This document shows positions 1-64,000 of a DNA stretch of 64,000 nt, one piece after another. The DNA lies in contig NZ_AP027272.1 in assembly GCF_036322805.1 (NCBI RefSeq), forward strand, positions 1,488,001 through 1,552,000, written 5' to 3'. The position numbers and the translations under genes were made by a program. Position 1 is the first letter of the stretch; the number at the start of each line of letters is the position of its first letter. Under the pieces are notes generated by a model. The model ran no database searches, was not told the DNA's origin, and saw only the letters and a list, made by a program, of their open reading frames with translations. Source of the DNA: Planctobacterium marinum. GTDB lineage: Bacteria; Pseudomonadota; Gammaproteobacteria; Enterobacterales; Alteromonadaceae.

Positions 1-579
1 CTGAGCCAATACGTCTTGTATATGGCTGCCGTCGACATTGGCGACAAAGTGCACCTTAACGTCTTTCTGCCAATAAGGTTTAAGCGCTTCTGACATAATT
101 TTGGGGCCGAGGAAGGAGCCACCAATACCGATACTGACCACATCTGTAATGGGTTTGCCGGTATAGCCTTTGTGCTCACCCTGTAAAATGCTGGCCACGA
201 AAGCCTTCATTTTGGCTTGGGTTGCTAATACTTCTGGCATCACATCTTTACCGTCCACCATTACTGGCTTGCCAGAGAAGTTGCGCAATGCGGTGTGCAA
301 TACCGCTCTGTGCTCAGTAAAATTTATTTGCTCCCCACTGAACATAGCACTGCACTTTTCTGCCACATTGCATTGTTCAGCAAGCTCAAACAACGACTCC
401 ATCACTTCCTGATTAATCCGGTTTTTGGAGTAATCCAAGGTGATCCCAGCGGCTTCCACAGTGTATTTTTCAGCGCGTTTAGGATCGTTATTGAACCAGT
501 CACGCATGTGTTCAAATTTAATGGCGTCGGCAATGTCGGATAACTTTTGCCAGGCGGGTTGCTCATTCAGATGGGCCAT
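1..579 (-). CDS. pgi: Glucose-6-phosphate isomerase, N-terminal part (cut by window edge)
   Basis: This gene interconverts glucose 6-phosphate and fructose 6-phosphate in the cytoplasm. The visible 193 codons begin MAHLNEQPAWQKL at an ATG preceded by TTGAGGAAG, a good ribosome binding site. They include the SIS-domain stretch VVSIGIGGSFLGPKIMSEAL and, at the window edge, VHFVANVDGSHIQDVLAQ, both typical of GPI. The C-terminal half, with the family signatures and the catalytic Glu and His, lies outside the window. Tal lies upstream on the same strand, so two sugar-phosphate enzymes sit together, but a terminator hairpin lies between them, so pgi probably has its own promoter in the ~90 bp before its start. 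Identity is firm. Confidence 0.96.
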   Translation of the reverse strand, partial: MAHLNEQPAWQKLSDIADAIKFEHMRDWFNNDPKRAEKYTVEAAGITLDYSKNRINQEVMESLFELAEQCNVAEKCSAMFSGEQINFTEHRAVLHTALRNFSGKPVMVDGKDVMPEVLATQAKMKAFVASILQGEHKGYTGKPITDVVSIGIGGSFLGPKIMSEALKPYWQKDVKVHFVANVDGSHIQDVLAQ

Positions 580-672
580 AATCTTCCTCAATAATTGATA
601 AACACTTGTCGGATAGTTGCAGGGCCTTTGCTTATTATTTTTATTGCTTAATTTGTTGTTTTTGGGGCCAAC

Positions 673-700
673 AAAAAAGCCATCACAAAGATGGCTTTAA
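673..700 (-). terminator. Rho-independent terminator of tal
   Basis: Read on the minus strand, GCCATC and GATGGC pair over a short loop (679-695) and are followed by a run of T (A on the plus strand, 673-678). It begins about 20 bp after the tal stop codon, which fits termination of tal before pgi. Confidence 0.8.
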
Positions 701-715
701 ATTTTAGATTAGATG

Positions 716-1669
716 TTACAGCTTCGCTTTCAGCATGTCTTCCAGTTTTACCTGGTCCTTGGCGAAATTGCGGATACCTTCAGCAAGCTTCTCCGTCGCC
801 ATGGCATCTTCGTTCATTTGCCAGCGGAATTCACGCTCAGACAAAGCACCCGGCGCATCTGATGTGGCGCCTGTATCTTGTAATTTCACCGGCAATTCAG
901 CATCGCTGTCTTTTAGCTCCTGCAGTAAGGCAGGGCTGATGGTCAGACGGTCACAGCCAGCAAGTTCAGTGATTTCACCGATGTTACGGAAACTGGCCCC
1001 CATTACAATGGTTTTGTAACCGTGCTGCTTGTAGTAATTGTAGATTCGGGTAACGGATTGTACGCCCGGATCTTCAGCAGGTTGATACTCCTTTTGCTCT
1101 GTATTGGCTTTGTACCAATCCAGAATTCGCCCAACAAACGGCGAAATCAAAAACACACCAGCTTCAGCACAAGCACGCGCTTGAGCAAAACCAAATAACA
1201 AGGTCAAGTTACAGTTAATGCCTTCTTTTTCCAGCTCTTCGGCCGCCTGAATGCCTTCCCATGTGGAAGCAATCTTGATCAGGATGCGATCTTTGCTAAC
1301 GCCCGCTTCTTCGTACAACTCCACAAGGCGGTGGGCCTTTTCGATGGTGGCGCGTTTGTCAAACGATAAGCGAGCGTCTACCTCAGTAGAAACGCGGCCC
1401 GGGACGATATTTAGAATTTCACAGCCGAATTTTACCGCGAGTTTGTCGCTGGCGTCTTCAAGTTGTTGTTGTGCATCGTCTGACTGTTGTTTAGCCCACT
1501 CCACTGCTTCGGTGATCAGAGGCTGATATTGCTCCATCTGTGCAGCTTTTAATAATAACGATGGGTTGGTGGTGGCATCGACAGGCTCGTACTGACGAAT
1601 GGCTTCGATATCACCCGTGTCTGCAACGACGGTCGTTACAGCGCGTAAAGCTTCTAGTTGGTTACTCAT
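716..1669 (-). CDS. tal: Transaldolase (TalB type)
   Basis: Transaldolase moves a dihydroxyacetone unit between sedoheptulose 7-phosphate and glyceraldehyde 3-phosphate in the non-oxidative pentose phosphate pathway. The frame is open further upstream, but the start is placed at 1669 ([20 protein letters not shown]) because GAGGAT lies just before this ATG and the product is then 317 residues, the length of E. coli TalB. Family hallmarks are [13 protein letters not shown] near residues 31-43 and the Schiff-base lysine at residue 132 in [23 protein letters not shown] is also present. It lies upstream of pgi on the same strand with a terminator between. Together with tkt and rpiA elsewhere in the window it completes most of the pentose phosphate branch. 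Confidence 0.97.
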
Positions 1670-1916
1670 AAGATCCTCAAAAGTGTTCCGTTTTGGACCA
1701 AGGGCCGTTGAACTTTGCTGCAAAATTGTACCGCTAAGAACAAGAGCCCCTAAAATGACAAAACATTCATGTTCAGGGTATAACCTTTAATTGTTACTAC
1801 CGAATGAAATTTCGTGTTTGCGAAATATGGTGTAATGATGACAAAAAAAGGCGCTGCAGAATGGCAAGAAGTATCGTATAACTGAACACAGTAATCAATG
1901 GGATGTTTAGATTGAA

Positions 1917-2438
1917 ATGACAGCTAAAATAACCGTAATTCAGGAAGACATCACCCGTTTGCCTGTGGATGCCATCGTTAATGCCGCCAACAACAGTTTA
2001 TTGGGGGGCGGTGGAGTCGATGGGGCTATTCATCAAGCAGCAGGTCCAGAGCTATTGGAAGAGTGCAAAACCCTCGGTGGCTGTTTAACCGGGGAGGCTA
2101 AAATTACCGATGCTTATAAGTTGCCTTGCAAAAAAGTCATCCACACGGTCGGCCCCATTTGGCATGGCGGTGAGCGGCAAGAGGCCACATTATTGGCACA
2201 ATGCTATCAACGAGTATTGGCACTCGCAGCAGAGCATGAACTGCGCAGTATTGCCTTTCCGGCTATCAGCTGTGGCGTTTATGGTTATCCCATTAATCAA
2301 GCCTGCGAAATTGCCATGAATAGTGTGGTAGAGCAAACCAGCTATTACCCTGATATTCGCAAAGTGATATTTTGCGCTTTTAATGAAGAAATATATCAAG
2401 CCTATATCCGCGCCATGCAATCGATCCAGTTGCATTGA
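1917..2438 (+). CDS. Macrodomain O-acetyl-ADP-ribose deacetylase (YmdB/MacroD type)
   Basis: The 173-residue protein is a single macrodomain. The ADP-ribose binding loops are visible: [19 protein letters not shown] near residues 21-39 and SCGVYGYP near 118-125. These are the signatures of MacroD-type enzymes that hydrolyse O-acetyl-ADP-ribose or remove ADP-ribose from acidic side chains; E. coli YmdB of this family also modulates RNase III. The start is the ATG directly after GGGATGTTTAGATTGAA. The gene is followed 53 bp later by yaaA on the same strand, and the two may be co-transcribed. Which macrodomain activity dominates in vivo cannot be read from sequence. Confidence 0.9.
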
Positions 2439-2491
2439 AATCCAGTAAAAAGCCACAACATTAATGCTTTTGACTGGAGCGCCCCTGTTTT

Positions 2492-3268
2492 ATGTTAGTT
2501 GTTATTTCCCCTGCTAAAAATCTGGATTACGACACCCCGGCCACGACTTCGGCCTATACCCAACCAGATTTACTTGAGCCTGCCCAGGCTCTTATCAACC
2601 GCTGTAAAAAATTGGCGCCGCAAGATATCAGCTCATTAATGCATATCAGCGATAAGTTAGCTTTGTTGAATGCTGAACGTTACGCTACCTGGCACACACC
2701 ATTTACCCAAGACAACGCTAAGCAAGCGGTGTTGGCCTTTAACGGCGATGTGTATACCGGATTAGATGCGCCGAGCTTGAGTGAAGAAACATTGCAATAC
2801 AGTCAACAGCATTTGCGCATATTGTCTGGTTTGTATGGCTTGTTACGTCCGTTGGATTTAATGCAGCCTTATCGTCTTGAAATGGGCACTAAACTGGATA
2901 CCGATAAAGGTAAAAACCTGTATGAGTTCTGGGGAGAGCAAATTACAGATAAGCTCAATGAAGCCTTAGCAGAGCAGGGCGATAACGTGCTGGTGAACCT
3001 GGCGTCAAATGAGTATTTCAAATCTGTCAAACCGAAAAAGCTACAAGCCCAGATTTATACGCCGGTATTTAAAGATGCCAAAAATGGCCAATATAAAGTA
3101 ATCAGCTTTTTTGCCAAAAAAGCCCGCGGCCTGATGGCTCGCTACATCTTGGAAAATCAGGTGTATGAAGTGGCCCAGCTCAAAGCCTTTGATTCAGCGG
3201 GTTATTACTTCAGTGAAGAATCAAGTAAAGGCAATGAGTTGGTGTTTTTGAGGGAAGAGCAGGCTTAG
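2492..3268 (+). CDS. yaaA: Peroxide stress protein YaaA (DUF328)
   Basis: This cytoplasmic protein of 258 residues matches E. coli YaaA, which lowers free intracellular iron during peroxide stress and binds DNA. Diagnostic segments are [15 protein letters not shown] at the N-terminus, [20 protein letters not shown] in the middle, and [14 protein letters not shown] in the last quarter. Length equals the usual size of the family (about 255-260). A GGAG-like site lies 15-20 bp before the ATG, somewhat far. It follows the macrodomain gene on the same strand. An inverted repeat lies just downstream. Confidence 0.95.
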
Positions 3269-3285
3269 AGGGGCCTTTTATCTTA

Positions 3286-3323
3286 AAGCGGTCATCAATT
3301 TAGCAATTATTGTGTGACCGCTT
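3286..3323. terminator. Inverted repeat downstream of yaaA
   Basis: AAGCGGTCA (3286-3294) pairs with TGACCGCTT (3315-3323) over a 20-nt loop. It lies just after the yaaA stop and before the convergent PQQ-like gene. There is no T run, so a role as terminator is uncertain. Confidence 0.3.
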
Positions 3324-3372
3324 AAAGAAAGTTATGGGCGATGACTAATCCTGTTTCATGCAGGCAAAATCA

Positions 3373-3702
3373 TTACATTGCCATATCAATAGCAGTATCA
3401 ATAATCTCTCCTACGATGACGTTTGGTTCGGAACCATCCTTTCCAAGTGCCGCCTTGCCGGTCAGTGAAATAACACAATTACCATTGCCTAAGCCTTTCA
3501 AGGGATTTTCCCATTTGATTTTGCCCCCATCAGGGCAAATACAATATAAAGTGCCATTTAGATAGACAATTAGGTCTTCAGAATAAACCACCACGGTGGG
3601 CTTGCCCCAATCATTTTTGATTTTGGTGCGCCATTGTTCTTCACCACTATCCTGATTTAAACAAACGACATGCCCCTTAATTCCAAGAAATATCTTTTTC
3701 AT
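3373..3702 (-). CDS. Small PQQ-like beta-propeller repeat protein
   Basis: The 109-residue product resembles one or two blades of a PQQ-like propeller: GHVVCLNQDSGEEQWRT near residues 10-26 and GTLYCICPDGGKIKWENPL near 50-68 both follow the pattern G-x-hydrophobic-x-C/A-L-x-x-x-x-G-x-x-x-W. Full propellers such as BamB have six to eight blades, so this is either a fragment or a subunit that assembles. No signal peptide or membrane segment is seen. A good site (CCAGGAAG) precedes the ATG. It lies downstream of the NmrA-DUF4345 pair on the same strand, 24 bp after the DUF4345 stop, and could be its third gene. Function is unknown. Confidence 0.7.
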   Translation of the reverse strand: MKKIFLGIKGHVVCLNQDSGEEQWRTKIKNDWGKPTVVVYSEDLIVYLNGTLYCICPDGGKIKWENPLKGLGNGNCVISLTGKAALGKDGSEPNVIVGEIIDTAIDMAM

Positions 3703-3726
3703 AACTCTTCCTGGTTTAGCCCATGG

Positions 3727-4134
3727 TTAATGAGATTCTGACGGAGCGCGTGAATCTTTCCTAAGTAAAAACGGTATGACTGAGAATGCAAATAACAATT
3801 CAATAGTCAGGGCGACAAAAATACTCTGAGCCGGAATACCGTCTATAATTATTCCAATTAATCTGAACACAGAAAATGACGCAAAAATAAGCGCAGCAAT
3901 AATTATGGATGTGTACTCTATTTGCTTAAAGAAAGCTCCTGCGAGAATAAAAAAACCGAATACGAATATGGTTCCACCCATCCCCCTCATTTCACTCAGA
4001 GCTTCTGTACTGAACTGGGAATTATTGAAGAACTGATTAAGGTAATCAACCGGCATCAGGCCGATATAAAACCCCACCAGTAACAATACAAATCCTGCAA
4101 AAAATAGATACGTTTTACGCTTATTAATAGCCAT
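3727..4134 (-). CDS. DUF4345 family membrane protein
   Basis: The 135-residue product has four predicted membrane segments (about residues 8-28, 50-70, 75-95 and 105-125), which is the layout of the DUF4345 family. The start is placed at the ATG at 4134 (MAINKRKTYLFF) because GGAG lies 7 bp upstream. This start overlaps the last 11 bases of the preceding NmrA-like gene, so translation is probably coupled. Longer open frame upstream would lie inside the NmrA gene and is not used. The biochemical role of the family is not known to me. Confidence 0.8.
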   Translation of the reverse strand: MAINKRKTYLFFAGFVLLLVGFYIGLMPVDYLNQFFNNSQFSTEALSEMRGMGGTIFVFGFFILAGAFFKQIEYTSIIIAALIFASFSVFRLIGIIIDGIPAQSIFVALTIELLFAFSVIPFLLRKDSRAPSESH

Positions 4135-4987
4135 TGTTTGTCTCCTCAATTGATAAAAGTTCCCAAGCACCAGAGCGCCTGGTGCTTTCAATGTATTGCT
4201 GAAATGACGTTGGCTCTCTTCCTAAAACTCGCTCTAAATCTGATGTAAGGTATTCGTTTCGACCGTCCAAAAGTTCTTCGAACAGATATCGTGTCAATTT
4301 TATTTCCTCTTCTGCTATACCGAATTTGGCCAACTCAGACAAGTATGTATCTAGAGGGATGTGCGTAGCTGTTACATCAACCTTCAAGTTATTGCTGAAA
4401 ATTTCCGCTATTTTTTTGAAGCTAAGAAGCTCGGGGCCAGTAATCTCATAAATGTGGTTGTCTGGGCTCTCATCTAATAGTGAATGATAAACAACTTCAG
4501 CAATGTCACTTGCATCAATAAACGGCTCTTTAACACCATTCACAGGAACCACAATTTCACCGTTTAAAATGCTGTCCAGGAAGACACCTTCGCTGAAGTT
4601 TTGTGAAAACCAACTGGTTCTTACAATCGTTGCTGGAATGTCACTTTTAAGGACTACAGTTTCACACTTCCTGGACTCAGCCTCACCTCGCCCAGTCAAC
4701 AACACAATGCGACGCATTGAATTTTTTTCACATAGCTCAATGAATCGACTCAATTTTGCAGACATGTTCGATAACGCTAGATTTGGCGGAATAATGATAT
4801 AGGCACTATCAACCCCGGTAATGGCTTGTTGCCAAGTATTTTCATCTTCCCAATCAAATTTTATTCTTGTGCTTCTGGATGCTATTCTCACCAAGTATTC
4901 GGAGCGTTGGAGTAGCTCAACTACTCGGCGTCCAGTCTTACTTTTGGGCGCAGTTATAAGTGCTATTTTGTGTTCCACGGTATTCAT
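4124..4987 (-). CDS. NmrA-like NAD(P)-binding family protein
   Basis: The 287-residue protein has the atypical short-chain dehydrogenase (NmrA/HSCARG) fold pattern: an N-terminal strand and turn (ALITAPKSKTGRRVVELL, residues 9-26), VDSAYIIIPP in the middle, IVRTSWFSQNFSEG near 120-135, and a C-terminal NmrA-type lobe. The usual glycine-rich cofactor loop GATGxxGRR is reduced to APKSKTGRR, so NAD(P) binding may be altered. NmrA-like proteins often act as redox sensors or quinone reductases. It overlaps the DUF4345 gene and is transcribed divergently from an AraC-family regulator, which is the likely controller of the pair. Confidence 0.82.
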   Translation of the reverse strand: MNTVEHKIALITAPKSKTGRRVVELLQRSEYLVRIASRSTRIKFDWEDENTWQQAITGVDSAYIIIPPNLALSNMSAKLSRFIELCEKNSMRRIVLLTGRGEAESRKCETVVLKSDIPATIVRTSWFSQNFSEGVFLDSILNGEIVVPVNGVKEPFIDASDIAEVVYHSLLDESPDNHIYEITGPELLSFKKIAEIFSNNLKVDVTATHIPLDTYLSELAKFGIAEEEIKLTRYLFEELLDGRNEYLTSDLERVLGREPTSFQQYIESTRRSGAWELLSIEETNNGY

Positions 4988-5094
4988 CCTATGCCGGTTA
5001 AGTATTTACGTGGAATAATTGTCTGCCGAAATTAGCGAATGATGAATGTCAGAAAGAACTTGAATATGTGCAGATCGTTCATTATTTTTTAGTG

Positions 5095-6030
5095 ATGAGC
5101 ACCGCTAAATATAACGAGCTACTGCACTACCTTAAACTTGAGAGTGTCTACTACAGCCGCTCGCTCTTTGGTGGCGTGAACTGGGCGGTAAATGTTCCAG
5201 CCTATCCTGATACTAGTATGTTCCACATACTGGTTTCAGGTTCCTGTTTGGTTAAGTTAGACCAGATTGAATTGCTCCTGAAACCCGGTGACGTTGTATT
5301 CTTTCCCGCAGCAAAAGGACACTTTGTTATGGGAAATGAGAATACAGACGCATCAGATTTATATAGTCTTCCTGTGAAGAAAATAAGCGATTTATATGAA
5401 ACTCTCGAACTGAATAGCGAAGCTAGTGAAAAGACGGTTTTGTTATGTGGTGTCGTTAAAATTCGCCATCCTTCTGGGGAAATGTTGTTGAATGATATGC
5501 CTCCAATAATCCATGTACAGAGAGAGCATCATTTATTTAGTTCCGTCATGGAAGGCATAGTTAACTTGATTTTTCAGGAAGCAGAAGCCAATTTTCTTGG
5601 CGGCGAAACTGTGATAACGAGATTGGTGGATATCCTGATGATTCAAACAATTCGTCAATGGGTAATGAAAGGAGACGAGTACCATGGCCAATGGCTTAAA
5701 GCCTTGAAGGATCCCAAAATTGGAAAGTCGTTATCTCTGATTCACCAGCATCCAGAGATAACTTGGACTATTGAATCATTAGGAAAAGACGTAGGCATGT
5801 CCAGAACGGCTTTCGCGACCCAATTTACTTTATTGGTTGGGGATACGCCAATGAACTACCTGACATCCTGGCGCATGAATCTTGCGGAGTTACGCATTAA
5901 AAGTGGCGAGAAAGTAACACTAGATTTCATTGAGAGTCTTGGTTACCAATCTGAATCTTCTTTCAGGAGAGCATTTAAAAAGATAAAAGGTTACACGACG
6001 TCTAACATTCCCAAAGAGTTACCAATTTAA
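5095..6030 (+). CDS. AraC-family transcriptional regulator with cupin-type sensor domain
   Basis: The N-terminal ~170 residues form a cupin-like ligand domain (FHILVSGSCLVKLDQIELLLKPGDVVFFP is its core, split here only for description). The C-terminal ~95 residues carry the two AraC helix-turn-helix motifs, with WTIESLGKDVGMSRTAFATQ as the first and FIESLGYQSESSFRRAFKKI as the second. The start is unsettled: the ATG at 5095 (MSTAKYNELLHYL) matches the usual beginning of this subfamily, while a GTG at 5068 would add nine residues; neither has a strong ribosome binding site. It is divergent from the NmrA-DUF4345 genes with about 110 bp between, and regulators of this subfamily commonly control the adjacent oxidoreductase. 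Confidence 0.9.
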   Translation: MSTAKYNELLHYLKLESVYYSRSLFGGVNWAVNVPAYPDTSMFHILVSGSCLVKLDQIELLLKPGDVVFFPAAKGHFVMGNENTDASDLYSLPVKKISDLYETLELNSEASEKTVLLCGVVKIRHPSGEMLLNDMPPIIHVQREHHLFSSVMEGIVNLIFQEAEANFLGGETVITRLVDILMIQTIRQWVMKGDEYHGQWLKALKDPKIGKSLSLIHQHPEITWTIESLGKDVGMSRTAFATQFTLLVGDTPMNYLTSWRMNLAELRIKSGEKVTLDFIESLGYQSESSFRRAFKKIKGYTTSNIPKELPI

Positions 6031-6194
6031 GCTTTACTTGGTTCATCAACATTTTCTGATTTTGCAGGGAGCAAAAATCAGCCAAAAATCAGCAGCAAAT
6101 CAGGTGATTTAAACCCTCTATCATTAAGCTTCACCCTGTCGAATAACTGTTCCTGCATTTAAAAAACTCATGAATTCATAAGGGAGTCAAAATC

Positions 6195-7043
6195 GTGAAA
6201 TTTCAGTTACCTTCAATAGCAACGTTGTTGGGGTGTTTGTTTATTAGTTTTACAAGTTCCGCCACAGATGAGCCCGGTATTGGCAACGACCAATATTTGG
6301 GACAAAAGCCGCCCGGCCTGGTGCCAGAGTTATTTGCACCAGATCTGATCAAAACCGAGCATCGGGAAGCCGCAGCTGCGTTTTCGCCGGATTTAAAAGA
6401 GTTTTATTTCCGCAGAAGGGGCGGTGAATACGAGAGGAACACATTAGTTGTGGTGCGCAAAACTAATGGTCAATGGACTGAATCCGTTTTACCTCCTTGG
6501 GCGGGTGAGCCTTTTGTTTCCCTCGACAATAAAAGGCTATATCTGGGCAGAAAATTCAGAGAGCGCACGAGTTCTGGATGGTCAGAAGTGCAAAGTCATG
6601 CTGAACCTTTGTCAGATTTGCCAATTATGCGCATGACCGTCTCATCTAACGGAACCTGGTTTTTTGATGAGGCATCAGAAGCGCCCATCCGCTACTCGAG
6701 GTTAATAGATGGAAAACGCGAAGAGCCGAGGGATTTGGATATTGAATTTGGCCCTTGGAATGCACACCCCTATATCGCACCTGATGAATCCTATTTAATT
6801 TGGGATGATCAGAGAGAAAGTGGAAATGGTGGTCCAGATCTCTATATCAGTTTTCGCCAGAAAGACAATTCCTGGGGAGAGGCTATTCACTTGGGAGACG
6901 AGATAAATACCGAGTATAACGAAGCCTATGGCAGTGTATCTCCTGATGGAAAATACTTTTTCTTCCACAGAAGTTATGGTGGTGACACAGGTGACATTTA
7001 TTGGATGGATGCACAATTTATTAACGAGCTTAGGCCCCAATAA
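6195..7043 (+). CDS. Periplasmic PD40/TolB-like beta-propeller protein
   Basis: The 282-residue product starts with a GTG (AAGGGAGT lies upstream) and has a signal peptide, with cleavage likely after the Ser-Ser-Ala at residues 21-24. The mature part holds WD40-like PD40 repeats: AAFSPDLKEFYFRRRG, PYIAPDESYLIWDDQR and GSVSPDGKYFFFHRS. Such proteins fold as a beta-propeller in the periplasm. It is monocistronic, between the AraC gene and a convergent M16 peptidase gene. No enzymatic residues are recognisable and the function is unknown. Confidence 0.8.
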   Translation: MKFQLPSIATLLGCLFISFTSSATDEPGIGNDQYLGQKPPGLVPELFAPDLIKTEHREAAAAFSPDLKEFYFRRRGGEYERNTLVVVRKTNGQWTESVLPPWAGEPFVSLDNKRLYLGRKFRERTSSGWSEVQSHAEPLSDLPIMRMTVSSNGTWFFDEASEAPIRYSRLIDGKREEPRDLDIEFGPWNAHPYIAPDESYLIWDDQRESGNGGPDLYISFRQKDNSWGEAIHLGDEINTEYNEAYGSVSPDGKYFFFHRSYGGDTGDIYWMDAQFINELRPQ

Positions 7044-7119
7044 ACAGTTAAAATAGTCTTTGCAATGTTGGCTGATATGTTTAGCAAATGCTGACGATAA
7101 TCATCGAAAGGTAGATGGT

Positions 7120-7154
7120 CTGCCAGCCAGGTGCAGGAACACACCTGGTGGCAG
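7120..7154. terminator. Long hairpin between convergent genes
   Basis: CTGCCA-G-CCAGGTG (7120-7133) pairs with CACCTGGTGGCAG (7142-7154), a 13-bp stem with one bulged G and an 8-nt loop. It lies between the PD40 gene and the convergent M16 gene. There is no T run on either side, so it may act as an mRNA 3' end protector rather than a classical terminator. Confidence 0.45.
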
Positions 7155-7174
7155 AAAATTGGATTCAAAAGTGA

Positions 7175-10084
7175 TTATTTGAATACTTCATCCACTGGCA
7201 CAACGCTGATGTTGCTCGCTGGGATAGATAACTTGTAATCCTGAATAATGCGATCTTCAGCCAGCAACTCTTCTGGCTTTTCGCTATTGTATTCAAGTGG
7301 CGAAGTCATCTCGGTTGCAAGACGGTTTTTCATATCCTCTGCATCACCCGAAACAAACACATAGTGAATATTTTCGGTTTGCAGATGCTTTTTGATAACA
7401 CGGTTCACATCGTCAACACTTAACTTCTCCAGCTCACTTTTTACGTGGGAGACAAAATCATCAATACCATAAAATTCACTATCCAGGGCATAGCCCAGCT
7501 GCATATCCTGTGAAGATACCAGTTGCGGTGCGAAGTTGAGCAGGAAGTTGCGGGTGGCCTCAAAATCTTCCTGAGTCATGCCGTTTTCAATCAACTTGTC
7601 TAATTCAAACAAGGCTACGCGAGTGGCAAAGTGAGCATCGTTATTGGAGCGAAGCGGTCTTATCCAAACCTGAAAGATTTGTGATGAGCGACCCAGGTTG
7701 GCATTGGGCTTGGTTCTGAACATGCCACGCGGGTAGTATTCGATGTAGGCATAATCCCCGTAGTTCATGCCGCGCACTGCGCGGATACGTTTAAACAGGT
7801 AGCTGTTGGAACTGCGGTGCTCGCCCAGGTATGAACGTGCCAACCACAAAGCAGCCCAGTCTTCACTGCTGCGATTAACATCAATGGGGAAACCAAAGGA
7901 TACCGCGGTTGATTGTGCATTTTTCTCCACGATAGTGGCGTGTTTTCCCTTGAGTACAGGTGCCTTGGCAATGCTTAGTCTATCTTCTTCTCCTTTTGGC
8001 AAACGAGCGAAATCTTGTTTTATTTTAGCCTTGATGGCTGAAGGAATTGCCCCCGTCAAACCCATTTGCAATTTGGCCTGGGTTAACTGACTGGCATAAA
8101 ACGCTTTCAGATCGTCGATGGTTAATGCTTCGATATCTGAAATGTCGCCCAGGTTGTAGCTTTCATAAACATGGCCTTGATACAGTTCATGATAAAGCAC
8201 TTCTTTACCCAGTTCTTCATCATTAGACGATTTCAAGCTGGATTTAATGGCATCAAGCAGTTCTTTTTTCACACGCTTAAAGTCGTCTTCTCGCCATCCA
8301 GGGTTCAGGATTTGGTCACTGATCAGGGCATACCATTGTGCTACGTTGTCCTGGTGCACACGCCCGGTAAATGACATCATTTCTTTATCTAGTTGCGCGT
8401 TAAAAGAGCCCGCTAGTGGATAGAGCTTTTGTTGTATTTCTTTGAAGGTTTTCGATTCAGAGCCCCCTTGTGTCAGCATGCTGGCTGTTAATGCCGCCAC
8501 ACCTTTTTTACCCTCAGGCTCCGCTGCCGCACCAGTATAGAACAAGATGTTGATGTCAATCAGCGGTGAGGAATTAGTGCGATCTACGATGGTAAACTCA
8601 GGAGCAGGTGGAGCCACTGAAGCTTCGACTACCAGTTGCTCTAAAGACACTTCCTGTTCAAATCCGGCAATGGCATCCAGTGCGGATAATGTCACAGTGG
8701 TACGGTTACTGTCGATATAGTATTGGTTGGCTAAATTTTTAATATCTTGAGCGGTAATTTTATCAAAGCTTTGGTAAAGCTCATTGATTACTTCAGGGTC
8801 GCGTTTAAAGTGCATGTAGCTTGTCAAAGTAGAGGCAATGGCCTCTGATGAGTCCAGGCTGTTGACAAAACTGTATTTCAAATTTGATTTGAGGTTAGCT
8901 AGTTTTTCGTCGTCAACTAACTCAGTGCGTGCTTTGGCGTAAGTGCGATTGATAGCATCACGTACTGTTACCAAATCCGCTTCTTCCTGAACTTTTACAA
9001 ACACGTGGCGCAAGCCGGTATCTTTGGTATTGGGGTTGTAGGTAAACATTTGACTGGCAATTTGCTTATCAACTACAAGCTCTTGATAAAGATCAGAGTT
9101 ATCGGAAAAGTACAGCTCTGACAATAGATCTAAGCCAGCCCGGTCCTTTTTATTGGGTATCCAGGGAGCGCCTTTGTATGACACCAACAGCCAGTGGCCT
9201 GGCAGGCCGTCATATTTCTCATGAAAATAGCGCGGTGCAGTTTGCTCTGGCTCTTGCGGCACAACTGATTTGAAGTCACCTCTTTCCCAGTCACCCCAAT
9301 ATTGTTTAATTAAATCAAGGGTGGCTTTCGGATCAACATCGCCGGCTATTACTAGTGACACGTATTCGGGCTTGTAGAAGCGGTTAAAGAACTCCTGACC
9401 GTATGCCATTTGATCTGGCATTGCCTCGATGTCTTCAAAAAATCCCATGGTTGTGTGTTCATAAGTATGCACATCGTAGGCTTCTTTTCTCACGGCAGAC
9501 AACAACTTTCGAATAGGACTGGCGTTGTTTTTTAAATACTCGCCTTTTACCGTGAGAGCCTCTGTTCTGAATTGAGCTTCAGTGTAGTGAAGATTCTGAA
9601 AGTGGTCGGCGAGGATCTCTAAAACCGTTTCTAAATGCTGTTTGGAAAAATCCGCGTGATAGTTGGTGTAATCATTTGTGGTATAGCCACCGTAGTCGAC
9701 GCCAGCGCTTTTGAATACTTCGGTGTATTGGCTATCTGGAAACTTCTTAGAGCCCTTAAACATCATATGTTCGAAAAAGTGAGCAAATCCGGTTTTGCCT
9801 TTTTCGACTTCATCTCGGGAACCCGCTGATACCGGAATTTGCAGTGATACTAAGTCTGGGTAGTCGGTTTTTACCACCATCACTTTCAGACCGTTATCGA
9901 GTTCCTCTAAAACATAGTCTTGAGTGAAGACTTTTTTCGTCTCAGAAGATTTGGCTTGCTCTTTGAAGCTGGACTTGTTGCTGTAGCCGTCTTTGGTTTT
10001 GCTATTGGTGTCTACCACCACCATGCAACTTGCAAGACTGATACTCGCGGCAACGGCTGTAACCGTTTTTATAATAGATTTCAT
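7175..10084 (-). CDS. M16 family zinc metallopeptidase, lipoprotein
   Basis: The 969-residue protein carries a lipoprotein signal (LASC, lipidated Cys at residue 20), so it is anchored in an envelope membrane facing the periplasm. The zinc site of the M16 (pitrilysin/insulinase) clan is intact: HFFEH at residues 102-106 and the distal Glu at 182 in TVKGEYLKN. Two M16 halves are present, as expected for the family: the active N-terminal half and a second, inactive half from about residue 510. It would degrade peptides in the periplasm. The gene is monocistronic, with a ~360-bp gap upstream. Start ATG and signal sequence agree. Confidence 0.95.
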   Translation of the reverse strand: MKSIIKTVTAVAASISLASCMVVVDTNSKTKDGYSNKSSFKEQAKSSETKKVFTQDYVLEELDNGLKVMVVKTDYPDLVSLQIPVSAGSRDEVEKGKTGFAHFFEHMMFKGSKKFPDSQYTEVFKSAGVDYGGYTTNDYTNYHADFSKQHLETVLEILADHFQNLHYTEAQFRTEALTVKGEYLKNNASPIRKLLSAVRKEAYDVHTYEHTTMGFFEDIEAMPDQMAYGQEFFNRFYKPEYVSLVIAGDVDPKATLDLIKQYWGDWERGDFKSVVPQEPEQTAPRYFHEKYDGLPGHWLLVSYKGAPWIPNKKDRAGLDLLSELYFSDNSDLYQELVVDKQIASQMFTYNPNTKDTGLRHVFVKVQEEADLVTVRDAINRTYAKARTELVDDEKLANLKSNLKYSFVNSLDSSEAIASTLTSYMHFKRDPEVINELYQSFDKITAQDIKNLANQYYIDSNRTTVTLSALDAIAGFEQEVSLEQLVVEASVAPPAPEFTIVDRTNSSPLIDINILFYTGAAAEPEGKKGVAALTASMLTQGGSESKTFKEIQQKLYPLAGSFNAQLDKEMMSFTGRVHQDNVAQWYALISDQILNPGWREDDFKRVKKELLDAIKSSLKSSNDEELGKEVLYHELYQGHVYESYNLGDISDIEALTIDDLKAFYASQLTQAKLQMGLTGAIPSAIKAKIKQDFARLPKGEEDRLSIAKAPVLKGKHATIVEKNAQSTAVSFGFPIDVNRSSEDWAALWLARSYLGEHRSSNSYLFKRIRAVRGMNYGDYAYIEYYPRGMFRTKPNANLGRSSQIFQVWIRPLRSNNDAHFATRVALFELDKLIENGMTQEDFEATRNFLLNFAPQLVSSQDMQLGYALDSEFYGIDDFVSHVKSELEKLSVDDVNRVIKKHLQTENIHYVFVSGDAEDMKNRLATEMTSPLEYNSEKPEELLAEDRIIQDYKLSIPASNISVVPVDEVFK

Positions 10085-10444
10085 ATTTGCTCTGTTTATT
10101 ATCAGTAATTATAACCCGCGGAATTATGGCAGTTATCTCCAGTAACTTACAGCCTGAAGTGGATTTGAAAGCCCAAATTGGGATATTCGTTCATTGGTAA
10201 TGCTGTGACACCTCACGGAAGCAAATGACGATGGCAATTTGCAATACGATGGCTTCAGTGATTCCTGTGACAGAATAAAAGACAAGGGCGCTAGTTATTG
10301 AGGGTGTTATTTTTACCTGTTAATTGGATGCAGGGAGAGGGTAAAACCTCAAGCGAGCTTGAGGCTAAGACGTTTGTATTTTACCAAGGGATAGCTATGG
10401 CAGTTTTCTAAAACAGCCTTTTGTTGAGAGTAACCTGAGTAGAC
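10085..10444. other. Intergenic stretch with one perfect hairpin
   Basis: No gene is seen here. CCTCAAGC-GA-GCTTGAGG (10348-10365) forms a perfect short hairpin. The rest contains loosely related inverted segments (around CCTGAAGTGG near 10152 and GGCTTCAGTG near 10251) that are too imperfect to call. The promoter of the M16 gene should lie at the left end. Confidence 0.4.
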
Positions 10445-10873
10445 TCACTCGCTGTAGAACTTGTGTTTAAACTTCAAGGTTTGTTGTTGGTTGCCATGGC
10501 TAATGTTGATGTTAAATCGATACTGCTCTTGGTCGCGGAAGGGCAGGACGGCAAGATAATAGATAGCGTCACCGTCTTTGACTTCCCTAAAAGTCAGTTT
10601 TTTCTTGGTTCCCAGCAAGTTGGTAGCATCGCCCATCATCGAAACTGACTGTGCTTTGTGGCTGTCTTTATCCAGTACGGAAATATTCACCAGTCCCTGA
10701 AATTGACTGCGCTGTAAGCCATAGGCCCGGGCGATTTCAGGGCTTAAGAAACTGGTATTGATAACAATGTAGTGCACATCCCAATCACCCAGTGTTTCAT
10801 ACTGTTCAGCTTTAACTGGTGTCTGCACCAGCGTGAGCAGTGCGATAAAAGTGGCGAATATTCCTCGTCTCAT
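10445..10873 (-). CDS. DUF4426 periplasmic protein
   Basis: The 142-residue product has a cleavable signal peptide (cleavage likely after VKA, residues 20-22) and a small beta-rich domain with the DUF4426 features GDWDVHYIVINTSFLSPEIA and a conserved C-terminal KFKHKFY. The family is found next to yggT and proC in Alteromonadales and Vibrionales relatives; its function is not known. It is the last gene of the yggS-proC-yggT operon, 14 bp after yggT. Confidence 0.85.
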   Translation of the reverse strand: MRRGIFATFIALLTLVQTPVKAEQYETLGDWDVHYIVINTSFLSPEIARAYGLQRSQFQGLVNISVLDKDSHKAQSVSMMGDATNLLGTKKKLTFREVKDGDAIYYLAVLPFRDQEQYRFNINISHGNQQQTLKFKHKFYSE

Positions 10874-10887
10874 GGTCTTTTTTCCTG

Positions 10888-11430
10888 CTAGAAGTAGGGC
10901 ATTAAATCTTGCAATAACAGTTGTAAAAACTGCAAGCCAAGCAGCGCAATCAAAACTGATAAATCCAAACCACCCATGGGCGGAATGATTTTTCTGATGG
11001 GAGCTAACATTGGCTCGGTCAACTGATGCAAGACCATTTCAATTGGGTTGTGACCCTGGCTAAACCAGCTCAGTAAAGCGCGAATAATGAGTACCCAAAA
11101 CAGCAGTGAAAAGATCTCTTTGAACACAACCATGGTACCTGAAACAGCCACGGCAATTGGGTTAATCTGACCGGTGCCAAACATCATTGCCAGCACCGTT
11201 ACCTTGAGCATCCCTATGGCCAGGGCCAGTACCAAGGTGGCGGTATCCAGCGAGCCAATGGATGGCAGAACCCGGCGCAGTGGCGCTACGATGGGGTGAG
11301 TAGCTTTAACCACAAATTGACTGAATGGATTATAAAAGTCCGCTCTTACCAACTGAAGCCATAAGCGCAGCAAGACCACCATCAGGTACAGATCAAACAG
11401 GGTACTAATTAAAAAATAGGTTGCGTTCAT
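10888..11430 (-). CDS. yggT: YggT family integral membrane protein
   Basis: The 180-residue protein contains two YGGT repeats, each with the pattern N-P-[F/I]-x(n)-T-x-P-[I/M]-[V/L]-A-P-[L/I]-R: FYNPFSQFVVKATHPIVAPL near residues 32-51 and NPIEMVLHQLTEPMLAPIRK near 128-147. Four membrane segments are expected. Its role is unclear; members are linked to osmotic or ion homeostasis and to cell division in other bacteria. It sits 8 bp after proC and 14 bp before the DUF4426 gene, so the four genes are one operon. Confidence 0.93.
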   Translation of the reverse strand: MNATYFLISTLFDLYLMVVLLRLWLQLVRADFYNPFSQFVVKATHPIVAPLRRVLPSIGSLDTATLVLALAIGMLKVTVLAMMFGTGQINPIAVAVSGTMVVFKEIFSLLFWVLIIRALLSWFSQGHNPIEMVLHQLTEPMLAPIRKIIPPMGGLDLSVLIALLGLQFLQLLLQDLMPYF

Positions 11431-11438
11431 ATTGGTTC

Positions 11439-12260
11439 CTAAAACAATTCAGACATTTCCCTGGCGCGGTTAATTGCAGCTTGCATTGCATCACCCACCA
11501 GTCCTTCGAGATTGCCTTGTTGTAAATGCTCTACCGCTTTCGCTGTGGTGCCACCTTTAGAGGTTACTTGGGCTCTCAGCTCAGATAATTCAAGTTGCGG
11601 GTTGTGACAAACCATTTCTGCCGCGCCCAGCATAGCTTGTTGTACCATAATACGAGACTGCTCGTTGCTGAAGCCCAATTCAATGGCTTTTTTCTGCATT
11701 CCTTCCAGAAATAAGAAAAAGTAAGCCGGACTACTGCCAGCGGCTGCAATCACGCCATCAATCATGGATTCTTCTTCTACGGTGATCACTTCTCCGGTGT
11801 TGGCCATCAGAGCTTGCGCGAAAGTTGTTTGTTCTTCGCTCACTTCCGGAGAAGCATAGAGCCCAACAACGCCTTTCCCCAAGGCACAAGGGGTATTTGG
11901 CATGGTGCGAATAAGTGGGTACTGGCCACCGAGCATTTCTTGTAGTCGCCCGGCGTTGATACCTGCGGCAACTGAGATAAACAGTTTGCCAGTTAAGTCG
12001 CACTGCTCACTGAAAGCGGCACAAACTTCGGCCATTAATTGCGGTTTTACAGACAAAACCACCACATCGGCAAAGTTAATAGCTGTAACGTTATTTTGGG
12101 TGGTGAGAATGTCGAATTCTGCTTTTAATCCGTCCAGTTTGGGCGTGGAAGGATTGCTCGCCATAATTGCATCAGTGGGATAATTACCAGAAACCAATCC
12201 AGAAATTATCGCGCGACTCATGTTTCCTGCGCCTATGAAGGCTATATTAGCTTGTTGCAA
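11439..12260 (-). CDS. proC: Pyrroline-5-carboxylate reductase
   Basis: ProC makes L-proline from pyrroline-5-carboxylate with NAD(P)H, the last step of proline synthesis. The 273-residue protein begins with the dinucleotide-binding motif IAFIGAGNMSRAI (residues 6-18) and carries the family's C-terminal signature around LRAQVTSKGGTTAKAVEHLQ. MPNTPCALGKGVVGLY is also diagnostic. The start codon is TTG at 12260, supported by GGAG seven bases upstream and by the position of the first beta strand. It follows yggS by 20 bp and precedes yggT by 8 bp. Confidence 0.96.
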   Translation of the reverse strand: MQQANIAFIGAGNMSRAIISGLVSGNYPTDAIMASNPSTPKLDGLKAEFDILTTQNNVTAINFADVVVLSVKPQLMAEVCAAFSEQCDLTGKLFISVAAGINAGRLQEMLGGQYPLIRTMPNTPCALGKGVVGLYASPEVSEEQTTFAQALMANTGEVITVEEESMIDGVIAAAGSSPAYFFLFLEGMQKKAIELGFSNEQSRIMVQQAMLGAAEMVCHNPQLELSELRAQVTSKGGTTAKAVEHLQQGNLEGLVGDAMQAAINRAREMSELF

Positions 12261-12280
12261 ATCAGAACTCCGTTAACGGG

Positions 12281-12982
12281 TTATTGTTTTGGGGAGCGGG
12301 CACCGAATATCGCGGTACCGACACGTACCATGGTGCTGCCGTTTGCAATGGCCAGCGCCATATCGCCGCTCATACCCATCGAAAGGGTGTCTACTGTATC
12401 ATAGCTTTGTTGCAGTTGGCTAAAGAGTCCCTGCATCTGTTTGAATTCTTCGGCCAGTTTTATGTCGTCTTCGGTATTGGAAGGGATGGCCATTAAACCC
12501 CGCAAACACAGCTGGGGCATGGACTTGTGGATCGCTTCTGCAAGGCTCTTAACCTCTGCTGTGTTGAGACCAGATTTACTGCTTTCGCCGCTAATGTTGA
12601 TTTGTAGACAAACGTTCAGCGGGGCGAGGGACTGAGGGCGATTGTCGTTCAGGCGCTGGGCTATTTTATGGCGGTCAACACTTTGCACCCAATCAAAATG
12701 CGCCGCTACGGGTTTGCATTTATTGGATTGCAACGGACCAATCAGATGCCACTCAATATCAGTAAGTGATTGGCAGTCCTGAATTTTTTGCAGGCCTTCT
12801 TGCACGTAGTTTTCGCCAAAAGCCCGTTGTCCTGCTTGCCAGGCTTCTTGCACCATAGAGGCGGGCTTGGTTTTACTAACCGCAAGCAATCGTATCTCAT
12901 TTGGCTGTCTATTAACCGATTGAGCGGCCTTATTGATAGTTTCCAGTGCGCTTTGCAGTCTATCTGCTATTTTTGTATTCAT
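12281..12982 (-). CDS. yggS: YggS family pyridoxal 5'-phosphate homeostasis protein
   Basis: This 233-residue cytoplasmic protein is the PLP-binding protein of the YggS/PROSC family, which keeps free vitamin B6 vitamers in balance and has no known enzyme activity. Visible motifs are LLAVSKTKPASMVQEAW (PLP lysine at about residue 36), FGENYVQEGLQK, WHLIGPLQSNK and LSMGMSGDMALAIANGSTMVRVGTAIFG at the C-terminal phosphate-binding end (listed in pieces below 20 residues: SMGMSGDM, GSTMVRVGTAIFG). It is the first gene of the yggS-proC-yggT-DUF4426 operon, divergent from pilT with only 34 bp between the start codons. Confidence 0.96.
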   Translation of the reverse strand: MNTKIADRLQSALETINKAAQSVNRQPNEIRLLAVSKTKPASMVQEAWQAGQRAFGENYVQEGLQKIQDCQSLTDIEWHLIGPLQSNKCKPVAAHFDWVQSVDRHKIAQRLNDNRPQSLAPLNVCLQINISGESSKSGLNTAEVKSLAEAIHKSMPQLCLRGLMAIPSNTEDDIKLAEEFKQMQGLFSQLQQSYDTVDTLSMGMSGDMALAIANGSTMVRVGTAIFGARSPKQ

Positions 12983-13016
12983 ACATCTTCAAAAAATAAA
13001 CTACGGAGTCCCAATC

Positions 13017-14060
13017 GTGGATATTACCGAACTTTTAGCCTTCAGTGTTAAGAATAAAGCATCTGACTTACACCTGTCTGCCGGTTTACCGCCGATTATT
13101 CGCGTCGACGGTGAAATGCGAAAGCTCAACATAGACCCCCTCAATGACAAACAGGTGAAAGCCCTCGTTTATGAGATCATGAACGACAAGCAACGCAAAG
13201 AATACGAAGAAAACCTGGAAACGGATTTTTCCTTTGAAGTAAAAGACTTAGCGCGTTTTCGTGTTAACGCTTTTGTTCAAAACCGCGGTGCTGCAGCGGT
13301 TTTACGTACTATCCCCAGTGAGGTGTTAACTCTTGATCAGTTAGGCGCACCAGATATCTTTCGCGAGATTATCCAACACCCAACGGGTATTGTGTTGGTG
13401 ACGGGGGCCACCGGCTCCGGTAAAAGTACCACGCTGGCCGCGATGATCGATTACATCAATAGCTCCAAACGAGAACACATTCTGACGATTGAAGATCCCA
13501 TCGAATTTGTGCACCAGAATAAGTTGTGTCTGATCAGCCAGCGGGAAGTGCACCGCGATACTCACAGCTTCAATAATGCCTTGCGTTCAGCATTGCGTGA
13601 AGACCCGGATATTATCCTGGTGGGTGAGTTGCGGGATTTGGAAACGATACGCCTCGCCATTAGTGCCGCAGAAACAGGGCATTTGGTGTTTGGCACCTTG
13701 CACACCAATTCAGCGCCGAAAACTATCGACCGTATCATCGACGTGTTCCCGGCAGAAGAAAAAGCCATGATCCGTTCTATGTTATCGGAGTCGATTCGCG
13801 CCGTTATTTCGCAAACGCTATTGAAGAAAATTGGCGGAGGTCGGGTGGCTGCCCACGAGATAATGGTGGGTATCCCTGCCATTAAAAACCTGATCCGGGA
13901 AGACAAAGTAGCGCAGATGTACTCAGTGATTCAAACCGGCATGCAGCACGGTATGCAAACCATGGATCAATGCTTGCAAAAACTGGTGGCGCAAGGGGTG
14001 ATCACACCTCAAGATGCCCAGGCTAAGAGTACTAATAAACAAGGTGGGTTTGGCGGTTAA
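13017..14060 (+). CDS. pilT: Type IV pilus twitching motility ATPase PilT
   Basis: PilT is the hexameric ATPase that drives retraction of type IV pili. The start is placed at the GTG at 13017 (VDITELLAFSV), preceded by ACGGAGTC; the frame is open further upstream but that part overlaps yggS. The product is then 347 residues, the usual length. It shows Walker A GATGSGKSTT (residues 130-139), Walker B IILVGELRDLETI, the His box GHLVFGTLHTNSA and the PilT C-terminal signature IKNLIREDKVAQMYSVIQTG. PilU follows 28 bp later. Confidence 0.97.
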   Translation: MDITELLAFSVKNKASDLHLSAGLPPIIRVDGEMRKLNIDPLNDKQVKALVYEIMNDKQRKEYEENLETDFSFEVKDLARFRVNAFVQNRGAAAVLRTIPSEVLTLDQLGAPDIFREIIQHPTGIVLVTGATGSGKSTTLAAMIDYINSSKREHILTIEDPIEFVHQNKLCLISQREVHRDTHSFNNALRSALREDPDIILVGELRDLETIRLAISAAETGHLVFGTLHTNSAPKTIDRIIDVFPAEEKAMIRSMLSESIRAVISQTLLKKIGGGRVAAHEIMVGIPAIKNLIREDKVAQMYSVIQTGMQHGMQTMDQCLQKLVAQGVITPQDAQAKSTNKQGGFGG

Positions 14061-14088
14061 CCAGCGCCAACAAGGCAGAGAACAAATT

Positions 14089-15207
14089 ATGGCGATAGAG
14101 TTAGATGCGTTTTTAAAATTTATGGTGGATAAGGGCGGTTCCGATTTGTTCGTGACCGCCGGCTTTCCGGTAAGCTCTAAAATCAATGGCAAGATGACGC
14201 CGTTGCAAAAAGGCACACAAGATGATGAAGGTGCCTTAAGCCTGGTGCATCAGGCCATGAACGAAAAGCAGCGCAAGGAGTTCGCAGAATCTCGCGAATG
14301 TAACTTTGCTATTGTGCGAGAAGGGATAGGACGTTTTCGTTGTAGTGCTTTTTGGCAGCGAGACCAGGCCGGTATGGTGGTGCGTCGTATCGTAACAGAA
14401 ATCCCCAAAGCTGAAGACTTGGGACTACCGTCAGTGCTCAAAGACATCATTATGGCTAAGCGCGGCTTGATTCTGTTTGTGGGTGGTACCGGTACGGGTA
14501 AATCGACCTCGCTTGCAGCCCTTATAGGTCATCGCAATCAAAACTCCTATGGACATATCCTTACCATCGAAGATCCTATCGAGTTTGTGCATGAACATCG
14601 AAACTGTGTTGTAACCCAAAGGGAAGTTGGGATTGATACTCTGTCTTTTGACGAGGCATTGAAAAGTTCTCTGCGTCAGGCACCGGATGTGATTTTAATC
14701 GGTGAGATCCGGTCAATGGAAATAATGGAGTACGCGATGTCCTTCGCTGATACCGGGCATTTGTGCGTCGCTACCTTACATGCTAACAACGCTAACCAGG
14801 CTATTGAGCGTATTATGCACCTGGCTCCGCCTGAGCAACATGCCAAATTGCGCTACGATTTGAGTTTGAACATGCGGGCGATTGTGGCGCAACAGTTAGT
14901 GCCGACGGTAGACGGCAAAGGGCGGGTAGCTGCCATAGAAATTCTGCTCAATTCGCCTCTGGTAACGGATATGATTCAGCGCAGTGAAATTTCCGGCTTA
15001 AAAGAAGCCATGCAAAAAGGCAAAGAGATGGGTATGCAAAGCTTCGATATGGCGCTGTATGATTTACTCAAAGCGGAGAAAATCACTATGGAGCAGGCGC
15101 TACATCATGCGGATTCGCCCAATGATCTGCGCTTGATGATCAAGTTGGATAGCGATGCAGGTAATACCTTGGGCTCTTTGAGTGATGTGACTATTGATAT
15201 GGACTAG
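14089..15207 (+). CDS. pilU: Type IV pilus retraction ATPase PilU
   Basis: PilU is the PilT paralogue that assists retraction under load. The start is the ATG at 14089 (MAIELDAFLKFMVDKGGSDL), after AAGGCAGAG; the open frame further upstream overlaps pilT and is not used. The 372-residue protein has Walker A GGTGTGKSTS (132-141), Walker B VILIGEIRSMEIMEYAMSFA with PilU's characteristic MEYAMSFADTGHLC, and a C-terminal tail longer than that of PilT. It is co-transcribed with pilT and the DUF2007 gene. Confidence 0.96.
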   Translation: MAIELDAFLKFMVDKGGSDLFVTAGFPVSSKINGKMTPLQKGTQDDEGALSLVHQAMNEKQRKEFAESRECNFAIVREGIGRFRCSAFWQRDQAGMVVRRIVTEIPKAEDLGLPSVLKDIIMAKRGLILFVGGTGTGKSTSLAALIGHRNQNSYGHILTIEDPIEFVHEHRNCVVTQREVGIDTLSFDEALKSSLRQAPDVILIGEIRSMEIMEYAMSFADTGHLCVATLHANNANQAIERIMHLAPPEQHAKLRYDLSLNMRAIVAQQLVPTVDGKGRVAAIEILLNSPLVTDMIQRSEISGLKEAMQKGKEMGMQSFDMALYDLLKAEKITMEQALHHADSPNDLRLMIKLDSDAGNTLGSLSDVTIDMD

Positions 15208-15224
15208 GAGGCGTTTCTAGCCAG

Positions 15225-15536
15225 ATGATAAAAGTGTTTTGCAGTGAAAACCGTTTGCGCATCCAGCAGGTAAAAGACCTGTTGGATGGCTACGGCATCC
15301 CTTGTTTTATCAAAAATGAATACTCTATCGGCGGTATAGGTGAAATCTCACCATTTGATGCCTGGCCCGAGATCTGGCTTACTGATAATGAATGGTTCAA
15401 CCGCGCCAGTCAGCTCATTGCCGAATTTGAAGCCGCGGAAAAAGAAGGTAGCCCTTGGGTGTGTCGGCAATGTCAGGAGCATAACGAAGCCAGCTTTGAA
15501 ATCTGCTGGCAATGCGGTACAGAGTTTAATCCTTAA
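15225..15536 (+). CDS. DUF2007 and zinc-ribbon protein
   Basis: The 103-residue protein has an N-terminal DUF2007 (putative signal-transducing, GlnB-like) domain (residues 2-70) and a C-terminal RanBP2-type zinc finger with Cys at 80, 83, 94 and 97 (WVCRQCQEHN, FEICWQCG). It starts 17 bp after pilU with AGGAGG upstream and is followed by a clear terminator, so it is the last gene of the pilT-pilU operon. A connection to pilus control is suggested only by location. Confidence 0.82.
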   Translation: MIKVFCSENRLRIQQVKDLLDGYGIPCFIKNEYSIGGIGEISPFDAWPEIWLTDNEWFNRASQLIAEFEAAEKEGSPWVCRQCQEHNEASFEICWQCGTEFNP

Positions 15537-15551
15537 ATTTTCTGATCCTAC

Positions 15552-15573
15552 AAAGCGCCGGTCGGCGCTTTTT
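15552..15573 (+). terminator. Rho-independent terminator of the pilT operon
   Basis: AAAGCGCC-GGTC-GGCGCTTTTT: a G+C-rich stem followed by five T, 15 bp after the DUF2007 stop. The A run on the left makes it usable in the minus direction too, for the convergent GST gene. Confidence 0.88.
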
Positions 15574-15601
15574 AAATTTATGAATGTATGTTGCCTGTTA
15601 T

Positions 15602-16228
15602 TTATTGCCTCTTTGGCAGGCTAGCCTGGAAGCTATTGCGACTCATTACTGTCTTAGCCCAGCGTTGTACGTTTTCAAGATCATCAGGGATAGCTAGTTT
15701 TACAAATTGAGCGATCATTAATGATGCTGCGCCGGTAATATCGGCAACCGAAAACTGGTTATCCACAATGAAGTCTCTACCGTCAGATAACTCGTTATCT
15801 AACCATGTAAGTCGTTTTATTGCTTCTTTTCGTTGCGCAGCAGCAAAAGCACTATTCTGCTCTACACGATATTGAAAATAAGGAATTTCGTGTTCACCAA
15901 TACTGCCAAAGGTCGTCATCAACCACAGCTCCATACGACGGTTCCACATTTCTATGAAGGCTTGCTCTTCGGCGGACTCTCCAAACAAAGCCGGACCTGG
16001 ATATTTGGATTCCAAATAACGGCATATAGCGATGCTTTCCGTTAAATAGCGACCATCATCAAGTTCAAGTACCGGTACCTGGCCTAGAGAGTTACGTGCC
16101 AGAAATTCCGTTTTTTTCGTGTCTCCATGCATGATGCTAATGTCATTCAGAGGTAATTCTATGCCTTTTTCCTGCATAAACATGGTGACACGCATGCCAT
16201 TGGGGGATGTACCGTTGTGTAGTTTCAT
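15602..16228 (-). CDS. Glutathione S-transferase family protein
   Basis: The 208-residue protein has a thioredoxin-like N-terminal domain (KLHNGTSPNGMRVTMFMQEK, with NSLGQVPVLELDDGRYLTES holding the cis-Pro and the glutathione gamma-glutamyl contact ES) and an all-helical C-terminal domain ending in FSVADITGAASLM. The start at 16228 follows AAGGAG; eight further codons are open upstream. It is transcribed divergently from a TetR regulator, with a perfect palindrome in between, so it is probably induced by an electrophile or drug sensed by that regulator. The substrate is unknown. Confidence 0.92.
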   Translation of the reverse strand: MKLHNGTSPNGMRVTMFMQEKGIELPLNDISIMHGDTKKTEFLARNSLGQVPVLELDDGRYLTESIAICRYLESKYPGPALFGESAEEQAFIEMWNRRMELWLMTTFGSIGEHEIPYFQYRVEQNSAFAAAQRKEAIKRLTWLDNELSDGRDFIVDNQFSVADITGAASLMIAQFVKLAIPDDLENVQRWAKTVMSRNSFQASLPKRQ

Positions 16229-16291
16229 ATCTAATCTCCTTGCTTTGCTCATTGAATTTACTTTGGAGATTGCAAGTTAAGCCATATCTAT

Positions 16292-16309
16292 ATATGTTCA
16301 AGAACATAT
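16292..16309. promoter_or_regulatory. Perfect palindrome, likely operator of the TetR regulator
   Basis: ATATGTTC-AA-GAACATAT is an 18-bp perfect inverted repeat in the ~130 bp between the divergent GST and TetR genes. Size and position fit a TetR-dimer operator controlling both genes. Binding by the neighbouring regulator is inference. Confidence 0.65.
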
Positions 16310-16356
16310 TTTAATTCTGCGATAAGCTAATAAATCAAACTATAGGAGGGTAAGCG

Positions 16357-16947
16357 ATGCCTTATAGCCCTGAACATAAATTAAAAACCCGTGCCAAAAT
16401 CGTGGAATGTGCCAGAGTCATGTTTAACCGTCATGGCTTTGTTAAAGTTTCTATTGATGACATCATGGCCGAGGCGGGGCTAACGCGTGGTGGCTTTTAC
16501 AATCATTTTAGTAGTAAAGAAGAGCTCTACTCCGAGGCCATTTCCAGCTTCTTGTTTGGGGTGGGGAAAGAATGGCGGGATAATGCGGGAGTGCACATCA
16601 GTAGCGGTGGGCGGGCAGCAGTGAAGGCCATGGTTTCTGCTTACTTATCAAGTGAACACTTAACGGATATTGATCGACAATGCCCCATGATAGCCTTACC
16701 GTCAGACGTAGCCAGAGCTTCTGCGGATGCGAAAAAATCCTACGAAACGTTATTGGAAGCCATGGCCGGATTATTCAAAAATAACCTTGATTGTGAGTCA
16801 CAAGATTCAGAAGAAACGGCCCTGGCCTTATCCGCATTGTGTGTTGGTGGAATGGTACTGGCTCGTACTCTGGACAACAAAGAGCTGGGAGCGAAAGTGA
16901 CTAATGCATCGCGAAATTTCGCTTTGAGAATCGCCAATATTGACTGA
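16357..16947 (+). CDS. TetR/AcrR family transcriptional regulator
   Basis: The 196-residue protein has the TetR N-terminal helix-turn-helix (RAKIVECARVMFNRHGFVKV then DDIMAEAGLTRGGFYNHFSS, residues 12-53) and a helical ligand domain of the type often seen in NemR/AcrR-like repressors of electrophile stress genes (CPMIALPSDVARAS). TATAGGAGGG precedes the ATG. It is divergent from the GST gene, which together with the palindrome between them suggests an auto-regulated repressor of that gene. Confidence 0.93.
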   Translation: MPYSPEHKLKTRAKIVECARVMFNRHGFVKVSIDDIMAEAGLTRGGFYNHFSSKEELYSEAISSFLFGVGKEWRDNAGVHISSGGRAAVKAMVSAYLSSEHLTDIDRQCPMIALPSDVARASADAKKSYETLLEAMAGLFKNNLDCESQDSEETALALSALCVGGMVLARTLDNKELGAKVTNASRNFALRIANID

Positions 16948-16997
16948 CTGGACTGCTGAGATTTTCCGCCCAAGTCACGCTTGAAATGGAAATAGTT

Positions 16998-17420
16998 TTA
17001 TTCCTGATAAAATACATTTTCCAGCCAGCTCTCAGCGATGAGACAAGCTGAGACACTATCAATTTTGCCTTTTTGAAGTTTTTTGTAGCCCCCCAATTCA
17101 AACAGTTTTTCTTTCGCCGCTGCCGTAGTGAGGCGCTCGTCATAGGTATCGACTTTCATTCTGAAACGATTGGATAAGCGGTTGGCGAATTTTTGTGCGC
17201 CATAAGTCACCTGTTGCCAGGTGCCGTCCATGTTAAGAGGCAAGCCCACAACCACTCTATCGGGACGCCACTCTCCAAACAAAGATTCTATTTTCTGCCA
17301 GTCTGGAATGCCATCGGTGGCCTTTAGAGCCTCCAGAGGAGCTGCCGTGCCGGTTACGGCTTGAGCTACAGCGACACCAATGCTTTTTGTGCCAAAATCA
17401 AAACTGAGAAGAGTCGTCAT
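16998..17420 (-). CDS. ruvX: RuvX/YqgF family Holliday-junction-resolvase-like protein
   Basis: The protein has the RNase H-like fold of YqgF, implicated in pre-16S rRNA 5' end processing. Motifs are [17 protein letters not shown] (first catalytic Asp), [12 protein letters not shown] and [10 protein letters not shown] with a further acidic site [10 protein letters not shown]. The start at 17420 ([12 protein letters not shown]) gives 140 residues, close to the E. coli protein; six more codons are open upstream. In E. coli ruvX directly follows yqgE; here about 5.7 kb of signalling genes separate them. Confidence 0.94.
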
Positions 17421-17547
17421 AGTGTAAGTGATACCCACTAGCGGTTTAATACTTTGGTTCTAAATTGTAACTTTCCCGAGTGCGTAAGAGAACACAATTG
17501 TTAAAGTCGTGCTATCTTTTGAAACATGACGAACTTATGACCACAGT

Positions 17548-19671
17548 ATGCAGATCCGGGAAAGCGAAGATTTTGTAGCCATCAGAGATAGCTTAATAGA
17601 CAGGCTGGTGGTAGCTATGTTGGCTATGTTAACTATTGCGCTGTTGGGATCTTTTTATCGTATGTCAGTGATTGGGTTTCAGCCCGTCATGGCGGTCCAC
17701 ATCTTCATTAGCTTAGTTTTTCTTTGTGTTTATGTATTGCGCAGACGTATCAGCGGTAAACTCAAAGCTATCGTGATGATTTCCACTTTGTTCCTGGCAG
17801 GCGTTGCCGGTTTATTCAACTTTGGCCTGGTGGGGGCGGGCACTATTATTCTGTTGGTGGCTGGTGTAATGAGTGCTTTAGTACTTACCAGTAAAATCGC
17901 ACTGGCGGTTTTAATTGCCGGGGCTGTTGTGCAAGTCATTTACATGCTGGCTATTGCCCAGAACAAGCTCACTTTTGAAATTGCCATTGCTGATTACGCG
18001 CTTTCCATTCCCGCCTGGCTGAATAATTTAACTGCGTATATTGTCCTGAGCGCTATTTGTTTGTATGTCATTGATAAGTTTTTTACTTATTTAAAAACCA
18101 TGTCGGCGGTGTTACAGCATGCTGTGGAAGAGAAGCATCAGGAGCTGGAACACTCGGAATTGTTGCTGCAAACCGTACTAAATTCTTTGCCTTATGGGGT
18201 GTTTTGGAAAAAGCCTGACTTGTCTTATTGGGGGGCAAATAAACGCTTTATTCAAGATATAGGTGCTAAACACCTGAATGAGTTGCTCAACAAAAGCGAT
18301 CAAGATTTTAAAAGCGAGGCTGCGGCTCAGAGTTATGCTGAGCAGGACGCCGAGGTGTTGAAATCTGGTGAGCCAGTTTTAGGCATCATTACTCAGTCGC
18401 AATCCCCTGAAGGAGAGGACCTATACACCCTTACTAACAAGGTCCCCCTGATTGATAAGCAGAATCGCATTATTGGTGTGCTTGGGGCTTATGAGGATGT
18501 GACCGAGGCCAAAAAGATGGAAAGGGCACTACAGGAGGCGGTGATTGCCACGCAACAGGCCAGTCAAGCCAAATCAGAGTTCTTAGCTACCATGTCGCAC
18601 GAAATCAGGACGCCTATCAATGGCGTGATGGGACTATTGGAACTCACATTGGATACCGCTTTAGACGAGCGGCAAGGGGAGTACATCACCAAAGCGAATC
18701 TGTCCGCTAAAACCTTGTTGCAAATCATTAATCAGATTTTGGATATCTCCAAAATTGAAGCCGGTAAAATGGATCTGGAATGCATTCCGTTTTGCATATC
18801 CGACGTATTGCAGCAATTAGATACCCAGCTACGTCATCTGGCGTTGGCCAAGAACCTGGAATTTACTATTGAGGAAAAAGGTTTAGTGGCAGAAAAAGTG
18901 GCGGGCGACCCGACTAAACTGTTACAAGTGCTGGTTAATTTGGTTTCAAACGCCATTAAATTCACTGAACAAGGTGGCGTTACTGTAACTGTTGGGGCGC
19001 TTAAGCATCAAGATAAACTTAAGCTGCAGTTTGTCGTCGCTGACACAGGAATTGGTGTCGCAAAAGAAGACCAGGAAAGCCTGTTTCAGTCCTTTACCCA
19101 AGCAGAAAGCTCCACCAGCAGACGATTTGGCGGTACTGGCCTGGGCTTGTCTATTGTCAAACAACTCCTGGAAATGCAAGGCGGGAGTATTGAGGTAAAA
19201 AGCGAAAAAGGGCAGGGTACCCGCTTTATTTGCCAGATAAACTATGACCAGGCACAACATGTTGCTCACACCCAAAAGGAAACTAAGCACAAGGACCTGG
19301 TCGGTACCAAAATACTTCTTGCTGAAGATAACGAAATTAATCAATTAATTGCCTGTGAAATGCTCGGTCAGGCTGGGGCAGAGGTGACGGTCGCGGGGGA
19401 TGGTATCCAGGCGTTACAGACGTTGCAAAAAAGCCAGTTTGATTTGGTGTTAATGGATATTCAAATGCCAAACATGGACGGTACCGAAGCCTTGATAAAA
19501 TTGCGCCAGAATGTCTGCTTTCACAACCTGCCTGTGGTTGCTTTAACTGCTAATGTGCTGTCCCATGAAGTTAAGTTCTATCGTGAAATCGGCTTTTCCG
19601 GGCATCTGGGCAAACCCTTTCAGAAAGAGCAATTACTCAGTAAGATACACGAAGTACTCAGTGATTCCTGA
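17548..19671 (+). CDS. Hybrid sensor histidine kinase/response regulator
   Basis: The 707-residue inner-membrane protein has about six membrane segments (residues 20-180), a short coiled linker, a PAS-like domain (205-320, ending in the typical GVLGAYEDVTEAKKME), a HisKA domain with the phospho-accepting His at 351 (SEFLATMSHEIRTPINGVMG), a HATPase domain (NLVSNAIKFTEQGG, DTGIGVAKED, FGGTGLGLSI) and a C-terminal receiver with VLMDIQMPNMDG. There is no Hpt domain, so a separate phosphotransfer protein is expected. A periplasmic solute-binding-like protein is encoded convergently 19 bp downstream. Confidence 0.93.
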   Translation: MQIRESEDFVAIRDSLIDRLVVAMLAMLTIALLGSFYRMSVIGFQPVMAVHIFISLVFLCVYVLRRRISGKLKAIVMISTLFLAGVAGLFNFGLVGAGTIILLVAGVMSALVLTSKIALAVLIAGAVVQVIYMLAIAQNKLTFEIAIADYALSIPAWLNNLTAYIVLSAICLYVIDKFFTYLKTMSAVLQHAVEEKHQELEHSELLLQTVLNSLPYGVFWKKPDLSYWGANKRFIQDIGAKHLNELLNKSDQDFKSEAAAQSYAEQDAEVLKSGEPVLGIITQSQSPEGEDLYTLTNKVPLIDKQNRIIGVLGAYEDVTEAKKMERALQEAVIATQQASQAKSEFLATMSHEIRTPINGVMGLLELTLDTALDERQGEYITKANLSAKTLLQIINQILDISKIEAGKMDLECIPFCISDVLQQLDTQLRHLALAKNLEFTIEEKGLVAEKVAGDPTKLLQVLVNLVSNAIKFTEQGGVTVTVGALKHQDKLKLQFVVADTGIGVAKEDQESLFQSFTQAESSTSRRFGGTGLGLSIVKQLLEMQGGSIEVKSEKGQGTRFICQINYDQAQHVAHTQKETKHKDLVGTKILLAEDNEINQLIACEMLGQAGAEVTVAGDGIQALQTLQKSQFDLVLMDIQMPNMDGTEALIKLRQNVCFHNLPVVALTANVLSHEVKFYREIGFSGHLGKPFQKEQLLSKIHEVLSDS

Positions 19672-19690
19672 ATAGCCTCAAATGCAGCGT

Positions 19691-20494
19691 TTAGTGACTT
19701 AAAATGGCTTGATATGAGCCGTCTGCTTTGAGGGATTTTATCGCCTTGTCAAATTTGGCCGTCATTTCTGGCGACACCGTTTTTTTCGAAAACATCAAAT
19801 AAGTTTGTGCTTCTTGTGGGCTGGTTACCCGCTGCACTGGGAAAACTTGAGCTTGATATTCTGGATTTTGTGAGATCATTTTAAGGCCACCGTATTCCGA
19901 ATCCAAAAAAGCATCAATCCGGTCATGCATGAGCATGTCCGCCAACGGGGTAGTTTCTGAAAGGTAAATTAAATGGCGGGTAAATCTCGGATCGCTTTTC
20001 AGTGCATCATATTCATCTGAGTAGGATACCCCTCTGACCACTCCCAGGCGTATGTCAGAGTCAATGATATCCGACAAAGATTCTATATGTTCGAATAATG
20101 GTGATTTCGCCTTGCTGGAAAACAAGACATTATGTCCTTCCCTGAAAACCTCGTTCGTAAACCAAGCATACTGTTCTCTTTCAGGCAACAGGGCTGCACT
20201 TAGTGCCATATCCACTTTGCCTTGTTGTAGTGAGCTCAGCGTCCTTTGCCAAGGTAACTCAACTAACTCGTAGCGATAAGGGGTGTGTGCGAAAATGGCG
20301 TCCAGTAACATGATATCTATACCACTCCAGAGTCCATTGGCTGATTTTTCTCTGTAGTTAATGCGTTCATGAACACCAATGAACATCACATCTTTACTGT
20401 CAGTTGCCGCTATTGAAAGTGGAGATAGCAGCGAAAAGGTGATTACAACAATCGCCAAAAACAAGGAACTGCGAGATTTTGATGTGATTTCCAT
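19691..20494 (-). CDS. Periplasmic solute-binding protein, family 3 type
   Basis: The 267-residue protein has a signal peptide (residues 1-30, ending LSIAA) and the SBP_bac_3 fold (GIDIMLLDAIFAHTPYRYEL, GKVDMALSAALLPERE, ADMLMHDRIDAFLDSEYGG). Such proteins bind amino acids or similar small solutes. No permease or ATPase genes are adjacent, so it may be an orphan binding protein or a signalling partner of one of the flanking histidine kinases; that is inference. It is convergent with the hybrid kinase gene and lies downstream of the TPR-kinase gene on the same strand, with a ~195-bp gap. Confidence 0.88.
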   Translation of the reverse strand: MEITSKSRSSLFLAIVVITFSLLSPLSIAATDSKDVMFIGVHERINYREKSANGLWSGIDIMLLDAIFAHTPYRYELVELPWQRTLSSLQQGKVDMALSAALLPEREQYAWFTNEVFREGHNVLFSSKAKSPLFEHIESLSDIIDSDIRLGVVRGVSYSDEYDALKSDPRFTRHLIYLSETTPLADMLMHDRIDAFLDSEYGGLKMISQNPEYQAQVFPVQRVTSPQEAQTYLMFSKKTVSPEMTAKFDKAIKSLKADGSYQAILSH

Positions 20495-20690
20495 TGTTTT
20501 AGATTTTTACTCCGAGATTCCCTTTCCATGTTTGGTGAAGCTTTACTTGACACTTTTAGTGTCTTTGAGCCCGTGCTTAAATTGTGCAAAATGAGATGCA
20601 ATATTAATATGTTAGCAGGACAATTTAGGTTTTAGTAATTTTTACCTTAAAGACTTGAACATGCTGGAGGGGGCAGAGAAAAACGTAAGT

Positions 20691-22922
20691 TTAAGCGGCT
20701 TTTTGAAACTCTTGCTGTAAGGCGGGTAAGTGGATAGTGATTTTTAATCCGCCTAATCTGCTCTCGCTGGCAACAATACTGCCATTGTGAGCCTCTATCA
20801 GGCTTTTACAAATAGACAAGCCAAGTCCTGAACCTTGGTTGTCGTGCTCTTTGGTACCGTCGGCTCGATACATTCGCTCGAACAACCTTTGCATATCTGT
20901 TGCTGATACGCCCGGCGCCGAATCCTCAAGCTGGATTTCAATGCTGTTATCAATGCGTCTGGCGGTACATAAAATGGTGCCGGGGGCACTTGTGTAGTGA
21001 ATACTGTTGCGTAATAAATTGGCGATAACTTGTTTTATTCTTAATGCATCGACACTAACCAGCTCTCCGGCGCTAACATCGATGCGAGTTTGTAGTTTGA
21101 GTCCTTTGTGCTCTACCACTTCGCGATAACCATCAGTTATCTCCTCAAATAAGTCCTGAAAGTCGAGCGTTTCAAAGTTTAACTTAAGCAAGCCATTATC
21201 CGCACGAGCCAAGTCGTAGAGGTCCTCGATCAGCTTATTTAATTCATCAATTTTATTATTTAGCCTCAGATAGGCTGTTTTGGGGTCATCCTCAAGATTG
21301 TATTGCAATGATTCTATTTGTAATTTCAGCGCCGTAAGAGGGCTGCGCAACTCATGGGCTACTTCTGCCAACATGGCATTTTTTTGTTCCACCGATTTTG
21401 CCAGCAGTCGCTTTTCCAGAGCGGCAAGTTTGCGCTTGGTACGCTCTCTGTAACCTATCACAGCCAAAAGCAGCACAAGTAGCACTAAACCTGCGATCCA
21501 CTGTTTTTTCTCTAGCTTGGCTCGTTCTAGTTGCAGTTCTTTTACTGCCGATTTTGATTCCAGCAATTCGATTTGATGTTCTTTTTGAAGATAATCCATC
21601 TGGTTTTGCAATTGCGCCATGATGCTGGTGTGATTCTGGCGTTCGTATTCATCTTTCAAGCGATAAAAGTCTTTGTAGGACCGTAAGGCTTCTTCGGTTA
21701 ATCCAGCCAGTTCCAATGCCTGGCTTTGTAAAGTAAACAGGGTTTTAATCTGTTCAAAGTTTTGTTTCGCAATCGTTTCTTCTTTCACCGAGGTCAATAG
21801 TGTTAGTGCATCTTGATATTGTGCTTGTGCCATCAAAATCTCGGCTTTGATCAACAGGCTCTGAATAAGGTGCTTACTTTGTCCCACGTTCTCATTGATT
21901 TTTTGTGCCCGTTCTATATAGCTTCGGGCCTGTTCAATGTCCTTGAGCTTTAGATGGATTCTGGCCAAGTTGTTGTATACCAAACCGAGATGGCCATCGG
22001 CCTTTGTAACATTAAAAAAATGCTCTGCTTGTTTGGCGTTTTTCAGAGCTGATTCGGGGTCGTTGATGGCGAGATCCAGTTCGGCAAGCATGTTGTAGTC
22101 GTGACCTAAAAAATCCGGATTATTGCCGGGGAGATCCAGACTCAGTGCTTCCAGGGTGAAAAACCTGGCCTGTTTGTAATCTTCCATCTTCTTGTAAATA
22201 CTAGCCACATTAAAATAAGACGTCGCCAGTTCATCAATATCGCCGCGCTGTCTGTCCAGTTCGATGGTCTTCATGTGAGCTTCAAGCGCTTGTGAGAGAT
22301 TACCCATGTTGTCATGTAACATGCCTATGCTGTTGTAAGCGTTGGCGATGGTGGTTAAATCCTCTATTTCTTCGCCTAAAGCAAGAGATTGCTCAGCAAA
22401 GCTTAAGGCTTCGATGTTTTGATTTATATGGCCAAAGGAGGAGCTGATCTCAAGCAGCGCATTGGCGACAAACTTACTGTTACCCGCTTTTTTATATTGT
22501 GATAATGCCTGTTTGAAAAAGCTGATGGCGTCCAGGTGTTTGCCTTGGGTTTGTACTATCTCGCCATCGTTTAACAAGGCCCGTCCAGTGTAGAGTTCGT
22601 CTTCAGTGTGCAGGGCTTCTAATTTTAATTGGTTATTTCGTTCTTTGGCTTGCTGTATGTCGCCTCGATACAGATAGGCACGTACTAACATATCAATGCC
22701 AATCAAGCGCTCACGTTCACGTAATTCGCCATTTTCTATGGCGTCTACCAGGTAAGAAATTAAATCTTCGTATTGCGAATTTTGTTGCAGTTTACGGGCT
22801 TGCTGTAGTGGCTCTGACTCGGGCAGTTGCGCTGATGCGAAAGGATTGAATAACAGTAAGGCACTCAGCAGCAGTGCCTTAATCAAAATTTGAAAGGGTG
22901 ATGTGTTTTTATACACGTACAT
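20691..22922 (-). CDS. Tetratricopeptide-repeat sensor histidine kinase
   Basis: The 743-residue protein has a signal peptide, an array of TPR repeats (about residues 40-440, for example IANAYNSIGMLHDNMGNLSQ and GLVYNNLARIHLKLKDIEQA), a coiled coil, one membrane segment (WIAGLVLLVLLLAVIGY), then HisKA (MLAEVAHELRSPLTALKLQI) and HATPase (DLARADNGLL, NLLRNSIHYTSAPG, GSGLGLSICKSLIEAH) domains. The TPR array is therefore predicted periplasmic. The start at the ATG 22922 is preferred over an upstream TTG. No response regulator gene is adjacent, so the partner is elsewhere. Confidence 0.92.
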   Translation of the reverse strand: MYVYKNTSPFQILIKALLLSALLLFNPFASAQLPESEPLQQARKLQQNSQYEDLISYLVDAIENGELRERERLIGIDMLVRAYLYRGDIQQAKERNNQLKLEALHTEDELYTGRALLNDGEIVQTQGKHLDAISFFKQALSQYKKAGNSKFVANALLEISSSFGHINQNIEALSFAEQSLALGEEIEDLTTIANAYNSIGMLHDNMGNLSQALEAHMKTIELDRQRGDIDELATSYFNVASIYKKMEDYKQARFFTLEALSLDLPGNNPDFLGHDYNMLAELDLAINDPESALKNAKQAEHFFNVTKADGHLGLVYNNLARIHLKLKDIEQARSYIERAQKINENVGQSKHLIQSLLIKAEILMAQAQYQDALTLLTSVKEETIAKQNFEQIKTLFTLQSQALELAGLTEEALRSYKDFYRLKDEYERQNHTSIMAQLQNQMDYLQKEHQIELLESKSAVKELQLERAKLEKKQWIAGLVLLVLLLAVIGYRERTKRKLAALEKRLLAKSVEQKNAMLAEVAHELRSPLTALKLQIESLQYNLEDDPKTAYLRLNNKIDELNKLIEDLYDLARADNGLLKLNFETLDFQDLFEEITDGYREVVEHKGLKLQTRIDVSAGELVSVDALRIKQVIANLLRNSIHYTSAPGTILCTARRIDNSIEIQLEDSAPGVSATDMQRLFERMYRADGTKEHDNQGSGLGLSICKSLIEAHNGSIVASESRLGGLKITIHLPALQQEFQKAA

Positions 22923-23092
22923 GTCAGTAATCTTTGTTGGCCGCAATCTTGAGTTAGTCCTCTATGCAGTTGCCTCCTGCATGCTGCTGAAATAAGAGTG
23001 AATTTTATCCACAGTTTAACCGACAGCGGTTGTCATACAAGTGATGGATTATGAATTTAAGTGTATAAATGATGAGTGAGATGTGCTGTCTG

Positions 23093-23116
23093 ATGGCGGT
23101 TAATGCATACCGCCAT
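23093..23116. terminator. Hairpin downstream of yqgE
   Basis: ATGGCGGT (23093-23100) pairs with ACCGCCAT (23109-23116) over an 8-nt loop, 18 bp after the yqgE stop. A T run is missing, so the terminator call is tentative. Confidence 0.4.
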
Positions 23117-23133
23117 GGTATTTTTGCGCCGGG

Positions 23134-23694
23134 TTATGCGTGGCCCACTTGAGGAGATAATTGCCAGATGTTGATGCCTAACTTTTCGATTGCCTTTTCC
23201 CATTTTTGTTCAACGGGAACATTGAACAAAAGATCGGTATCGGCTTTCAGCGTAAGCCAGGAGTTGCTTTCTAACTCTTCTTCTAGTTGCCCAGCGGACC
23301 AGCCTGCATAACCTAGAGCGACAATGGCTTTGTCGGGACCTTTGTCGTTACCTATTACTGCAAGAATATCTTTGGAGGTGGTCACCATGATTTCTGAGCT
23401 CAATTCCAGGCTTGAACTCCAGCCTGGCTGACAGGTATGGAGAATGAAACCTCGATCTCTACTGACAGGGCCACCTTCCATCACCAGACAATCTTCGTGC
23501 TCTGTATCCACTTCAGTTTCCTGCTCGGTTAAATTGAGCAATTGAGCGAGGGTTAGCTCAGTCTTGTGGTTAATGACAATGCCCATCGCGCCATGGTCAT
23601 TATGCTCACAGATGTAAGTGACAGTTTTCCCAAAATAGGAACCGTCCAGCGAAGGTGTGGCAATTAAAAAATGATTTTGTAAGCTAGATTCCAA
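23134..23694 (-). CDS. yqgE: YqgE/AlgH family protein (UPF0301)
   Basis: The 186-residue protein is a member of UPF0301, named after AlgH of Pseudomonas; its molecular role is unknown. Hallmarks are LQNHFLIATPSLDGSYFGKT at the start, YICEHNDHGAMGIVINHKTE and ALGYAGWSAGQLEEELESNS. The start is set at the TTG at 23694 (MESSLQNHFL) because AAAGGA lies eight bases upstream and the length then equals E. coli YqgE; another TTG 13 codons upstream lacks a site. It follows gshB on the same strand, as in E. coli. Confidence 0.94.
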   Translation of the reverse strand: MESSLQNHFLIATPSLDGSYFGKTVTYICEHNDHGAMGIVINHKTELTLAQLLNLTEQETEVDTEHEDCLVMEGGPVSRDRGFILHTCQPGWSSSLELSSEIMVTTSKDILAVIGNDKGPDKAIVALGYAGWSAGQLEEELESNSWLTLKADTDLLFNVPVEQKWEKAIEKLGINIWQLSPQVGHA

Positions 23695-23820
23695 AATATC
23701 CGTCCTTTCATTACTCTTTAGCGATGGTAACAATCAACGGGCATCTTACCAGTCAACTTTAGTCGAATAATGCCAGTTGGTCATTTAACGTCTGGATCAT
23801 GTCTTGTGATTAGAAACCTG

Positions 23821-24777
23821 TCAGGCTCGTTGGTTCAATCGACGTTCGATGGCGTCAAATAATTTGCCTGTAATATCAACATCGAATGCGGCTTCGATTT
23901 CTTGCACGCAAGTGGGACTGGTAACATTGATTTCAGTGATTTTATCGCCAATCACATCCATACCCACAAAAATGAGTCCATTTTCCATTAATATCGGTGC
24001 AATGGCCTCTGCCAGTTTGCGATCAGACTCTGAAATAGGTTGTGGGCGACCGGTACCACCAGCGGCCAGATTGCCTCTGTTTTCACCTTTGGTGGGTAGA
24101 CGTGCAAGGCAATAAGGGATTACCTCACCGTCAACAATTAAAATGCGTTTGTCACCGTCTTTAATCGCCGGCAAAAACTCCTGAAACATACCGTATTCAG
24201 TGCCCAGGTTAGTGAGTGTTTCGATGATCACTCCAAGGTTATTACCGTCTTCTTTCACCCGGAAAATCGAGGTGCCCCCCATACCGTCAAGCGGTTTACA
24301 GATAATATCCTTGTGTTTAGCGTGAAACTCCCTGATGCGTTGACTGTTGCGGGTTACCAGGGTTTGTGGAATTAAGTCAGGGAAACAGGCGGTAAATAGT
24401 TTTTCGTTAAAATCTCGTAAAGCCTGAGGTTTGTTGACTACCAAAGTACCTGCTTTTTCGGCCAGTTCCAGCATCTGAGTGGCGTACAGGTATTCGCTGT
24501 CAAAGGGCGGATCTTTACGCATCAAGATCACATCAAAATCTGCCAGTGATTTTTGCTCAGCAGCCCCGAGCGTAAACCAATTGTTAGGGTCTCGCTGCAC
24601 AGTGAGCGCTCGAGCATTACACATGGGCTTACCTGTATCCAGATACAAATCATCCATTTCCAGGTAGGTGAGCTGGTAACCGCGTTGCTGCGCGGCAAGT
24701 AGCATGGCAAAACTGGTGTCTTTCTTTATGTTAATGGCGGTGATGGGATCCATCACAATGGCGAGCTTTCTGGACAT
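23821..24777 (-). CDS. gshB: Glutathione synthetase
   Basis: GshB joins gamma-glutamylcysteine and glycine using ATP. The 318-residue protein shows the prokaryotic family pattern: KLAIVMDPITAINIKKDTSF at the start, MRKDPPFDSEYLYAT, NKPQALRDFNEKLF and the ATP-grasp segments ICKPLDGMGGTSIFRVK, RILIVDGEVIPYCLARLPTK and GLIFVGMDVIGDKITEINVT. Length equals E. coli GshB (316). It lies upstream of yqgE on the same strand. The GST at 15602 is a potential consumer of its product. Confidence 0.97.
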   Translation of the reverse strand: MSRKLAIVMDPITAINIKKDTSFAMLLAAQQRGYQLTYLEMDDLYLDTGKPMCNARALTVQRDPNNWFTLGAAEQKSLADFDVILMRKDPPFDSEYLYATQMLELAEKAGTLVVNKPQALRDFNEKLFTACFPDLIPQTLVTRNSQRIREFHAKHKDIICKPLDGMGGTSIFRVKEDGNNLGVIIETLTNLGTEYGMFQEFLPAIKDGDKRILIVDGEVIPYCLARLPTKGENRGNLAAGGTGRPQPISESDRKLAEAIAPILMENGLIFVGMDVIGDKITEINVTSPTCVQEIEAAFDVDITGKLFDAIERRLNQRA

Positions 24778-24866
24778 GAGGTCCCCGAGGTTGAAAAAGG
24801 TTTACTTAGTTATAGTGGCAAACCTTGGTTAATCAACTGTATTCAACCTCGAGATCTATTCCTCAT

Positions 24867-25811
24867 TTACACTCTTTTCTTTTTCAGGGCCTTTTTAAGG
24901 TCTTTATCAGAGGTGCTTTTTAAGCTGCGATAAATACTGATGGCTTCTGGTTTGTTTTGGTGTTCGATGACATTGGCTCTTCTGAAGGTCGCCCATTCCT
25001 TGCTTGGCATACCACGAGTAACGGCACATTGACTGAGATAGCTATCAAGGTGGTTAATACCTTGTTGATGGTTTTTATCCGCCAGGCCTGCAGTTTTTCC
25101 GTACTGATACCAGATGGCGCAGCGCTGCTCTGCATCATCTTCAGCTAAAGTTTGTAATGCCAATTCATAGCGGGGAAATGTTTCCTGATATTTTTCTTCT
25201 CGCTGAAACCATTGTGCCAGTTCAAACTGCAATCTGGCGGTTTCTGGATTGGCATTAACTAAGGTGAGCAACTGCTCCTCCTTGTTATCGCTATCGCTTA
25301 CCCTGATCAATCTAAGTTGTGCCAGTAAGCCTCTTTCTTTATCTAATTTATAAATTTTTTCTGCCTGTGATTTAGCGATTTTTATGTCGCCTCCCGCTAT
25401 CGAAGGGGCGTTGAGGTGAAACATCATTAAGCCCATATTGTACTCAACGTTATCCGGAGCCATTTCAACGGCTTTGGCAAAACTTTGTTGCGATTTTTCT
25501 GCATAGCTAAGTGCGGAAAAAATAGCATTGCCGGCTTGCTGTCCCATCACCCGTCCTCGTAGAAATTGTAGTTCGGCTGAATCGGGGAAGGATTCTATCG
25601 CTTGTTCGATAAATTCCTCGGCATCATCCAGGTCCCGCTCCATTAAAATTTTGGTTTGATAGGCGGCAGATTCCGCTGTATTGATCCCCTTAAGAATCGA
25701 CAATGCCTTGTCATCCTGCATGTACTCATAATGGTTGATGGCTTCCTCCAGCGTGGCACCTATGGTCTGCGTTGAAGTTAAAAGTAAGGCTATAAACAAT
25801 AAATTTTTCAT
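24867..25811 (-). CDS. Secreted tetratricopeptide-repeat protein
   Basis: The 314-residue product has a signal peptide (cleavage near GATLEEA, residue 19) and several TPR-like helix pairs (AIESFPDSAELQFLRGRVMG, KAVEMAPDNVEYNMGLMMFH, NPETARLQFELAQWFQREEK). It ends in a basic tail, KKALKKKRV. It is expected in the periplasm as a protein-interaction scaffold. It lies between gshB and a membrane-protein gene, all on the minus strand. No specific family is recognised. Confidence 0.78.
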   Translation of the reverse strand: MKNLLFIALLLTSTQTIGATLEEAINHYEYMQDDKALSILKGINTAESAAYQTKILMERDLDDAEEFIEQAIESFPDSAELQFLRGRVMGQQAGNAIFSALSYAEKSQQSFAKAVEMAPDNVEYNMGLMMFHLNAPSIAGGDIKIAKSQAEKIYKLDKERGLLAQLRLIRVSDSDNKEEQLLTLVNANPETARLQFELAQWFQREEKYQETFPRYELALQTLAEDDAEQRCAIWYQYGKTAGLADKNHQQGINHLDSYLSQCAVTRGMPSKEWATFRRANVIEHQNKPEAISIYRSLKSTSDKDLKKALKKKRV

Positions 25812-25847
25812 CTGGTGGATTCCCTTAATAAATGTATTCCCGTTTGG

Positions 25848-26594
25848 TTAGACACGGCTTGCAATCTTGGTTCCCTGAACAGGGGCATATTTTTGACAAA
25901 GTTTTCTGATGGCGATGGCACCTACAACACCTGGTGCAATCCAGAATATTAAGCGCCATTCACCGGCATTTTCAAAAATGGTCCTACCGCCAAACGCCAG
26001 AAATGCGGTGTATGCACCAATGGCAGTACCCAGTTGGGCGCTAATGTGCTCTCGCAGCCAGGTATTGCCAATGGTTTCGTCGGACAAACAATATTTAATA
26101 TTAGATAGTCCCGTAACCAGGCCCAGCACAGCAAACACCATGGGAAGAGTCATTGACTCTTGCCAACCAAGATAAAAAAGCACAGGACTTGTGGCTGCTA
26201 ACAAGGCATTGCTAAGAATGTGGGACTTTGCACGCAACAGCTTTTTGTTTTGTTTGCTTTTGAGAGTGATTTCACCGTGCCTTAGTCCGCAATAAACCAA
26301 CAGGCTAAGATAGAGAAGTAAGCTGTAAAATACCCTCATGCGCTCAACAAATAGTTGTTCGTTTGCCGGGTTGGATAATCTGTGTCCATGTATCATCATG
26401 GGGTCTATCAGTACTAGCAATGCCATGACTGCACCAGACAAAGACACAAGGTACATGGCGTTGTTGTAGTAGCGCCCAAATCTTCTGTGATTGAGTCGCC
26501 CTTTTTCAACTGTAAGGGGTACCCAGACCAGCAATAAGGCCATGCTACCAACCAGTATGTGTAGATAAAATGTCAAAGTATGAAGGGTTAACAT
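25848..26594 (-). CDS. Multi-pass membrane protein (DUF2306-like)
   Basis: The 248-residue protein has about seven membrane segments. The N-terminal pattern LHILVGSMALLLVWVPL followed by KGRLNHRRFGRYYNNAMYL resembles DUF2306-type heme-protein-like membrane domains in which a His on helix 1 and an HR motif after helix 2 are conserved; the assignment is tentative. The start at 26594 is supported by CGGAGAC six bases upstream; eleven more codons are open before it. It is divergent from the NarL-type kinase gene with ~130 bp between, and may be a target of that system. Confidence 0.7.
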   Translation of the reverse strand: MLTLHTLTFYLHILVGSMALLLVWVPLTVEKGRLNHRRFGRYYNNAMYLVSLSGAVMALLVLIDPMMIHGHRLSNPANEQLFVERMRVFYSLLLYLSLLVYCGLRHGEITLKSKQNKKLLRAKSHILSNALLAATSPVLFYLGWQESMTLPMVFAVLGLVTGLSNIKYCLSDETIGNTWLREHISAQLGTAIGAYTAFLAFGGRTIFENAGEWRLIFWIAPGVVGAIAIRKLCQKYAPVQGTKIASRV

Positions 26595-26726
26595 ATCAGT
26601 CTCCGATGAATTAACGGAGACCATCATAAGATTTATCAGTGCATCGCATCAGTGCCAAAGGTCACGATTTTAGAAAATGACTTTTGGCCTATATCGTTGT
26701 CTGCAATTTCGAGGCAGAATGAGCGT

Positions 26727-27857
26727 ATGAAAGATTTTTTTGAAAAGTTTGGCGCAGTCAGATTGATTGGCCATATCACCATTTTAACTGTTGCCTTGGT
26801 GGCGACTTACCTCACTGTCAAGCAGGAGCCGACTGATTGGCCTCAAGTTATGGTGGCTGCCCTATTGTTTGCGGGCTTTCTTGGAATAGAGTGGATAACT
26901 ACGGAACGGGAAGCACCGTTAGCTGATAACATGTTTTTGCTGGCTGTTGTATTACAGTTGTTGCTACTTTTTGCCTTGTTTTTCACTTTGCCTTATACCT
27001 TTATCGCAATTTTATTGGGAATTTGGTGCGGTAATTTGCTGCACTTTATGAGCCTTGGCAAAGCGGTAGCGGTAACGCCAGTTTTGATGTTTGTTTTCTA
27101 TGGCATCTTCACCTGGCACTGGGACTATAACTATATGGTGATTTCGTCAGCCTTGTATTGGATGCTCTGCTTGTTTACTGTCACCATGGTTAATTCGTGG
27201 ATTCAGGAAACGCTCGCCAAAGAGGCCAGTGAGCAATTAAATCGCGAATTAATGGCTGCCCAAAGTTTGTTGAAGGAGGCCACTCGCCAATCTGAGCGGG
27301 TGAGAATAGCTCGAGATATCCACGATTTGGTGGGGCATCATCTGACTGCATTAACTATTAATTTGCAAGTAGCCATGCACCAAAGCGAAGGGGCTGCCAA
27401 ACAGCAAGTTGAAAAGAGCTATGCTATTGCCAAGTTATTGTTGTCTGACGTGCGGGAGACCGTCACTGAGATACGAGAAAAGTCTAAAATTGAATTGCGT
27501 GATGCCCTGGAAGCGCTAGTTAAAGAAGTGCCCAGATTGAAAGTGAACCTGACCTTAGATGATAATCTGGATATCAATGATGTTGAGCTGGCCGATACCA
27601 TTTTGCGTTGCGTTCAGGAAAGTCTCACCAATACGCTTAAGCACAGTCGTGCTGATCGGTTTGAAATCCATTTATCCAGAGAAAAGAACAGTTTGCAATT
27701 GGCGATGCAAGACAACGGTCAGCCAGATGCTGAGATAAAACCCGGTAATGGGCTGGCAGGTATGAAAGAACGCATAATGGCCTTGGGCGGTAAAATTCAA
27801 TTTAGTGCCACTGAACAGGGGTTTAGTACTGTGGTTAGATTTCAGGGGGCGTTATGA
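26727..27857 (+). CDS. NarL/DesK-type sensor histidine kinase
   Basis: The 376-residue inner-membrane kinase has five or six membrane segments in the first ~150 residues, a coiled linker, a HisKA_3 dimerisation domain (RVRIARDIHDLVGHHLTAL, His in HDLVGH) and a short HATPase (CVQESLTNTLKHSRADRF, DNGQPDAEIKPGNGLAGMKE). The layout matches DesK-like membrane-state sensors and related kinases. The ATG at 26727 is chosen; an upstream GTG at 26652 would add 25 residues with no membrane or domain content. It overlaps the response regulator gene by 4 bp (ATGA), so the pair is translationally coupled. Confidence 0.9.
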   Translation: MKDFFEKFGAVRLIGHITILTVALVATYLTVKQEPTDWPQVMVAALLFAGFLGIEWITTEREAPLADNMFLLAVVLQLLLLFALFFTLPYTFIAILLGIWCGNLLHFMSLGKAVAVTPVLMFVFYGIFTWHWDYNYMVISSALYWMLCLFTVTMVNSWIQETLAKEASEQLNRELMAAQSLLKEATRQSERVRIARDIHDLVGHHLTALTINLQVAMHQSEGAAKQQVEKSYAIAKLLLSDVRETVTEIREKSKIELRDALEALVKEVPRLKVNLTLDDNLDINDVELADTILRCVQESLTNTLKHSRADRFEIHLSREKNSLQLAMQDNGQPDAEIKPGNGLAGMKERIMALGGKIQFSATEQGFSTVVRFQGAL

Positions 27858-28498
27858 GCTTAGGTGTTTTGCTGGTGGATGATCAAACGTTGGTGCGCCA
27901 AGGCATTCACAGTTTGTTAGCTTTATCTGATGAGGTTCAGGTTGTGGCGCAGGCTGAAGATGGCTCTCAGGTTGTTGATAAGGTAAAAGAGCATACACCG
28001 GATGTTATTTTGATGGATATCCGCATGCCAAAAATGAACGGCATTGAAGCGGTGAAAGCCTTGGTGGCAGAAGACATCACCACGCCGGTATTGATGCTGA
28101 CCACTTTCGATGACCACCAGCTCGTGCTGGACGCAATCCAGGCAGGAGCTAAGGGATATTTACTCAAGGATGTTTCGTTGGAGCATTTGGTGTCGGGGAT
28201 TAAAGATGTCGCTGCGGGAAAAACCCTGATTCAGCCTGGCATTACTGAAAAAGTATTACAGGGCCTGCAAGGTATGGAAACGGAATTCGAGAGTTTTGAA
28301 GAGCCGGAGCCATTGACAGAGAAAGAGCAGGAAATTTTGCGCCTGATGGCCGCCGGTTACAGTAATCGAGAGATTTCAGAGGCGATGCACAAATCTCAAG
28401 GTACGGTGAAAAATCAGGTATCCGCCATATTAGCAAAAATGGGGGTGCGAGACCGCACTCGTGCAGTGCTCAAAGCGATTGAGCGGGGTATCATTTAG
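27854..28498 (+). CDS. NarL/FixJ-type response regulator
   Basis: The 214-residue regulator has an intact receiver (LLVDDQTLVRQG, phospho-Asp in VILMDIRMPKMNG, LMLTTFDD, GYLLKD) and a C-terminal LuxR-type helix-turn-helix (LTEKEQEILRLMAAGYSNRE, MHKSQGTVKNQVSAILAKMG). It is paired with the kinase immediately upstream. Its targets are not visible; the divergent membrane-protein gene at 25848 and the ABC exporter at 30939 are nearby candidates by location only. Confidence 0.94.
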   Translation: MSLGVLLVDDQTLVRQGIHSLLALSDEVQVVAQAEDGSQVVDKVKEHTPDVILMDIRMPKMNGIEAVKALVAEDITTPVLMLTTFDDHQLVLDAIQAGAKGYLLKDVSLEHLVSGIKDVAAGKTLIQPGITEKVLQGLQGMETEFESFEEPEPLTEKEQEILRLMAAGYSNREISEAMHKSQGTVKNQVSAILAKMGVRDRTRAVLKAIERGII

Positions 28499-28602
28499 CA
28501 CCATTGGCTTAAGACTAATGGATAATGACACTTGCCTTGCTCTAAACGCTAACTTCCCCTAGCATAGTCGCTTGCGGAAATCTTTGACTAGCGGTACAGG
28601 AC

Positions 28603-30108
28603 TTGGCATTTTTTGATCTGAAAATTCGAATCATCGACCCCTCATTACAAAATCGCAACATGTTCAAAGATATTCTGACCCAAATAGGTCAGCCTGATGT
28701 GTTGTTGCAATCTGACGCAAGGCAACTTTTCAACCGTGATAAATCACTGCCCTGTGACTTGGTGTTCATTAATGCTGATGTCGGATATGGGCTATCTGCG
28801 CCCGATATTATTCGCTTTCTGACGCGAGACCATTTAGTGCCCAACTGGTGTAAATTCGTCATTGTCAGCGAAGATGACAATTACGGACTTTCGGCCCCAA
28901 TTTTCCGTTATTTGCAAACCGAGATTATTCATCTACCGGTTAATTTCCAGACCATGCGCTATCTGATCTATCGCGCCATTACTTCCATAAAACTGTTTAA
29001 GCCGATATTGTCCAGGTTACACAAGTTGGCACCTGCTGAGCTGGTGAAACAAGTAACGGAAATCAAACCAAAATACAAAGACCCTATTGTGGACGATGAA
29101 TTGCTGGTGATGAAGTTGCAATTACTGATGCAAGCAAAACAACCGGAGTTAGCCCTTAAATTAGCTGACAAGATCCGCGACCCAGCGTGCCGCTTTAGAG
29201 AACTGGCCTATATCAACACTGTGACCGGACAGGAAGATGCCATAAGGGAATTGTGCGCAGAGGCGGAACGCAAACAACAGTTTTTGTTTGGACGAGTCTA
29301 TCTGATGACCTATCTGAGTGTATCCGAACGCAATTATCGAAGCGCACTTCGGCACTTTCAGAGATTACCCTCCGAGAAATTGCGTGGCAATGATGCCCAA
29401 ACTTATGCTTTGTTATTGCAGCAAGCCGAAGGATTACAAAAAGCCCTTTCCTTTATCAATGGGCGTTTGAGCCGCGCATCCAGGACTTCCATGCTTTACA
29501 GTAATCTCGTCGCTACCAAAACCAAGTTATATTTCGTTGCATTGGCAACAGGCAATCTGGACGGCCTGTCAAAACCGGATATTTATATGATGATTCAAGA
29601 GCTTGCGGATCATCGGATATGGCAAAAGGGCGAGTTTAAGTATTCAGCTTACGCCCCGTTTCTTGAATTAGGCATGGCGTTACATGAGGGCAAAGCGGTA
29701 GCAGAAGAGCTTTTTGAATTGCTCTATGTACAAATGAAAAAGCTGGATATTTCGCAGCTCAATGTCTTGTTATTCGCGGCCAATAAACTAGAGAAACACA
29801 ACGCTTCCAGAGAAATTCATGAACGCCTGGAGCAATCGATGGCCAAAGTTGAAGTCTCTCCCGAACTTATCTCATTTTTGATATTAAATGATGTGGTTCT
29901 GAGATCCTCAATGACGCCAGAACGACTGAAGTTTCGACTTGAGTATTTGGGCCTAAATCACTGGCAAAGTGGTCGCCATTATCGAGCATTGGTCAGATTT
30001 AAAGACTTGTTGAGCCAATACGATGAGACGCCAGAAACTGAGAAGCAAATGCGCCGCCTGATCAAAGAGTCAGGACTCACTCGATACTGGCGCTACCTGG
30101 CGGTCTGA
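28603..30108 (+). CDS. Degenerate receiver domain fused to a TPR-like helical domain
   Basis: The 501-residue cytoplasmic protein begins with a receiver-like fold (residues 6-125). The key positions are altered: the acidic pair is reduced to IIDPS, the phospho-acceptor column reads LVFIN (Asn 57, with an Asp two residues later), the Thr/Ser is present (VIVSED) and the conserved Lys is Leu in IIHLPVN. Residues ~150-500 are helical repeats of TPR type (LQLLMQAKQPELALKLADKI, RNYRSALRHFQRLPSEKLRG). The start is TTG at 28603; a later ATG would remove the first beta strand. The architecture recalls VieB of Vibrio cholerae, a receiver-TPR protein that inhibits a signalling pathway. Confidence 0.85.
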   Translation: MAFFDLKIRIIDPSLQNRNMFKDILTQIGQPDVLLQSDARQLFNRDKSLPCDLVFINADVGYGLSAPDIIRFLTRDHLVPNWCKFVIVSEDDNYGLSAPIFRYLQTEIIHLPVNFQTMRYLIYRAITSIKLFKPILSRLHKLAPAELVKQVTEIKPKYKDPIVDDELLVMKLQLLMQAKQPELALKLADKIRDPACRFRELAYINTVTGQEDAIRELCAEAERKQQFLFGRVYLMTYLSVSERNYRSALRHFQRLPSEKLRGNDAQTYALLLQQAEGLQKALSFINGRLSRASRTSMLYSNLVATKTKLYFVALATGNLDGLSKPDIYMMIQELADHRIWQKGEFKYSAYAPFLELGMALHEGKAVAEELFELLYVQMKKLDISQLNVLLFAANKLEKHNASREIHERLEQSMAKVEVSPELISFLILNDVVLRSSMTPERLKFRLEYLGLNHWQSGRHYRALVRFKDLLSQYDETPETEKQMRRLIKESGLTRYWRYLAV

Positions 30109-30127
30109 GGGTTAAACCATACCCCAA

Positions 30128-30856
30128 TTAAATGTCACCAAATCCGGCTTGTAAGATGGCAAGTGCCGCTAACGCCGCCGTTTCAGTGCGCAGAATTCTT
30201 GGACCCATTAGTACTTCTTCGTAACCGAATTCTCGAGCTTGATAGATCTCAGCATCCGACAATCCGCCCTCGGGTCCGATTAACAGCCTAACACCCTCAG
30301 TGGGCAGGCGCAGTTGATTGAGTCGTTGACTGGCTTGTGGGTGCAACATCAAGCGCAACTGATTTGTGGATTGTTGTACCCAAGTCTGAAAGCTAACGGG
30401 TTGGTGTAAAGTGGGTAAGGTGTTGCGACCACTTTGCTCGCAGGCTGAAATGATAATTTTCTGCCAGTGCTGAATCTTCTTTTGCCAGCGTTCTTCGCTG
30501 AGTTTCACCGGGCAGCGTTCGGTAATGATAGGGGTGATGTCGGTAACACCTAGTTCCACCGATTTTTGCATCACTAAATCCATACGCTCGCCTTTGGATA
30601 CACCTTGCGCAAGGTGCGTGCTCAGCGGCGACTCTACACAGATCCCTAGCTTGGCTGATACAGCTACTGTTGTGGCTCTTTTGCTGGTTTCCACAATTTC
30701 GCCACTGTATTCGTTGCCATCGCCATTGAACATGACTATCGGGTGTCCCGGCTTGAGGCGCAAAACGGTGCTAATGTGAATTGCTGAATCTTTTGGTAAC
30801 GCAATTTGAGTGTCGGTTTGTAAAGTGTCGGGGTAATATATTCTGGGTATACGCAT
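30128..30856 (-). CDS. rsmE: 16S rRNA m3U1498 methyltransferase
   Basis: RsmE methylates N3 of U1498 in 16S rRNA. The 242-residue protein begins with the PUA-like domain (MRIPRIYYPDTLQTD) and has the SPOUT knot with the diagnostic VRLLIGPEGGLSDAEIYQA and MGPRILRTETAALAALAILQ. Length equals E. coli RsmE. It is convergent with the receiver-TPR gene and divergent from the ABC exporter genes. Its position between metK and gshB matches the E. coli order. Confidence 0.97.
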   Translation of the reverse strand: MRIPRIYYPDTLQTDTQIALPKDSAIHISTVLRLKPGHPIVMFNGDGNEYSGEIVETSKRATTVAVSAKLGICVESPLSTHLAQGVSKGERMDLVMQKSVELGVTDITPIITERCPVKLSEERWQKKIQHWQKIIISACEQSGRNTLPTLHQPVSFQTWVQQSTNQLRLMLHPQASQRLNQLRLPTEGVRLLIGPEGGLSDAEIYQAREFGYEEVLMGPRILRTETAALAALAILQAGFGDI

Positions 30857-30938
30857 GTAAATCTGGAATGGCTGTTTTGGCTAGTTTATTGAATTTACCC
30901 CTGCAGATAAATGCTTATCTTTAAAAAGGAGTTGTTGA

Positions 30939-31826
30939 GTGTCGACAATAATCGAAGTTAACAATTTGACGAAATCCTTCAAAGGTATAAAAGCCGTGGA
31001 TGGGATTTCTTTTACTGTTAAAAGAGGCCAATGCTTTGGATTATTGGGTCCAAATGGGGCAGGGAAATCCACCACGATTGAAATGATGGAAGGTATCAGT
31101 GCCCCCGATTCCGGTGAGATATTGTTTGAAGGCCAGCCTTTAAACCGGGAATCATTAAAGCGTATCGGTATTCAATTTCAAAACACTGCATTGCAGGATT
31201 ATTTAACTACCCGTGAGACGGTGCGTCTGTTTCGCAGCTTTTATGAGCAAGGACTGGATGAGCAGGAGATCATTGCTTTGTGCCAGTTACAGGATTTTTT
31301 GCATCAAGATCACCGAAAACTATCAGGTGGTCAGCGGCAAAGACTGTTGTTGGGTCTGGCGTTGGTAAACGATCCAGATATTCTGTTCCTGGACGAGCCA
31401 ACCACCGGACTCGACCCACATGCCAGAAGAAATTTTTGGGACCTGATCAGAACCATTAAAAGCAAAGGAAAAACGGTAGTTTTAACCACTCATTACATGG
31501 ATGAAGCCGAATTCTTGTGTGACCATATCGAACTGATGGATAAAGGCAAAATCATCGAAAGAGGGCATCCAGGTGTGTTATTGCAGCGGCATTTTTCCGG
31601 GGCATTAATTCGCATCCCGATGCAGCCGCTAACGGAGGAGGTGCAGACTCAGTTACAGCCTAAAGAAAATCATGAATTCTGGGATATCAATACTCACAAT
31701 GTCGAACAGGCACTGGCTTTGCTGGTGCAATCTCACGTTTCACTTGAGGGCTTACATGTCAAATCTGCCAATCTGGATGACTTGTTTTTAAAGCTCACCG
31801 GACAACAACTAGGAGAAGGCGCATGA
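30939..31826 (+). CDS. ABC transporter ATP-binding protein (ABC-2 type)
   Basis: The 295-residue ATPase has Walker A GPNGAGKSTT (about residues 38-47), signature LSGGQRQRLLLGLALV, Walker B DILFLDEPTTGLDP and switch His in VVLTTHYMDEAEF. It belongs to the DrrA/CcmA-like group that pairs with ABC-2 permeases for drug, antibiotic or polysaccharide export. The start is GTG at 30939 with AAAAGGAG upstream. It overlaps the permease gene by 4 bp (ATGA). Confidence 0.93.
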   Translation: MSTIIEVNNLTKSFKGIKAVDGISFTVKRGQCFGLLGPNGAGKSTTIEMMEGISAPDSGEILFEGQPLNRESLKRIGIQFQNTALQDYLTTRETVRLFRSFYEQGLDEQEIIALCQLQDFLHQDHRKLSGGQRQRLLLGLALVNDPDILFLDEPTTGLDPHARRNFWDLIRTIKSKGKTVVLTTHYMDEAEFLCDHIELMDKGKIIERGHPGVLLQRHFSGALIRIPMQPLTEEVQTQLQPKENHEFWDINTHNVEQALALLVQSHVSLEGLHVKSANLDDLFLKLTGQQLGEGA

Positions 31827-32866
31827 GCAACAAAATAACTGCCATGTGGACGCGTTTTTATGCTTTGTTCAAGGCGCGCAATCTGGAGTTTTTTCGAGAT
31901 AAGTCTTCTCTTAGCTGGAATATCGCGTTTCCGGTGCTCATCCTGGTGGGCTTTTCTTTTATTTTCAACGACCAAGATAACTACCAATTCAAGGTGGGGG
32001 TATTACAGCAAGATACCTCCTTGGTGTCGCAAGCGCAGAGCGAGGCGTTTCTGCAACTCAAACACATTGAATTTGTTCCCTATACTGAAACTGCGCAAGC
32101 TATTGAAAGTGTACGCAAACACAAAATTGACTTATTTGTGGCACCTCAGCAGAAACGCTATTGGGTAAATGAGACATCTCCAAAGGGATACACGGTAGAG
32201 CAATTGCTACTGGGAAATAGTGTCGGTTATGAACGACTGACTATTGAAGGTCGAGCCATTCGTTACCTGGACTGGGTGGTGCCAGGTATATTAGGCATGA
32301 ATATGATGTTCAGCTGTTTGTTTGGTGTGGGGTACGTAATTGTGCGGTACCGCAAAGCGTCCGTGCTGAAGCGCCTGAAAGCCACACCATTGAAACCCAT
32401 TGAATTTATTCTGGCTCAGGTGATCTCAAGGCTATTCATTGTGGTTTGTATGTCCGCTGGTGTGTTCCTGGCTACAGACTGGATGTTTGATTTTTACATG
32501 TTGGGTTCAATGTTTGATTTGCTGGTGATTGCCATATTGGGCGCCCTTTGTATGATTTCATTGGGCTTGCTGGTGGCGAGTCGCAGTCGCAGTGAAGAAC
32601 TCACCGGTGGATTATTAAATCTGGTCACCTGGCCCATGATGATTTTATCTGGTGTCTGGTTTTCGTTAGAAGGTGCGCCCCAGTGGCTGCAATCTATCGC
32701 ACAGTTACTACCTCTTACACATATAGTGGATGGTGCGCGCAGCATTATGACGGACGGTACCCGTTTATGGGAGTTACACACCTCGCTTGTGAGTTTGTTG
32801 CTGATGACTGCGGTGTTTTTGTGTTTAAGTGCCTTATTGTTTAGATGGGAAGGGGACGGGCGTTAG
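31823..32866 (+). CDS. ABC-2 type transporter permease
   Basis: The 347-residue permease has an N-terminal membrane segment (SLSWNIAFPVLILVGFSFIF), a ~130-residue periplasmic domain and five further membrane segments, ending with the typical ABC-2 pattern WPMMILSGVWFSLEGAPQWL and QLLPLTHIVDGAR. It forms an exporter with the ATPase encoded just upstream. The transported substrate is not evident. The stop codon lies inside the downstream hairpin at 32855-32872. Confidence 0.92.
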   Translation: MSNKITAMWTRFYALFKARNLEFFRDKSSLSWNIAFPVLILVGFSFIFNDQDNYQFKVGVLQQDTSLVSQAQSEAFLQLKHIEFVPYTETAQAIESVRKHKIDLFVAPQQKRYWVNETSPKGYTVEQLLLGNSVGYERLTIEGRAIRYLDWVVPGILGMNMMFSCLFGVGYVIVRYRKASVLKRLKATPLKPIEFILAQVISRLFIVVCMSAGVFLATDWMFDFYMLGSMFDLLVIAILGALCMISLGLLVASRSRSEELTGGLLNLVTWPMMILSGVWFSLEGAPQWLQSIAQLLPLTHIVDGARSIMTDGTRLWELHTSLVSLLLMTAVFLCLSALLFRWEGDGR

Positions 32867-32872
32867 CCCGTC
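32855..32872. terminator. Hairpin between convergent ABC permease and M48 genes
   Basis: GACGGGC-GTTA-GCCCGTC, a seven-bp perfect stem with a four-base loop that contains part of the permease stop codon. No T run follows on either strand. It separates two convergent genes and could terminate or stabilise both transcripts. Confidence 0.5.
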
Positions 32873-32880
32873 TCAAGACA

Positions 32881-33681
32881 TTAGCTGACCGGACAGTTGG
32901 CCTTTTCGGGTGCCAGTTTGTATAACACTTCAGCATTAGCCATATTTTGCTGCAGTTGTTTGATACGGGTAGTGGGGGCAGGGTGAGTAGATAAAAACTC
33001 CATCGGGCGTTCACCGCCTGAAGCCTTATCCATATTTTCCCAGAGTTTCACTGATTCGCTGGGTTTAAAACCGGCTTTAGCCATTAAATCTAAACCGATA
33101 TAGTCGGCTTCAGATTCATGGGTGCGGCTAAATGGCAATTGCAGCCCCACTTGCACGCCTAAACCTATCGCTGCCATGATTTCCTGGTTATAAGCCACTT
33201 GATTGTTGGAGAGTAACTGATTCGTCACTTCCATACCCACACCCACTAAGGTGCTTTGGGACATTCTCTCGTTACCGTGCTCTGCGATAACATGGCCTAC
33301 TTCGTGTCCGATGATTGCCGCCAGTTGATGTTGATTTTTGGCTACTTTGAGTATGCCGGTGTAAATACCAATTTTACCGCCGGGCAGGGCAAATGCATTG
33401 ATTTGCTCATCTTCGAAAACCACTACTTCCCATTCGCCGGGGAAGGTCTCTTCAGGAACCTGCGCAATAATTTTATCAGCGACACAATTAACATAATTGT
33501 TTTGCACAGGCTCTTTGGCGATTTTGGCATCTGCTTTAAGGGTGGCAAATGCCTGGTTTCCCATTTGATTTAATTGCGCAGAGGAATACAGCTTAATCGT
33601 GTTGCGACCGGTAGGGGACTTGGCACAAGAAAGCAGAACACTGCTGATGAGGATGGCTGCTGCGAGTTTTTTAAAGGACAT
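32881..33681 (-). CDS. M48 family zinc metallopeptidase, lipoprotein
   Basis: The 266-residue protein is a periplasmic lipoprotein (LLSC, Cys 19) with the M48 zinc motif HEVGH at residues 126-130 and the third ligand Glu at 191 in THESEADYIGLD. It is the compact form of the family (LoiP/YcaL-like), which takes part in envelope protein quality control. The ATG at 33681 follows CGGAGCC; ten further codons are open upstream. It is downstream of metK on the same strand, separated by a terminator. Confidence 0.94.
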   Translation of the reverse strand: MSFKKLAAAILISSVLLSCAKSPTGRNTIKLYSSAQLNQMGNQAFATLKADAKIAKEPVQNNYVNCVADKIIAQVPEETFPGEWEVVVFEDEQINAFALPGGKIGIYTGILKVAKNQHQLAAIIGHEVGHVIAEHGNERMSQSTLVGVGMEVTNQLLSNNQVAYNQEIMAAIGLGVQVGLQLPFSRTHESEADYIGLDLMAKAGFKPSESVKLWENMDKASGGERPMEFLSTHPAPTTRIKQLQQNMANAEVLYKLAPEKANCPVS

Positions 33682-33733
33682 AAATTGGCTCCGTGCACAT
33701 TGATAATCCAATTATAACCACAGTCGTCAAATA

Positions 33734-33760
33734 AAAAAGGCTCCGTTGTGGAGCCTTTTA
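33734..33760 (-). terminator. Rho-independent terminator of metK
   Basis: AAGGCTCC-GTTGT-GGAGCCTT with A/T runs on both sides, 15-20 bp after the metK stop. It should work in both directions. Confidence 0.9.
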
Positions 33761-33774
33761 AATACTATTTCATT

Positions 33775-34926
33775 TTACAGACCTGCGGCACTGCGCAACT
33801 CTTCTGCTTTGTCGGTAGCCTCCCATGGGAAGCTATCTCTACCAAAGTGACCATAAGCGGCTGTCGCTTGATAAATAGGCTGCTCCAGGTCCAGCATTTT
33901 AATTAAGCCGTAAGGGCGCAAATCAAAATGCGCTTTTATCAAGTCGGTGAGCTTATCATCGGCAATTTTACCAGTACCAAAGGTATCAATGCTGATAGAA
34001 GTAGGTTCAGCGACACCGATGGCGTAGGAAACCTGAATCTCACATTTATCGGCAAGGCCTGCAGCAACGATATTTTTAGCGACATATCGACCCGCATAAG
34101 CTGCAGAGCGGTCTACCTTAGATGGATCTTTACCAGAGAAGGCACCACCTCCATGGCGGGCCATGCCACCGTATGTATCCACAATGATTTTACGGCCTGT
34201 TAAGCCACAATCGCCCATCGGTCCGCCGATCACGAATCGGCCGGTAGGGTTGATAAAATATTTGGTGTCAGCGTTCAGCCACTCAGCCGGTAAAACTGGC
34301 TTGATGATTTCTTCCATCACCGCTTCTTGCAAGTCTTTCAGGTTTACGGCTTCGCTGTGCTGAGTAGACAATACTACAGCATCGATGCCCACAGGCTTAC
34401 CGTTTTCATAAGCAAAAGTCACCTGACTCTTAGCATCCGGGCGCAACCATGGAAGGACTTTGTTTTTACGCACTTCTGATTGCTTTTTCACCAGACGGTG
34501 TGCGTAAGTGATAGGGGCAGGCATCAAAACATCGGTTTCATTACTGGCATAGCCAAACATCAAACCCTGGTCACCGGCACCTTGGTCTTCTGGTCGCGTA
34601 CGGTCAACACCCTGGTTGATATCGGGAGATTGTTTGCCGATGGTATTCATTACGGCGCAGCTATCGGCGTCAAAGCCCATATCTGAGTGAATATAACCAA
34701 TTTCGCGCACTGTTTTACGAGTGAGTTCTTCGATGTCTACCCATGCTGATGTGGTGACTTCGCCACCTACCATGACCATACCGGTTTTTACGTAGGTTTC
34801 ACACGCCACTCGGGCTTTGGGATCTTGTTTTATTATCGCATCCAACACCGCGTCTGAAATTTGATCCGCGATCTTATCCGGATGACCTTCAGAGACGGAC
34901 TCTGAGGTGAAAAGGTGTCTGGTCAT
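33775..34926 (-). CDS. metK: S-adenosylmethionine synthetase
   Basis: MetK makes S-adenosylmethionine from methionine and ATP. The 383-residue protein shows [32 protein letters not shown] and the phosphate loop [19 protein letters not shown], all diagnostic, and has the E. coli length. It is transcribed away from tkt. The leader holds a MetJ-type operator at 35015-35030, so repression by MetJ with S-adenosylmethionine as co-repressor is expected. GAATCCC precedes the ATG, a weak site. Confidence 0.98.
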
Positions 34927-35317
34927 AGGGATTCCTGATTCTGTCGTTAATGTTTCTATCTATGAACGTTGCATAGTGTAATGGAAAATGAGAAAAAAGC
35001 TATTATTTACTTCTAGACGTCTAAATGTCTATATTTAAGGTTCTGATTTTCATAGTATTATTTCTTTTAAAAGTTTTTCTTTCCTCTTTTTTGGCAAAAA
35101 AGTAATGAAAATCTGAGTACGTTCAATCTCATTGTTTAGCCCATTTTTTTCTTTAGACTAGACTCTCCGTCGTATTTATCTCCCGAACTAGAAATAAAAG
35201 TAATATGGAAAACGGAATTGATTGGGGAATATGATTGCATCACACAAGCGCCTAAGCCAGAATATGCATCCGAAACCGCTGTGTAAGCGGTACTATACCT
35301 TGCAAACAGGAGTAACA
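34927..35317. promoter_or_regulatory. metK-tkt divergent regulatory region
   Basis: This ~390-bp gap is strongly A+T-rich between 34981 and 35160. On the metK side it holds the MetJ boxes (separate entry) overlapping a likely promoter. CTTTTTT-GGC-AAAAAAG forms an A/T hairpin near 35087-35103. On the tkt side, ACCGCT-GTGTA-AGCGGT (35275-35291) forms a small hairpin ending 26 bases before the tkt start, with ACAGGAG as the tkt ribosome binding site. No gene is seen. Confidence 0.6.
35015..35030 (-). promoter_or_regulatory. MetJ operator (met boxes) upstream of metK
   Basis: AGACGTCT AAATGTCT are two adjacent eight-base boxes; the first is identical to the MetJ consensus AGACGTCT, the second matches at five of eight. 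A third, weaker box (TTACTTCT) may extend it to the left. On the minus strand TAGACA (-35) and TAAATA (-10), 16 bases apart, overlap the boxes, which fits repression by occlusion. MetJ itself is not in the window. Confidence 0.85.
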
Positions 35318-37312
35318 ATGCCAACGCGTAGAGAATTAGCCAATGCCATTCGTGCATTGAGTATGGACGCCGTACAACAGGCGAAATCAGGTCATCCGGG
35401 TGCCCCAATGGGTATGGCAGATATCGCCCAGGTACTATGGGGAGATTATTTGCAGCACAACCCTGCGAATCCAGACTGGGCCAACAGAGACCGATTTGTG
35501 CTGTCCAATGGTCACGGTTCAATGCTTATCTATTCGTTGTTACACCTGACTGGCTACGATCTTCCTATTGAAGAGCTGAAAAATTTCCGCCAGCTGCATT
35601 CTAAAACTCCCGGCCATCCCGAATACGGTTATGCACCAGGGATTGAAACCACAACCGGTCCACTGGGACAGGGCATAACTAACGCCGTTGGTATGGCGAT
35701 TGCTGAAAAAGTGCTGGCTGCACAGTTCAATCGCAAAGACCACGACATTATTGATCACAATACTTATGTGTTTTTAGGTGACGGGTGCCTGATGGAAGGT
35801 ATCTCTCACGAGGCATGTTCATTGGCTGGCACATTGGGCTTGGGCAAACTGGTTGCTTTCTGGGATGACAACGGCATCTCTATCGATGGTGAAGTAGAAG
35901 GTTGGTTTACCGATGATACACCAGCGCGTTTTGAGGCCTATGGTTGGCACGTTGTGCGCGGTGTAGATGGTCACGATCCTGAGCAAATTAGTGCGGCAAT
36001 TGACGCGGCAAAAGCAGAATCAGACAAGCCTACATTGATTTGTTGTAAAACCATTATCGGTTTTGGTTCGCCCAATAAAGAAGGACAAGAGTCTTGTCAC
36101 GGCGCGCCACTGGGTGATGATGAAATCGCATTAACTCGCAAGCGTTTAGATTGGGATGCGCCAGCCTTTGAAATTCCTGCGGATATCGCCGAGCAGTGGA
36201 ATGCCACTGAGCAAGGTAACGAAAAGGAAGCCGCATGGAATGAAAAGTTTGCCGCTTATGAAGCCGCTCATCCAGAATTAGCCAAGGAACTGCTGCGTCG
36301 TTTAAATAACGAGTTACCAGCGGATTGGCAAGAGCAGGCTGATGCTTACATTGCCGATTTACAGGCTAACCCTGCTACCATCGCAAGTCGCAAAGCTTCG
36401 CAAAACGCCCTGAATGCTTATGGTCCAATTTTACCTGAGCTGTTAGGTGGCTCCGCTGACCTGGCAGGCTCTAACCTGACAATCTGGTCAGGCAGCAAGG
36501 GTGTTAGTGCAGACGACGCCAGTGGTAACTATTTGTATTATGGCGTGCGTGAATTCGGTATGTCTGCCATTATGAATGGTATTGCTTTGCACGGTGGCTT
36601 TAAGCCTTACGGTGCCACTTTCTTGATGTTTATGGAATATGCCCGTAATGCGGTGCGTATGGCGGCATTAATGAAGGTACCAGCGATTTTCGTATACACC
36701 CATGATTCTATTGGATTGGGTGAAGATGGTCCTACGCACCAGCCTGTTGAGCAACTGGCTTCAATGCGTTTAACACCGAATTTGATGAACTGGCGTCCCT
36801 GTGACCAGGTTGAGTCTGCGGTTGCCTGGAAGGCTGCGATTGAGCGTCAGGAAGGCCCAAGCTCACTTATCTTCAGTCGTCAAGGCTTGACTCAAATGGA
36901 GCGCACACCAGAACAAGTTGCAGCTATCGCTAAAGGCGGTTATGTGTTGCAAGACTGTGCAGGCACACCAGACGTGATCTTACTTGCAACGGGCTCTGAA
37001 GTAGAATTAACGGTTAATGCGGCCAATACACTTGCTGAAAGCGGCACTAAAGTACGCGTTGTTTCGATGCCATCTACAGATGTATTCCTTGCGCAAGACG
37101 CTGCTTATCAAGAATCAGTATTACCTGCTGCGGTTGCCAAGCGTGTTGCTGTTGAAGCGGGGATTAAAGATTACTGGTATCGCTTTGTTGGTTTGAACGG
37201 CAAAGTTGTTGGTATGGATACTTTCGGTGAATCAGCACCTGCTGGTGAGCTGTTTAAACATTTCAATATTACCAGTGAAGCTGTCGTTGCCGCCGCACAA
37301 GAAATTCTGTAA
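35318..37312 (+). CDS. tkt: Transketolase
   Basis: Transketolase transfers two-carbon units with thiamine diphosphate in the pentose phosphate pathway. The start is the ATG at 35318 ([20 protein letters not shown]), preceded by ACAGGAG; the open frame extends upstream without a site. The 664-residue protein has the thiamine motif [18 protein letters not shown], substrate-binding [11 protein letters not shown] and the C-terminal [17 protein letters not shown]. It has the length of E. coli TktA. A terminator follows, so epd is probably transcribed separately, though in the same direction. Confidence 0.98.
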
Positions 37313-37340
37313 GAGATTTCTTATAGCGACATAATCATAG

Positions 37341-37369
37341 AAAGCAGGCCTTCGGACCTGCTTTTTTAT
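37341..37369 (+). terminator. Rho-independent terminator of tkt
   Basis: AAGCAGG-CCTTCGGA-CCTGCTTTTTT: G+C stem followed by six T, about 30 bp after the tkt stop. Confidence 0.9.
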
Positions 37370-37423
37370 TGCAAATAAGGTAGACTTGCCCCGTTTTTTA
37401 AAAGGGGTAATTCAGGAATCAAA

Positions 37424-38428
37424 ATGATACGAGTGGCCATAAATGGTTTTGGTCGGGTAGGCAGGAACGTACTAAGGGCGCTTTATGAGTCAGGTCGGGA
37501 TGCCATCATTGAAATTGTCGCCATTAACGAACTGGCTGAACCAGAAGGTATCGCCCATCTTTTAAAGTATGATACCTCCCACGGTAGATTCAAATTTCCC
37601 GTTACGCTGCACAATCGCACCCTCAATGTAGCGGGCAGAGATATCCAGTTGCTGAATTCAGCTAAAATAGAAGACTTGCCCTGGCGTGAGCTCAATGTCG
37701 ACCTGGTGCTGGAATGCACTGGTGAGTTTGGCGAGCGAGAAGATGGTGAGAAACATCTGGCCGCTGGCGCTAAAAAAGTCTTGTTTTCACAGCCTTGTAA
37801 AGCCGATATGGACGCCACCGTTATTTTCGGTATCAATGATAACCTGTTAGAAAAAGAACATCGCATCGTTTCCAATGGTTCATGTACCACCAATTGTATT
37901 GTACCAGTGATTCAGGTTTTAGATGACCACTTTGGGGTGGAAAGTGGCACCATAACCACTATTCACTCTTCCATGCACGATCAGCAGGTTATTGATGCTT
38001 ATCATCCCGATTTGCGCCGTACTCGGGCTGCCTCACAGTCTATTATTCCCGTCGACACCAAGTTGGCTTTGGGGGTTGAACGCATCTTGCCAAAATTTGC
38101 TGGACGCTTTGAAGCGATTGCTGTTCGTGTACCTACCATCAATGTTACCGCTATGGATTTAAGTGTAACGCTAAGTCAGGAAGTGAGTATCAAAACCGTC
38201 AATGCCGCGTTGGAATCTGCTCGCATTGGTCGATTAGAAGGGATCTTGTCCTACACCGAAGAACCTCTGGTGTCATGTGATTTTAATCACGATCCCCATT
38301 CCTGCATTGTAGACGGCTCACAAACCCGAGTCAGTCATAAAAAATTAGTGAAAACCTTGGTATGGTGTGATAACGAATGGGGTTTTGCTAATCGTATGCT
38401 GGATACCAGCCTGGCAATGATGCAATAG
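37424..38428 (+). CDS. epd: Erythrose-4-phosphate dehydrogenase
   Basis: Epd oxidises erythrose 4-phosphate to 4-phosphoerythronate with NAD, the first step toward pyridoxal phosphate in gammaproteobacteria. The 334-residue protein has the GAPDH fold: [18 protein letters not shown] at the N-terminus and catalytic Cys 154 in SNGSCTTNC. It follows Epd rather than GapA in [20 protein letters not shown] and [15 protein letters not shown]. Position between tkt and pgk is the conserved Epd location. A role as auxiliary GAPDH cannot be excluded. Confidence 0.95.
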
Positions 38429-38481
38429 ACGAATAACCAATATAAATTTGAAAAGAAAACACAAAATTTGGAGAAACTAGC

Positions 38482-39657
38482 ATGTCCATAATTAAGATGA
38501 CTGATCTTGATTTAGCCGGAAAACGCGTTTTGATTCGCGAAGATTTGAACGTACCCGTGAAAGACGGCAAAGTTACTTCTGATGCGCGATTAAGAGCTGC
38601 ACTACCTACTATCGAGCATGCTTTGAATGCTGGCGCAAAGGTGATGGTTATGTCCCACCTGGGACGCCCAACTGAAGGACAATACGAAGATGCATTCAGC
38701 TTACAGCCCGTCGTCGATTATCTGACAAATGCTTTGAGTAATGATGTTCGTCTGGAGAAAGACTACTTAAACGGTGTGGAAGTGGCACTAGGCGAATTGG
38801 TGGTGCTGGAAAATGTGCGCTTCAATGTGGGTGAGAAAAAAGATGATGAAGCTCTCGCCAAGCAATATGCAGCACTGTGTGATATTTATGTAATGGATGC
38901 CTTCGGTACTGCCCACAGAGCCCAGGCGTCTACTCATGGTGCGGGTTTATACGCACCTGTTGCCTGTGCAGGTCCATTGTTAGCGGCTGAACTGGAAGCG
39001 CTAGGCAAAGCATTGCACAATCCTGCAAAACCACTTTTGGCAATTGTCGGTGGCTCAAAAGTTTCTACTAAACTGACGGTACTGGATTCGTTGTCCAGTA
39101 AAGTGGATCAGCTGATCGTTGGCGGTGGTATTGCCAATACCTTTATAGCGGCTCAAGGTCACAACGTTGGCAAATCCTTATACGAAGCTGATCTTATCCC
39201 GGAAGCTAATCGACTGTTGGAAAATGCACAAGCCAATGGAGGCGATATTCCGGTACCGGTAGATGTTATCGTCGGTGATAAATTCGCAGAAGATGCGGCG
39301 GCCCACCTTAAAGATGTGGAGCAGGTGGAAGATGGCGATATGATCTTTGATATTGGCCCTGAAACTGCTGCGCGTTTGGCTGAGTTGATCAAGTCTGCCG
39401 GTACTATCGTGTGGAACGGTCCGGTAGGCGTTTTTGAGTTTGACCAGTTTGGTGAAGGTACTAAAGCGCTGTCGTTGGCAATCGCCAATAGTGATGCGTT
39501 TTCTATCGCCGGTGGCGGTGATACGCTAGCGGCTGTAGACAAGTACAATATCGCCGATAAAATATCTTATATCTCAACGGGAGGCGGCGCGTTCCTGGAA
39601 TTCCTTGAAGGCAAGGTCCTACCAGCCGTTGCGATGTTAGAAAAACGCGCTAGTTAA
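38482..39657 (+). CDS. pgk: Phosphoglycerate kinase
   Basis: Pgk transfers a phosphate from 1,3-bisphosphoglycerate to ADP. The 391-residue protein has the signature [30 protein letters not shown], the hinge and nucleotide segments [24 protein letters not shown] and the C-terminal [18 protein letters not shown] precedes the ATG at 38482. It lies 53 bp after epd and 107 bp before the aldolase gene, as in the classical epd-pgk-fba order. Confidence 0.98.
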
Positions 39658-39764
39658 GCGCACTAAAAAAATAAACGGAAAAAATAATAAGAACAGGATA
39701 TTTTCCACTGTAACCCTATGAGTCTGGCGGCGTTAGCACAGGCTCGCACTCAGGAGAAATTACG

Positions 39765-40664
39765 ATGGCTTTACCAGCCAACGCTGAAATGTTGAAAAAA
39801 GTCAGTGACACTGACGGATTTATCGCAGCCCTTGATCAAAGTGGCGGAAGCACCCCTAAAGCGCTGTTGCAATACGGCGTTGCAGAAAGCGCTTACAGCA
39901 ATGACGAGGAGATGTTTGACACAGTGCATGCTATGCGTACCCGTATCATCACCAGTCCTGCATTTACAGGTGATAAAGTGTTAGGCGCGATTTTGTTTGA
40001 GAATACCCTTGATCGTCAGATTGAGGGCAAAATGAGTGCAGCCTATTTGTGGGAAAACAAGCAAGTTGTTCCATTTCTGAAAGTGGACAAAGGCTTAGCG
40101 GATGAAGCCAATGGCGTGCAGGTGATGAAGCCTATGCCAGAACTGGATGCACTATTGGATAAAGCCGTTGCTCAAGGCGTTTTTGGTACCAAAATGCGCT
40201 CTGTTATCAAGCTGGCCAACCCACAAGGTATTGCGGATGTGGTAGCGCAACAGTTTGAAGTAGCCAAGCAAATCTGTGCTAAAGGCTTAGTGCCAATTGT
40301 TGAGCCAGAAGTGGATATTCACTCTCCAGAAAAAGCCCAAGCCGAAGCCATCATGCGTGATGAAATTCAGAAGCAATTGGATGGTTTAGCGGATGATGAA
40401 TTGATCATGTTGAAGCTTACATTGCCCTCTGAAGATAATTTCTACAAGGTGTTGATGGAGCACAAAAACGTGGTTCGCGTGGTGGCGCTGTCGGGTGGTT
40501 ATTCCCGCGATGACGCCAATGCCATTATCGCCCGCAATCACGGCATGATAGCCAGTTTCTCTCGTGCTTTGGCACAAGGGTTATCAGCGCAGCAATCCGA
40601 TGCAGAATTTAATCAAATGTTGGGTGATTCCATCGAAGCGATTTTCGCCGCTTCTCGCACCTAA
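39765..40664 (+). CDS. fba: Class I fructose-bisphosphate aldolase (Gram-positive-like, single-chain type)
   Basis: The 299-residue protein cleaves fructose 1,6-bisphosphate by a Schiff base. It carries [17 protein letters not shown] (19-34), PFLKVDKGL (103-111), [10 protein letters not shown] (176-185) and the probable Schiff-base lysine at 217 in [11 protein letters not shown], with [17 protein letters not shown] near the phosphate site. This is the class I type best known from Staphylococcus, with no zinc ligands of class II FbaA. It occupies the position that the zinc-dependent fbaA holds in E. coli downstream of pgk. CAGGAG precedes the ATG. Confidence 0.95.
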
Positions 40665-40683
40665 ACATCTTGTTTTTATGTCG

Positions 40684-40706
40684 GCGGGTAACTTTGTTGC
40701 CCGCTT
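40684..40706 (+). terminator. Probable terminator of fba
   Basis: GCGGGTAAC-TTT-GTTGCCCGC, a nine-pair stem (one G-T pair) 20 bp after the fba stop. The T run after it is interrupted, so strength is uncertain. Confidence 0.6.
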
Positions 40707-40755
40707 CATGTTGTCGTTTTCATACTCTCCTTAAATAACCATTGAATACGTTTTC

Positions 40756-40791
40756 AGACGTCTAGACTTCCCATTTTGCTTCACTTAAAAT
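40756..40791 (+). promoter_or_regulatory. MetJ-type boxes overlapping the promoter of the DUF481 gene
   Basis: AGACGTCT AGACTTCC (40756-40771) are two adjacent eight-base boxes, the first identical to the MetJ consensus and the second six of eight. They overlap TAGACT (40763-40768), a plausible -35, with TAAAAT (-10) at 40786-40791 exactly 17 bases downstream. The only gene downstream is the DUF481 outer-membrane protein 25 bp after the -10. Control by MetJ is inference. Confidence 0.72.
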
Positions 40792-40815
40792 GCGGCCCGC
40801 AAAAAAGGGTAGGCT

Positions 40816-41592
40816 ATGAAAATAACAAATTTTGCTTTTACAATTTTTCTCAGTGTTTTATCAGGCTCGGTTGGCGCTTCGGGGAGCGTATCTGAAGAAG
40901 AGCAAAAAGACTTTACCTTAGAAGGCGAATTTGGCTCTATTTTTAGTGGCGGAAACACCCAGACCACCTCTTTCAAAGGCTCTTTACGTTCTCATCATGA
41001 AATGCAGGACTGGAGTAATGACTATGTGATCGAAGCACTGTATCGCCAGGACGACGTGATGTTAGTGGACGATGCTACGGGCGAAGAGTATGAAGAAACA
41101 CAAACCACGGCACAGCGCTTTTTCATTTCCAGTCAGGCCAATTACAAACTCACTGATCCTGACAATAGATTATTCGCTTTTGCATCTTATGAAGATGCGC
41201 GCTTTAGCAGTTTCGAATATCAGGCCACAATAGCTGCAGGCTGGAGCAGTCAGTGGTTTAAAAAGCCGAACAGCCACTTTACCTACAGTATTGGTCCCGG
41301 GTATGCCTTCCAGGAGTTACAGGAAGGTGAAGATGCCAGTGGTATGATCTTACGTGGGCAACTGGATTATGGTTGGAAGATATCTAAAAATGCCAATATC
41401 AAACAGATCCTCAGCACGGAGATCGGCTCCCTGAATACTAAGTCACGCTCGGAATCATCGGTGTCAGCCAAGATAAATGGCTCAATGTCTATGAAGGTGT
41501 CGGTAATCCTCAACCACAATACTGAAGTGGAAGAGGGAGCGGAGAACCTGGATACCGAAACCGCAGTTACCTTGGTGTATAACTTTTTCTAA
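40816..41592 (+). CDS. DUF481 family outer-membrane beta-barrel protein
   Basis: The 258-residue product has a signal peptide (residues 1-21, cleavage near VGASG) and a predicted beta-barrel with alternating strands (EGEFGSIFSGGNTQTTSFKG is the DUF481 hallmark). It ends in Phe (VTLVYNFF), as outer-membrane barrels do. The family includes salt-induced YdiY; a substrate is not known. AAGGGTAGG precedes the ATG. Its promoter overlaps a MetJ-like operator, unlike any family member I know of. It overlaps the convergent methyltransferase gene by 4 bp. Confidence 0.88.
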   Translation: MKITNFAFTIFLSVLSGSVGASGSVSEEEQKDFTLEGEFGSIFSGGNTQTTSFKGSLRSHHEMQDWSNDYVIEALYRQDDVMLVDDATGEEYEETQTTAQRFFISSQANYKLTDPDNRLFAFASYEDARFSSFEYQATIAAGWSSQWFKKPNSHFTYSIGPGYAFQELQEGEDASGMILRGQLDYGWKISKNANIKQILSTEIGSLNTKSRSESSVSAKINGSMSMKVSVILNHNTEVEEGAENLDTETAVTLVYNFF

Positions 41593-42788
41593 CGTCTGAA
41601 AGCGGTTAACTGGATGTTCCTCGGGGTCAGGCTGCGCTCACAAAACTCGTGCAGTTCAACCAGAATATCATCTTGCTCCAGGTATAAGGCTAAGTCGCTC
41701 ACCAGCCACAATTCCAAAGCCCGTCTGAAACCTTGAGCGGCCAGTCCTAAGCGACGGGATTGTTGATAACGCGTGTTTGCTGAACACTGCAACTCTATAT
41801 AGTTCACCTCTGCTGGTAAGCTGAGTCCTTTGTGTTGTGCCATCAGTTGTACCAGCTCCTCAACAGGTAAATGGGCTTTGCTTAACGCTAGTGACGGTGT
41901 TTGCCAATACTCATCAACGCCTCTTACTTGTCGCTGTAAAATATCAAAAGCCAATCTGGCTGTTTGCAGTTTATGTCGCAGTATTTGCTCACGCTCTGGA
42001 GCTGTTACAGTCTCTTGCATGGCCAATTTAACCATTGCCGGGGTTAAGTTTAAGTTGTGCTCAATTCCCTGCGTGGAAAGGGGAAAATAATCATCCTTTA
42101 ACCACTTTTCGTAGCAACAAGGCGCGAGCACTAACTTTGCCGAATCACTTTGCTTCCAGTTCGCTAACAGTTTTCTATGCAAGTCGCCACAGGCATGCAG
42201 TGCCATAACTTCCTGATTACTACTGAACTCAATACGACTACTTAAGACATCTGCACAGATAAATTCCGCCTTCGTCTGGGACTTTTGTGCCAGTTTCAAA
42301 CCTTCTTCGCACAGTGCTGAGTTATATTCAATAGCTGTTAATGGGGTATGTCTGATGAGCGCTGCAACTCTCCCAAGGTGAGCTTTACCCGCGCACCAAT
42401 CCACTAGTTCAAGGTTCGTAGTGCTACATGAATTTGTGTGGGGCGTTGCCAAAAAGGCGAGAATCTGTTGCCATTTTCTACCGGGAATACCGATATCTGA
42501 GAACTTGGGCGGAGTAATTGTTCTGGAATTTTTGGGTAGTTGAATGGCGGCTAACAGCGACCCGTATTCAGCTAAATGAGTATGCAAGAATCCGTGCAGT
42601 TGTTCTGGTGAGTGCTCTAGTGTACGCAGTTGTTCATCACTTAACTCAAGTAATGAATCGGCCAACTGCGGGTATTGCAAAGTCCATTGTGGCCTTTGAT
42701 TTTTGAATGCAGAGGTGCGCCAAATCGGCGCAAATTTCTCAAGTGATGCGGTTAAGGCTTGAAAGCGGTGTTGATGCGATTGGCTCAC
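41589..42788 (-). CDS. SAM-dependent methyltransferase (Methyltransf_32-like)
   Basis: The 399-residue protein has a Rossmann methyltransferase core in its middle: LELVDWCAGKAHLGRVAALI (SAM loop, about residues 125-145), LTAIEYNSALCEEGLKLAQK, VMALHACGDLHRKLL and LVLAPCCYEKWL. The ALHACGDL plus PCCYEK combination is typical of the PF13679 family related to TRM13 and GSTCD proteins, so the substrate may be tRNA or a protein; it is not established. It is monocistronic and convergent with the DUF481 gene. Confidence 0.82.
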   Translation of the reverse strand: MSQSHQHRFQALTASLEKFAPIWRTSAFKNQRPQWTLQYPQLADSLLELSDEQLRTLEHSPEQLHGFLHTHLAEYGSLLAAIQLPKNSRTITPPKFSDIGIPGRKWQQILAFLATPHTNSCSTTNLELVDWCAGKAHLGRVAALIRHTPLTAIEYNSALCEEGLKLAQKSQTKAEFICADVLSSRIEFSSNQEVMALHACGDLHRKLLANWKQSDSAKLVLAPCCYEKWLKDDYFPLSTQGIEHNLNLTPAMVKLAMQETVTAPEREQILRHKLQTARLAFDILQRQVRGVDEYWQTPSLALSKAHLPVEELVQLMAQHKGLSLPAEVNYIELQCSANTRYQQSRRLGLAAQGFRRALELWLVSDLALYLEQDDILVELHEFCERSLTPRNIQLTAFRR

Positions 42789-42829
42789 AAGATAACCGTC
42801 ACTGGTGCTTTATCAGAGTTAGGGCAAAT

Positions 42830-45196
42830 CTACTTGCTTGAATCAAGATAAAAGTCATCAGCATTGAAGTCTTTTAGCCAGTCGTTGAATTTGTCCGCGG
42901 GTAACGGGCGACTCATATAAAATCCCTGTGCTTTGGTGCATCCCACTTCCTGTAAAAACTTCAGTGTTTCACCATCTTCAACACCTTCGGCGACGGTTTT
43001 TAATCCGAGGTTTTGCGCCAGTGACATCAGTGTTCTGACCATGATTTTATCGTCTTCACTTTTGGCTAGATCCAGCACAAAAGCCTTATCGATTTTCAGT
43101 TCATCCACTGGCATTTTTTTAAGTTGGGCCATGGAAGAGTAACCCGTTCCAAAATCATCGATCGACAGGGTAATGCCCATGCGTCTGAGGGTATTGAGGG
43201 CCTTTAAGGCACTTTCCGGATCAGACATTACCGCGCTCTCGGTGACCTCCAAAGTGAGCATGGTATTGTCCACATCAAATTCCGACATCAACTCGGCAAC
43301 ATAGGTGGGCAATTGCATATCTACCAGATCGATAGCGGAAATGTTTACCGCCATGCCGATGTCATAACCCAGTTCTTGCCACTGTTTGTATTGTTTGAAA
43401 GCAACGCGCAGACCCCAATGGGTGACGTCTCTGATGGCACCCGTTTGCTCTGCTAAGGGGATAAATTCATCCGGGGGAATAAAGCCATGTACTGGATGTA
43501 TCCAGCGGATCAGGCATTCGACTGTGGTAATTTTACGCTCACTAATGGCTAATTTGGGCTGGTAGAACAGTTGCAATTGGCCTTCTGCCAGTGCGCCGCG
43601 CAACTCCGACATTAAGCTGAGTCGTTGCACTGAGTATTTGTTTAAGCTGTCCTGATAGATGGCGTAGGGGAAGTGTTTTCCTTTACAACTGTACAGAGCA
43701 ATATCCGCACATTGTAATAGTCCTTCAGATGATTGCGCATCTTGCGGATAGGTGGCAATACCCATGCTGATATCTACATCCAGAGAAAGTTGCTCGATGA
43801 CAAACGGACGGTCAAACAAACCTGAGAAATTTTCCGCCACGGCTTTGGGATCTCGTCCGGTAATGTCTTCAACCACAATGGCAAACTCATCGCCGCCAAT
43901 ATGGGCGATAAACACGCCATCATAGGCAAAGGCTTTCAAGCGATTGGCAATTTCTTTGAGCAACTGATCACCGGCTTCATGGCCAATGGTATCGTTGATC
44001 TCTTTGAAGCGGTCCAAGTCCATCATCAACACTGCCAGTTGTCGGTCAGGATGTGCTGCAATATTTTCTGCCAGATGATTTTTAAACTGGTTGCGATTGG
44101 GCAGGTGGGTTAAAGAGTCGTAATAAGCCAGGTATTGGATTTCTTCTTCACGCTTTTTAATACCTTCCTGCATTGAGTGTATAGCGCCAGATAGAGACTC
44201 CACTTCATTGGTGCTGGCTTTCGGAAACTCTTCAACGTACTTGCCCTGGCGAATTTTATTGGCGACATCCACCAGACGGGTTACCGGACGGGTGATGCCA
44301 TTTGATAACAAAGCTGCAGCCACAAGCGCCATCACAGCGGCAATCACCAGAATGAAAATAAGCTGTCCCAAAAGGCTGTTGTACGAAAGATAAGCCTTGT
44401 CTTCTACTGTGCTCAAGACCAATTCCATAGGCATATCACGCCATCTGCCCAGTTCACTGGCGATGTATATCCATTGGCTGAGTTCATCGGAGAATTGGTT
44501 GAGTTCGCCATTGACTAAAATCGTTTGCTGTACCAGAAACTCAGCCTCTTCAGCAGCGTGGGTGGTGGCAACGAGTCTATTCTCGGCCCCGATAAAAATC
44601 AGACTCATGTTCATCTCTGTCAGGCTGATCAGGCGTTCGTTGAACAGATTTTCGGCCTTGATACCCATGAATACCCAAGCATTAATATTGCGTGAGCTTT
44701 CCACAAACTTAACAGGCATGGAGCGCACCAGATACACAGTGCCTTCGACACTGTGCCAATGAATGCCATCAGGTAAGAAGTTAGCGGCGTCGATATTTAA
44801 ATCCTGGGAGGGTAATACGGGACTGGAGACAATATTGCGCCCATCTTTATCTTGCACCCATGCTATGTCGGCGCCGGCTCGTGCCTGAAAATTTTCCAGA
44901 GCGGATAACAGGCTGGCAGTGTCATCTTCACTGGTGGCGATAAGTTGTTTGAAACTAAAGTCTTTGCTGAGGGTGTTAAGGGCATCACGCAACGAGATTG
45001 AACGGTTTTCAATCTTGTCTTGCACCACGCTAGCTGAGGTTTGCGCATAGGACATCAACTGACCGGTGCTGTGTTTGTAAGTGGCTGACTGTACCGTATA
45101 GAGTGTCACGAGAACCACCAGAGTCAGCATCAACAAGAAGTTCAGCAGTATTCTGGTTCTGAGGGAATTAAATCCGTTAAATGAAGTTGAAGTCAT
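42830..45196 (-). CDS. Membrane GGDEF-EAL protein (cyclic di-GMP turnover)
   Basis: The 788-residue protein has an N-terminal membrane segment, a periplasmic sensor region (about 35-270), a second segment (LLGQLIFILVIAAVMALVAA), HAMP, GGDEF (IGGDEFAIVVED) and EAL domains. The diguanylate cyclase motif is intact but the RxxD inhibitory site is absent. The EAL motif reads ECL (VECLIRWIHP); the catalytic first Glu remains, and other catalytic motifs (NISAIDL, VTESAVM, DDFGTGYSS, KIDKAF, EGVED) are present, so phosphodiesterase activity is likely. It is monocistronic. Confidence 0.93.
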   Translation of the reverse strand: MTSTSFNGFNSLRTRILLNFLLMLTLVVLVTLYTVQSATYKHSTGQLMSYAQTSASVVQDKIENRSISLRDALNTLSKDFSFKQLIATSEDDTASLLSALENFQARAGADIAWVQDKDGRNIVSSPVLPSQDLNIDAANFLPDGIHWHSVEGTVYLVRSMPVKFVESSRNINAWVFMGIKAENLFNERLISLTEMNMSLIFIGAENRLVATTHAAEEAEFLVQQTILVNGELNQFSDELSQWIYIASELGRWRDMPMELVLSTVEDKAYLSYNSLLGQLIFILVIAAVMALVAAALLSNGITRPVTRLVDVANKIRQGKYVEEFPKASTNEVESLSGAIHSMQEGIKKREEEIQYLAYYDSLTHLPNRNQFKNHLAENIAAHPDRQLAVLMMDLDRFKEINDTIGHEAGDQLLKEIANRLKAFAYDGVFIAHIGGDEFAIVVEDITGRDPKAVAENFSGLFDRPFVIEQLSLDVDISMGIATYPQDAQSSEGLLQCADIALYSCKGKHFPYAIYQDSLNKYSVQRLSLMSELRGALAEGQLQLFYQPKLAISERKITTVECLIRWIHPVHGFIPPDEFIPLAEQTGAIRDVTHWGLRVAFKQYKQWQELGYDIGMAVNISAIDLVDMQLPTYVAELMSEFDVDNTMLTLEVTESAVMSDPESALKALNTLRRMGITLSIDDFGTGYSSMAQLKKMPVDELKIDKAFVLDLAKSEDDKIMVRTLMSLAQNLGLKTVAEGVEDGETLKFLQEVGCTKAQGFYMSRPLPADKFNDWLKDFNADDFYLDSSK

Positions 45197-45280
45197 GATG
45201 TTATTTTTCGTTTTTTATCAGAACAGCGATTTTTCGGCATTAGAATCTGCATGATAGTACCGATCCGCGTCAGGAGAAAA

Positions 45281-46351
45281 TTATTCTTCACGATACTGCC
45301 GGACTTTGATGGTTTTTCCTTGCTTTTGACTTAATAACCCAAGTTGTAAAAAGCGCGCTACTTCCGCTGCCGCCTTAATAGAGACAGGTGACTGAGATTC
45401 GTAGCGAATGGCTTGCGCCACTTGCTCATAGAACTCTATATAGCTACCACGCAAGGTGGGAATAGTTTGCTCACTAAGGGTTTCAAGTTCAGTTTTGTCC
45501 GTTTTATCGATGGTATATAGGGTACCGTGATTATTTTCTTGGTCTTGACCATAGCTTTCGTGGTCAAGGGCCATACCCGCTTGCAGTTGTTCTTCTTGCA
45601 CATCCATACCGTATTTTACAAAAGTTCCTTTAGTCCCTTGAATATCAAAGCGCTTCACCGGTGCTGCATTGTGATTTGAGGCAGCAAGCAGCACTTCTTT
45701 ATCGGCATAGTGTAGTTGCACATTGAAGTAGTCGTCTACAGCACTACCGCTGCGAGTATTCAAAACTCTTGCTGTAATGGCTTCGGGGCTGCCAAACAGA
45801 TAAAGTGCCTGGTCTAACAGGTGGGGGCCAAGGTCAACCCACAAACCACTGCCCGGTCCGGGCTGCTCTTTCCACTTGCTTTTGGGAGCTGGTATGAAGC
45901 GATCAAAATTTGATTCAAAGCGCTTAATCTCACCTAATTGTTTATTGGCGATTAATTGCGCGACTGTTTGAAAGTCACCATCCCAACGCCTGTTGTGAAA
46001 GGGAAAAAGCTGCACATCTTGCTGCTCAGCCTGGCGTTGCAGATCCTGTATTTCTTTGAGATGCAAAGCGACAGGTTTTTCAACTACCACGTGTCGTCCT
46101 GATTTCAGCGCTTTCATAGCAAGGGGATAGTGATATTGATTAGGGGTAGTTACCACTACCAGGTCGGCATCGCTTGCTGCTAAAAGTTCATCAGGGGAGG
46201 CATAGCACTTCGCTTCTGGTAGCTTCGACGCCACAAGCTCTGGCCTGGAGCTGGACACGGCAGATAAATTGAGTTCTGGATGATTATTTAGTAGAGGAAG
46301 GTGCAGGTTTTGCGCAATGCTACCAAAGCCGATTAACGCCACATTTATCAT
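45281..46351 (-). CDS. Gfo/Idh/MocA family NAD(P)-dependent oxidoreductase
   Basis: The 356-residue protein has the dinucleotide fold VALIGFGSIAQNLHLPLL, VVVTTPNQYHYPLAMKAL and the family's EKPVALHLKE with the conserved Lys, followed by a C-terminal alpha/beta domain with the segment WVDLGPHLLDQALYLFGSP. It resembles E. coli YdgJ, an oxidoreductase with unknown physiological substrate. TGGAGGTAG lies a few bases before the ATG. It is divergent from the GGDEF-EAL gene at 46471. Confidence 0.92.
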   Translation of the reverse strand: MINVALIGFGSIAQNLHLPLLNNHPELNLSAVSSSRPELVASKLPEAKCYASPDELLAASDADLVVVTTPNQYHYPLAMKALKSGRHVVVEKPVALHLKEIQDLQRQAEQQDVQLFPFHNRRWDGDFQTVAQLIANKQLGEIKRFESNFDRFIPAPKSKWKEQPGPGSGLWVDLGPHLLDQALYLFGSPEAITARVLNTRSGSAVDDYFNVQLHYADKEVLLAASNHNAAPVKRFDIQGTKGTFVKYGMDVQEEQLQAGMALDHESYGQDQENNHGTLYTIDKTDKTELETLSEQTIPTLRGSYIEFYEQVAQAIRYESQSPVSIKAAAEVARFLQLGLLSQKQGKTIKVRQYREE

Positions 46352-46470
46352 GATTGCCTCTGGAGGTAGTAAAACTATGTTTTATCAGACTTTAGTCTAT
46401 ATTTAATAGGTTATTCTGGAGTAGCCAAGTCATTTATGTCATAAATGACGATAAAGCACGATCTTTTCGA

Positions 46471-48564
46471 ATGAGCAACAATTCTAGCATACAAGACAAG
46501 AACTGCGCAGATGCGGTAACCATCTTATACCGTAACAGCTACGGCGGTCACGTCGTGAACTTTCTCGCCTCTTCGGTGCTCGCTTTCGCATTCTACAACG
46601 AGCAAAGTCACTATGATAAGTTAATCTGGTTTGCTTTTATGGCCAGCTTGTTAACCTGCCGCTTATTAGACAGCTGTTATTTTACCTTTTATTTAAACGG
46701 CACCATTGTAGAATCCAAGGCTGCTCAATATAAACAGCGCTTCTTTACCTTGGTTATGGCCACGGCCATTATCTGGGCTATTTATCCTTTTCTCGTTTTT
46801 GATACCCTGGATACGTTGGAATTTACTGCCACTGCCATCATTTATGCGGCACTGGCTGGCGGCAGTGTTACGGTGCTTTCTGCCGACAAACGCATTGCAA
46901 GGCTATACAGTCTTTTTATGTTATTACCCCTTTCGATTTTATCTGTTATGTCGGATGAAGCCATTATGCAAACCTTGGGGACGATGGGGTTTGTGTATGC
47001 CGCGGTTATGTTCGTCTCTGCCACTCAGGCATCAAAGTTTACCAGTGACGCCATTTCCTTAAAAAATCAAAATGTCGTTCTGCTTGGGCAAGTAGAAAAG
47101 GAAAAAGAGGCGGTCAGGGAGAGTAATCAAAAATTGTGTGAAGCGATGGATGAGTTGAACAAGGTTAATGAGCAGCTTGAAGAGAAAGTGCATCAGCGTA
47201 CCCGCCAAATTATTAAACTCAATAAGCAAGACTCACTTACAGGCTTGTTAAACCGTGCGGCAATTTTAGAGTCTCTAGAGACGCGAATAGGGCAGAGTAT
47301 TGAGCATAGTACGGGCTTTTTCTTGTTGTTTGTGGACTTAAACAATTTCAAAAAAATCAATGATAGTCTCGGACACGATGCCGGTGATAAGGTGTTGCGC
47401 AGTGTCGCAGCGACATTACTCGCTATAAATCAAAAAGTCGCCATTGGGCGCTGGGGCGGCGATGAGTTTGTTATTGTGCAGGAATGTGAAGATGTTGCAT
47501 CAGACAAGACACATACCAGTGTGAGTAGCCTCGAGAAACAAGCGCGTGACTTTTCGCAACAACTGATGCAAAGAATTGGAGGCATTCCCGTTCCCGGGGA
47601 AAGCGATAGCTTCCTCAGCGCCTCTATAGGCATTGCTCTTTTTCCTACCCATAGCATCAATGCCAATGAGCTTATTCACATGGCTGATATCGCCATGTTT
47701 GAACAAAAGTACAATCGCGTTGCGACGCCAGTGATGTTTGACAGTGCCATTTTGCACAGTCTCAATGAGAAGGAAAAACTAAAAATCGGCCTGGAACAAG
47801 CGCTGGAAAAACGCCAGTTACGTCTCGAGTTTCAGCCCATCGTTGACATCAAGCAGCAAAAAATACTGAGTTTTGAGGCGCTCGCACGTTGGAAGTTCAA
47901 CGATATTGATGTGCCACCGGCGATATTTATTGAATTGGCTGAGAAACAAGGGTTGATCGTTGAGATAGGCGAGTGGGTTTTAGTACAAGCCTGTTTGAGT
48001 GCTTCAAGGTGGCAAATGCAACAAAATGCTGGGGTGTCCGTTAACATTTCTACTCATCAGTTGTTGCACGTTAATTTTATTCGCTCTGTGCAACATGCCC
48101 TAACCGTGAGTGGTTTAGCACCAGAAAAACTGAATCTGGAGATCACTGAAACGGTTTTTTGCGGCGATATAGATCAGGCCAGAAAAGCGTTACAAGAGGT
48201 TAAGACGCTCGGGGTGACTATTGCTATTGACGATTTTGGTACAGGTTATTCTTCTCTGTCGCAAATTGAGCAGCTACCGGTAAATTGCATCAAGGTAGAC
48301 CGGCACTTTGTGTCCAATCTGGCTGCCAATGGCGGTGTGATATTAAGAGCGACAAACATGATGGCCAAAGAAATGGCATTGCAAATTGTGGCTGAAGGGG
48401 TTGAAACGGAGCATCAGAAGCAATTCTTGCAAAATTTAGGCATTCATGCACTGCAAGGCTTCTTTTTTTCAAAACCGCTTCCAGAAAGCGCGGTTGGCGA
48501 TTATGCTTTAACTCAAACACTAACCAGTAGTGAGAACACCGTGGCCCCTGAGCTGGCCAAGTAG
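46471..48564 (+). CDS. Membrane GGDEF-EAL protein with MASE-like N-terminus
   Basis: The 697-residue protein has about six membrane segments in residues 20-190, a coiled coil (VEKEKEAVRESNQKLCEAMD onward), then GGDEF (GRWGGDEFVIVQEC) and EAL (FEALARWKF) domains with NISTHQL, ITETVFC, DDFGTGYSS and VAEGVE motifs intact. Both diguanylate cyclase and phosphodiesterase activity look possible. There is no periplasmic sensor domain, so the membrane part itself should sense the signal. No clear ribosome binding site precedes the ATG. PurU starts 39 bp after the stop. Confidence 0.92.
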   Translation: MSNNSSIQDKNCADAVTILYRNSYGGHVVNFLASSVLAFAFYNEQSHYDKLIWFAFMASLLTCRLLDSCYFTFYLNGTIVESKAAQYKQRFFTLVMATAIIWAIYPFLVFDTLDTLEFTATAIIYAALAGGSVTVLSADKRIARLYSLFMLLPLSILSVMSDEAIMQTLGTMGFVYAAVMFVSATQASKFTSDAISLKNQNVVLLGQVEKEKEAVRESNQKLCEAMDELNKVNEQLEEKVHQRTRQIIKLNKQDSLTGLLNRAAILESLETRIGQSIEHSTGFFLLFVDLNNFKKINDSLGHDAGDKVLRSVAATLLAINQKVAIGRWGGDEFVIVQECEDVASDKTHTSVSSLEKQARDFSQQLMQRIGGIPVPGESDSFLSASIGIALFPTHSINANELIHMADIAMFEQKYNRVATPVMFDSAILHSLNEKEKLKIGLEQALEKRQLRLEFQPIVDIKQQKILSFEALARWKFNDIDVPPAIFIELAEKQGLIVEIGEWVLVQACLSASRWQMQQNAGVSVNISTHQLLHVNFIRSVQHALTVSGLAPEKLNLEITETVFCGDIDQARKALQEVKTLGVTIAIDDFGTGYSSLSQIEQLPVNCIKVDRHFVSNLAANGGVILRATNMMAKEMALQIVAEGVETEHQKQFLQNLGIHALQGFFFSKPLPESAVGDYALTQTLTSSENTVAPELAK

Positions 48565-48603
48565 AACCGTACTCACAGTAATAAAAGCTATCTTTTCTCT
48601 AGT

Positions 48604-49467
48604 ATGACAATACGCGCAACTCTCGTGGTTTCAGGACCGCTGCAAGCCGGTGTAGCGGCCGCTCTTACCCAATTCGTTTACAAGAATAATGGCAATATCA
48701 CTGATTTTGATCAGTACGTTGACGTTGAAACTGAGCCGCGTATGTTCTTCGCCCGAATGGAGTGGGAACTGGAAGGCTTTCAGGTGCCTGAAAATGAGAT
48801 TATCCACGCACTAAAAGCAGATATTAATGGCAAATACCAGTTAACACTGGACCTGCGTATCATGGACCGGCCCCTAAAGATGGCCATCATGGTCACCAAA
48901 CAATTACCCTGTTTTTACGGTATGTTGGCTAAAATACTGTCTCATGAATGGAATGTTGAGCCAACTTTGGTGGTAAGTAATCGCATGGACATGGAAGTGG
49001 ACGCTAAGCGCTTTGATTTACCCTTTCACCACTTACCGATTACGCCAGAAACCCGTGAGGCGCAAGGAGAAAAAGCGCTGGTACTGTTTGAGCAAAACGA
49101 TATAGATGTGGTGGTGCTGGCCAAGTACATGCAGATCATACCGCCTAATGTTTTATCCCGCTGGTCTGGCCGTATGATCAATATTCACCATTCCATGTTG
49201 CCTGCCTTTGTAGGGGCAAAGCCTTATCATCAAGCCCGAGAATACGGTGTTAAATTTATCGGTGCTACGGCGCATTACGTTACCGAAGAGCTGGATGAAG
49301 GGCCCATCATCATGCAAAACGTCAAACCCATAACCCATCGTCAGACCGCTGATGAACTGGTTAACATGGGCAAGTCCATCGAAACTGAAACCTTACTGCG
49401 AGCAGTGGAGCTGCACCTGCAGCATCGCATCGTGATATCAGGACGTCGCTCTATTATTTTTGATTAA
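48604..49467 (+). CDS. purU: Formyltetrahydrofolate deformylase
   Basis: PurU hydrolyses 10-formyl-tetrahydrofolate to formate and tetrahydrofolate, balancing the one-carbon pool. The 287-residue protein has an N-terminal ACT domain (residues 1-85) and a formyltransferase-type catalytic domain with Asn 193 (MINIHHSMLPAFVGAKPY), His 224 (IGATAHYVTEEL) and Asp 231. Length is the usual one. It lies 39 bp after the GGDEF-EAL gene. About 109 bp after its stop begins structured repeat A on the same strand, and serA is convergent beyond. Confidence 0.95.
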   Translation: MTIRATLVVSGPLQAGVAAALTQFVYKNNGNITDFDQYVDVETEPRMFFARMEWELEGFQVPENEIIHALKADINGKYQLTLDLRIMDRPLKMAIMVTKQLPCFYGMLAKILSHEWNVEPTLVVSNRMDMEVDAKRFDLPFHHLPITPETREAQGEKALVLFEQNDIDVVVLAKYMQIIPPNVLSRWSGRMINIHHSMLPAFVGAKPYHQAREYGVKFIGATAHYVTEELDEGPIIMQNVKPITHRQTADELVNMGKSIETETLLRAVELHLQHRIVISGRRSIIFD

Positions 49468-49575
49468 TACTGTGGATTCAGCTTAATTACCTTCTATGTA
49501 GCTCAAGGAAAACGCGTGGGGATGTTTCTGTTTTCTGCTATAGGTTAATGTTCATTACTTCGATGTGTTTTTTTC

Positions 49576-49778
49576 TTAGGGGCGATCCCCTAAAACCCCC
49601 TTTTATCCCAGCGCGAGAAAACATAAGCCGCCTGTGAAGAACCTGAAAGACCGACAATGATGGCCCGTCCCTGCGCCAGCATTGTCTGAGACATCATCCC
49701 TGATGTCACTCTTTCCGGTTTCTTCTTCAACGGAGGCTTAACTCGCACAAGGAAAGGATTCTTACGGACTTCGAATTC
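49576..49778 (+). repeat. Structured repeat element, copy A
   Basis: This ~203-bp element has the same architecture as copy B at 50391-50591 on the other strand. In order: a hairpin TTAGGGG-CGAT-CCCCTAA (49576-49593); a spacer with CCCCCTTTT; an outer arm GCGCGAG (49611-49617) closing with CTCGC (49742-49746); AAGCC with GGCTT; GACAATG (49653-49659) with CATTGTC (49680-49686); an apical stem TGGC/GCCA around the loop CCGTCCCTGC; a side hairpin GACATCA-TCCC-TGATGTC (49690-49707); a returning arm TCTTTC...TTCTTC; and a tail ending ACTTCGAATT. It starts 109 bp after the purU stop. There is no open reading frame inside. I do not recognise the family. Confidence 0.8.
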
Positions 49779-49818
49779 GCTATCGGTTGATTATTGAAAA
49801 AACTTAGAGTCTCTTCAT

Positions 49819-50196
49819 TTATTTTAAGGTTCTCTCGCAGGAAATAATCCCTTTTTTCTTCTTAAAATTATCTGGATTATCTACCGTTTTGTACCAACCA
49901 GTTCCCTCTGGAATAAGCGATACAGCCATAACGGGTATCAATTCTGTTTTATCTTGTATAATCTTATAGCCATGTGGGCAGAGTTCACTAGCTCTTCTCT
50001 GCCAAAGTTTTTTAACTTGTGATTCAGACGTGTAGTTATTTCCCATATATACAACTTTGTATATACCATCTCCAATTTTTTGATCGCTATATCCGCCTGG
50101 TGGCCCAAAACTTTGCTCTGTTCCCAATTCTCTATATGTAGAGGAGCAAGCCGCCAACACTGAAAACAAAACAACACAAATAATACGTTTGATCAT
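49819..50196 (-). CDS. Small lipoprotein (CC0125/CC1285-like)
   Basis: The 125-residue product has a lipoprotein signal with LAAC (lipidated Cys 17). The mature part carries GPPGGYSDQKIGDGIYKVVY and a following Asn-x-Tyr-Thr and Cys-containing helix (LWQRRASELCPHGYKI), which resembles the CC0125/CC1285 family of envelope lipoproteins; two Cys near residues 67 and 120 could form a disulfide. The gene is visibly richer in A+T than its neighbours and has no obvious ribosome binding site. It is flanked on both sides by inverted copies of a structured repeat, which suggests acquisition as a unit. Function is unknown. Confidence 0.72.
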   Translation of the reverse strand: MIKRIICVVLFSVLAACSSTYRELGTEQSFGPPGGYSDQKIGDGIYKVVYMGNNYTSESQVKKLWQRRASELCPHGYKIIQDKTELIPVMAVSLIPEGTGWYKTVDNPDNFKKKKGIISCERTLK

Positions 50197-50390
50197 AAGT
50201 TTGAGTATTCCATTTTTAACCTTGAGATTAATTGCCTAAGGCCTCCCAAACTTTAATCTGATTATTTAACAACAAATCTGGCAGAGAAAACTTTTTCTTA
50301 TTTTATTTCTAGATAATTGGCCGACAGCTTCACGACAAGAACGTCATTGAGTAAAGTCATGCAAAACTCAGTTAAATAATACCCCATCGT

Positions 50391-50591
50391 TAATTCGAAG
50401 TGCGGATAATTCTGGCCCTTTCGCGAGATAAGTCGAAAGAGCAGATAAAACCTGAAGATCGGCAACAAGGATGTTGCCTAAGTCAATGCTAGCGCGGGGA
50501 CGTGCTATCATTGACGGTCTTCAGGTTCTGCGATTGAGGCTTATGCTGTCTCGCGTCCGGGCCAAAAGGGGGGGAAGGGGATCTCCCCTTC
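50391..50591 (-). repeat. Structured repeat element, copy B
   Basis: On the minus strand this ~201-bp element runs parallel to copy A: hairpin GAAGGGGA-GA-TCCCCTTC (50574-50591), CCCCCCTTTT spacer, outer arm ACGCGAGA with closing TCTCGCG, GCAGAACCTGAAGA with TCTTCAGGTTTTATCTGC, GTCAATG with CATTGAC (50482-50488 and 50509-50515), apical TAGC/GCTA around ACGTCCCCGC, side hairpin GGCAACA-TCCT-TGTTGCC (50461-50478), tail ending ACTTCGAATT. Where it differs from copy A in a stem, the partner base usually changes too. It begins about 112 bp after the serA stop, in the same direction as serA. Confidence 0.8.
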
Positions 50592-50665
50592 GGAAGTGAT
50601 ATATAAGCACCAAACTTAAAGATATACATTTATCTTTAAATCTGCGCTATCAAACGATTGACTCG

Positions 50666-50683
50666 CGGCAGTGAAGACTGCCG
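50666..50683 (-). terminator. Hairpin after serA
   Basis: CGGCAGT-CTTC-ACTGCCG on the minus strand, 20 bp after the serA stop. A T run is lacking, so it may be an mRNA-stabilising stem. An A/T hairpin (AAAGATA-TACATT-TATCTTT) lies another 30 bp on. Confidence 0.5.
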
Positions 50684-50702
50684 GATTCAACTATAAAAAA
50701 GA

Positions 50703-51932
50703 TTAGTGCAGGATTCGGGTTTTAATCGTGCCGTTAATGGCTTGCAGCGCCTGGAAGGCATCTTCTGCGTGGTCGGTTTCTACATCAATAACCACATAAC
50801 CAATATTTTCATTGGTTTGCAGGTACTGAGCCGCGATATTGACATTCATTTCCGTAAACGCCTGGTTGATTTGCGTTAGCACACCAGGAGCATTTTTGTG
50901 AATGTGCAACAGGCGAGAGCGACCGATGTGCTCTGGCAAAGATACTTCAGGAAAGTTAACCGCAGACAGTGTTGAACCATTGTCGCTGTATTTCGCAATT
51001 TTACCGGCTACTTCTTTACCGATATTCTCCTGTGCTTCTTGTGTGCTGCCTCCGACGTGGGGAGTGAGGATCACGTTGTCAAACTCGCGCAGTGGCGACA
51101 CAAATTCTTCGCTGTTAGATTTCGGCTCTACCGGGAATACATCAATTGCGGCACCGCCAATTTTGTTAGCACGTAGTGCGTCTGCTAGAGCATCGATATC
51201 CACCACTGTACCTCTGGAGGCATTGATTAAAATCGCCCCTTGTTTCATCACTTCCAGCTCGGCAGCGCCAATCATATCTTTGGTAGACGGCGTTTCAGGT
51301 ACATGCAGGGAGACCACATCGGATGTTTTCAATAGCTCAGTTAAAGAGGCCACTTGTTCGGCATTACCTAGCACCAACTTATCTTCAATGTCGTAAAAGC
51401 GCACTTTCATGCCCAGGTGCTCTGCCAAAATTGAAAGTTGTGTACCAATGTGTCCGTAACCGATGATACCCAGGGTTTTACCACGGGCCTCATAGCTACC
51501 CACCGCGCTTTTATCCCAGCCGCCATTGTGAGCATGAGCGTTTTTAGCCGGAATACCGCGTAACAACAGAATGATTTCACCTAGCACCAGTTCCGCCACA
51601 GAGCGAGTATTAGAAAATGGTGCATTGAAAACGGGAATGCCTCGGGCTTGTGTAGCAATCAGATCAACCTGGTTGGTGCCAATACAAAAACAACCTACTG
51701 CCACTAATTTAGATGCTGCAGCGACCACTTGTTCTGTGAGCTGGGTTCTGGAGCGGATACCGATAAAGTGCACATCGGCGACTTTTTCCATTAATTCTGC
51801 TTCAGGCAGGGAAGTCTTAAGGTATTCAATGTTGCTGTAACCTTGGTTTTTCAGGGTTTCCAGGGCACTCTGATGTACGCCTTCTAACAACAGGATTTTA
51901 ATCTTATCTTTTGGGAGAGAAACTTTACTCAT
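50703..51932 (-). CDS. serA: D-3-phosphoglycerate dehydrogenase
   Basis: SerA catalyses the first step of serine synthesis from 3-phosphoglycerate. The start at 51932 (MSKVSLPKDKIKILLLEGVH) gives 409 residues, the E. coli length; the frame upstream is open but carries no domain. Motifs are GCFCIGTNQVDL, the NAD loop TLGIIGYGHIGTQLSILAEH, INASRGTVVDIDALADAL, the catalytic His in ILTPHVGGSTQEAQENIG and a C-terminal ACT domain (feedback by serine, IGYVVIDVETDHAEDAFQAL). The leader carries MetJ-like boxes at 52014-52029. It lies downstream of rpiA on the same strand, but with its own promoter region. Confidence 0.97.
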   Translation of the reverse strand: MSKVSLPKDKIKILLLEGVHQSALETLKNQGYSNIEYLKTSLPEAELMEKVADVHFIGIRSRTQLTEQVVAAASKLVAVGCFCIGTNQVDLIATQARGIPVFNAPFSNTRSVAELVLGEIILLLRGIPAKNAHAHNGGWDKSAVGSYEARGKTLGIIGYGHIGTQLSILAEHLGMKVRFYDIEDKLVLGNAEQVASLTELLKTSDVVSLHVPETPSTKDMIGAAELEVMKQGAILINASRGTVVDIDALADALRANKIGGAAIDVFPVEPKSNSEEFVSPLREFDNVILTPHVGGSTQEAQENIGKEVAGKIAKYSDNGSTLSAVNFPEVSLPEHIGRSRLLHIHKNAPGVLTQINQAFTEMNVNIAAQYLQTNENIGYVVIDVETDHAEDAFQALQAINGTIKTRILH

Positions 51933-52013
51933 GGTGAATATACCTTGAAACTTCAATAGCTTAGCGAAAACAGAAACGCTATTCGTGGTTCGAATTCGCA
52001 GATAATGTAAATT

Positions 52014-52029
52014 AGATGTCTGGACGTCT
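52014..52029 (-). promoter_or_regulatory. MetJ-type boxes upstream of serA
   Basis: On the minus strand AGACGTCC AGACATCT are two adjacent boxes, each seven of eight to the MetJ consensus AGACGTCT. TAGACG overlapping the first box and CATTAT 17 bases downstream could be the -35 and -10 of serA, the same layout as at metK and the DUF481 gene. The boxes lie about 80 bp before the serA start. MetJ binding is inference. Confidence 0.75.
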
Positions 52030-52133
52030 AAAGTGGGTTGCGCAACAATAGCAAATTGCACGTGAACTGCAAGCCTTTATTTTGCAGGCAACCCATTATT
52101 TATTAATGTATAGAAAGGCCACATAACGGCAGG

Positions 52134-52790
52134 TTATTTAATGGTAACCACACCAGAATCTGTGCCCACCAACACAACGTTTGCCCCGCGTTTGGCAAAT
52201 AAGCCATTAGTCACCACACCCACAATGGCATTGATTTGTTTTTCCAGTTCCACCGGATCCAGAATTTTGAGGTTGTGCACATCTAATATGACATTGCCGT
52301 TATCCGTGATAACACCCTCGCGATAAACGGGATCGCCACCTAGCTTTAACAGCTCTCTGGCAACATAGGAGCGAGCCATGGGGATAACTTCCACTGGTAA
52401 GGGGAACTTGCCCAGCATAGGTACCTGTTTGGTATCGTCAATAATGCAAATGAATTGGTCGGCCACAGCCGCAACGATTTTTTCGCGGGTAAGGGCTGCG
52501 CCACCTCCTTTGATCATGTGTTTGTGCTCAGTGATCTCATCAGCTCCGTCAACATAAATGTCAAAGTTGCCCACGCTATTTAAATCCATGACTTCAATGC
52601 CGAGTGCTTTGAGTCGTTTAGTGCTTTCTTCAGAGCTGGAAACGGCGGCCTGTATATCGTTTTTGATGTCCGCCAGCCCTTCGATAAAATAATTAACGGT
52701 GGAGCCTGTACCCACACCAACAATGCTGTCTGGTTGAACGTACGACAAGGCCGCTGCAGCCGCAGCGCGTTTTTTCTGATCCTGATCCAT
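52134..52790 (-). CDS. rpiA: Ribose-5-phosphate isomerase A
   Basis: RpiA interconverts ribose 5-phosphate and ribulose 5-phosphate. The 218-residue protein shows [37 protein letters not shown] with the catalytic Asp and Glu region, and [16 protein letters not shown]. coli length is 219. It lies between fau and serA on the minus strand, the conserved enterobacterial order. It starts 68 bp after the fau stop. Confidence 0.97.
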
Positions 52791-52858
52791 TTCTTTACTC
52801 GTTTTGAGGTGTATTTGAGGAAATTATACCGGGAATCTTGTACCAGCAAACCCCATTA

Positions 52859-53455
52859 TCAGCAATTAATTATTCTGCTCGGGGTAATGATCTTATTAAC
52901 TGGAATATCCCAATTTTCCTGAGGCAACGCGTCCACTTGCTGGCAATCGTGGGCGAGACCGATGAGGCTAATGTTTGCTTGCTGTTTAAGTGAAGATAGG
53001 GTGCGATCGTAATAACCACCGCCCATACCCAATCTATTGCCATTTAAGTCAAATCCCACTAGCGGGGTGAATATCAGTTGGTGTTGGGTCAATGGCACAA
53101 TATCAGGCAGTTCACAGACGGGTTCATCAATACCGTATTGGTTGCTACACATCTTACTGTTGGCTGAGTATTGCAAGAACAGTAAATGACCTTTGGCGAA
53201 TGGGTGGATAACCGGGAGAGAAGTTTTAACTCCTTTACTCCAACAATATTCAATCAATGGTTTGGGGTTTAGCTCACCATCATTGGCCAGATAAAAGGCG
53301 CAGATTTGAGCATTGTCTACGATATTATTGGCGACAATATTGTTCAGCAGTTTAATGCTGGCATCTTGTTGTTGCTCAGTGCTTAAAGATTGTCTGGCTT
53401 TTCTGAGTTGTTGGCGTAATTGTTTGCGTTCGGAATTGTTTGCCTGAATGACCAC
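52859..53455 (-). CDS. fau: 5-formyltetrahydrofolate cyclo-ligase
   Basis: Fau (YgfA) converts 5-formyl-tetrahydrofolate to 5,10-methenyl-tetrahydrofolate with ATP. Motifs are the N-terminal ERKQLRQQLRKARQSLS, LPVIHPFAKGHLLFLQY and the signature FDLNGNRLGMGGGYYDRTL. The start is uncertain: the GTG at 53455 is chosen because the only alternative, GTG at 53503, abuts the T run of the DoxX terminator and adds no family sequence. In E. coli fau is co-transcribed with 6S RNA; here 6.7 kb of other genes separate them. Confidence 0.92.
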   Translation of the reverse strand: MVIQANNSERKQLRQQLRKARQSLSTEQQQDASIKLLNNIVANNIVDNAQICAFYLANDGELNPKPLIEYCWSKGVKTSLPVIHPFAKGHLLFLQYSANSKMCSNQYGIDEPVCELPDIVPLTQHQLIFTPLVGFDLNGNRLGMGGGYYDRTLSSLKQQANISLIGLAHDCQQVDALPQENWDIPVNKIITPSRIINC

Positions 53456-53505
53456 AGTAAGAATTAAGTTATTGTTTAGAGCAATGTTTATAACAGAGCA
53501 CACTC

Positions 53506-53532
53506 AAAAAAACAAAGCCGCACTGAGGCGGC
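53506..53532 (-). terminator. Rho-independent terminator of the DoxX gene
   Basis: On the minus strand GCCGC-CTCAGT-GCGGC is followed by TTTGTTTTTTT. It lies 60 bp after the DoxX stop and immediately before fau, separating the accessory block from the fau-rpiA genes. Confidence 0.85.
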
Positions 53533-53592
53533 CTTGCAATCCAGGGAGGGTTCAACAGTCACTACCTGTTGTCCCTATTTGTTGAACAGTCA

Positions 53593-54009
53593 CTACTTGT
53601 TAAATTGGGCATCAAGGCTGAATTTTTTGGCGCCATTAATACTTAGTACCAGGAAGCCACCCGCCATAGACAGATTTTTAAAGAAGTTTAAAAATTCCGC
53701 CTGGTCAGCGATGTTATTGTGGAAAACCAAGGCTGAAGCGATGGAGAATACCGCTAAACCAAGGGCCACCAGGCGTGTTTGAAAGCCCAGGATAAGGGCA
53801 AGTGCGCCGCCAATTTCAGCGAAAATAACCAGTGGCAACAATCCGCCGGGCACGCCCATCGCTTCCATCCAACCAGCTGTGCCTTCATAAGCGCTGATTT
53901 TGTTGCTGCCTGCCAATAAGAACAGCGTACTTAATAAGACTCGTGCAATTACATCGATAATAGAAGCCAGGGTACCATTTTGATCAAAAGTTAAGATTTC
54001 AGTTTTCAT
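53593..54009 (-). CDS. DoxX family membrane protein
   Basis: The 138-residue protein has four membrane segments in the DoxX arrangement (ARVLLSTLFLLAGSNKISAY, LPLVIFAEIGGALALILGF, LVALGLAVFSIASALVFHNN, GGFLVLSINGAKKFSLD). DoxX proteins are subunits or relatives of thiosulfate:quinone oxidoreductase, but most members have no known role. A 17-bp sequence AACAGTCACTACYTGTT occurs twice around the stop codon. It is divergent from the AsmA-like gene. Confidence 0.88.
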   Translation of the reverse strand: MKTEILTFDQNGTLASIIDVIARVLLSTLFLLAGSNKISAYEGTAGWMEAMGVPGGLLPLVIFAEIGGALALILGFQTRLVALGLAVFSIASALVFHNNIADQAEFLNFFKNLSMAGGFLVLSINGAKKFSLDAQFNK

Positions 54010-54260
54010 GTTTGTATCCTCAGAAAGTTAGTAATTTGTTTCGACGGTGATAATAATAGTTCTATCTAATAATTTTAAAAGCGCAATAAATTGCCTTGAA
54101 TGTTCTAAAAAATAGAAATTATGAAGTGTTCGCTGTCAATTACTTGGAATCTTTGATTACCCGGTTTTCGATTTCGCCTAATTCCAATACACTGGCGTAT
54201 AAGGCGTTGAAATTGGTCTACAGTGTAGATATTCAAATTAATGACAATAGGGAGTTGCTA

Positions 54261-55028
54261 ATGAAAAAAGTCCTCATCGTTTTGCTTATCATCTTGATCG
54301 CCGCTGGTGGTTTTGTGTTTCTGGGGCTATCCGGTCTGGATGATCTGATCAAACAGCAGATTGAGACACAGGGAAGCAAGGTGACAAAAACCTCGGTGAC
54401 CGTGAGCAAAGTTGAAACCAAGTTAACGGAAGCCAAAATCACCATCGGTGGGTTGGGCATTGCCAATCCCGAAGGCTATTCAGTTGATGATGCTTTTAAA
54501 TTGAATACCGTGAGATTAGATCTGGGAACGTCCACCAGTGAGCCCTACGTCATTGAAGAGATACTGATTGATGCGCCAGAAGTACTGTACGAGCTAGGCA
54601 GTGCGGGTAAGGCTAACCTCATAACGCTTAAAGAAAATCTGCAAGCCTCATTACCGCAATCTGAAACCTCAGAGCCAACAGGCGAGGCTGCCAATCCACT
54701 TGTCAGCGTTAAGAAAATCAAGGTGCAAGCTGTTAAGCTGAAACTTAACTTACAAGCGCTCGATCTGGAGCAATTGCCAGACGACAAACGCCAGTTTGAG
54801 CTGACATTACCCACCTTCTATGCCGACGCCGTTGGTGTGCCGGATGGTATTCCAGCCGACCAGGTGGGCGCTGCAATTGTGGATGCTATGCTGGACAATC
54901 TAATCAAAGAGGGCAAACGCAAAGTGAAAGGGATTTTTGAAGACGAAGCCAAACAAAAGCTGGAAGAAGAAAAGCAAAAACTGGAAGAAAAAGCCAAAGA
55001 AAAACTGAAGGGGCTTTTGGGGGGCTAA
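54261..55028 (+). CDS. AsmA/DUF748-like membrane-anchored protein
   Basis: The 255-residue protein has an N-terminal membrane anchor (VLIVLLIILIAAGGFVFLGL), then the AsmA/DUF748-like start VTVSKVETKLTEAKITIGGL followed by GIANPEGYS, and a Lys/Glu-rich coiled coil at the C-terminus (residues 220-250). It should face the periplasm. The start is the ATG at 54261 with GGGAG seven bases upstream; the longer open frame has no support. AsmA-like proteins are involved in lipid transport or outer-membrane assembly, usually in much larger forms; this short version is of unknown function. Confidence 0.78.
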   Translation: MKKVLIVLLIILIAAGGFVFLGLSGLDDLIKQQIETQGSKVTKTSVTVSKVETKLTEAKITIGGLGIANPEGYSVDDAFKLNTVRLDLGTSTSEPYVIEEILIDAPEVLYELGSAGKANLITLKENLQASLPQSETSEPTGEAANPLVSVKKIKVQAVKLKLNLQALDLEQLPDDKRQFELTLPTFYADAVGVPDGIPADQVGAAIVDAMLDNLIKEGKRKVKGIFEDEAKQKLEEEKQKLEEKAKEKLKGLLGG

Positions 55029-55101
55029 CTAGAGTCTTTCTGGCTTAGCGGGTTAATTTGGCGTATTGGCATTCCCTTGCCAATACGCCGATTCACTATT
55101 T

Positions 55102-56181
55102 TCAAGCTTGTAATTCCGCTTTCAAAGTGTGAGCAAGACTGAAAATATCGATACTTTTGCCCAACTCAAATTGCATTAGCGCCAGCATGCCGTGCATCAG
55201 CAATAGTATTTGTTGATATGACTCGGGATTTTTCATCAGGGCTTGTTGAGCGGCTTGTAAGCCTTGTTCTTCGTAAGTCTGCAACAGTGCAATGGAGTAT
55301 TCTTCTGGTGTCTTGCTTCTCACTTTGGGGGTATAACCCAGCTCCTTTACCACCATTTCTGCCATCTTCCATACTGACCATGGGTTTTGACCAGTAATCA
55401 ACTTGCCATCTTGGCTGACTTTCTCCAGATATGTTTTACCGGGTTTAAAGTTTGCCCCTTGCTCCACCAGTTTATCTTCTAACAAAAATGGAAAGATTTC
55501 TTTGGCATCAGGGATAATTATCAGCTCTTCCTCATTGGTAAAACCGCTGACACTTTTATCGGTTAATAACCAGTCGCCGTTGTCCAACTTAACATTCACC
55601 AACGCCGCCGGGCCGTGACATACCGCACTGACAACTTTCCCGTCCTGGTACATTTGTTTGGTAATGCGCTGAATGTCTGGATTATCAGGAAAATCAAACA
55701 TGGTGCCTTTGCCGCCAACGTAATACACAGCTTCATAGTGCTCTGGGTCGATATCAGCCAATGGAATAGATTGGCTCAGTCGCTTTTGAATAGAGGCATC
55801 GTTTAAGAAGGCATAATCGTAAGCGCCCATATCTTCACCGTCCAACACTCGTGGCGGCTCACCACCAAGCGGGCTTGCAAACTCCACCTCAAAGCCATTG
55901 GCAACAAAGACATAATAGGCTCGCGCCAGTTCGGTATGTTCATAGCCTGTGTCTTTGTCGTCGCCCATCTTGTCAGTGCTGGTAAGTACCGCGAGTATCT
56001 TACCGCGGCTCTCTGGGATGTTTTCCATCACGTAAGGTAGGTCCTGTGTTTGGCTTTGTTTTAATACCTGAAAATGGGCTTTGTCTGGCAATAAGCTTTT
56101 TAACCAGCTTTTTCCACCGTGAAACAAGGCAGCACCAACCGTCACCAGGACAATCATTGAGATAAGGGTTTTCTTTAACAT
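55102..56181 (-). CDS. DJ-1/PfpI (Hsp31-like) family protein with membrane anchor
   Basis: The 359-residue protein has an N-terminal membrane segment or signal (residues 4-22), a class I glutamine-amidotransferase-like domain with nucleophile Cys 188 (SAVCHGPAALVNV), Glu 84 in TGYEHTELARAYY, FASPLGGEPP and a ~90-residue helical C-terminal extension (about 270-359). The core is closest to Hsp31/glyoxalase III-type proteins. The envelope anchor and the extension are unusual for the family. It is downstream of an esterase gene on the same strand. Confidence 0.85.
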   Translation of the reverse strand: MLKKTLISMIVLVTVGAALFHGGKSWLKSLLPDKAHFQVLKQSQTQDLPYVMENIPESRGKILAVLTSTDKMGDDKDTGYEHTELARAYYVFVANGFEVEFASPLGGEPPRVLDGEDMGAYDYAFLNDASIQKRLSQSIPLADIDPEHYEAVYYVGGKGTMFDFPDNPDIQRITKQMYQDGKVVSAVCHGPAALVNVKLDNGDWLLTDKSVSGFTNEEELIIIPDAKEIFPFLLEDKLVEQGANFKPGKTYLEKVSQDGKLITGQNPWSVWKMAEMVVKELGYTPKVRSKTPEEYSIALLQTYEEQGLQAAQQALMKNPESYQQILLLMHGMLALMQFELGKSIDIFSLAHTLKAELQA

Positions 56182-56269
56182 GTTTGACTCCCGAAACGAA
56201 AACGCTGTTAGCGTATCGGGAGCCGTGTGAAATGAGCGTGAAATAACCGGCGGGGGTAGTCGGCCCCTA

Positions 56270-57064
56270 TTATTTTTTTACCTCAGTATCGTAGACTTTG
56301 GCAATGCCATTAAAAAAGGTTAAATAATAATTACTGATATGACTTTGTTCTGCCATAACTTGAGAGGTCCAAATCAAGTTTTCTGGTGTACTCTCTGCTA
56401 ATAGTTTTGAGAAACGCTGAAAAGCAGAAAATTCGGGTTCACCTTCTTCATGTTGCGCGGCTATGGTCAGGTAAAGGTATGTTTGTTTTTGGAGCTTATG
56501 TTCTGATAACTGACTATAAATGCGCTTTGCGTCACCCTGTAAAGGGGGACTGGCGGCAATTACTCTTGAAAAGTGCTGTGGTTGGGTCGCTATTAAATCT
56601 AGTGCAAAGAATCCAGCCAGTGAGTGGCCATAGAGTATTGCACTGTCGCTGGCTCGGTAGTTCTCTGTTATATAACTACGCAGTTCACTGGTAATGAAAT
56701 GGCGAAATGCTACTCGATTGTGAAACAGATCTTGCTCTCTCGCGCCATCTTCTTCTTTATTATTAATGGCGACAATAATCATTTCCGGGATATTGTTCAG
56801 CTCCTGATGCAAGCGGGTGGCTAGAATGGCATGGGGTAAATGTCGCTCGCCATCTAACAAATAGAGTGTTGCATAATCTTTATTCGTGCTCTGATAGCTC
56901 TTGGGAAGATAAACCGTGATACTCCTGTCTTGCGCAAGTTTCTCAGAGGGAACGACAAACTGTTTTACTTCGGCAATGTTAAGTTGCGTTACTTTTTCTG
57001 TTTGAGCAAGCACAGATGTTGATATCAGACAGGTTAAAAAAAGAACGTGTAGACAGTTGAGCAT
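56270..57064 (-). CDS. Secreted alpha/beta-hydrolase, esterase D/IroE type
   Basis: The 264-residue protein has a signal peptide (cleavage after VLA, residue 20) and the PF00756 esterase fold: SITVYLPKSYQ, YLLDGERHLPHA, nucleophile Ser 148 in LYGHSLAGFFALDL and a probable catalytic His in EQSHISNYY. Relatives include IroE and Fes, which hydrolyse siderophore esters, as well as general acyl esterases. No siderophore genes are nearby, so the substrate is open. It precedes the DJ-1-like gene by 88 bp. Confidence 0.87.
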   Translation of the reverse strand: MLNCLHVLFLTCLISTSVLAQTEKVTQLNIAEVKQFVVPSEKLAQDRSITVYLPKSYQSTNKDYATLYLLDGERHLPHAILATRLHQELNNIPEMIIVAINNKEEDGAREQDLFHNRVAFRHFITSELRSYITENYRASDSAILYGHSLAGFFALDLIATQPQHFSRVIAASPPLQGDAKRIYSQLSEHKLQKQTYLYLTIAAQHEEGEPEFSAFQRFSKLLAESTPENLIWTSQVMAEQSHISNYYLTFFNGIAKVYDTEVKK

Positions 57065-57225
57065 ATAGGTTTGTTTCCCGATAGTAGTTAGATAGTGGGC
57101 AATTGAATCGGGGTTATATCACTGGCTAATGTAAAATAAATACCACATCGGTTAAGATGTTGTTTTTTTCAGACAAAAGACAGATTTTAGTGTGAACACC
57201 AAAAGCAATTCTGGTGTTAGTTACA

Positions 57226-57253
57226 CAAAAAAGGCAGCCATTTTAGCTGCCTT
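57226..57253 (-). terminator. Rho-independent terminator of the rbsK-nucleoside hydrolase operon
   Basis: On the minus strand AAGGCAGC-TAAAATG-GCTGCCTT is followed by six T. It lies 24 bp after the nucleoside hydrolase stop. Confidence 0.9.
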
Positions 57254-57276
57254 GATTATGTTCTATTGCTTATCGA

Positions 57277-58227
57277 TTAAAGCGCGTATGTGTCCATAAA
57301 CAGCTTTTTGATGCGCTCTTCATCGACTTTCAATGCGGCTTGCATCACCGGGGCGTCTTCCCATTGGGGTGACATCATCTTATCCAGTGGAGCAAAGGTT
57401 GTTTGTCCGTAGCATAGCGGATCAGTAGCTACGCGGAACTTACCTTGCTTCATATCAAATAGGGTAGGGTCAATCACGTAGGCCAAAGCCATTGCATCGT
57501 GGAAATAACAGACTTCTTCGTCGGAATTCTGGAATACTTCTGAGTAGAATTTTGCGTAAAACTGTGCAGCTTGATGAACGAAGCCACCCAGCTTAGGGTT
57601 CACCTCCGCCAGTTTGCCCAAATATTCCTGGTTGTAAGAAACCGCATAGGTAACATCAAGGCCAATCATGGTCAGTGGCCAATCCGCTGAAAAAACGATA
57701 TCTGCCGCGTGCGGATCATTCCAGATATTCGCCTCTGCTACAGGGGTGACATTACCAGGTACTTGCGCAGCACCGCCCATGATCACCACACCTTTTAATA
57801 GCTTGGTTATCTCAGGCTCCATCTTCAGCACCATGGCTAAATTAGTGAGTGGACCAATTGCCACCAGGGTAACTTCTCCGGGATATTGCTTAGCGGTGTC
57901 GATAATAAATTGCGCTGAACTGCGTGGGTCTATAGGTTTATCAGAAAGTTTTGGGTGAATATTGCCAAAACCATCGTCACCATGCACAAAGTGAGCGTAG
58001 CCTGATTCAGGACCCACCCAAGGTAATCCCAACCCTTCGCAAACAGGGATATCTTTTTCCGCAATATCACAAAGGGTAACTGCATTGCGAGCAGCCATCT
58101 TGACTGGCACATTACCAAATACCGAAGTGAGACCCAATACGTCTAGATCAGGTGACTGAAACGCGAAAAAGATGGCCATTGCGTCGTCGATACCCGGATC
58201 GGTATCAATGATAATTTTTTCTGCCAT
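57277..58227 (-). CDS. Inosine-uridine-type nucleoside hydrolase
   Basis: The 316-residue enzyme hydrolyses nucleosides to base and ribose. It starts with the family's calcium site IIIDTDPGIDDAMAIF (residues 6-21) and contains VAIGPLTNLAMVL, VIMGGAAQVPGNVTPVAEAN and FHDAMALAYVIDPTLF with the terminal Asp ligand. It resembles RihA/RihB-type enzymes; base preference cannot be read. It follows ribokinase by 28 bp, so the two form an operon that would release and phosphorylate ribose. No nucleoside transporter gene is adjacent. Confidence 0.94.
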   Translation of the reverse strand: MAEKIIIDTDPGIDDAMAIFFAFQSPDLDVLGLTSVFGNVPVKMAARNAVTLCDIAEKDIPVCEGLGLPWVGPESGYAHFVHGDDGFGNIHPKLSDKPIDPRSSAQFIIDTAKQYPGEVTLVAIGPLTNLAMVLKMEPEITKLLKGVVIMGGAAQVPGNVTPVAEANIWNDPHAADIVFSADWPLTMIGLDVTYAVSYNQEYLGKLAEVNPKLGGFVHQAAQFYAKFYSEVFQNSDEEVCYFHDAMALAYVIDPTLFDMKQGKFRVATDPLCYGQTTFAPLDKMMSPQWEDAPVMQAALKVDEERIKKLFMDTYAL

Positions 58228-58255
58228 GTTGATTCCTTGTGTTTACGTAAAATAA

Positions 58256-59149
58256 TTACCCTTGTTCGGCCAAAAACGCTTCGACTTCTTCAAGGGTAGG
58301 AATGGATTGTGCGGCACCCACTCGGGTAACAGCAACAGCAGATGCAGCACAGGCCTTACGGATGCACTGTGCAGGCTCAGACTCTTGCATGTAGCCCGCT
58401 AAAAAGTAACCAATAAAGGTGTCGCCAGCGGCAGTAGTATCTACCGCCTGTACTGAAAATGCTTCGGCAAAGGTATTGCCAGCATTTGTAATGAGTTTGG
58501 CGCCCTTGGCACCTAAGGTAATGATAACTGCAGTGTCAGGCAGCTCTTGTTTAAACCAGCCTTCCATCGCTTCAAGTTCATCGGTACCGGTTAGCGCTTC
58601 GGCTTCCACCTCATTAACAATCAGCAGATCAATTTTGTGCAACGGCAAGCTCTTTACCGACTCTGTCATTGGGGCGGGATTAAAAGCCACCTTGAGTTTT
58701 TGCTCATTAGCTTGTTCGATAACTTCAGCAATGGCATTAGTTTCGTTTTGCATCAATACCCAGTCGCCCGGTGACGCACCGTCTAATGCCTGGCGGATAA
58801 GGTCATCCGATAATTCGTGATTGGCGCCAGCAAACAAGATGATGGAGTTTTCACCGGAATCGGCCACCTGAATAATGGCATGCCCGCTGGGTGTTTCTGT
58901 GCCTCTGACATATTTGCAGTCAACGCCAGCTCTAATGAGAGACTGCTTCATGGAAAAGTCCGATTCATTGATTAAGCCGACATGTTTTATGTCCGTACCT
59001 GCTTTAGCCAGTGCGATAGACTGGTTGGCGCCTTTGCCACCTAGCAGTTTTTGATATTGTTTGGATGCCAGTGTCTCGCCTGGCTGCACAAAATGCTCTA
59101 CCTGATACACGTGATCAATATTAATAGAGCCGAAATTGATTATCGCCAT
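58256..59149 (-). CDS. rbsK: Ribokinase
   Basis: RbsK phosphorylates ribose to ribose 5-phosphate. The 297-residue PfkB-family kinase has INFGSINIDHVYQVEHF, the first signature GGKGANQSIALAKAG, and the second signature with the catalytic Asp in VDTTAAGDTFIGYFLAGY. The ATG at 59149 (MAIINFGSIN) is chosen over an ATG six codons upstream because the family starts here; the open frame extends further. It is the first gene of an operon with nucleoside hydrolase, divergent from the pirin gene, and a palindrome lies in between. Confidence 0.94.
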   Translation of the reverse strand: MAIINFGSINIDHVYQVEHFVQPGETLASKQYQKLLGGKGANQSIALAKAGTDIKHVGLINESDFSMKQSLIRAGVDCKYVRGTETPSGHAIIQVADSGENSIILFAGANHELSDDLIRQALDGASPGDWVLMQNETNAIAEVIEQANEQKLKVAFNPAPMTESVKSLPLHKIDLLIVNEVEAEALTGTDELEAMEGWFKQELPDTAVIITLGAKGAKLITNAGNTFAEAFSVQAVDTTAAGDTFIGYFLAGYMQESEPAQCIRKACAASAVAVTRVGAAQSIPTLEEVEAFLAEQG

Positions 59150-59239
59150 AGATTGTTCTTCACTCATTATTACGATTACTAACTGTAGAACATTTACTGC
59201 TTTTGAACTACGACAATTTCCCTTATTTTGCTCAAAACC

Positions 59240-59253
59240 TGACCATTTGGTCA
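59240..59253. promoter_or_regulatory. 14-bp palindrome between rbsK and pirin genes
   Basis: TGACCA-TT-TGGTCA is a perfect inverted repeat in the ~235-bp divergent gap, 91 bp from the rbsK start and 131 bp from the pirin start. It looks like a dimeric regulator's operator. It lacks the central CG of LacI-type sites. No regulator gene lies next to it. Confidence 0.5.
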
Positions 59254-59384
59254 AAATAAATTGTTCGTATGTTTCTTTTTTCTATTTATTAGAATTATAT
59301 GACCGAATTAATGTGATTTTATTTCGTTAATCAAGAACGGATAATGGGTTCATCAAATACAAAAATTGAATCAGGAGAATTATT

Positions 59385-60074
59385 ATGATGACTTATCGTC
59401 CCGCACAAGAAAGAGGTCAGGCAAACTTTGGTTGGCTGCAAAGCTATCACTCCTTTTCGTTTGGCAGTTATTACGATCCTAACCATACAGGACATGGCAA
59501 GTTGCTGGTGATTAATGACGATTATGTCGAGCCAGGTCAGGGTTTTGGTACTCATCCCCACCGCAACATGGAAATTCTGAGTTATGTGATGGAGGGCACT
59601 ATTGCCCACAAGGATTCCGAGGGCAATGAATATCATGTACCTGCGGGAGACTTCCAATTAATGTCCGCTGGCAGTGGTATTACCCACAGTGAATTTAATC
59701 CATCGAAATCAGAAGCGTTGAAGTTTTTGCAAATCTGGATCACGCCAGATGTAACAGGCACTAAGCCGGGTTATCAGCAAAAGGCATTTAATCAATCGGG
59801 TCATACCCAATTGATTTTGTCACCTGATGGTGCCGATGGCAGTTTGGTGATCAAACAACAGGCTTGGTTAACCCGAGTGCGATTATCTCAAGGCGAGTCG
59901 TTAGATTTCACCTTGAATCGAACGCAGAACAGTTACGTGCAACTGGTTAGAGGCGAAGTCGTAATTAACGGGCAAACAATGCATCCCGGAGATGGTTTAA
60001 AGCTGCGTGACGAAAAGGATATTCAGGTATTGGCTAATTCAGATGATGTGGAGTTTCTGCTATTTGAGGTATAG
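59385..60074 (+). CDS. Pirin family protein (YhhW type)
   Basis: The 229-residue bicupin has the pirin metal site in its N-terminal domain: THPHRNMEILSYVMEG with two His, and SGITHSEFNPSKSE with His and Glu. E. coli YhhW of this kind has quercetinase activity in vitro. CAGGAG precedes the start; the second of two ATG codons is also possible. It is divergent from rbsK and convergent with the 6S RNA gene, with a shared terminator. Confidence 0.93.
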   Translation: MMTYRPAQERGQANFGWLQSYHSFSFGSYYDPNHTGHGKLLVINDDYVEPGQGFGTHPHRNMEILSYVMEGTIAHKDSEGNEYHVPAGDFQLMSAGSGITHSEFNPSKSEALKFLQIWITPDVTGTKPGYQQKAFNQSGHTQLILSPDGADGSLVIKQQAWLTRVRLSQGESLDFTLNRTQNSYVQLVRGEVVINGQTMHPGDGLKLRDEKDIQVLANSDDVEFLLFEV

Positions 60075-60099
60075 ATCTTACGTTAGCTGAAAAACCTAT

Positions 60100-60117
60100 G
60101 TTGGACTGAAGTCCAAC
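60100..60117 (+). terminator. Hairpin after the pirin gene
   Basis: GTTGGAC-TGAA-GTCCAAC, a seven-bp stem with a tetraloop, 26 bp after the pirin stop. No T run follows; it may be a small intergenic repeat rather than a terminator. Confidence 0.4.
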
Positions 60118-60168
60118 CCACATGAGCCAGCATTTCATGCGAATAATTTTATGTGTACGCAGAAAAGC

Positions 60169-60194
60169 AAAAGAGCGGAATATTCCGCTCTTTT
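60169..60194. terminator. Bidirectional terminator shared by 6S RNA and the pirin gene
   Basis: AAAAGAGCGGAAT-ATTCCGCTCTTTT is a perfect 26-bp palindrome with T runs on both strands. It directly follows the 6S RNA 3' end on the minus strand. Confidence 0.9.
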
Positions 60195-60197
60195 TCA

Positions 60198-60370
60198 TTC
60201 CCAAAATGTCGTCGTTCAGGGGTACCCAGAACCGTATAGTTCAGGGCGGAAGCATCGTTGCTACCGTAGGCTTCATGGTACTAGCCAGGCTTGCTCAATA
60301 GTAACAAAGTCAACTTCCTTAGATGTTAGCATCGGCTCGGGACATAACTGAACTAACAAACATCTCAGGA
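60198..60370 (-). ncRNA. ssrS: 6S RNA
   Basis: 6S RNA binds sigma-70 RNA polymerase in stationary phase. Read on the minus strand, the ~173-nt segment follows the gammaproteobacterial pattern: 5' CTCCTGAGATGTT, then CCCGAGCCGATG (compare CCCUGAGCCGAUA in E. coli), a central part with GAGCAAGCC and GAAGCCTACGGTAG, and a closing 3' arm CTGAACGACGACATTTTGGG that pairs with the 5' arm GATGTTTGTTAGTTCAG. It lies directly downstream of zapA in the same direction, its conserved place. A promoter and a strong terminator flank it. Ends are approximate. Confidence 0.88.
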
Positions 60371-60376
60371 GTTTTT

Positions 60377-60405
60377 AGTTTAAAAGGAAATGGCGCGTTT
60401 TACAA
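60377..60405 (-). promoter_or_regulatory. Putative sigma-70 promoter of 6S RNA
   Basis: On the minus strand TTGTAA (-35, 60400-60405) and TAAACT (-10, 60377-60382) are separated by 17 bases and end about seven bases before the deduced 6S 5' end. It lies between the zapA stop and ssrS. Confidence 0.6.
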
Positions 60406-60450
60406 AGGGGTTTGGGTTTGTTTGCGCAGTTTTCGTGCAAGCAATTGTAA

Positions 60451-60816
60451 CTAAGGCCGTTTTTCTTTGAGGAATTGTGAAGCTTTGCTGGCGGCATCGG
60501 CAATCGCTGAGCCACCTGTGCGTTTGTTCAACTCTTTTTGGGGGGGATTTACCATGGCAGCAGCCTGACTTTCCGCTAAATGTTTAGCCGCTGCTTTGTC
60601 TTTTTCCTGCTGTTCTACAATGGAACGGCATAAATTTAACGCGGTCATCATAATGATGTCTTCGCGGTTAGTGAGCCCGGAGCCTTTTTTGGTAGCCTGC
60701 AGTTGCTGGTTTAACAAGTCTTCAGTTTGCTTCAGAACGGTTTCTTCACCCGATGGACAGCGCACCTTGTACTGGCGCCCAAAGAGGTTAATAAACTGCG
60801 TTTTGGATACTGTCAT
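60451..60816 (-). CDS. zapA: Cell division protein ZapA
   Basis: ZapA binds FtsZ and bundles protofilaments at the division site. The 121-residue protein has the N-terminal ZapA domain (INLFGRQYKVRCPSGEE, then LTNREDIIMMTALNLCRSIV) and a C-terminal helical coiled coil with a low-complexity tail somewhat longer than in E. coli (109 residues). It is divergent from ygfB and lies just upstream of ssrS, as in E. coli. Confidence 0.95.
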   Translation of the reverse strand: MTVSKTQFINLFGRQYKVRCPSGEETVLKQTEDLLNQQLQATKKGSGLTNREDIIMMTALNLCRSIVEQQEKDKAAAKHLAESQAAAMVNPPQKELNKRTGGSAIADAASKASQFLKEKRP

Positions 60817-60991
60817 TGTTATTGTTCTGCCCGGAAAACCGTTTGTTTTTTAGATCTTGTTAATTTGATTGTGGATTATCGCATTAGTCTTTGCAACCTA
60901 ATCAATTTACCACTTATTTCAAACACTATATGCGTTATGAAATCGCAATTTTCAATGGTAGGATATAAGCAAATAACGAAGTGGATTTGTT

Positions 60992-61561
60992 TTGTCAGAC
61001 AAAGAGTTAAGTTTTGAACAAATAGCCAATGAATTGTTGGCTAATAAAGTGAGCAGTGATCCGGCTGAATTACACGGCATTTTGTGTGGCATGGTATCTG
61101 GTGGAATGAGTCTGGATAACCAGGACTGGATCAATAGTCTGTCGGATTTCATCAATACTGGCGAAAAATTTCCTGCCGAAATAGAAACCCTGATCTTTCA
61201 GGTGTTCGAAGCCTCTTGCACGCAATTGTTGGACGGCGAGTTTTCTTTTCAGTTGTTGTTACCCGAAGATGCTGCCCCCATTAGCGAACGAGCACAGAGC
61301 TTGATCTCGTGGGTGCAGGGTTTCTTATTGGGATTTGGCGTGCAACAGGAAGGGCAACATAGCTTGTCTGACGAAGTTAAAGAGGCCTTAAGCGACTTTG
61401 CTGAAATCGCTCGTATGGAAAGTGATATGCCAGAGTCGGAAGAGTCAGAACAAGCACTATTCGAAGTGGAAGAATATGTGCGCATCTCAGCTATGCTGTG
61501 TTTTGGCGAATTGGGCAAAACCGGTGAAACCGACCTCTCTTCCTTTAGAACCATTCATTAA
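60992..61561 (+). CDS. ygfB: YgfB/UPF0149 family protein
   Basis: The 189-residue cytoplasmic protein has the all-helical UPF0149 pattern: ELHGILCGMVSGG near residues 26-38, SLISWVQGFLLGFGVQQ near 103-119 and EEYVRISAMLCF near the C-terminus. The family is of unknown biochemical function; the Pseudomonas homologue affects beta-lactamase regulation. The start is a TTG at 60992 with AAGTGGA upstream. It heads the ygfB-pepP-ubiH run with 9 bp to pepP. Confidence 0.93.
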   Translation: MSDKELSFEQIANELLANKVSSDPAELHGILCGMVSGGMSLDNQDWINSLSDFINTGEKFPAEIETLIFQVFEASCTQLLDGEFSFQLLLPEDAAPISERAQSLISWVQGFLLGFGVQQEGQHSLSDEVKEALSDFAEIARMESDMPESEESEQALFEVEEYVRISAMLCFGELGKTGETDLSSFRTIH

Positions 61562-61570
61562 TACGCTGTT

Positions 61571-62881
61571 ATGATAAGCAAAAGCGAACTGTTAAGCCGT
61601 CGACAAGCTTTGGTGGCGCAATTGCCCGCCAATTCAGTTGTCATTTTACCCTCTGCGCAAGAAGTCACTCGCAGCAACGATACCGAGTATTTGTTTCGTC
61701 AAAATAGCTACTTCTGGTATTTCACTGGCTTTGCTGAGCCTGATGCCTGTTTGGTGTTGAGCAATCTGGAAGGCGAGTTTCAAGACTTTGTATTTTGTCG
61801 CGATAGCGATCGCCAGGCGGAAATCTGGCAAGGACGCAGGTTGGGAGTAGAGCAGGCCGCACAGACGCTGGGTATTGCAGAAAGCTATGACATCAGCGAT
61901 TTACCAGAAGCTTTATTGTCCTTATTAGACGGCAGTGAACAGTTATATTTTTCCCTTGGCGATGACGCCGAAATGGAGCAAATGGTACTGAGTACGGTTG
62001 AAGCGCTGCGTAAAGCGCCGAAACAATCCAAAAAAGCACCAGTGGCCATTATTGAGCCCAAACCGCTAATGGATGAAATGCGCTTGTTTAAGTCTGAAGC
62101 TGAACTTGAAGTCATGCGTAAGGCGGCGGCCATTTCGGTCAGTGCACATAAAAGAGCTATGGCATTTTGTACTCCAGGCGTGATGGAATACCAATTAGAA
62201 GCGGAAATTCACCACGAGTTTGCTATGCAAGGAGCGCGTCAACCTGCCTACAATACTATTGTAGGAGCTGGCGATAACGCCTGTATATTGCATTATACAG
62301 AAAACAGCGATGTCATTGAGGATGGCGAATTGGTGCTCATTGATGCCGGTGCTGAGTTACAGGGCTATGCCGCGGATATTACCCGCACGTTTCCTGGTAG
62401 TGGCCGCTTTAGTGAAGAGCAAGAATTGCTCTACAACATTGTGCTGGCAGCACAGGAAATCGCGTTTAAGCACATTAAACCCGGCAATAGCCTCAAAGCT
62501 GCCGCCGATGCCGCAATTGAAGTGATCACCTCCGGTTTGGTGGAGCTTGGCTTGCTAACGGGTGAAGTGTTGGAAAATATTGCTGAGCAAAAACATCGGC
62601 AGTTTTACATGCACGGTCTTGGACATTGGTTGGGCCTGGATGTGCACGATGTGGGTGATTACAAGCGCAACGGGGAAGATCGGGCTTTCGAACCCGGTAT
62701 GGTTTTAACCGTTGAGCCGGGCATTTACGTGGCACCAGACGCGGATGTCGATGCCCGTTGGCGCGGTATTGGTATTCGCATTGAAGATAATATTCTGGTA
62801 ACAGAAACAGGCTTTGAGAACCTGACCCAAGGCTTGCCCAGAACCGTCGATGAAATTGAACAGTTTATGGCGCGCTCTTAA
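61571..62881 (+). CDS. pepP: Xaa-Pro aminopeptidase
   Basis: PepP removes the N-terminal residue from peptides with proline in second position. The 436-residue protein has a creatinase-like N-terminal domain and an M24 pita-bread domain with its five metal ligands: two Asp in IDAGAELQGYAADITRTFPG, His in HGLGHWLGLDVHDVG, Glu in LTVEPGIYV and Glu in GIRIEDNILV. It follows ygfB by 9 bp and precedes ubiH by 9 bp, the conserved operon. Confidence 0.97.
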   Translation: MISKSELLSRRQALVAQLPANSVVILPSAQEVTRSNDTEYLFRQNSYFWYFTGFAEPDACLVLSNLEGEFQDFVFCRDSDRQAEIWQGRRLGVEQAAQTLGIAESYDISDLPEALLSLLDGSEQLYFSLGDDAEMEQMVLSTVEALRKAPKQSKKAPVAIIEPKPLMDEMRLFKSEAELEVMRKAAAISVSAHKRAMAFCTPGVMEYQLEAEIHHEFAMQGARQPAYNTIVGAGDNACILHYTENSDVIEDGELVLIDAGAELQGYAADITRTFPGSGRFSEEQELLYNIVLAAQEIAFKHIKPGNSLKAAADAAIEVITSGLVELGLLTGEVLENIAEQKHRQFYMHGLGHWLGLDVHDVGDYKRNGEDRAFEPGMVLTVEPGIYVAPDADVDARWRGIGIRIEDNILVTETGFENLTQGLPRTVDEIEQFMARS

Positions 62882-62890
62882 GAGGGGATC

Positions 62891-64000
62891 ATGTCTGAAG
62901 TGACACCGCAGCAAACATTTGATTTGGTGATTTCCGGTGGCGGAGCGACTGGCTGGTCTTTGCTGTTGTCTCTGCAAACCATGCTACCTGCTGATAAACC
63001 CCTAAAAGTCGCGTTTATCGATAGTTTTGATCCCAATAAGGCGCAACCTCACCCGGGCTTTGACGCCCGAGCCTTAGCATTGTCAAAACAAACTTTGCAG
63101 TTTTTTAAAACAATGGGTATTGCCGACGATATTGCCAAGCGCGGCACAGCCATAAAAACCATACAGGTTAGTGATAAAGGTGCTGCTGGGCAAGTCCGAC
63201 TGCATCACAGCGATTATCACGAAACAGAGCTGGGCATGGTGATGGAAGCTCAGGATTTGGGGGCCGTTTTACTGGAATGTGCTGAACGCAATTTACAAGA
63301 ACAAGCCCTAAGTCATATTGAGCTTGTACGTTTGCAACCAGACAAAATTCAGTTAGCAGAAACCAGGCGAGACAGCATTCAGATAACCACGGAAAGTGGT
63401 CATCGCTTAACTACGCAGCTGCTGGTATTAGCGGAAGGCACGCAATCCAGCTCTAAAGCGTTTTTTAATATCGATGTAACCCAAAAAAACTATCAACAAC
63501 ACGCGATTATCGCCAATGTGGTGACAGAGCTACCACCCAATAACACCGCGTTTGAGCGCTTCACGGCATCTGGCCCCTTGGCTTTTTTACCTATGACAGA
63601 GCAGCGCAGCGGCGTTGTCTGGTCTGTGGCCTCTGCCGATGTTGAACAACTGCTGGCATTAGATGATGATAACTTTATCCAGCAATTACAAACTCAGTTT
63701 GGACAGCGCTTAGGCAAAATAATAAAGGTGGGTAAACGCCAGTCTTACCCGCTTAATTTGCTGAAAAGCGACGATAGTTTCAGTCACCGAGTAGTGTGCA
63801 TTGGCAATGCAGCTCAAACGCTACACCCTATTGCGGGACAAGGATTTAATCTGGCGCTAAGGGATGCCTGGCAGTTGGCGAAATGCATTGCGAATACAGT
63901 GCAACAAAAGCAAGATATTGGTGCCTATCAAAGCCTTTGCCAGTTCAAGGCCGAGCGCAAGCAGGACCAGCAGCAAACGATTTTGTTAACCGACTCACTG
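62891..64000 (+). CDS. ubiH: 2-octaprenyl-6-methoxyphenol hydroxylase, N-terminal part (cut by window edge)
   Basis: UbiH is an FAD-dependent monooxygenase of ubiquinone synthesis. The ATG at 62891 follows AGAGGGGATC. The visible 370 codons include the FAD loop LVISGGGATGWSLLLSL, FDARALALSKQTL and the second FAD motif VVCIGNAAQTLHPIAGQGFN followed by LALRDAWQLA. The order pepP-ubiH is conserved and supports UbiH over its paralogue UbiI. The last 25 or so residues lie outside the window. Confidence 0.95.
   Translation, partial: MSEVTPQQTFDLVISGGGATGWSLLLSLQTMLPADKPLKVAFIDSFDPNKAQPHPGFDARALALSKQTLQFFKTMGIADDIAKRGTAIKTIQVSDKGAAGQVRLHHSDYHETELGMVMEAQDLGAVLLECAERNLQEQALSHIELVRLQPDKIQLAETRRDSIQITTESGHRLTTQLLVLAEGTQSSSKAFFNIDVTQKNYQQHAIIANVVTELPPNNTAFERFTASGPLAFLPMTEQRSGVVWSVASADVEQLLALDDDNFIQQLQTQFGQRLGKIIKVGKRQSYPLNLLKSDDSFSHRVVCIGNAAQTLHPIAGQGFNLALRDAWQLAKCIANTVQQKQDIGAYQSLCQFKAERKQDQQQTILLTDSL

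Follow-up and report, generated by a model that had tools for sequence, protein, structure and literature searches.

The window analyzed here is the whole stretch of 64,000 nucleotides from the genome of Planctobacterium marinum. The locus of interest in this window lies between two genes, one at 48604-49467 on the plus strand and one at 50703-52061 on the minus strand, which are putatively purU and serA, respectively; their orthologs in a second genome of the genus (G001) are 86% identical over 288 aa and 89% identical over 454 aa. The interval contains two copies of a repeat (copy A and copy B) and, between them on the minus strand (49819-50196), an ORF of 125 aa that is assigned to the CC0125/CC1285 family lipoproteins (NCBIfam NF047637, 42.8 bits; cut-off 40) and that has no match in Pfam. 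The G+C content between A and B is 35.6% vs 45.3% in the window. Farther along the window, a 6S RNA (RF00013; 60194-60374, minus strand, 76.1 bits) is the only Rfam match that exceeds its gathering score. In what follows, G000 is the genome to which the window belongs, G001 and G002 are the other two genomes of the genus, and L numbers designate chromosomal regions (loci).

An earlier reading made from the letters alone (the sequence-only reading) had described two inverted copies of ~200 bp, A on the plus strand and B on the minus strand. Both copies and their inverted orientation are borne out; however, the element is longer, about 260 bp, as judged from an nhmmer profile of the copies in the genus. 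With this profile, copy A extends from 49536 to 49797 (model positions 3-263, 222.4 bits) and copy B from 50374 to 50628 (model positions 3-261, 236.4 bits). We describe their parts on the proposed RNA strand, that is, minus for A and plus for B, the opposite of the strands in the earlier reading. The structured, TwoAYGGAY-like core of A (49601-49758; 140.6 bits with R1, a covariance model that we built from 22 full copies in the genus and in which A and B are each one row) contains a side hairpin (49690-49707; loop CAGGGATG on the minus strand, 49695-49702) and an apical hairpin (49653-49686; loop CAGGGACG on the minus strand, 49666-49673); an outer hairpin, TTAGGGG/CCCCTAA, lies at 49576-49593. 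The corresponding parts of B are the core (50411-50567, 177.2 bits with R1), the side hairpin (50461-50478; loop CAAGGATG, 50466-50473), the apical hairpin (50482-50515; loop CGGGGACG, 50495-50502, which differs from CANGGANG at the A), and the outer hairpin, GAAGGGG/CCCCTTC (50574-50591).

A fold kept by compensatory change

In the 51-pair core of A and B, 38 pairs are unchanged, six are changed on both sides, one is changed on one side, and six are non-standard in one or both copies, the imperfect pairing being chiefly in A; the outer hairpin adds two further pairs that differ on both arms. Every stem comparison that the earlier reading had listed is found in the sequence, as are the compensatory changes in at least six pairs that it had counted. 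In addition, A and B each fold better than all 200 of 200 dinucleotide-preserving shuffles (z -4.64 and -7.79, respectively).

The 22 full copies, which come from two species of the genus, carry this argument further. Both-side changes are present in 23 of the 51 pairs; shuffles give a mean of 12.7 such pairs, with as high a count in 0 of 500. When the partner is slid along the alignment, just four to six pairs have both-side changes, and the proportion of paired cells is 34.4 to 42.2% vs 95.3% with the true partner, although the structure was derived from the same 22-copy alignment, so the slid control is biased in its favor. The outer hairpin is fully paired in 20 of the 22 copies, with four sequence variants; one of the remaining copies has a mismatch and the other lacks part of the hairpin. 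The covariation of the element is genuine and the fold has been kept, which was the core claim of the earlier reading. These data bear also on another explanation, that is, that the copies are decayed, non-functional repeats that persist solely through recent amplification. The unpaired positions in A and the fragments found in the genome are what decay would leave; however, the compensatory change over 22 copies exceeds that in all 500 shuffles and the loop letters are kept across genera, so we regard this explanation as very improbable.

Relationship to TwoAYGGAY and a proposed link to CsrA

We scanned the stretch against all Rfam families with a relaxed threshold (up to E 10). The best two of the six matches are to RF01731, the TwoAYGGAY family, one per copy (E 2.1e-4 and 2.2e-4): A matches at 49617-49747 on the minus strand with 39.2 bits and B at 50421-50547 on the plus strand with 39.3 bits, both under the gathering score of 43, so these matches are not reported by a default-threshold scan of the whole window. 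Each match spans model positions 1-168 of 168, and the outer stem, side hairpin, and apical hairpin occur in A and B in the same order as in RF01731. The genome has nine RF01731 matches at E<=1, five of which are over the cut-off; the nine include A and do not include B. Of five regions fetched and scanned for comparison, four contain RF01731 matches at E<=1, which together make up six sister copies. A and B are plainly homologous to the sister copies in this genome that pass the gathering score; we conclude that they are homologues of accepted TwoAYGGAY members, even with scores of their own below it. The earlier reading had recognized no described family in the element, and it had set a comparison with Rfam beforehand as the test of that statement; with RF01731 matching both copies (E about 2e-4) and sister copies above the gathering score, that statement is largely refuted. 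Of the possibilities raised in that reading, a structured RNA is the best for A and B.

The TwoAYGGAY family shares an Rfam clan (CL00106) with CsrB of Escherichia coli (RF00018), and its Rfam type label is Cis-reg. In PMC2864571 the TwoAYGGAY motif is considered a probable RNA that is probably neither cis-regulatory nor a riboswitch, and it is recorded from the human gut, gamma-Proteobacteria, and Clostridiales. A part of PMC4333381 (2014) puts TwoAYGGAY forward as CsrA-binding, as a hypothesis.

A search of 73 loci with R1 gave 104 matches, and 76 distinct copies were retained after antisense shadows and identical sequences were dropped. Read on the strand of the TwoAYGGAY matches, the side and apical loops have the common form CA-N-GGA-N-G, with each fixed letter present in 71 to 76 of the 76 copies: in the side loop C74 A74 N G75 G74 A73 N G73, and in the apical loop C71 A75 N G75 G76 A75 N G74. 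The first N varies freely: the side loop has G35/T27/A11/C1 and the apical loop has G31/T26/C9/A7. At the second N, T predominates in the side loop, and T or C is usual in the apical loop. The stem letters beside the loops vary together. Because the copies were gathered with a model built from the genus, the constancy of the fixed letters is in part a product of the search, whereas the freedom of N is not. At least two occurrences of CANGGANG are found in 58 of the 76 copies, one in 17, and none in one.

The strict AYGGAY pattern is found in none of the four loops in the window (AGGGAT, AGGGAC, AAGGAT, and GGGGAC on the RNA strand); the relaxed ANGGAN pattern is found in three of the four, and some other copies carry ATGGAT. 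Each window copy has two GGA loop motifs, A with two CANGGANG and B with one CANGGANG and CGGGGACG. The apical loop CGTCCCYGCG, reported as conserved in the sequence-only reading, is the complement of the GGA loop. The consensus site for CsrA/RsmE is CANGGANG with flanking A/U. In an excerpt of PMC5864184, A(N)GGA is called the typical CsrA motif, and according to a passage in PMC4333381 such motifs are located in hairpin loops and are generally paired, CsrA being a homodimer. The CA-N-GGA-N-G pattern is thus a predicted CsrA-type site.

The relative numbers of G-U and A-C pairs lean toward an RNA on the TwoAYGGAY strand. The ratio is 35 to 21 in the 63 pairs that are common to the folds of both strands, 19 to 12 (a small excess) when counted by pairs in the genus alignment, 139 to 66 in the 76 rows, and 81 to 52 when just the 48 rows with the lowest scores, all of them outside R1, are considered; these counts are of non-independent events, so the evidence is moderate. 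The opposite strand, that of the earlier reading, was ruled out as the RNA strand by the Rfam match, the GGA loops, and the G-U excess. A sigma-70 promoter near the 5' end of the RNA was also rejected: the -10-like letters there are weak and variable, and a scan of the window found neither a sigma-70-like promoter at the expected place nor a terminator-like site. A terminator-like site is present downstream of none of the 28 genus copies and of nine of the 48 other copies vs four of 48 on the opposite strand, used as a control.

The choice of strand is also relevant to the proposal that the element is the 3'-end, or a terminator/attenuator, of a neighbor's mRNA that acts in cis on the strand of the earlier reading. 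Many copies, as judged by eye, begin ~70-160 bp past the stop codon of a gene coded on that strand, and the Cis-reg label in Rfam would agree; however, the region in the window contains no terminator-like site, the opposite strand is the one that has the GGA loops, matches Rfam, and shows the excess of G-U, and the neighboring genes differ from copy to copy. We consider a cis-acting element improbable.

The P. marinum genome contains one CsrA gene (a single PF02599 match, G000:C1:3256582-3256737, E 6.8e-25), and CsrA is matched in 56 of the 59 genomes searched. CsrB (RF00018) has no match at E<=1 in the P. marinum genome; among the 59 relatives CsrB is matched in 23 (9 over the cut-off) and RF01731 in 22 (13 over the cut-off). 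Planctobacterium is a member of the Alteromonadaceae, the same family as Alteromonas, and in a sample of 147 genomes of the family R1 has matches in 30; the presence of TwoAYGGAY is patchy though CsrA is nearly universal. Even within the genus, G002 has no RF01731 or R1 match under stricter filters. A simple replacement of CsrB by TwoAYGGAY is not supported, because both are matched in some genomes (such as G025 and G044).

We think it likely that A and B are a divergent pair of TwoAYGGAY-type RNA genes that act as CsrA decoys. They would be genes, or the relics of genes, that each specify a structured small RNA of this kind and that are placed back to back, with the RNA of A read from the minus strand, the RNA of B read from the plus strand, their 5' ends facing, and the lipoprotein ORF between them. 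Each RNA would start near the AATTCGAAGT/AGTTCGAAGT box and would have a length of ~150-260 nt; it would form a long stem and two hairpins with loops that present CA-N-GGA-N-G, and one CsrA dimer could hold both loops at once. As a decoy, the RNA would withdraw CsrA from its mRNA targets, like CsrB and RsmZ. The element itself is amplified and dispersed in the genus. We infer transcription from the proposed strand, binding of CsrA, and its sequestration; both window copies are presumed to be active, A with several unpaired positions and B without the A in one loop.

Dispersal of the element and the genes between divergent copies

The element is dispersed. With R1, the P. marinum genome has 12 places with >100 bits, besides fragments (which keep either end of the element) and antisense shadows, and G001 has 20 matches. 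When 14 copy-holding regions of G000 were compared with nine of G001 (which has further copies outside these nine), long flanks were common to one pair, L021/L077. Three loci carry the element in one species and seem to lack it in the other, a pattern that is compatible with loss or gain: the flanking genes of the window site are separated by 1235 bp in G000 vs about 50 bp in G001, a second site (L134) measures about 420 bp in G000 vs about 70 bp in G001, and a third (L082 of G001) is shorter by 563 bp in G000. Neither a sharp junction nor a target-site duplication is readable at these three loci. At the L024 site the two flanks are non-adjacent in both G001 and G002, and this comparison is not clear.

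Several mobile origins were tried and set aside. Copy B has no match at E<=1e-3 in phage and plasmid collections; a pattern scan gave two matches in viral contigs and 54 in genome contigs, and none of the 49 of these 56 stretches that are outside P. marinum has an R1 match at E<=0.01, so an origin in phages or plasmids was ruled against. Retrotransposition with 5'-truncated copies was dropped because the fragments retain either end. An integron attC-like reading had been suggested by copies in other genera that are 600-800 bp apart and by the accessory genes that copies flank; it was dropped because the copies do not keep to one orientation with respect to the genes that they enclose, and neighboring copies are sometimes inverted.

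A broader alternative is that the element is mainly a DNA repeat (MITE-like or involved in recombination), the hairpins of which are recognized as folded single-stranded DNA by an enzyme supplied in trans; its match to an RNA family would then reflect a common ancestor or convergence. The dispersed copies (the 12 places in G000 and the 20 matches in G001), the three filled and apparently empty loci, the fragments of either end, and the inverted pairs that enclose protein genes would all be expected of such a repeat. However, no target-site duplication or sharp junction is readable, no transposase is found among the neighbors named by Pfam (30 proteins scanned), copy B is without a phage or plasmid match, G-U exceeds A-C on one strand, and the loops keep exactly the fixed letters of the CsrA site while leaving N free. 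We therefore consider a DNA repeat unlikely, although less so than the cis-acting element, and prefer the RNA decoy.

The survey also revealed variation in the form and placement of the element. Four copies in the same direction occupy about 1.2 kb at L078:6926-8145 (G001), with short spacers that have common sequence. A second sub-type with a different outer hairpin is present at L133, L134, and G001:C15:285796 and 304578; one site that is empty in G001 is occupied in G000 by a copy to which both G001:C15 copies are 89% identical. Many copies in L021-L026 and L076-L088 start, as judged by eye, ~70-160 bp past a stop codon, with the RNA strand against that gene. At L120, successive copies spaced by about 760 bp are each followed, at the same position, by a 78-aa ORF (8805-9041 and 9570-9806), neither of which has a match in Pfam. 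Several copies are near contig ends (L033/G006/G044/G125; for example, G006:C16:214, G033:C8:105, and G025:C28:1076), as expected of near-identical repeats that break assemblies.

The arrangement of A and B recurs. After seven loci were dropped as the same places, 26 pairs of neighboring R1 copies within 8 kb remained, of which 11 are divergent as RNAs, 11 are in the same direction, and four are convergent; inverted neighbors are, therefore, divergent in 11 of 15 cases. The four convergent pairs are all in alternating arrays, where their gaps are 218-286 bp vs 80-122 bp for divergent neighbors. Two more close divergent pairs (G021 and G033) are visible solely with the Rfam model. With 12 copies in the P. 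marinum genome, 0.19 pairs within 7 kb are expected by chance and three are seen (the window, L021, and L024). In other genera, L122, L098, L104, and L110 contain alternating copies of two loop types; the spacer of 80-122 bp between divergent neighbors there is a common one in which certain letters recur, and it may be a promoter region used by both.

The gaps of six of the 11 divergent pairs are 80-163 bp; the other five contain protein genes. These are the lipoprotein gene in the window (NF047637), a DUF3800 gene in L021, genes for a nucleotidyltransferase and two proteins without a Pfam match in L077, genes for an FG-GAP/Tc-like protein, a PIN protein, ParE, and ParD in L024, and an FRG gene in L079. 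The FG-GAP protein of L024 (7413-11099, minus strand) has 1228 aa and a Pfam match to the TcdB middle/N-terminal region, and its gene lies between two copies together with the PIN and ParDE genes. PADLOC models match five of ten proteins from near copies at E<=1e-3, two of them weakly, and do not match the window lipoprotein at this threshold. An argument against purely defence-like cargo is a wide divergent pair in L129 of G044: the genes within its span of about 7.7 kb are those for an ABC transporter set, an amidohydrolase, and an IclR regulator.

At the orthologous site L021/L077 the divergent pair is present in both species, but its contents differ: one species has DUF3800 there and the other has three different genes. 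In a tree of the copies, L021_7397 and L077_6544 group with A in a clade of six rows (99/96), whereas B belongs to a clade of five rows (98/96) that also contains L021_5856, L024_13074, and both right-hand copies of L077; because the partners are in separate clades, local duplication did not give rise to these pairs. It is conceivable, and we offer the idea tentatively, that divergent pairs of CsrA-sponge RNAs bound slots in which genes are exchanged. Each pair would consist of RNA elements from two different lineages, back to back; the pair would spread to new sites downstream of genes, and accessory genes (toxin-antitoxin, DUF3800, FRG, nucleotidyltransferase, lipoprotein) would come and go between them; the gain of a slot would shift the dose of CsrA decoy. 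If so, the acquisition of genes would be tied to a global post-transcriptional regulator, an unexpected connection.

Comparison with known systems

A search of the literature by title and abstract (TwoAYGGAY, CsrA with repeats or mobile elements, Alteromonas CsrA, Planctobacterium, and RsmY with MITE) found nothing that describes these dispersed pairs. TwoAYGGAY has been listed since 2010 and its connection to CsrA was suggested in 2014, and the portions of the sources that we consulted contain no experimental test. P. marinum would allow a direct one: this marine bacterium can be cultured and has about a dozen natural variants of the element alongside a single CsrA gene, and there are two sister species in which the sets of copies differ.

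Like TwoAYGGAY, the elements described here are a long stem with two GGA-loop hairpins. They differ in having ANGGAN instead of AYGGAY loops and an outer hairpin (49576-49593 and 50574-50591) that is outside the Rfam match, as well as in their many dispersed copies and divergent pairs, a description of which we did not find for TwoAYGGAY in the excerpts available.

CsrB carries many CsrA sites per RNA, more than two. CsrB/RsmB, CsrC, and RsmX/Y/Z resemble the elements in their GGA motifs in hairpin loops, in clan membership (CL00106, CsrB), and in the mechanism that we propose; the elements, which are known here from their sequences, differ in having two sites per RNA and many dispersed copies vs few loci. 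MITE/REP-type repeats are, like the elements, short, structured, multicopy, and mostly intergenic. The elements differ from such repeats in that their loop letters are conserved as predicted protein-binding sites; no target-site duplication is readable.

Similar by description are Aln1a-c of Alteromonas macleodii Te101, presented in an excerpt of PMC5864184 as three sRNAs that are highly expressed, resemble CsrA sponges, and carry A(N)GGA motifs. According to that excerpt, with which the elements are compared by description only, Aln1a-c are encoded by one 404-bp locus with three sRNAs; they share with the elements the bacterial family, the occurrence of several adjacent copies, the A(N)GGA motifs, and the proposed role as a CsrA sponge. 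The TwoAYGGAY family and the CsrA-sponge mechanism (PMC4333381, 2014) are known or proposed already; the form specific to the genus, its dispersal, and its pairing around exchangeable genes are new here.
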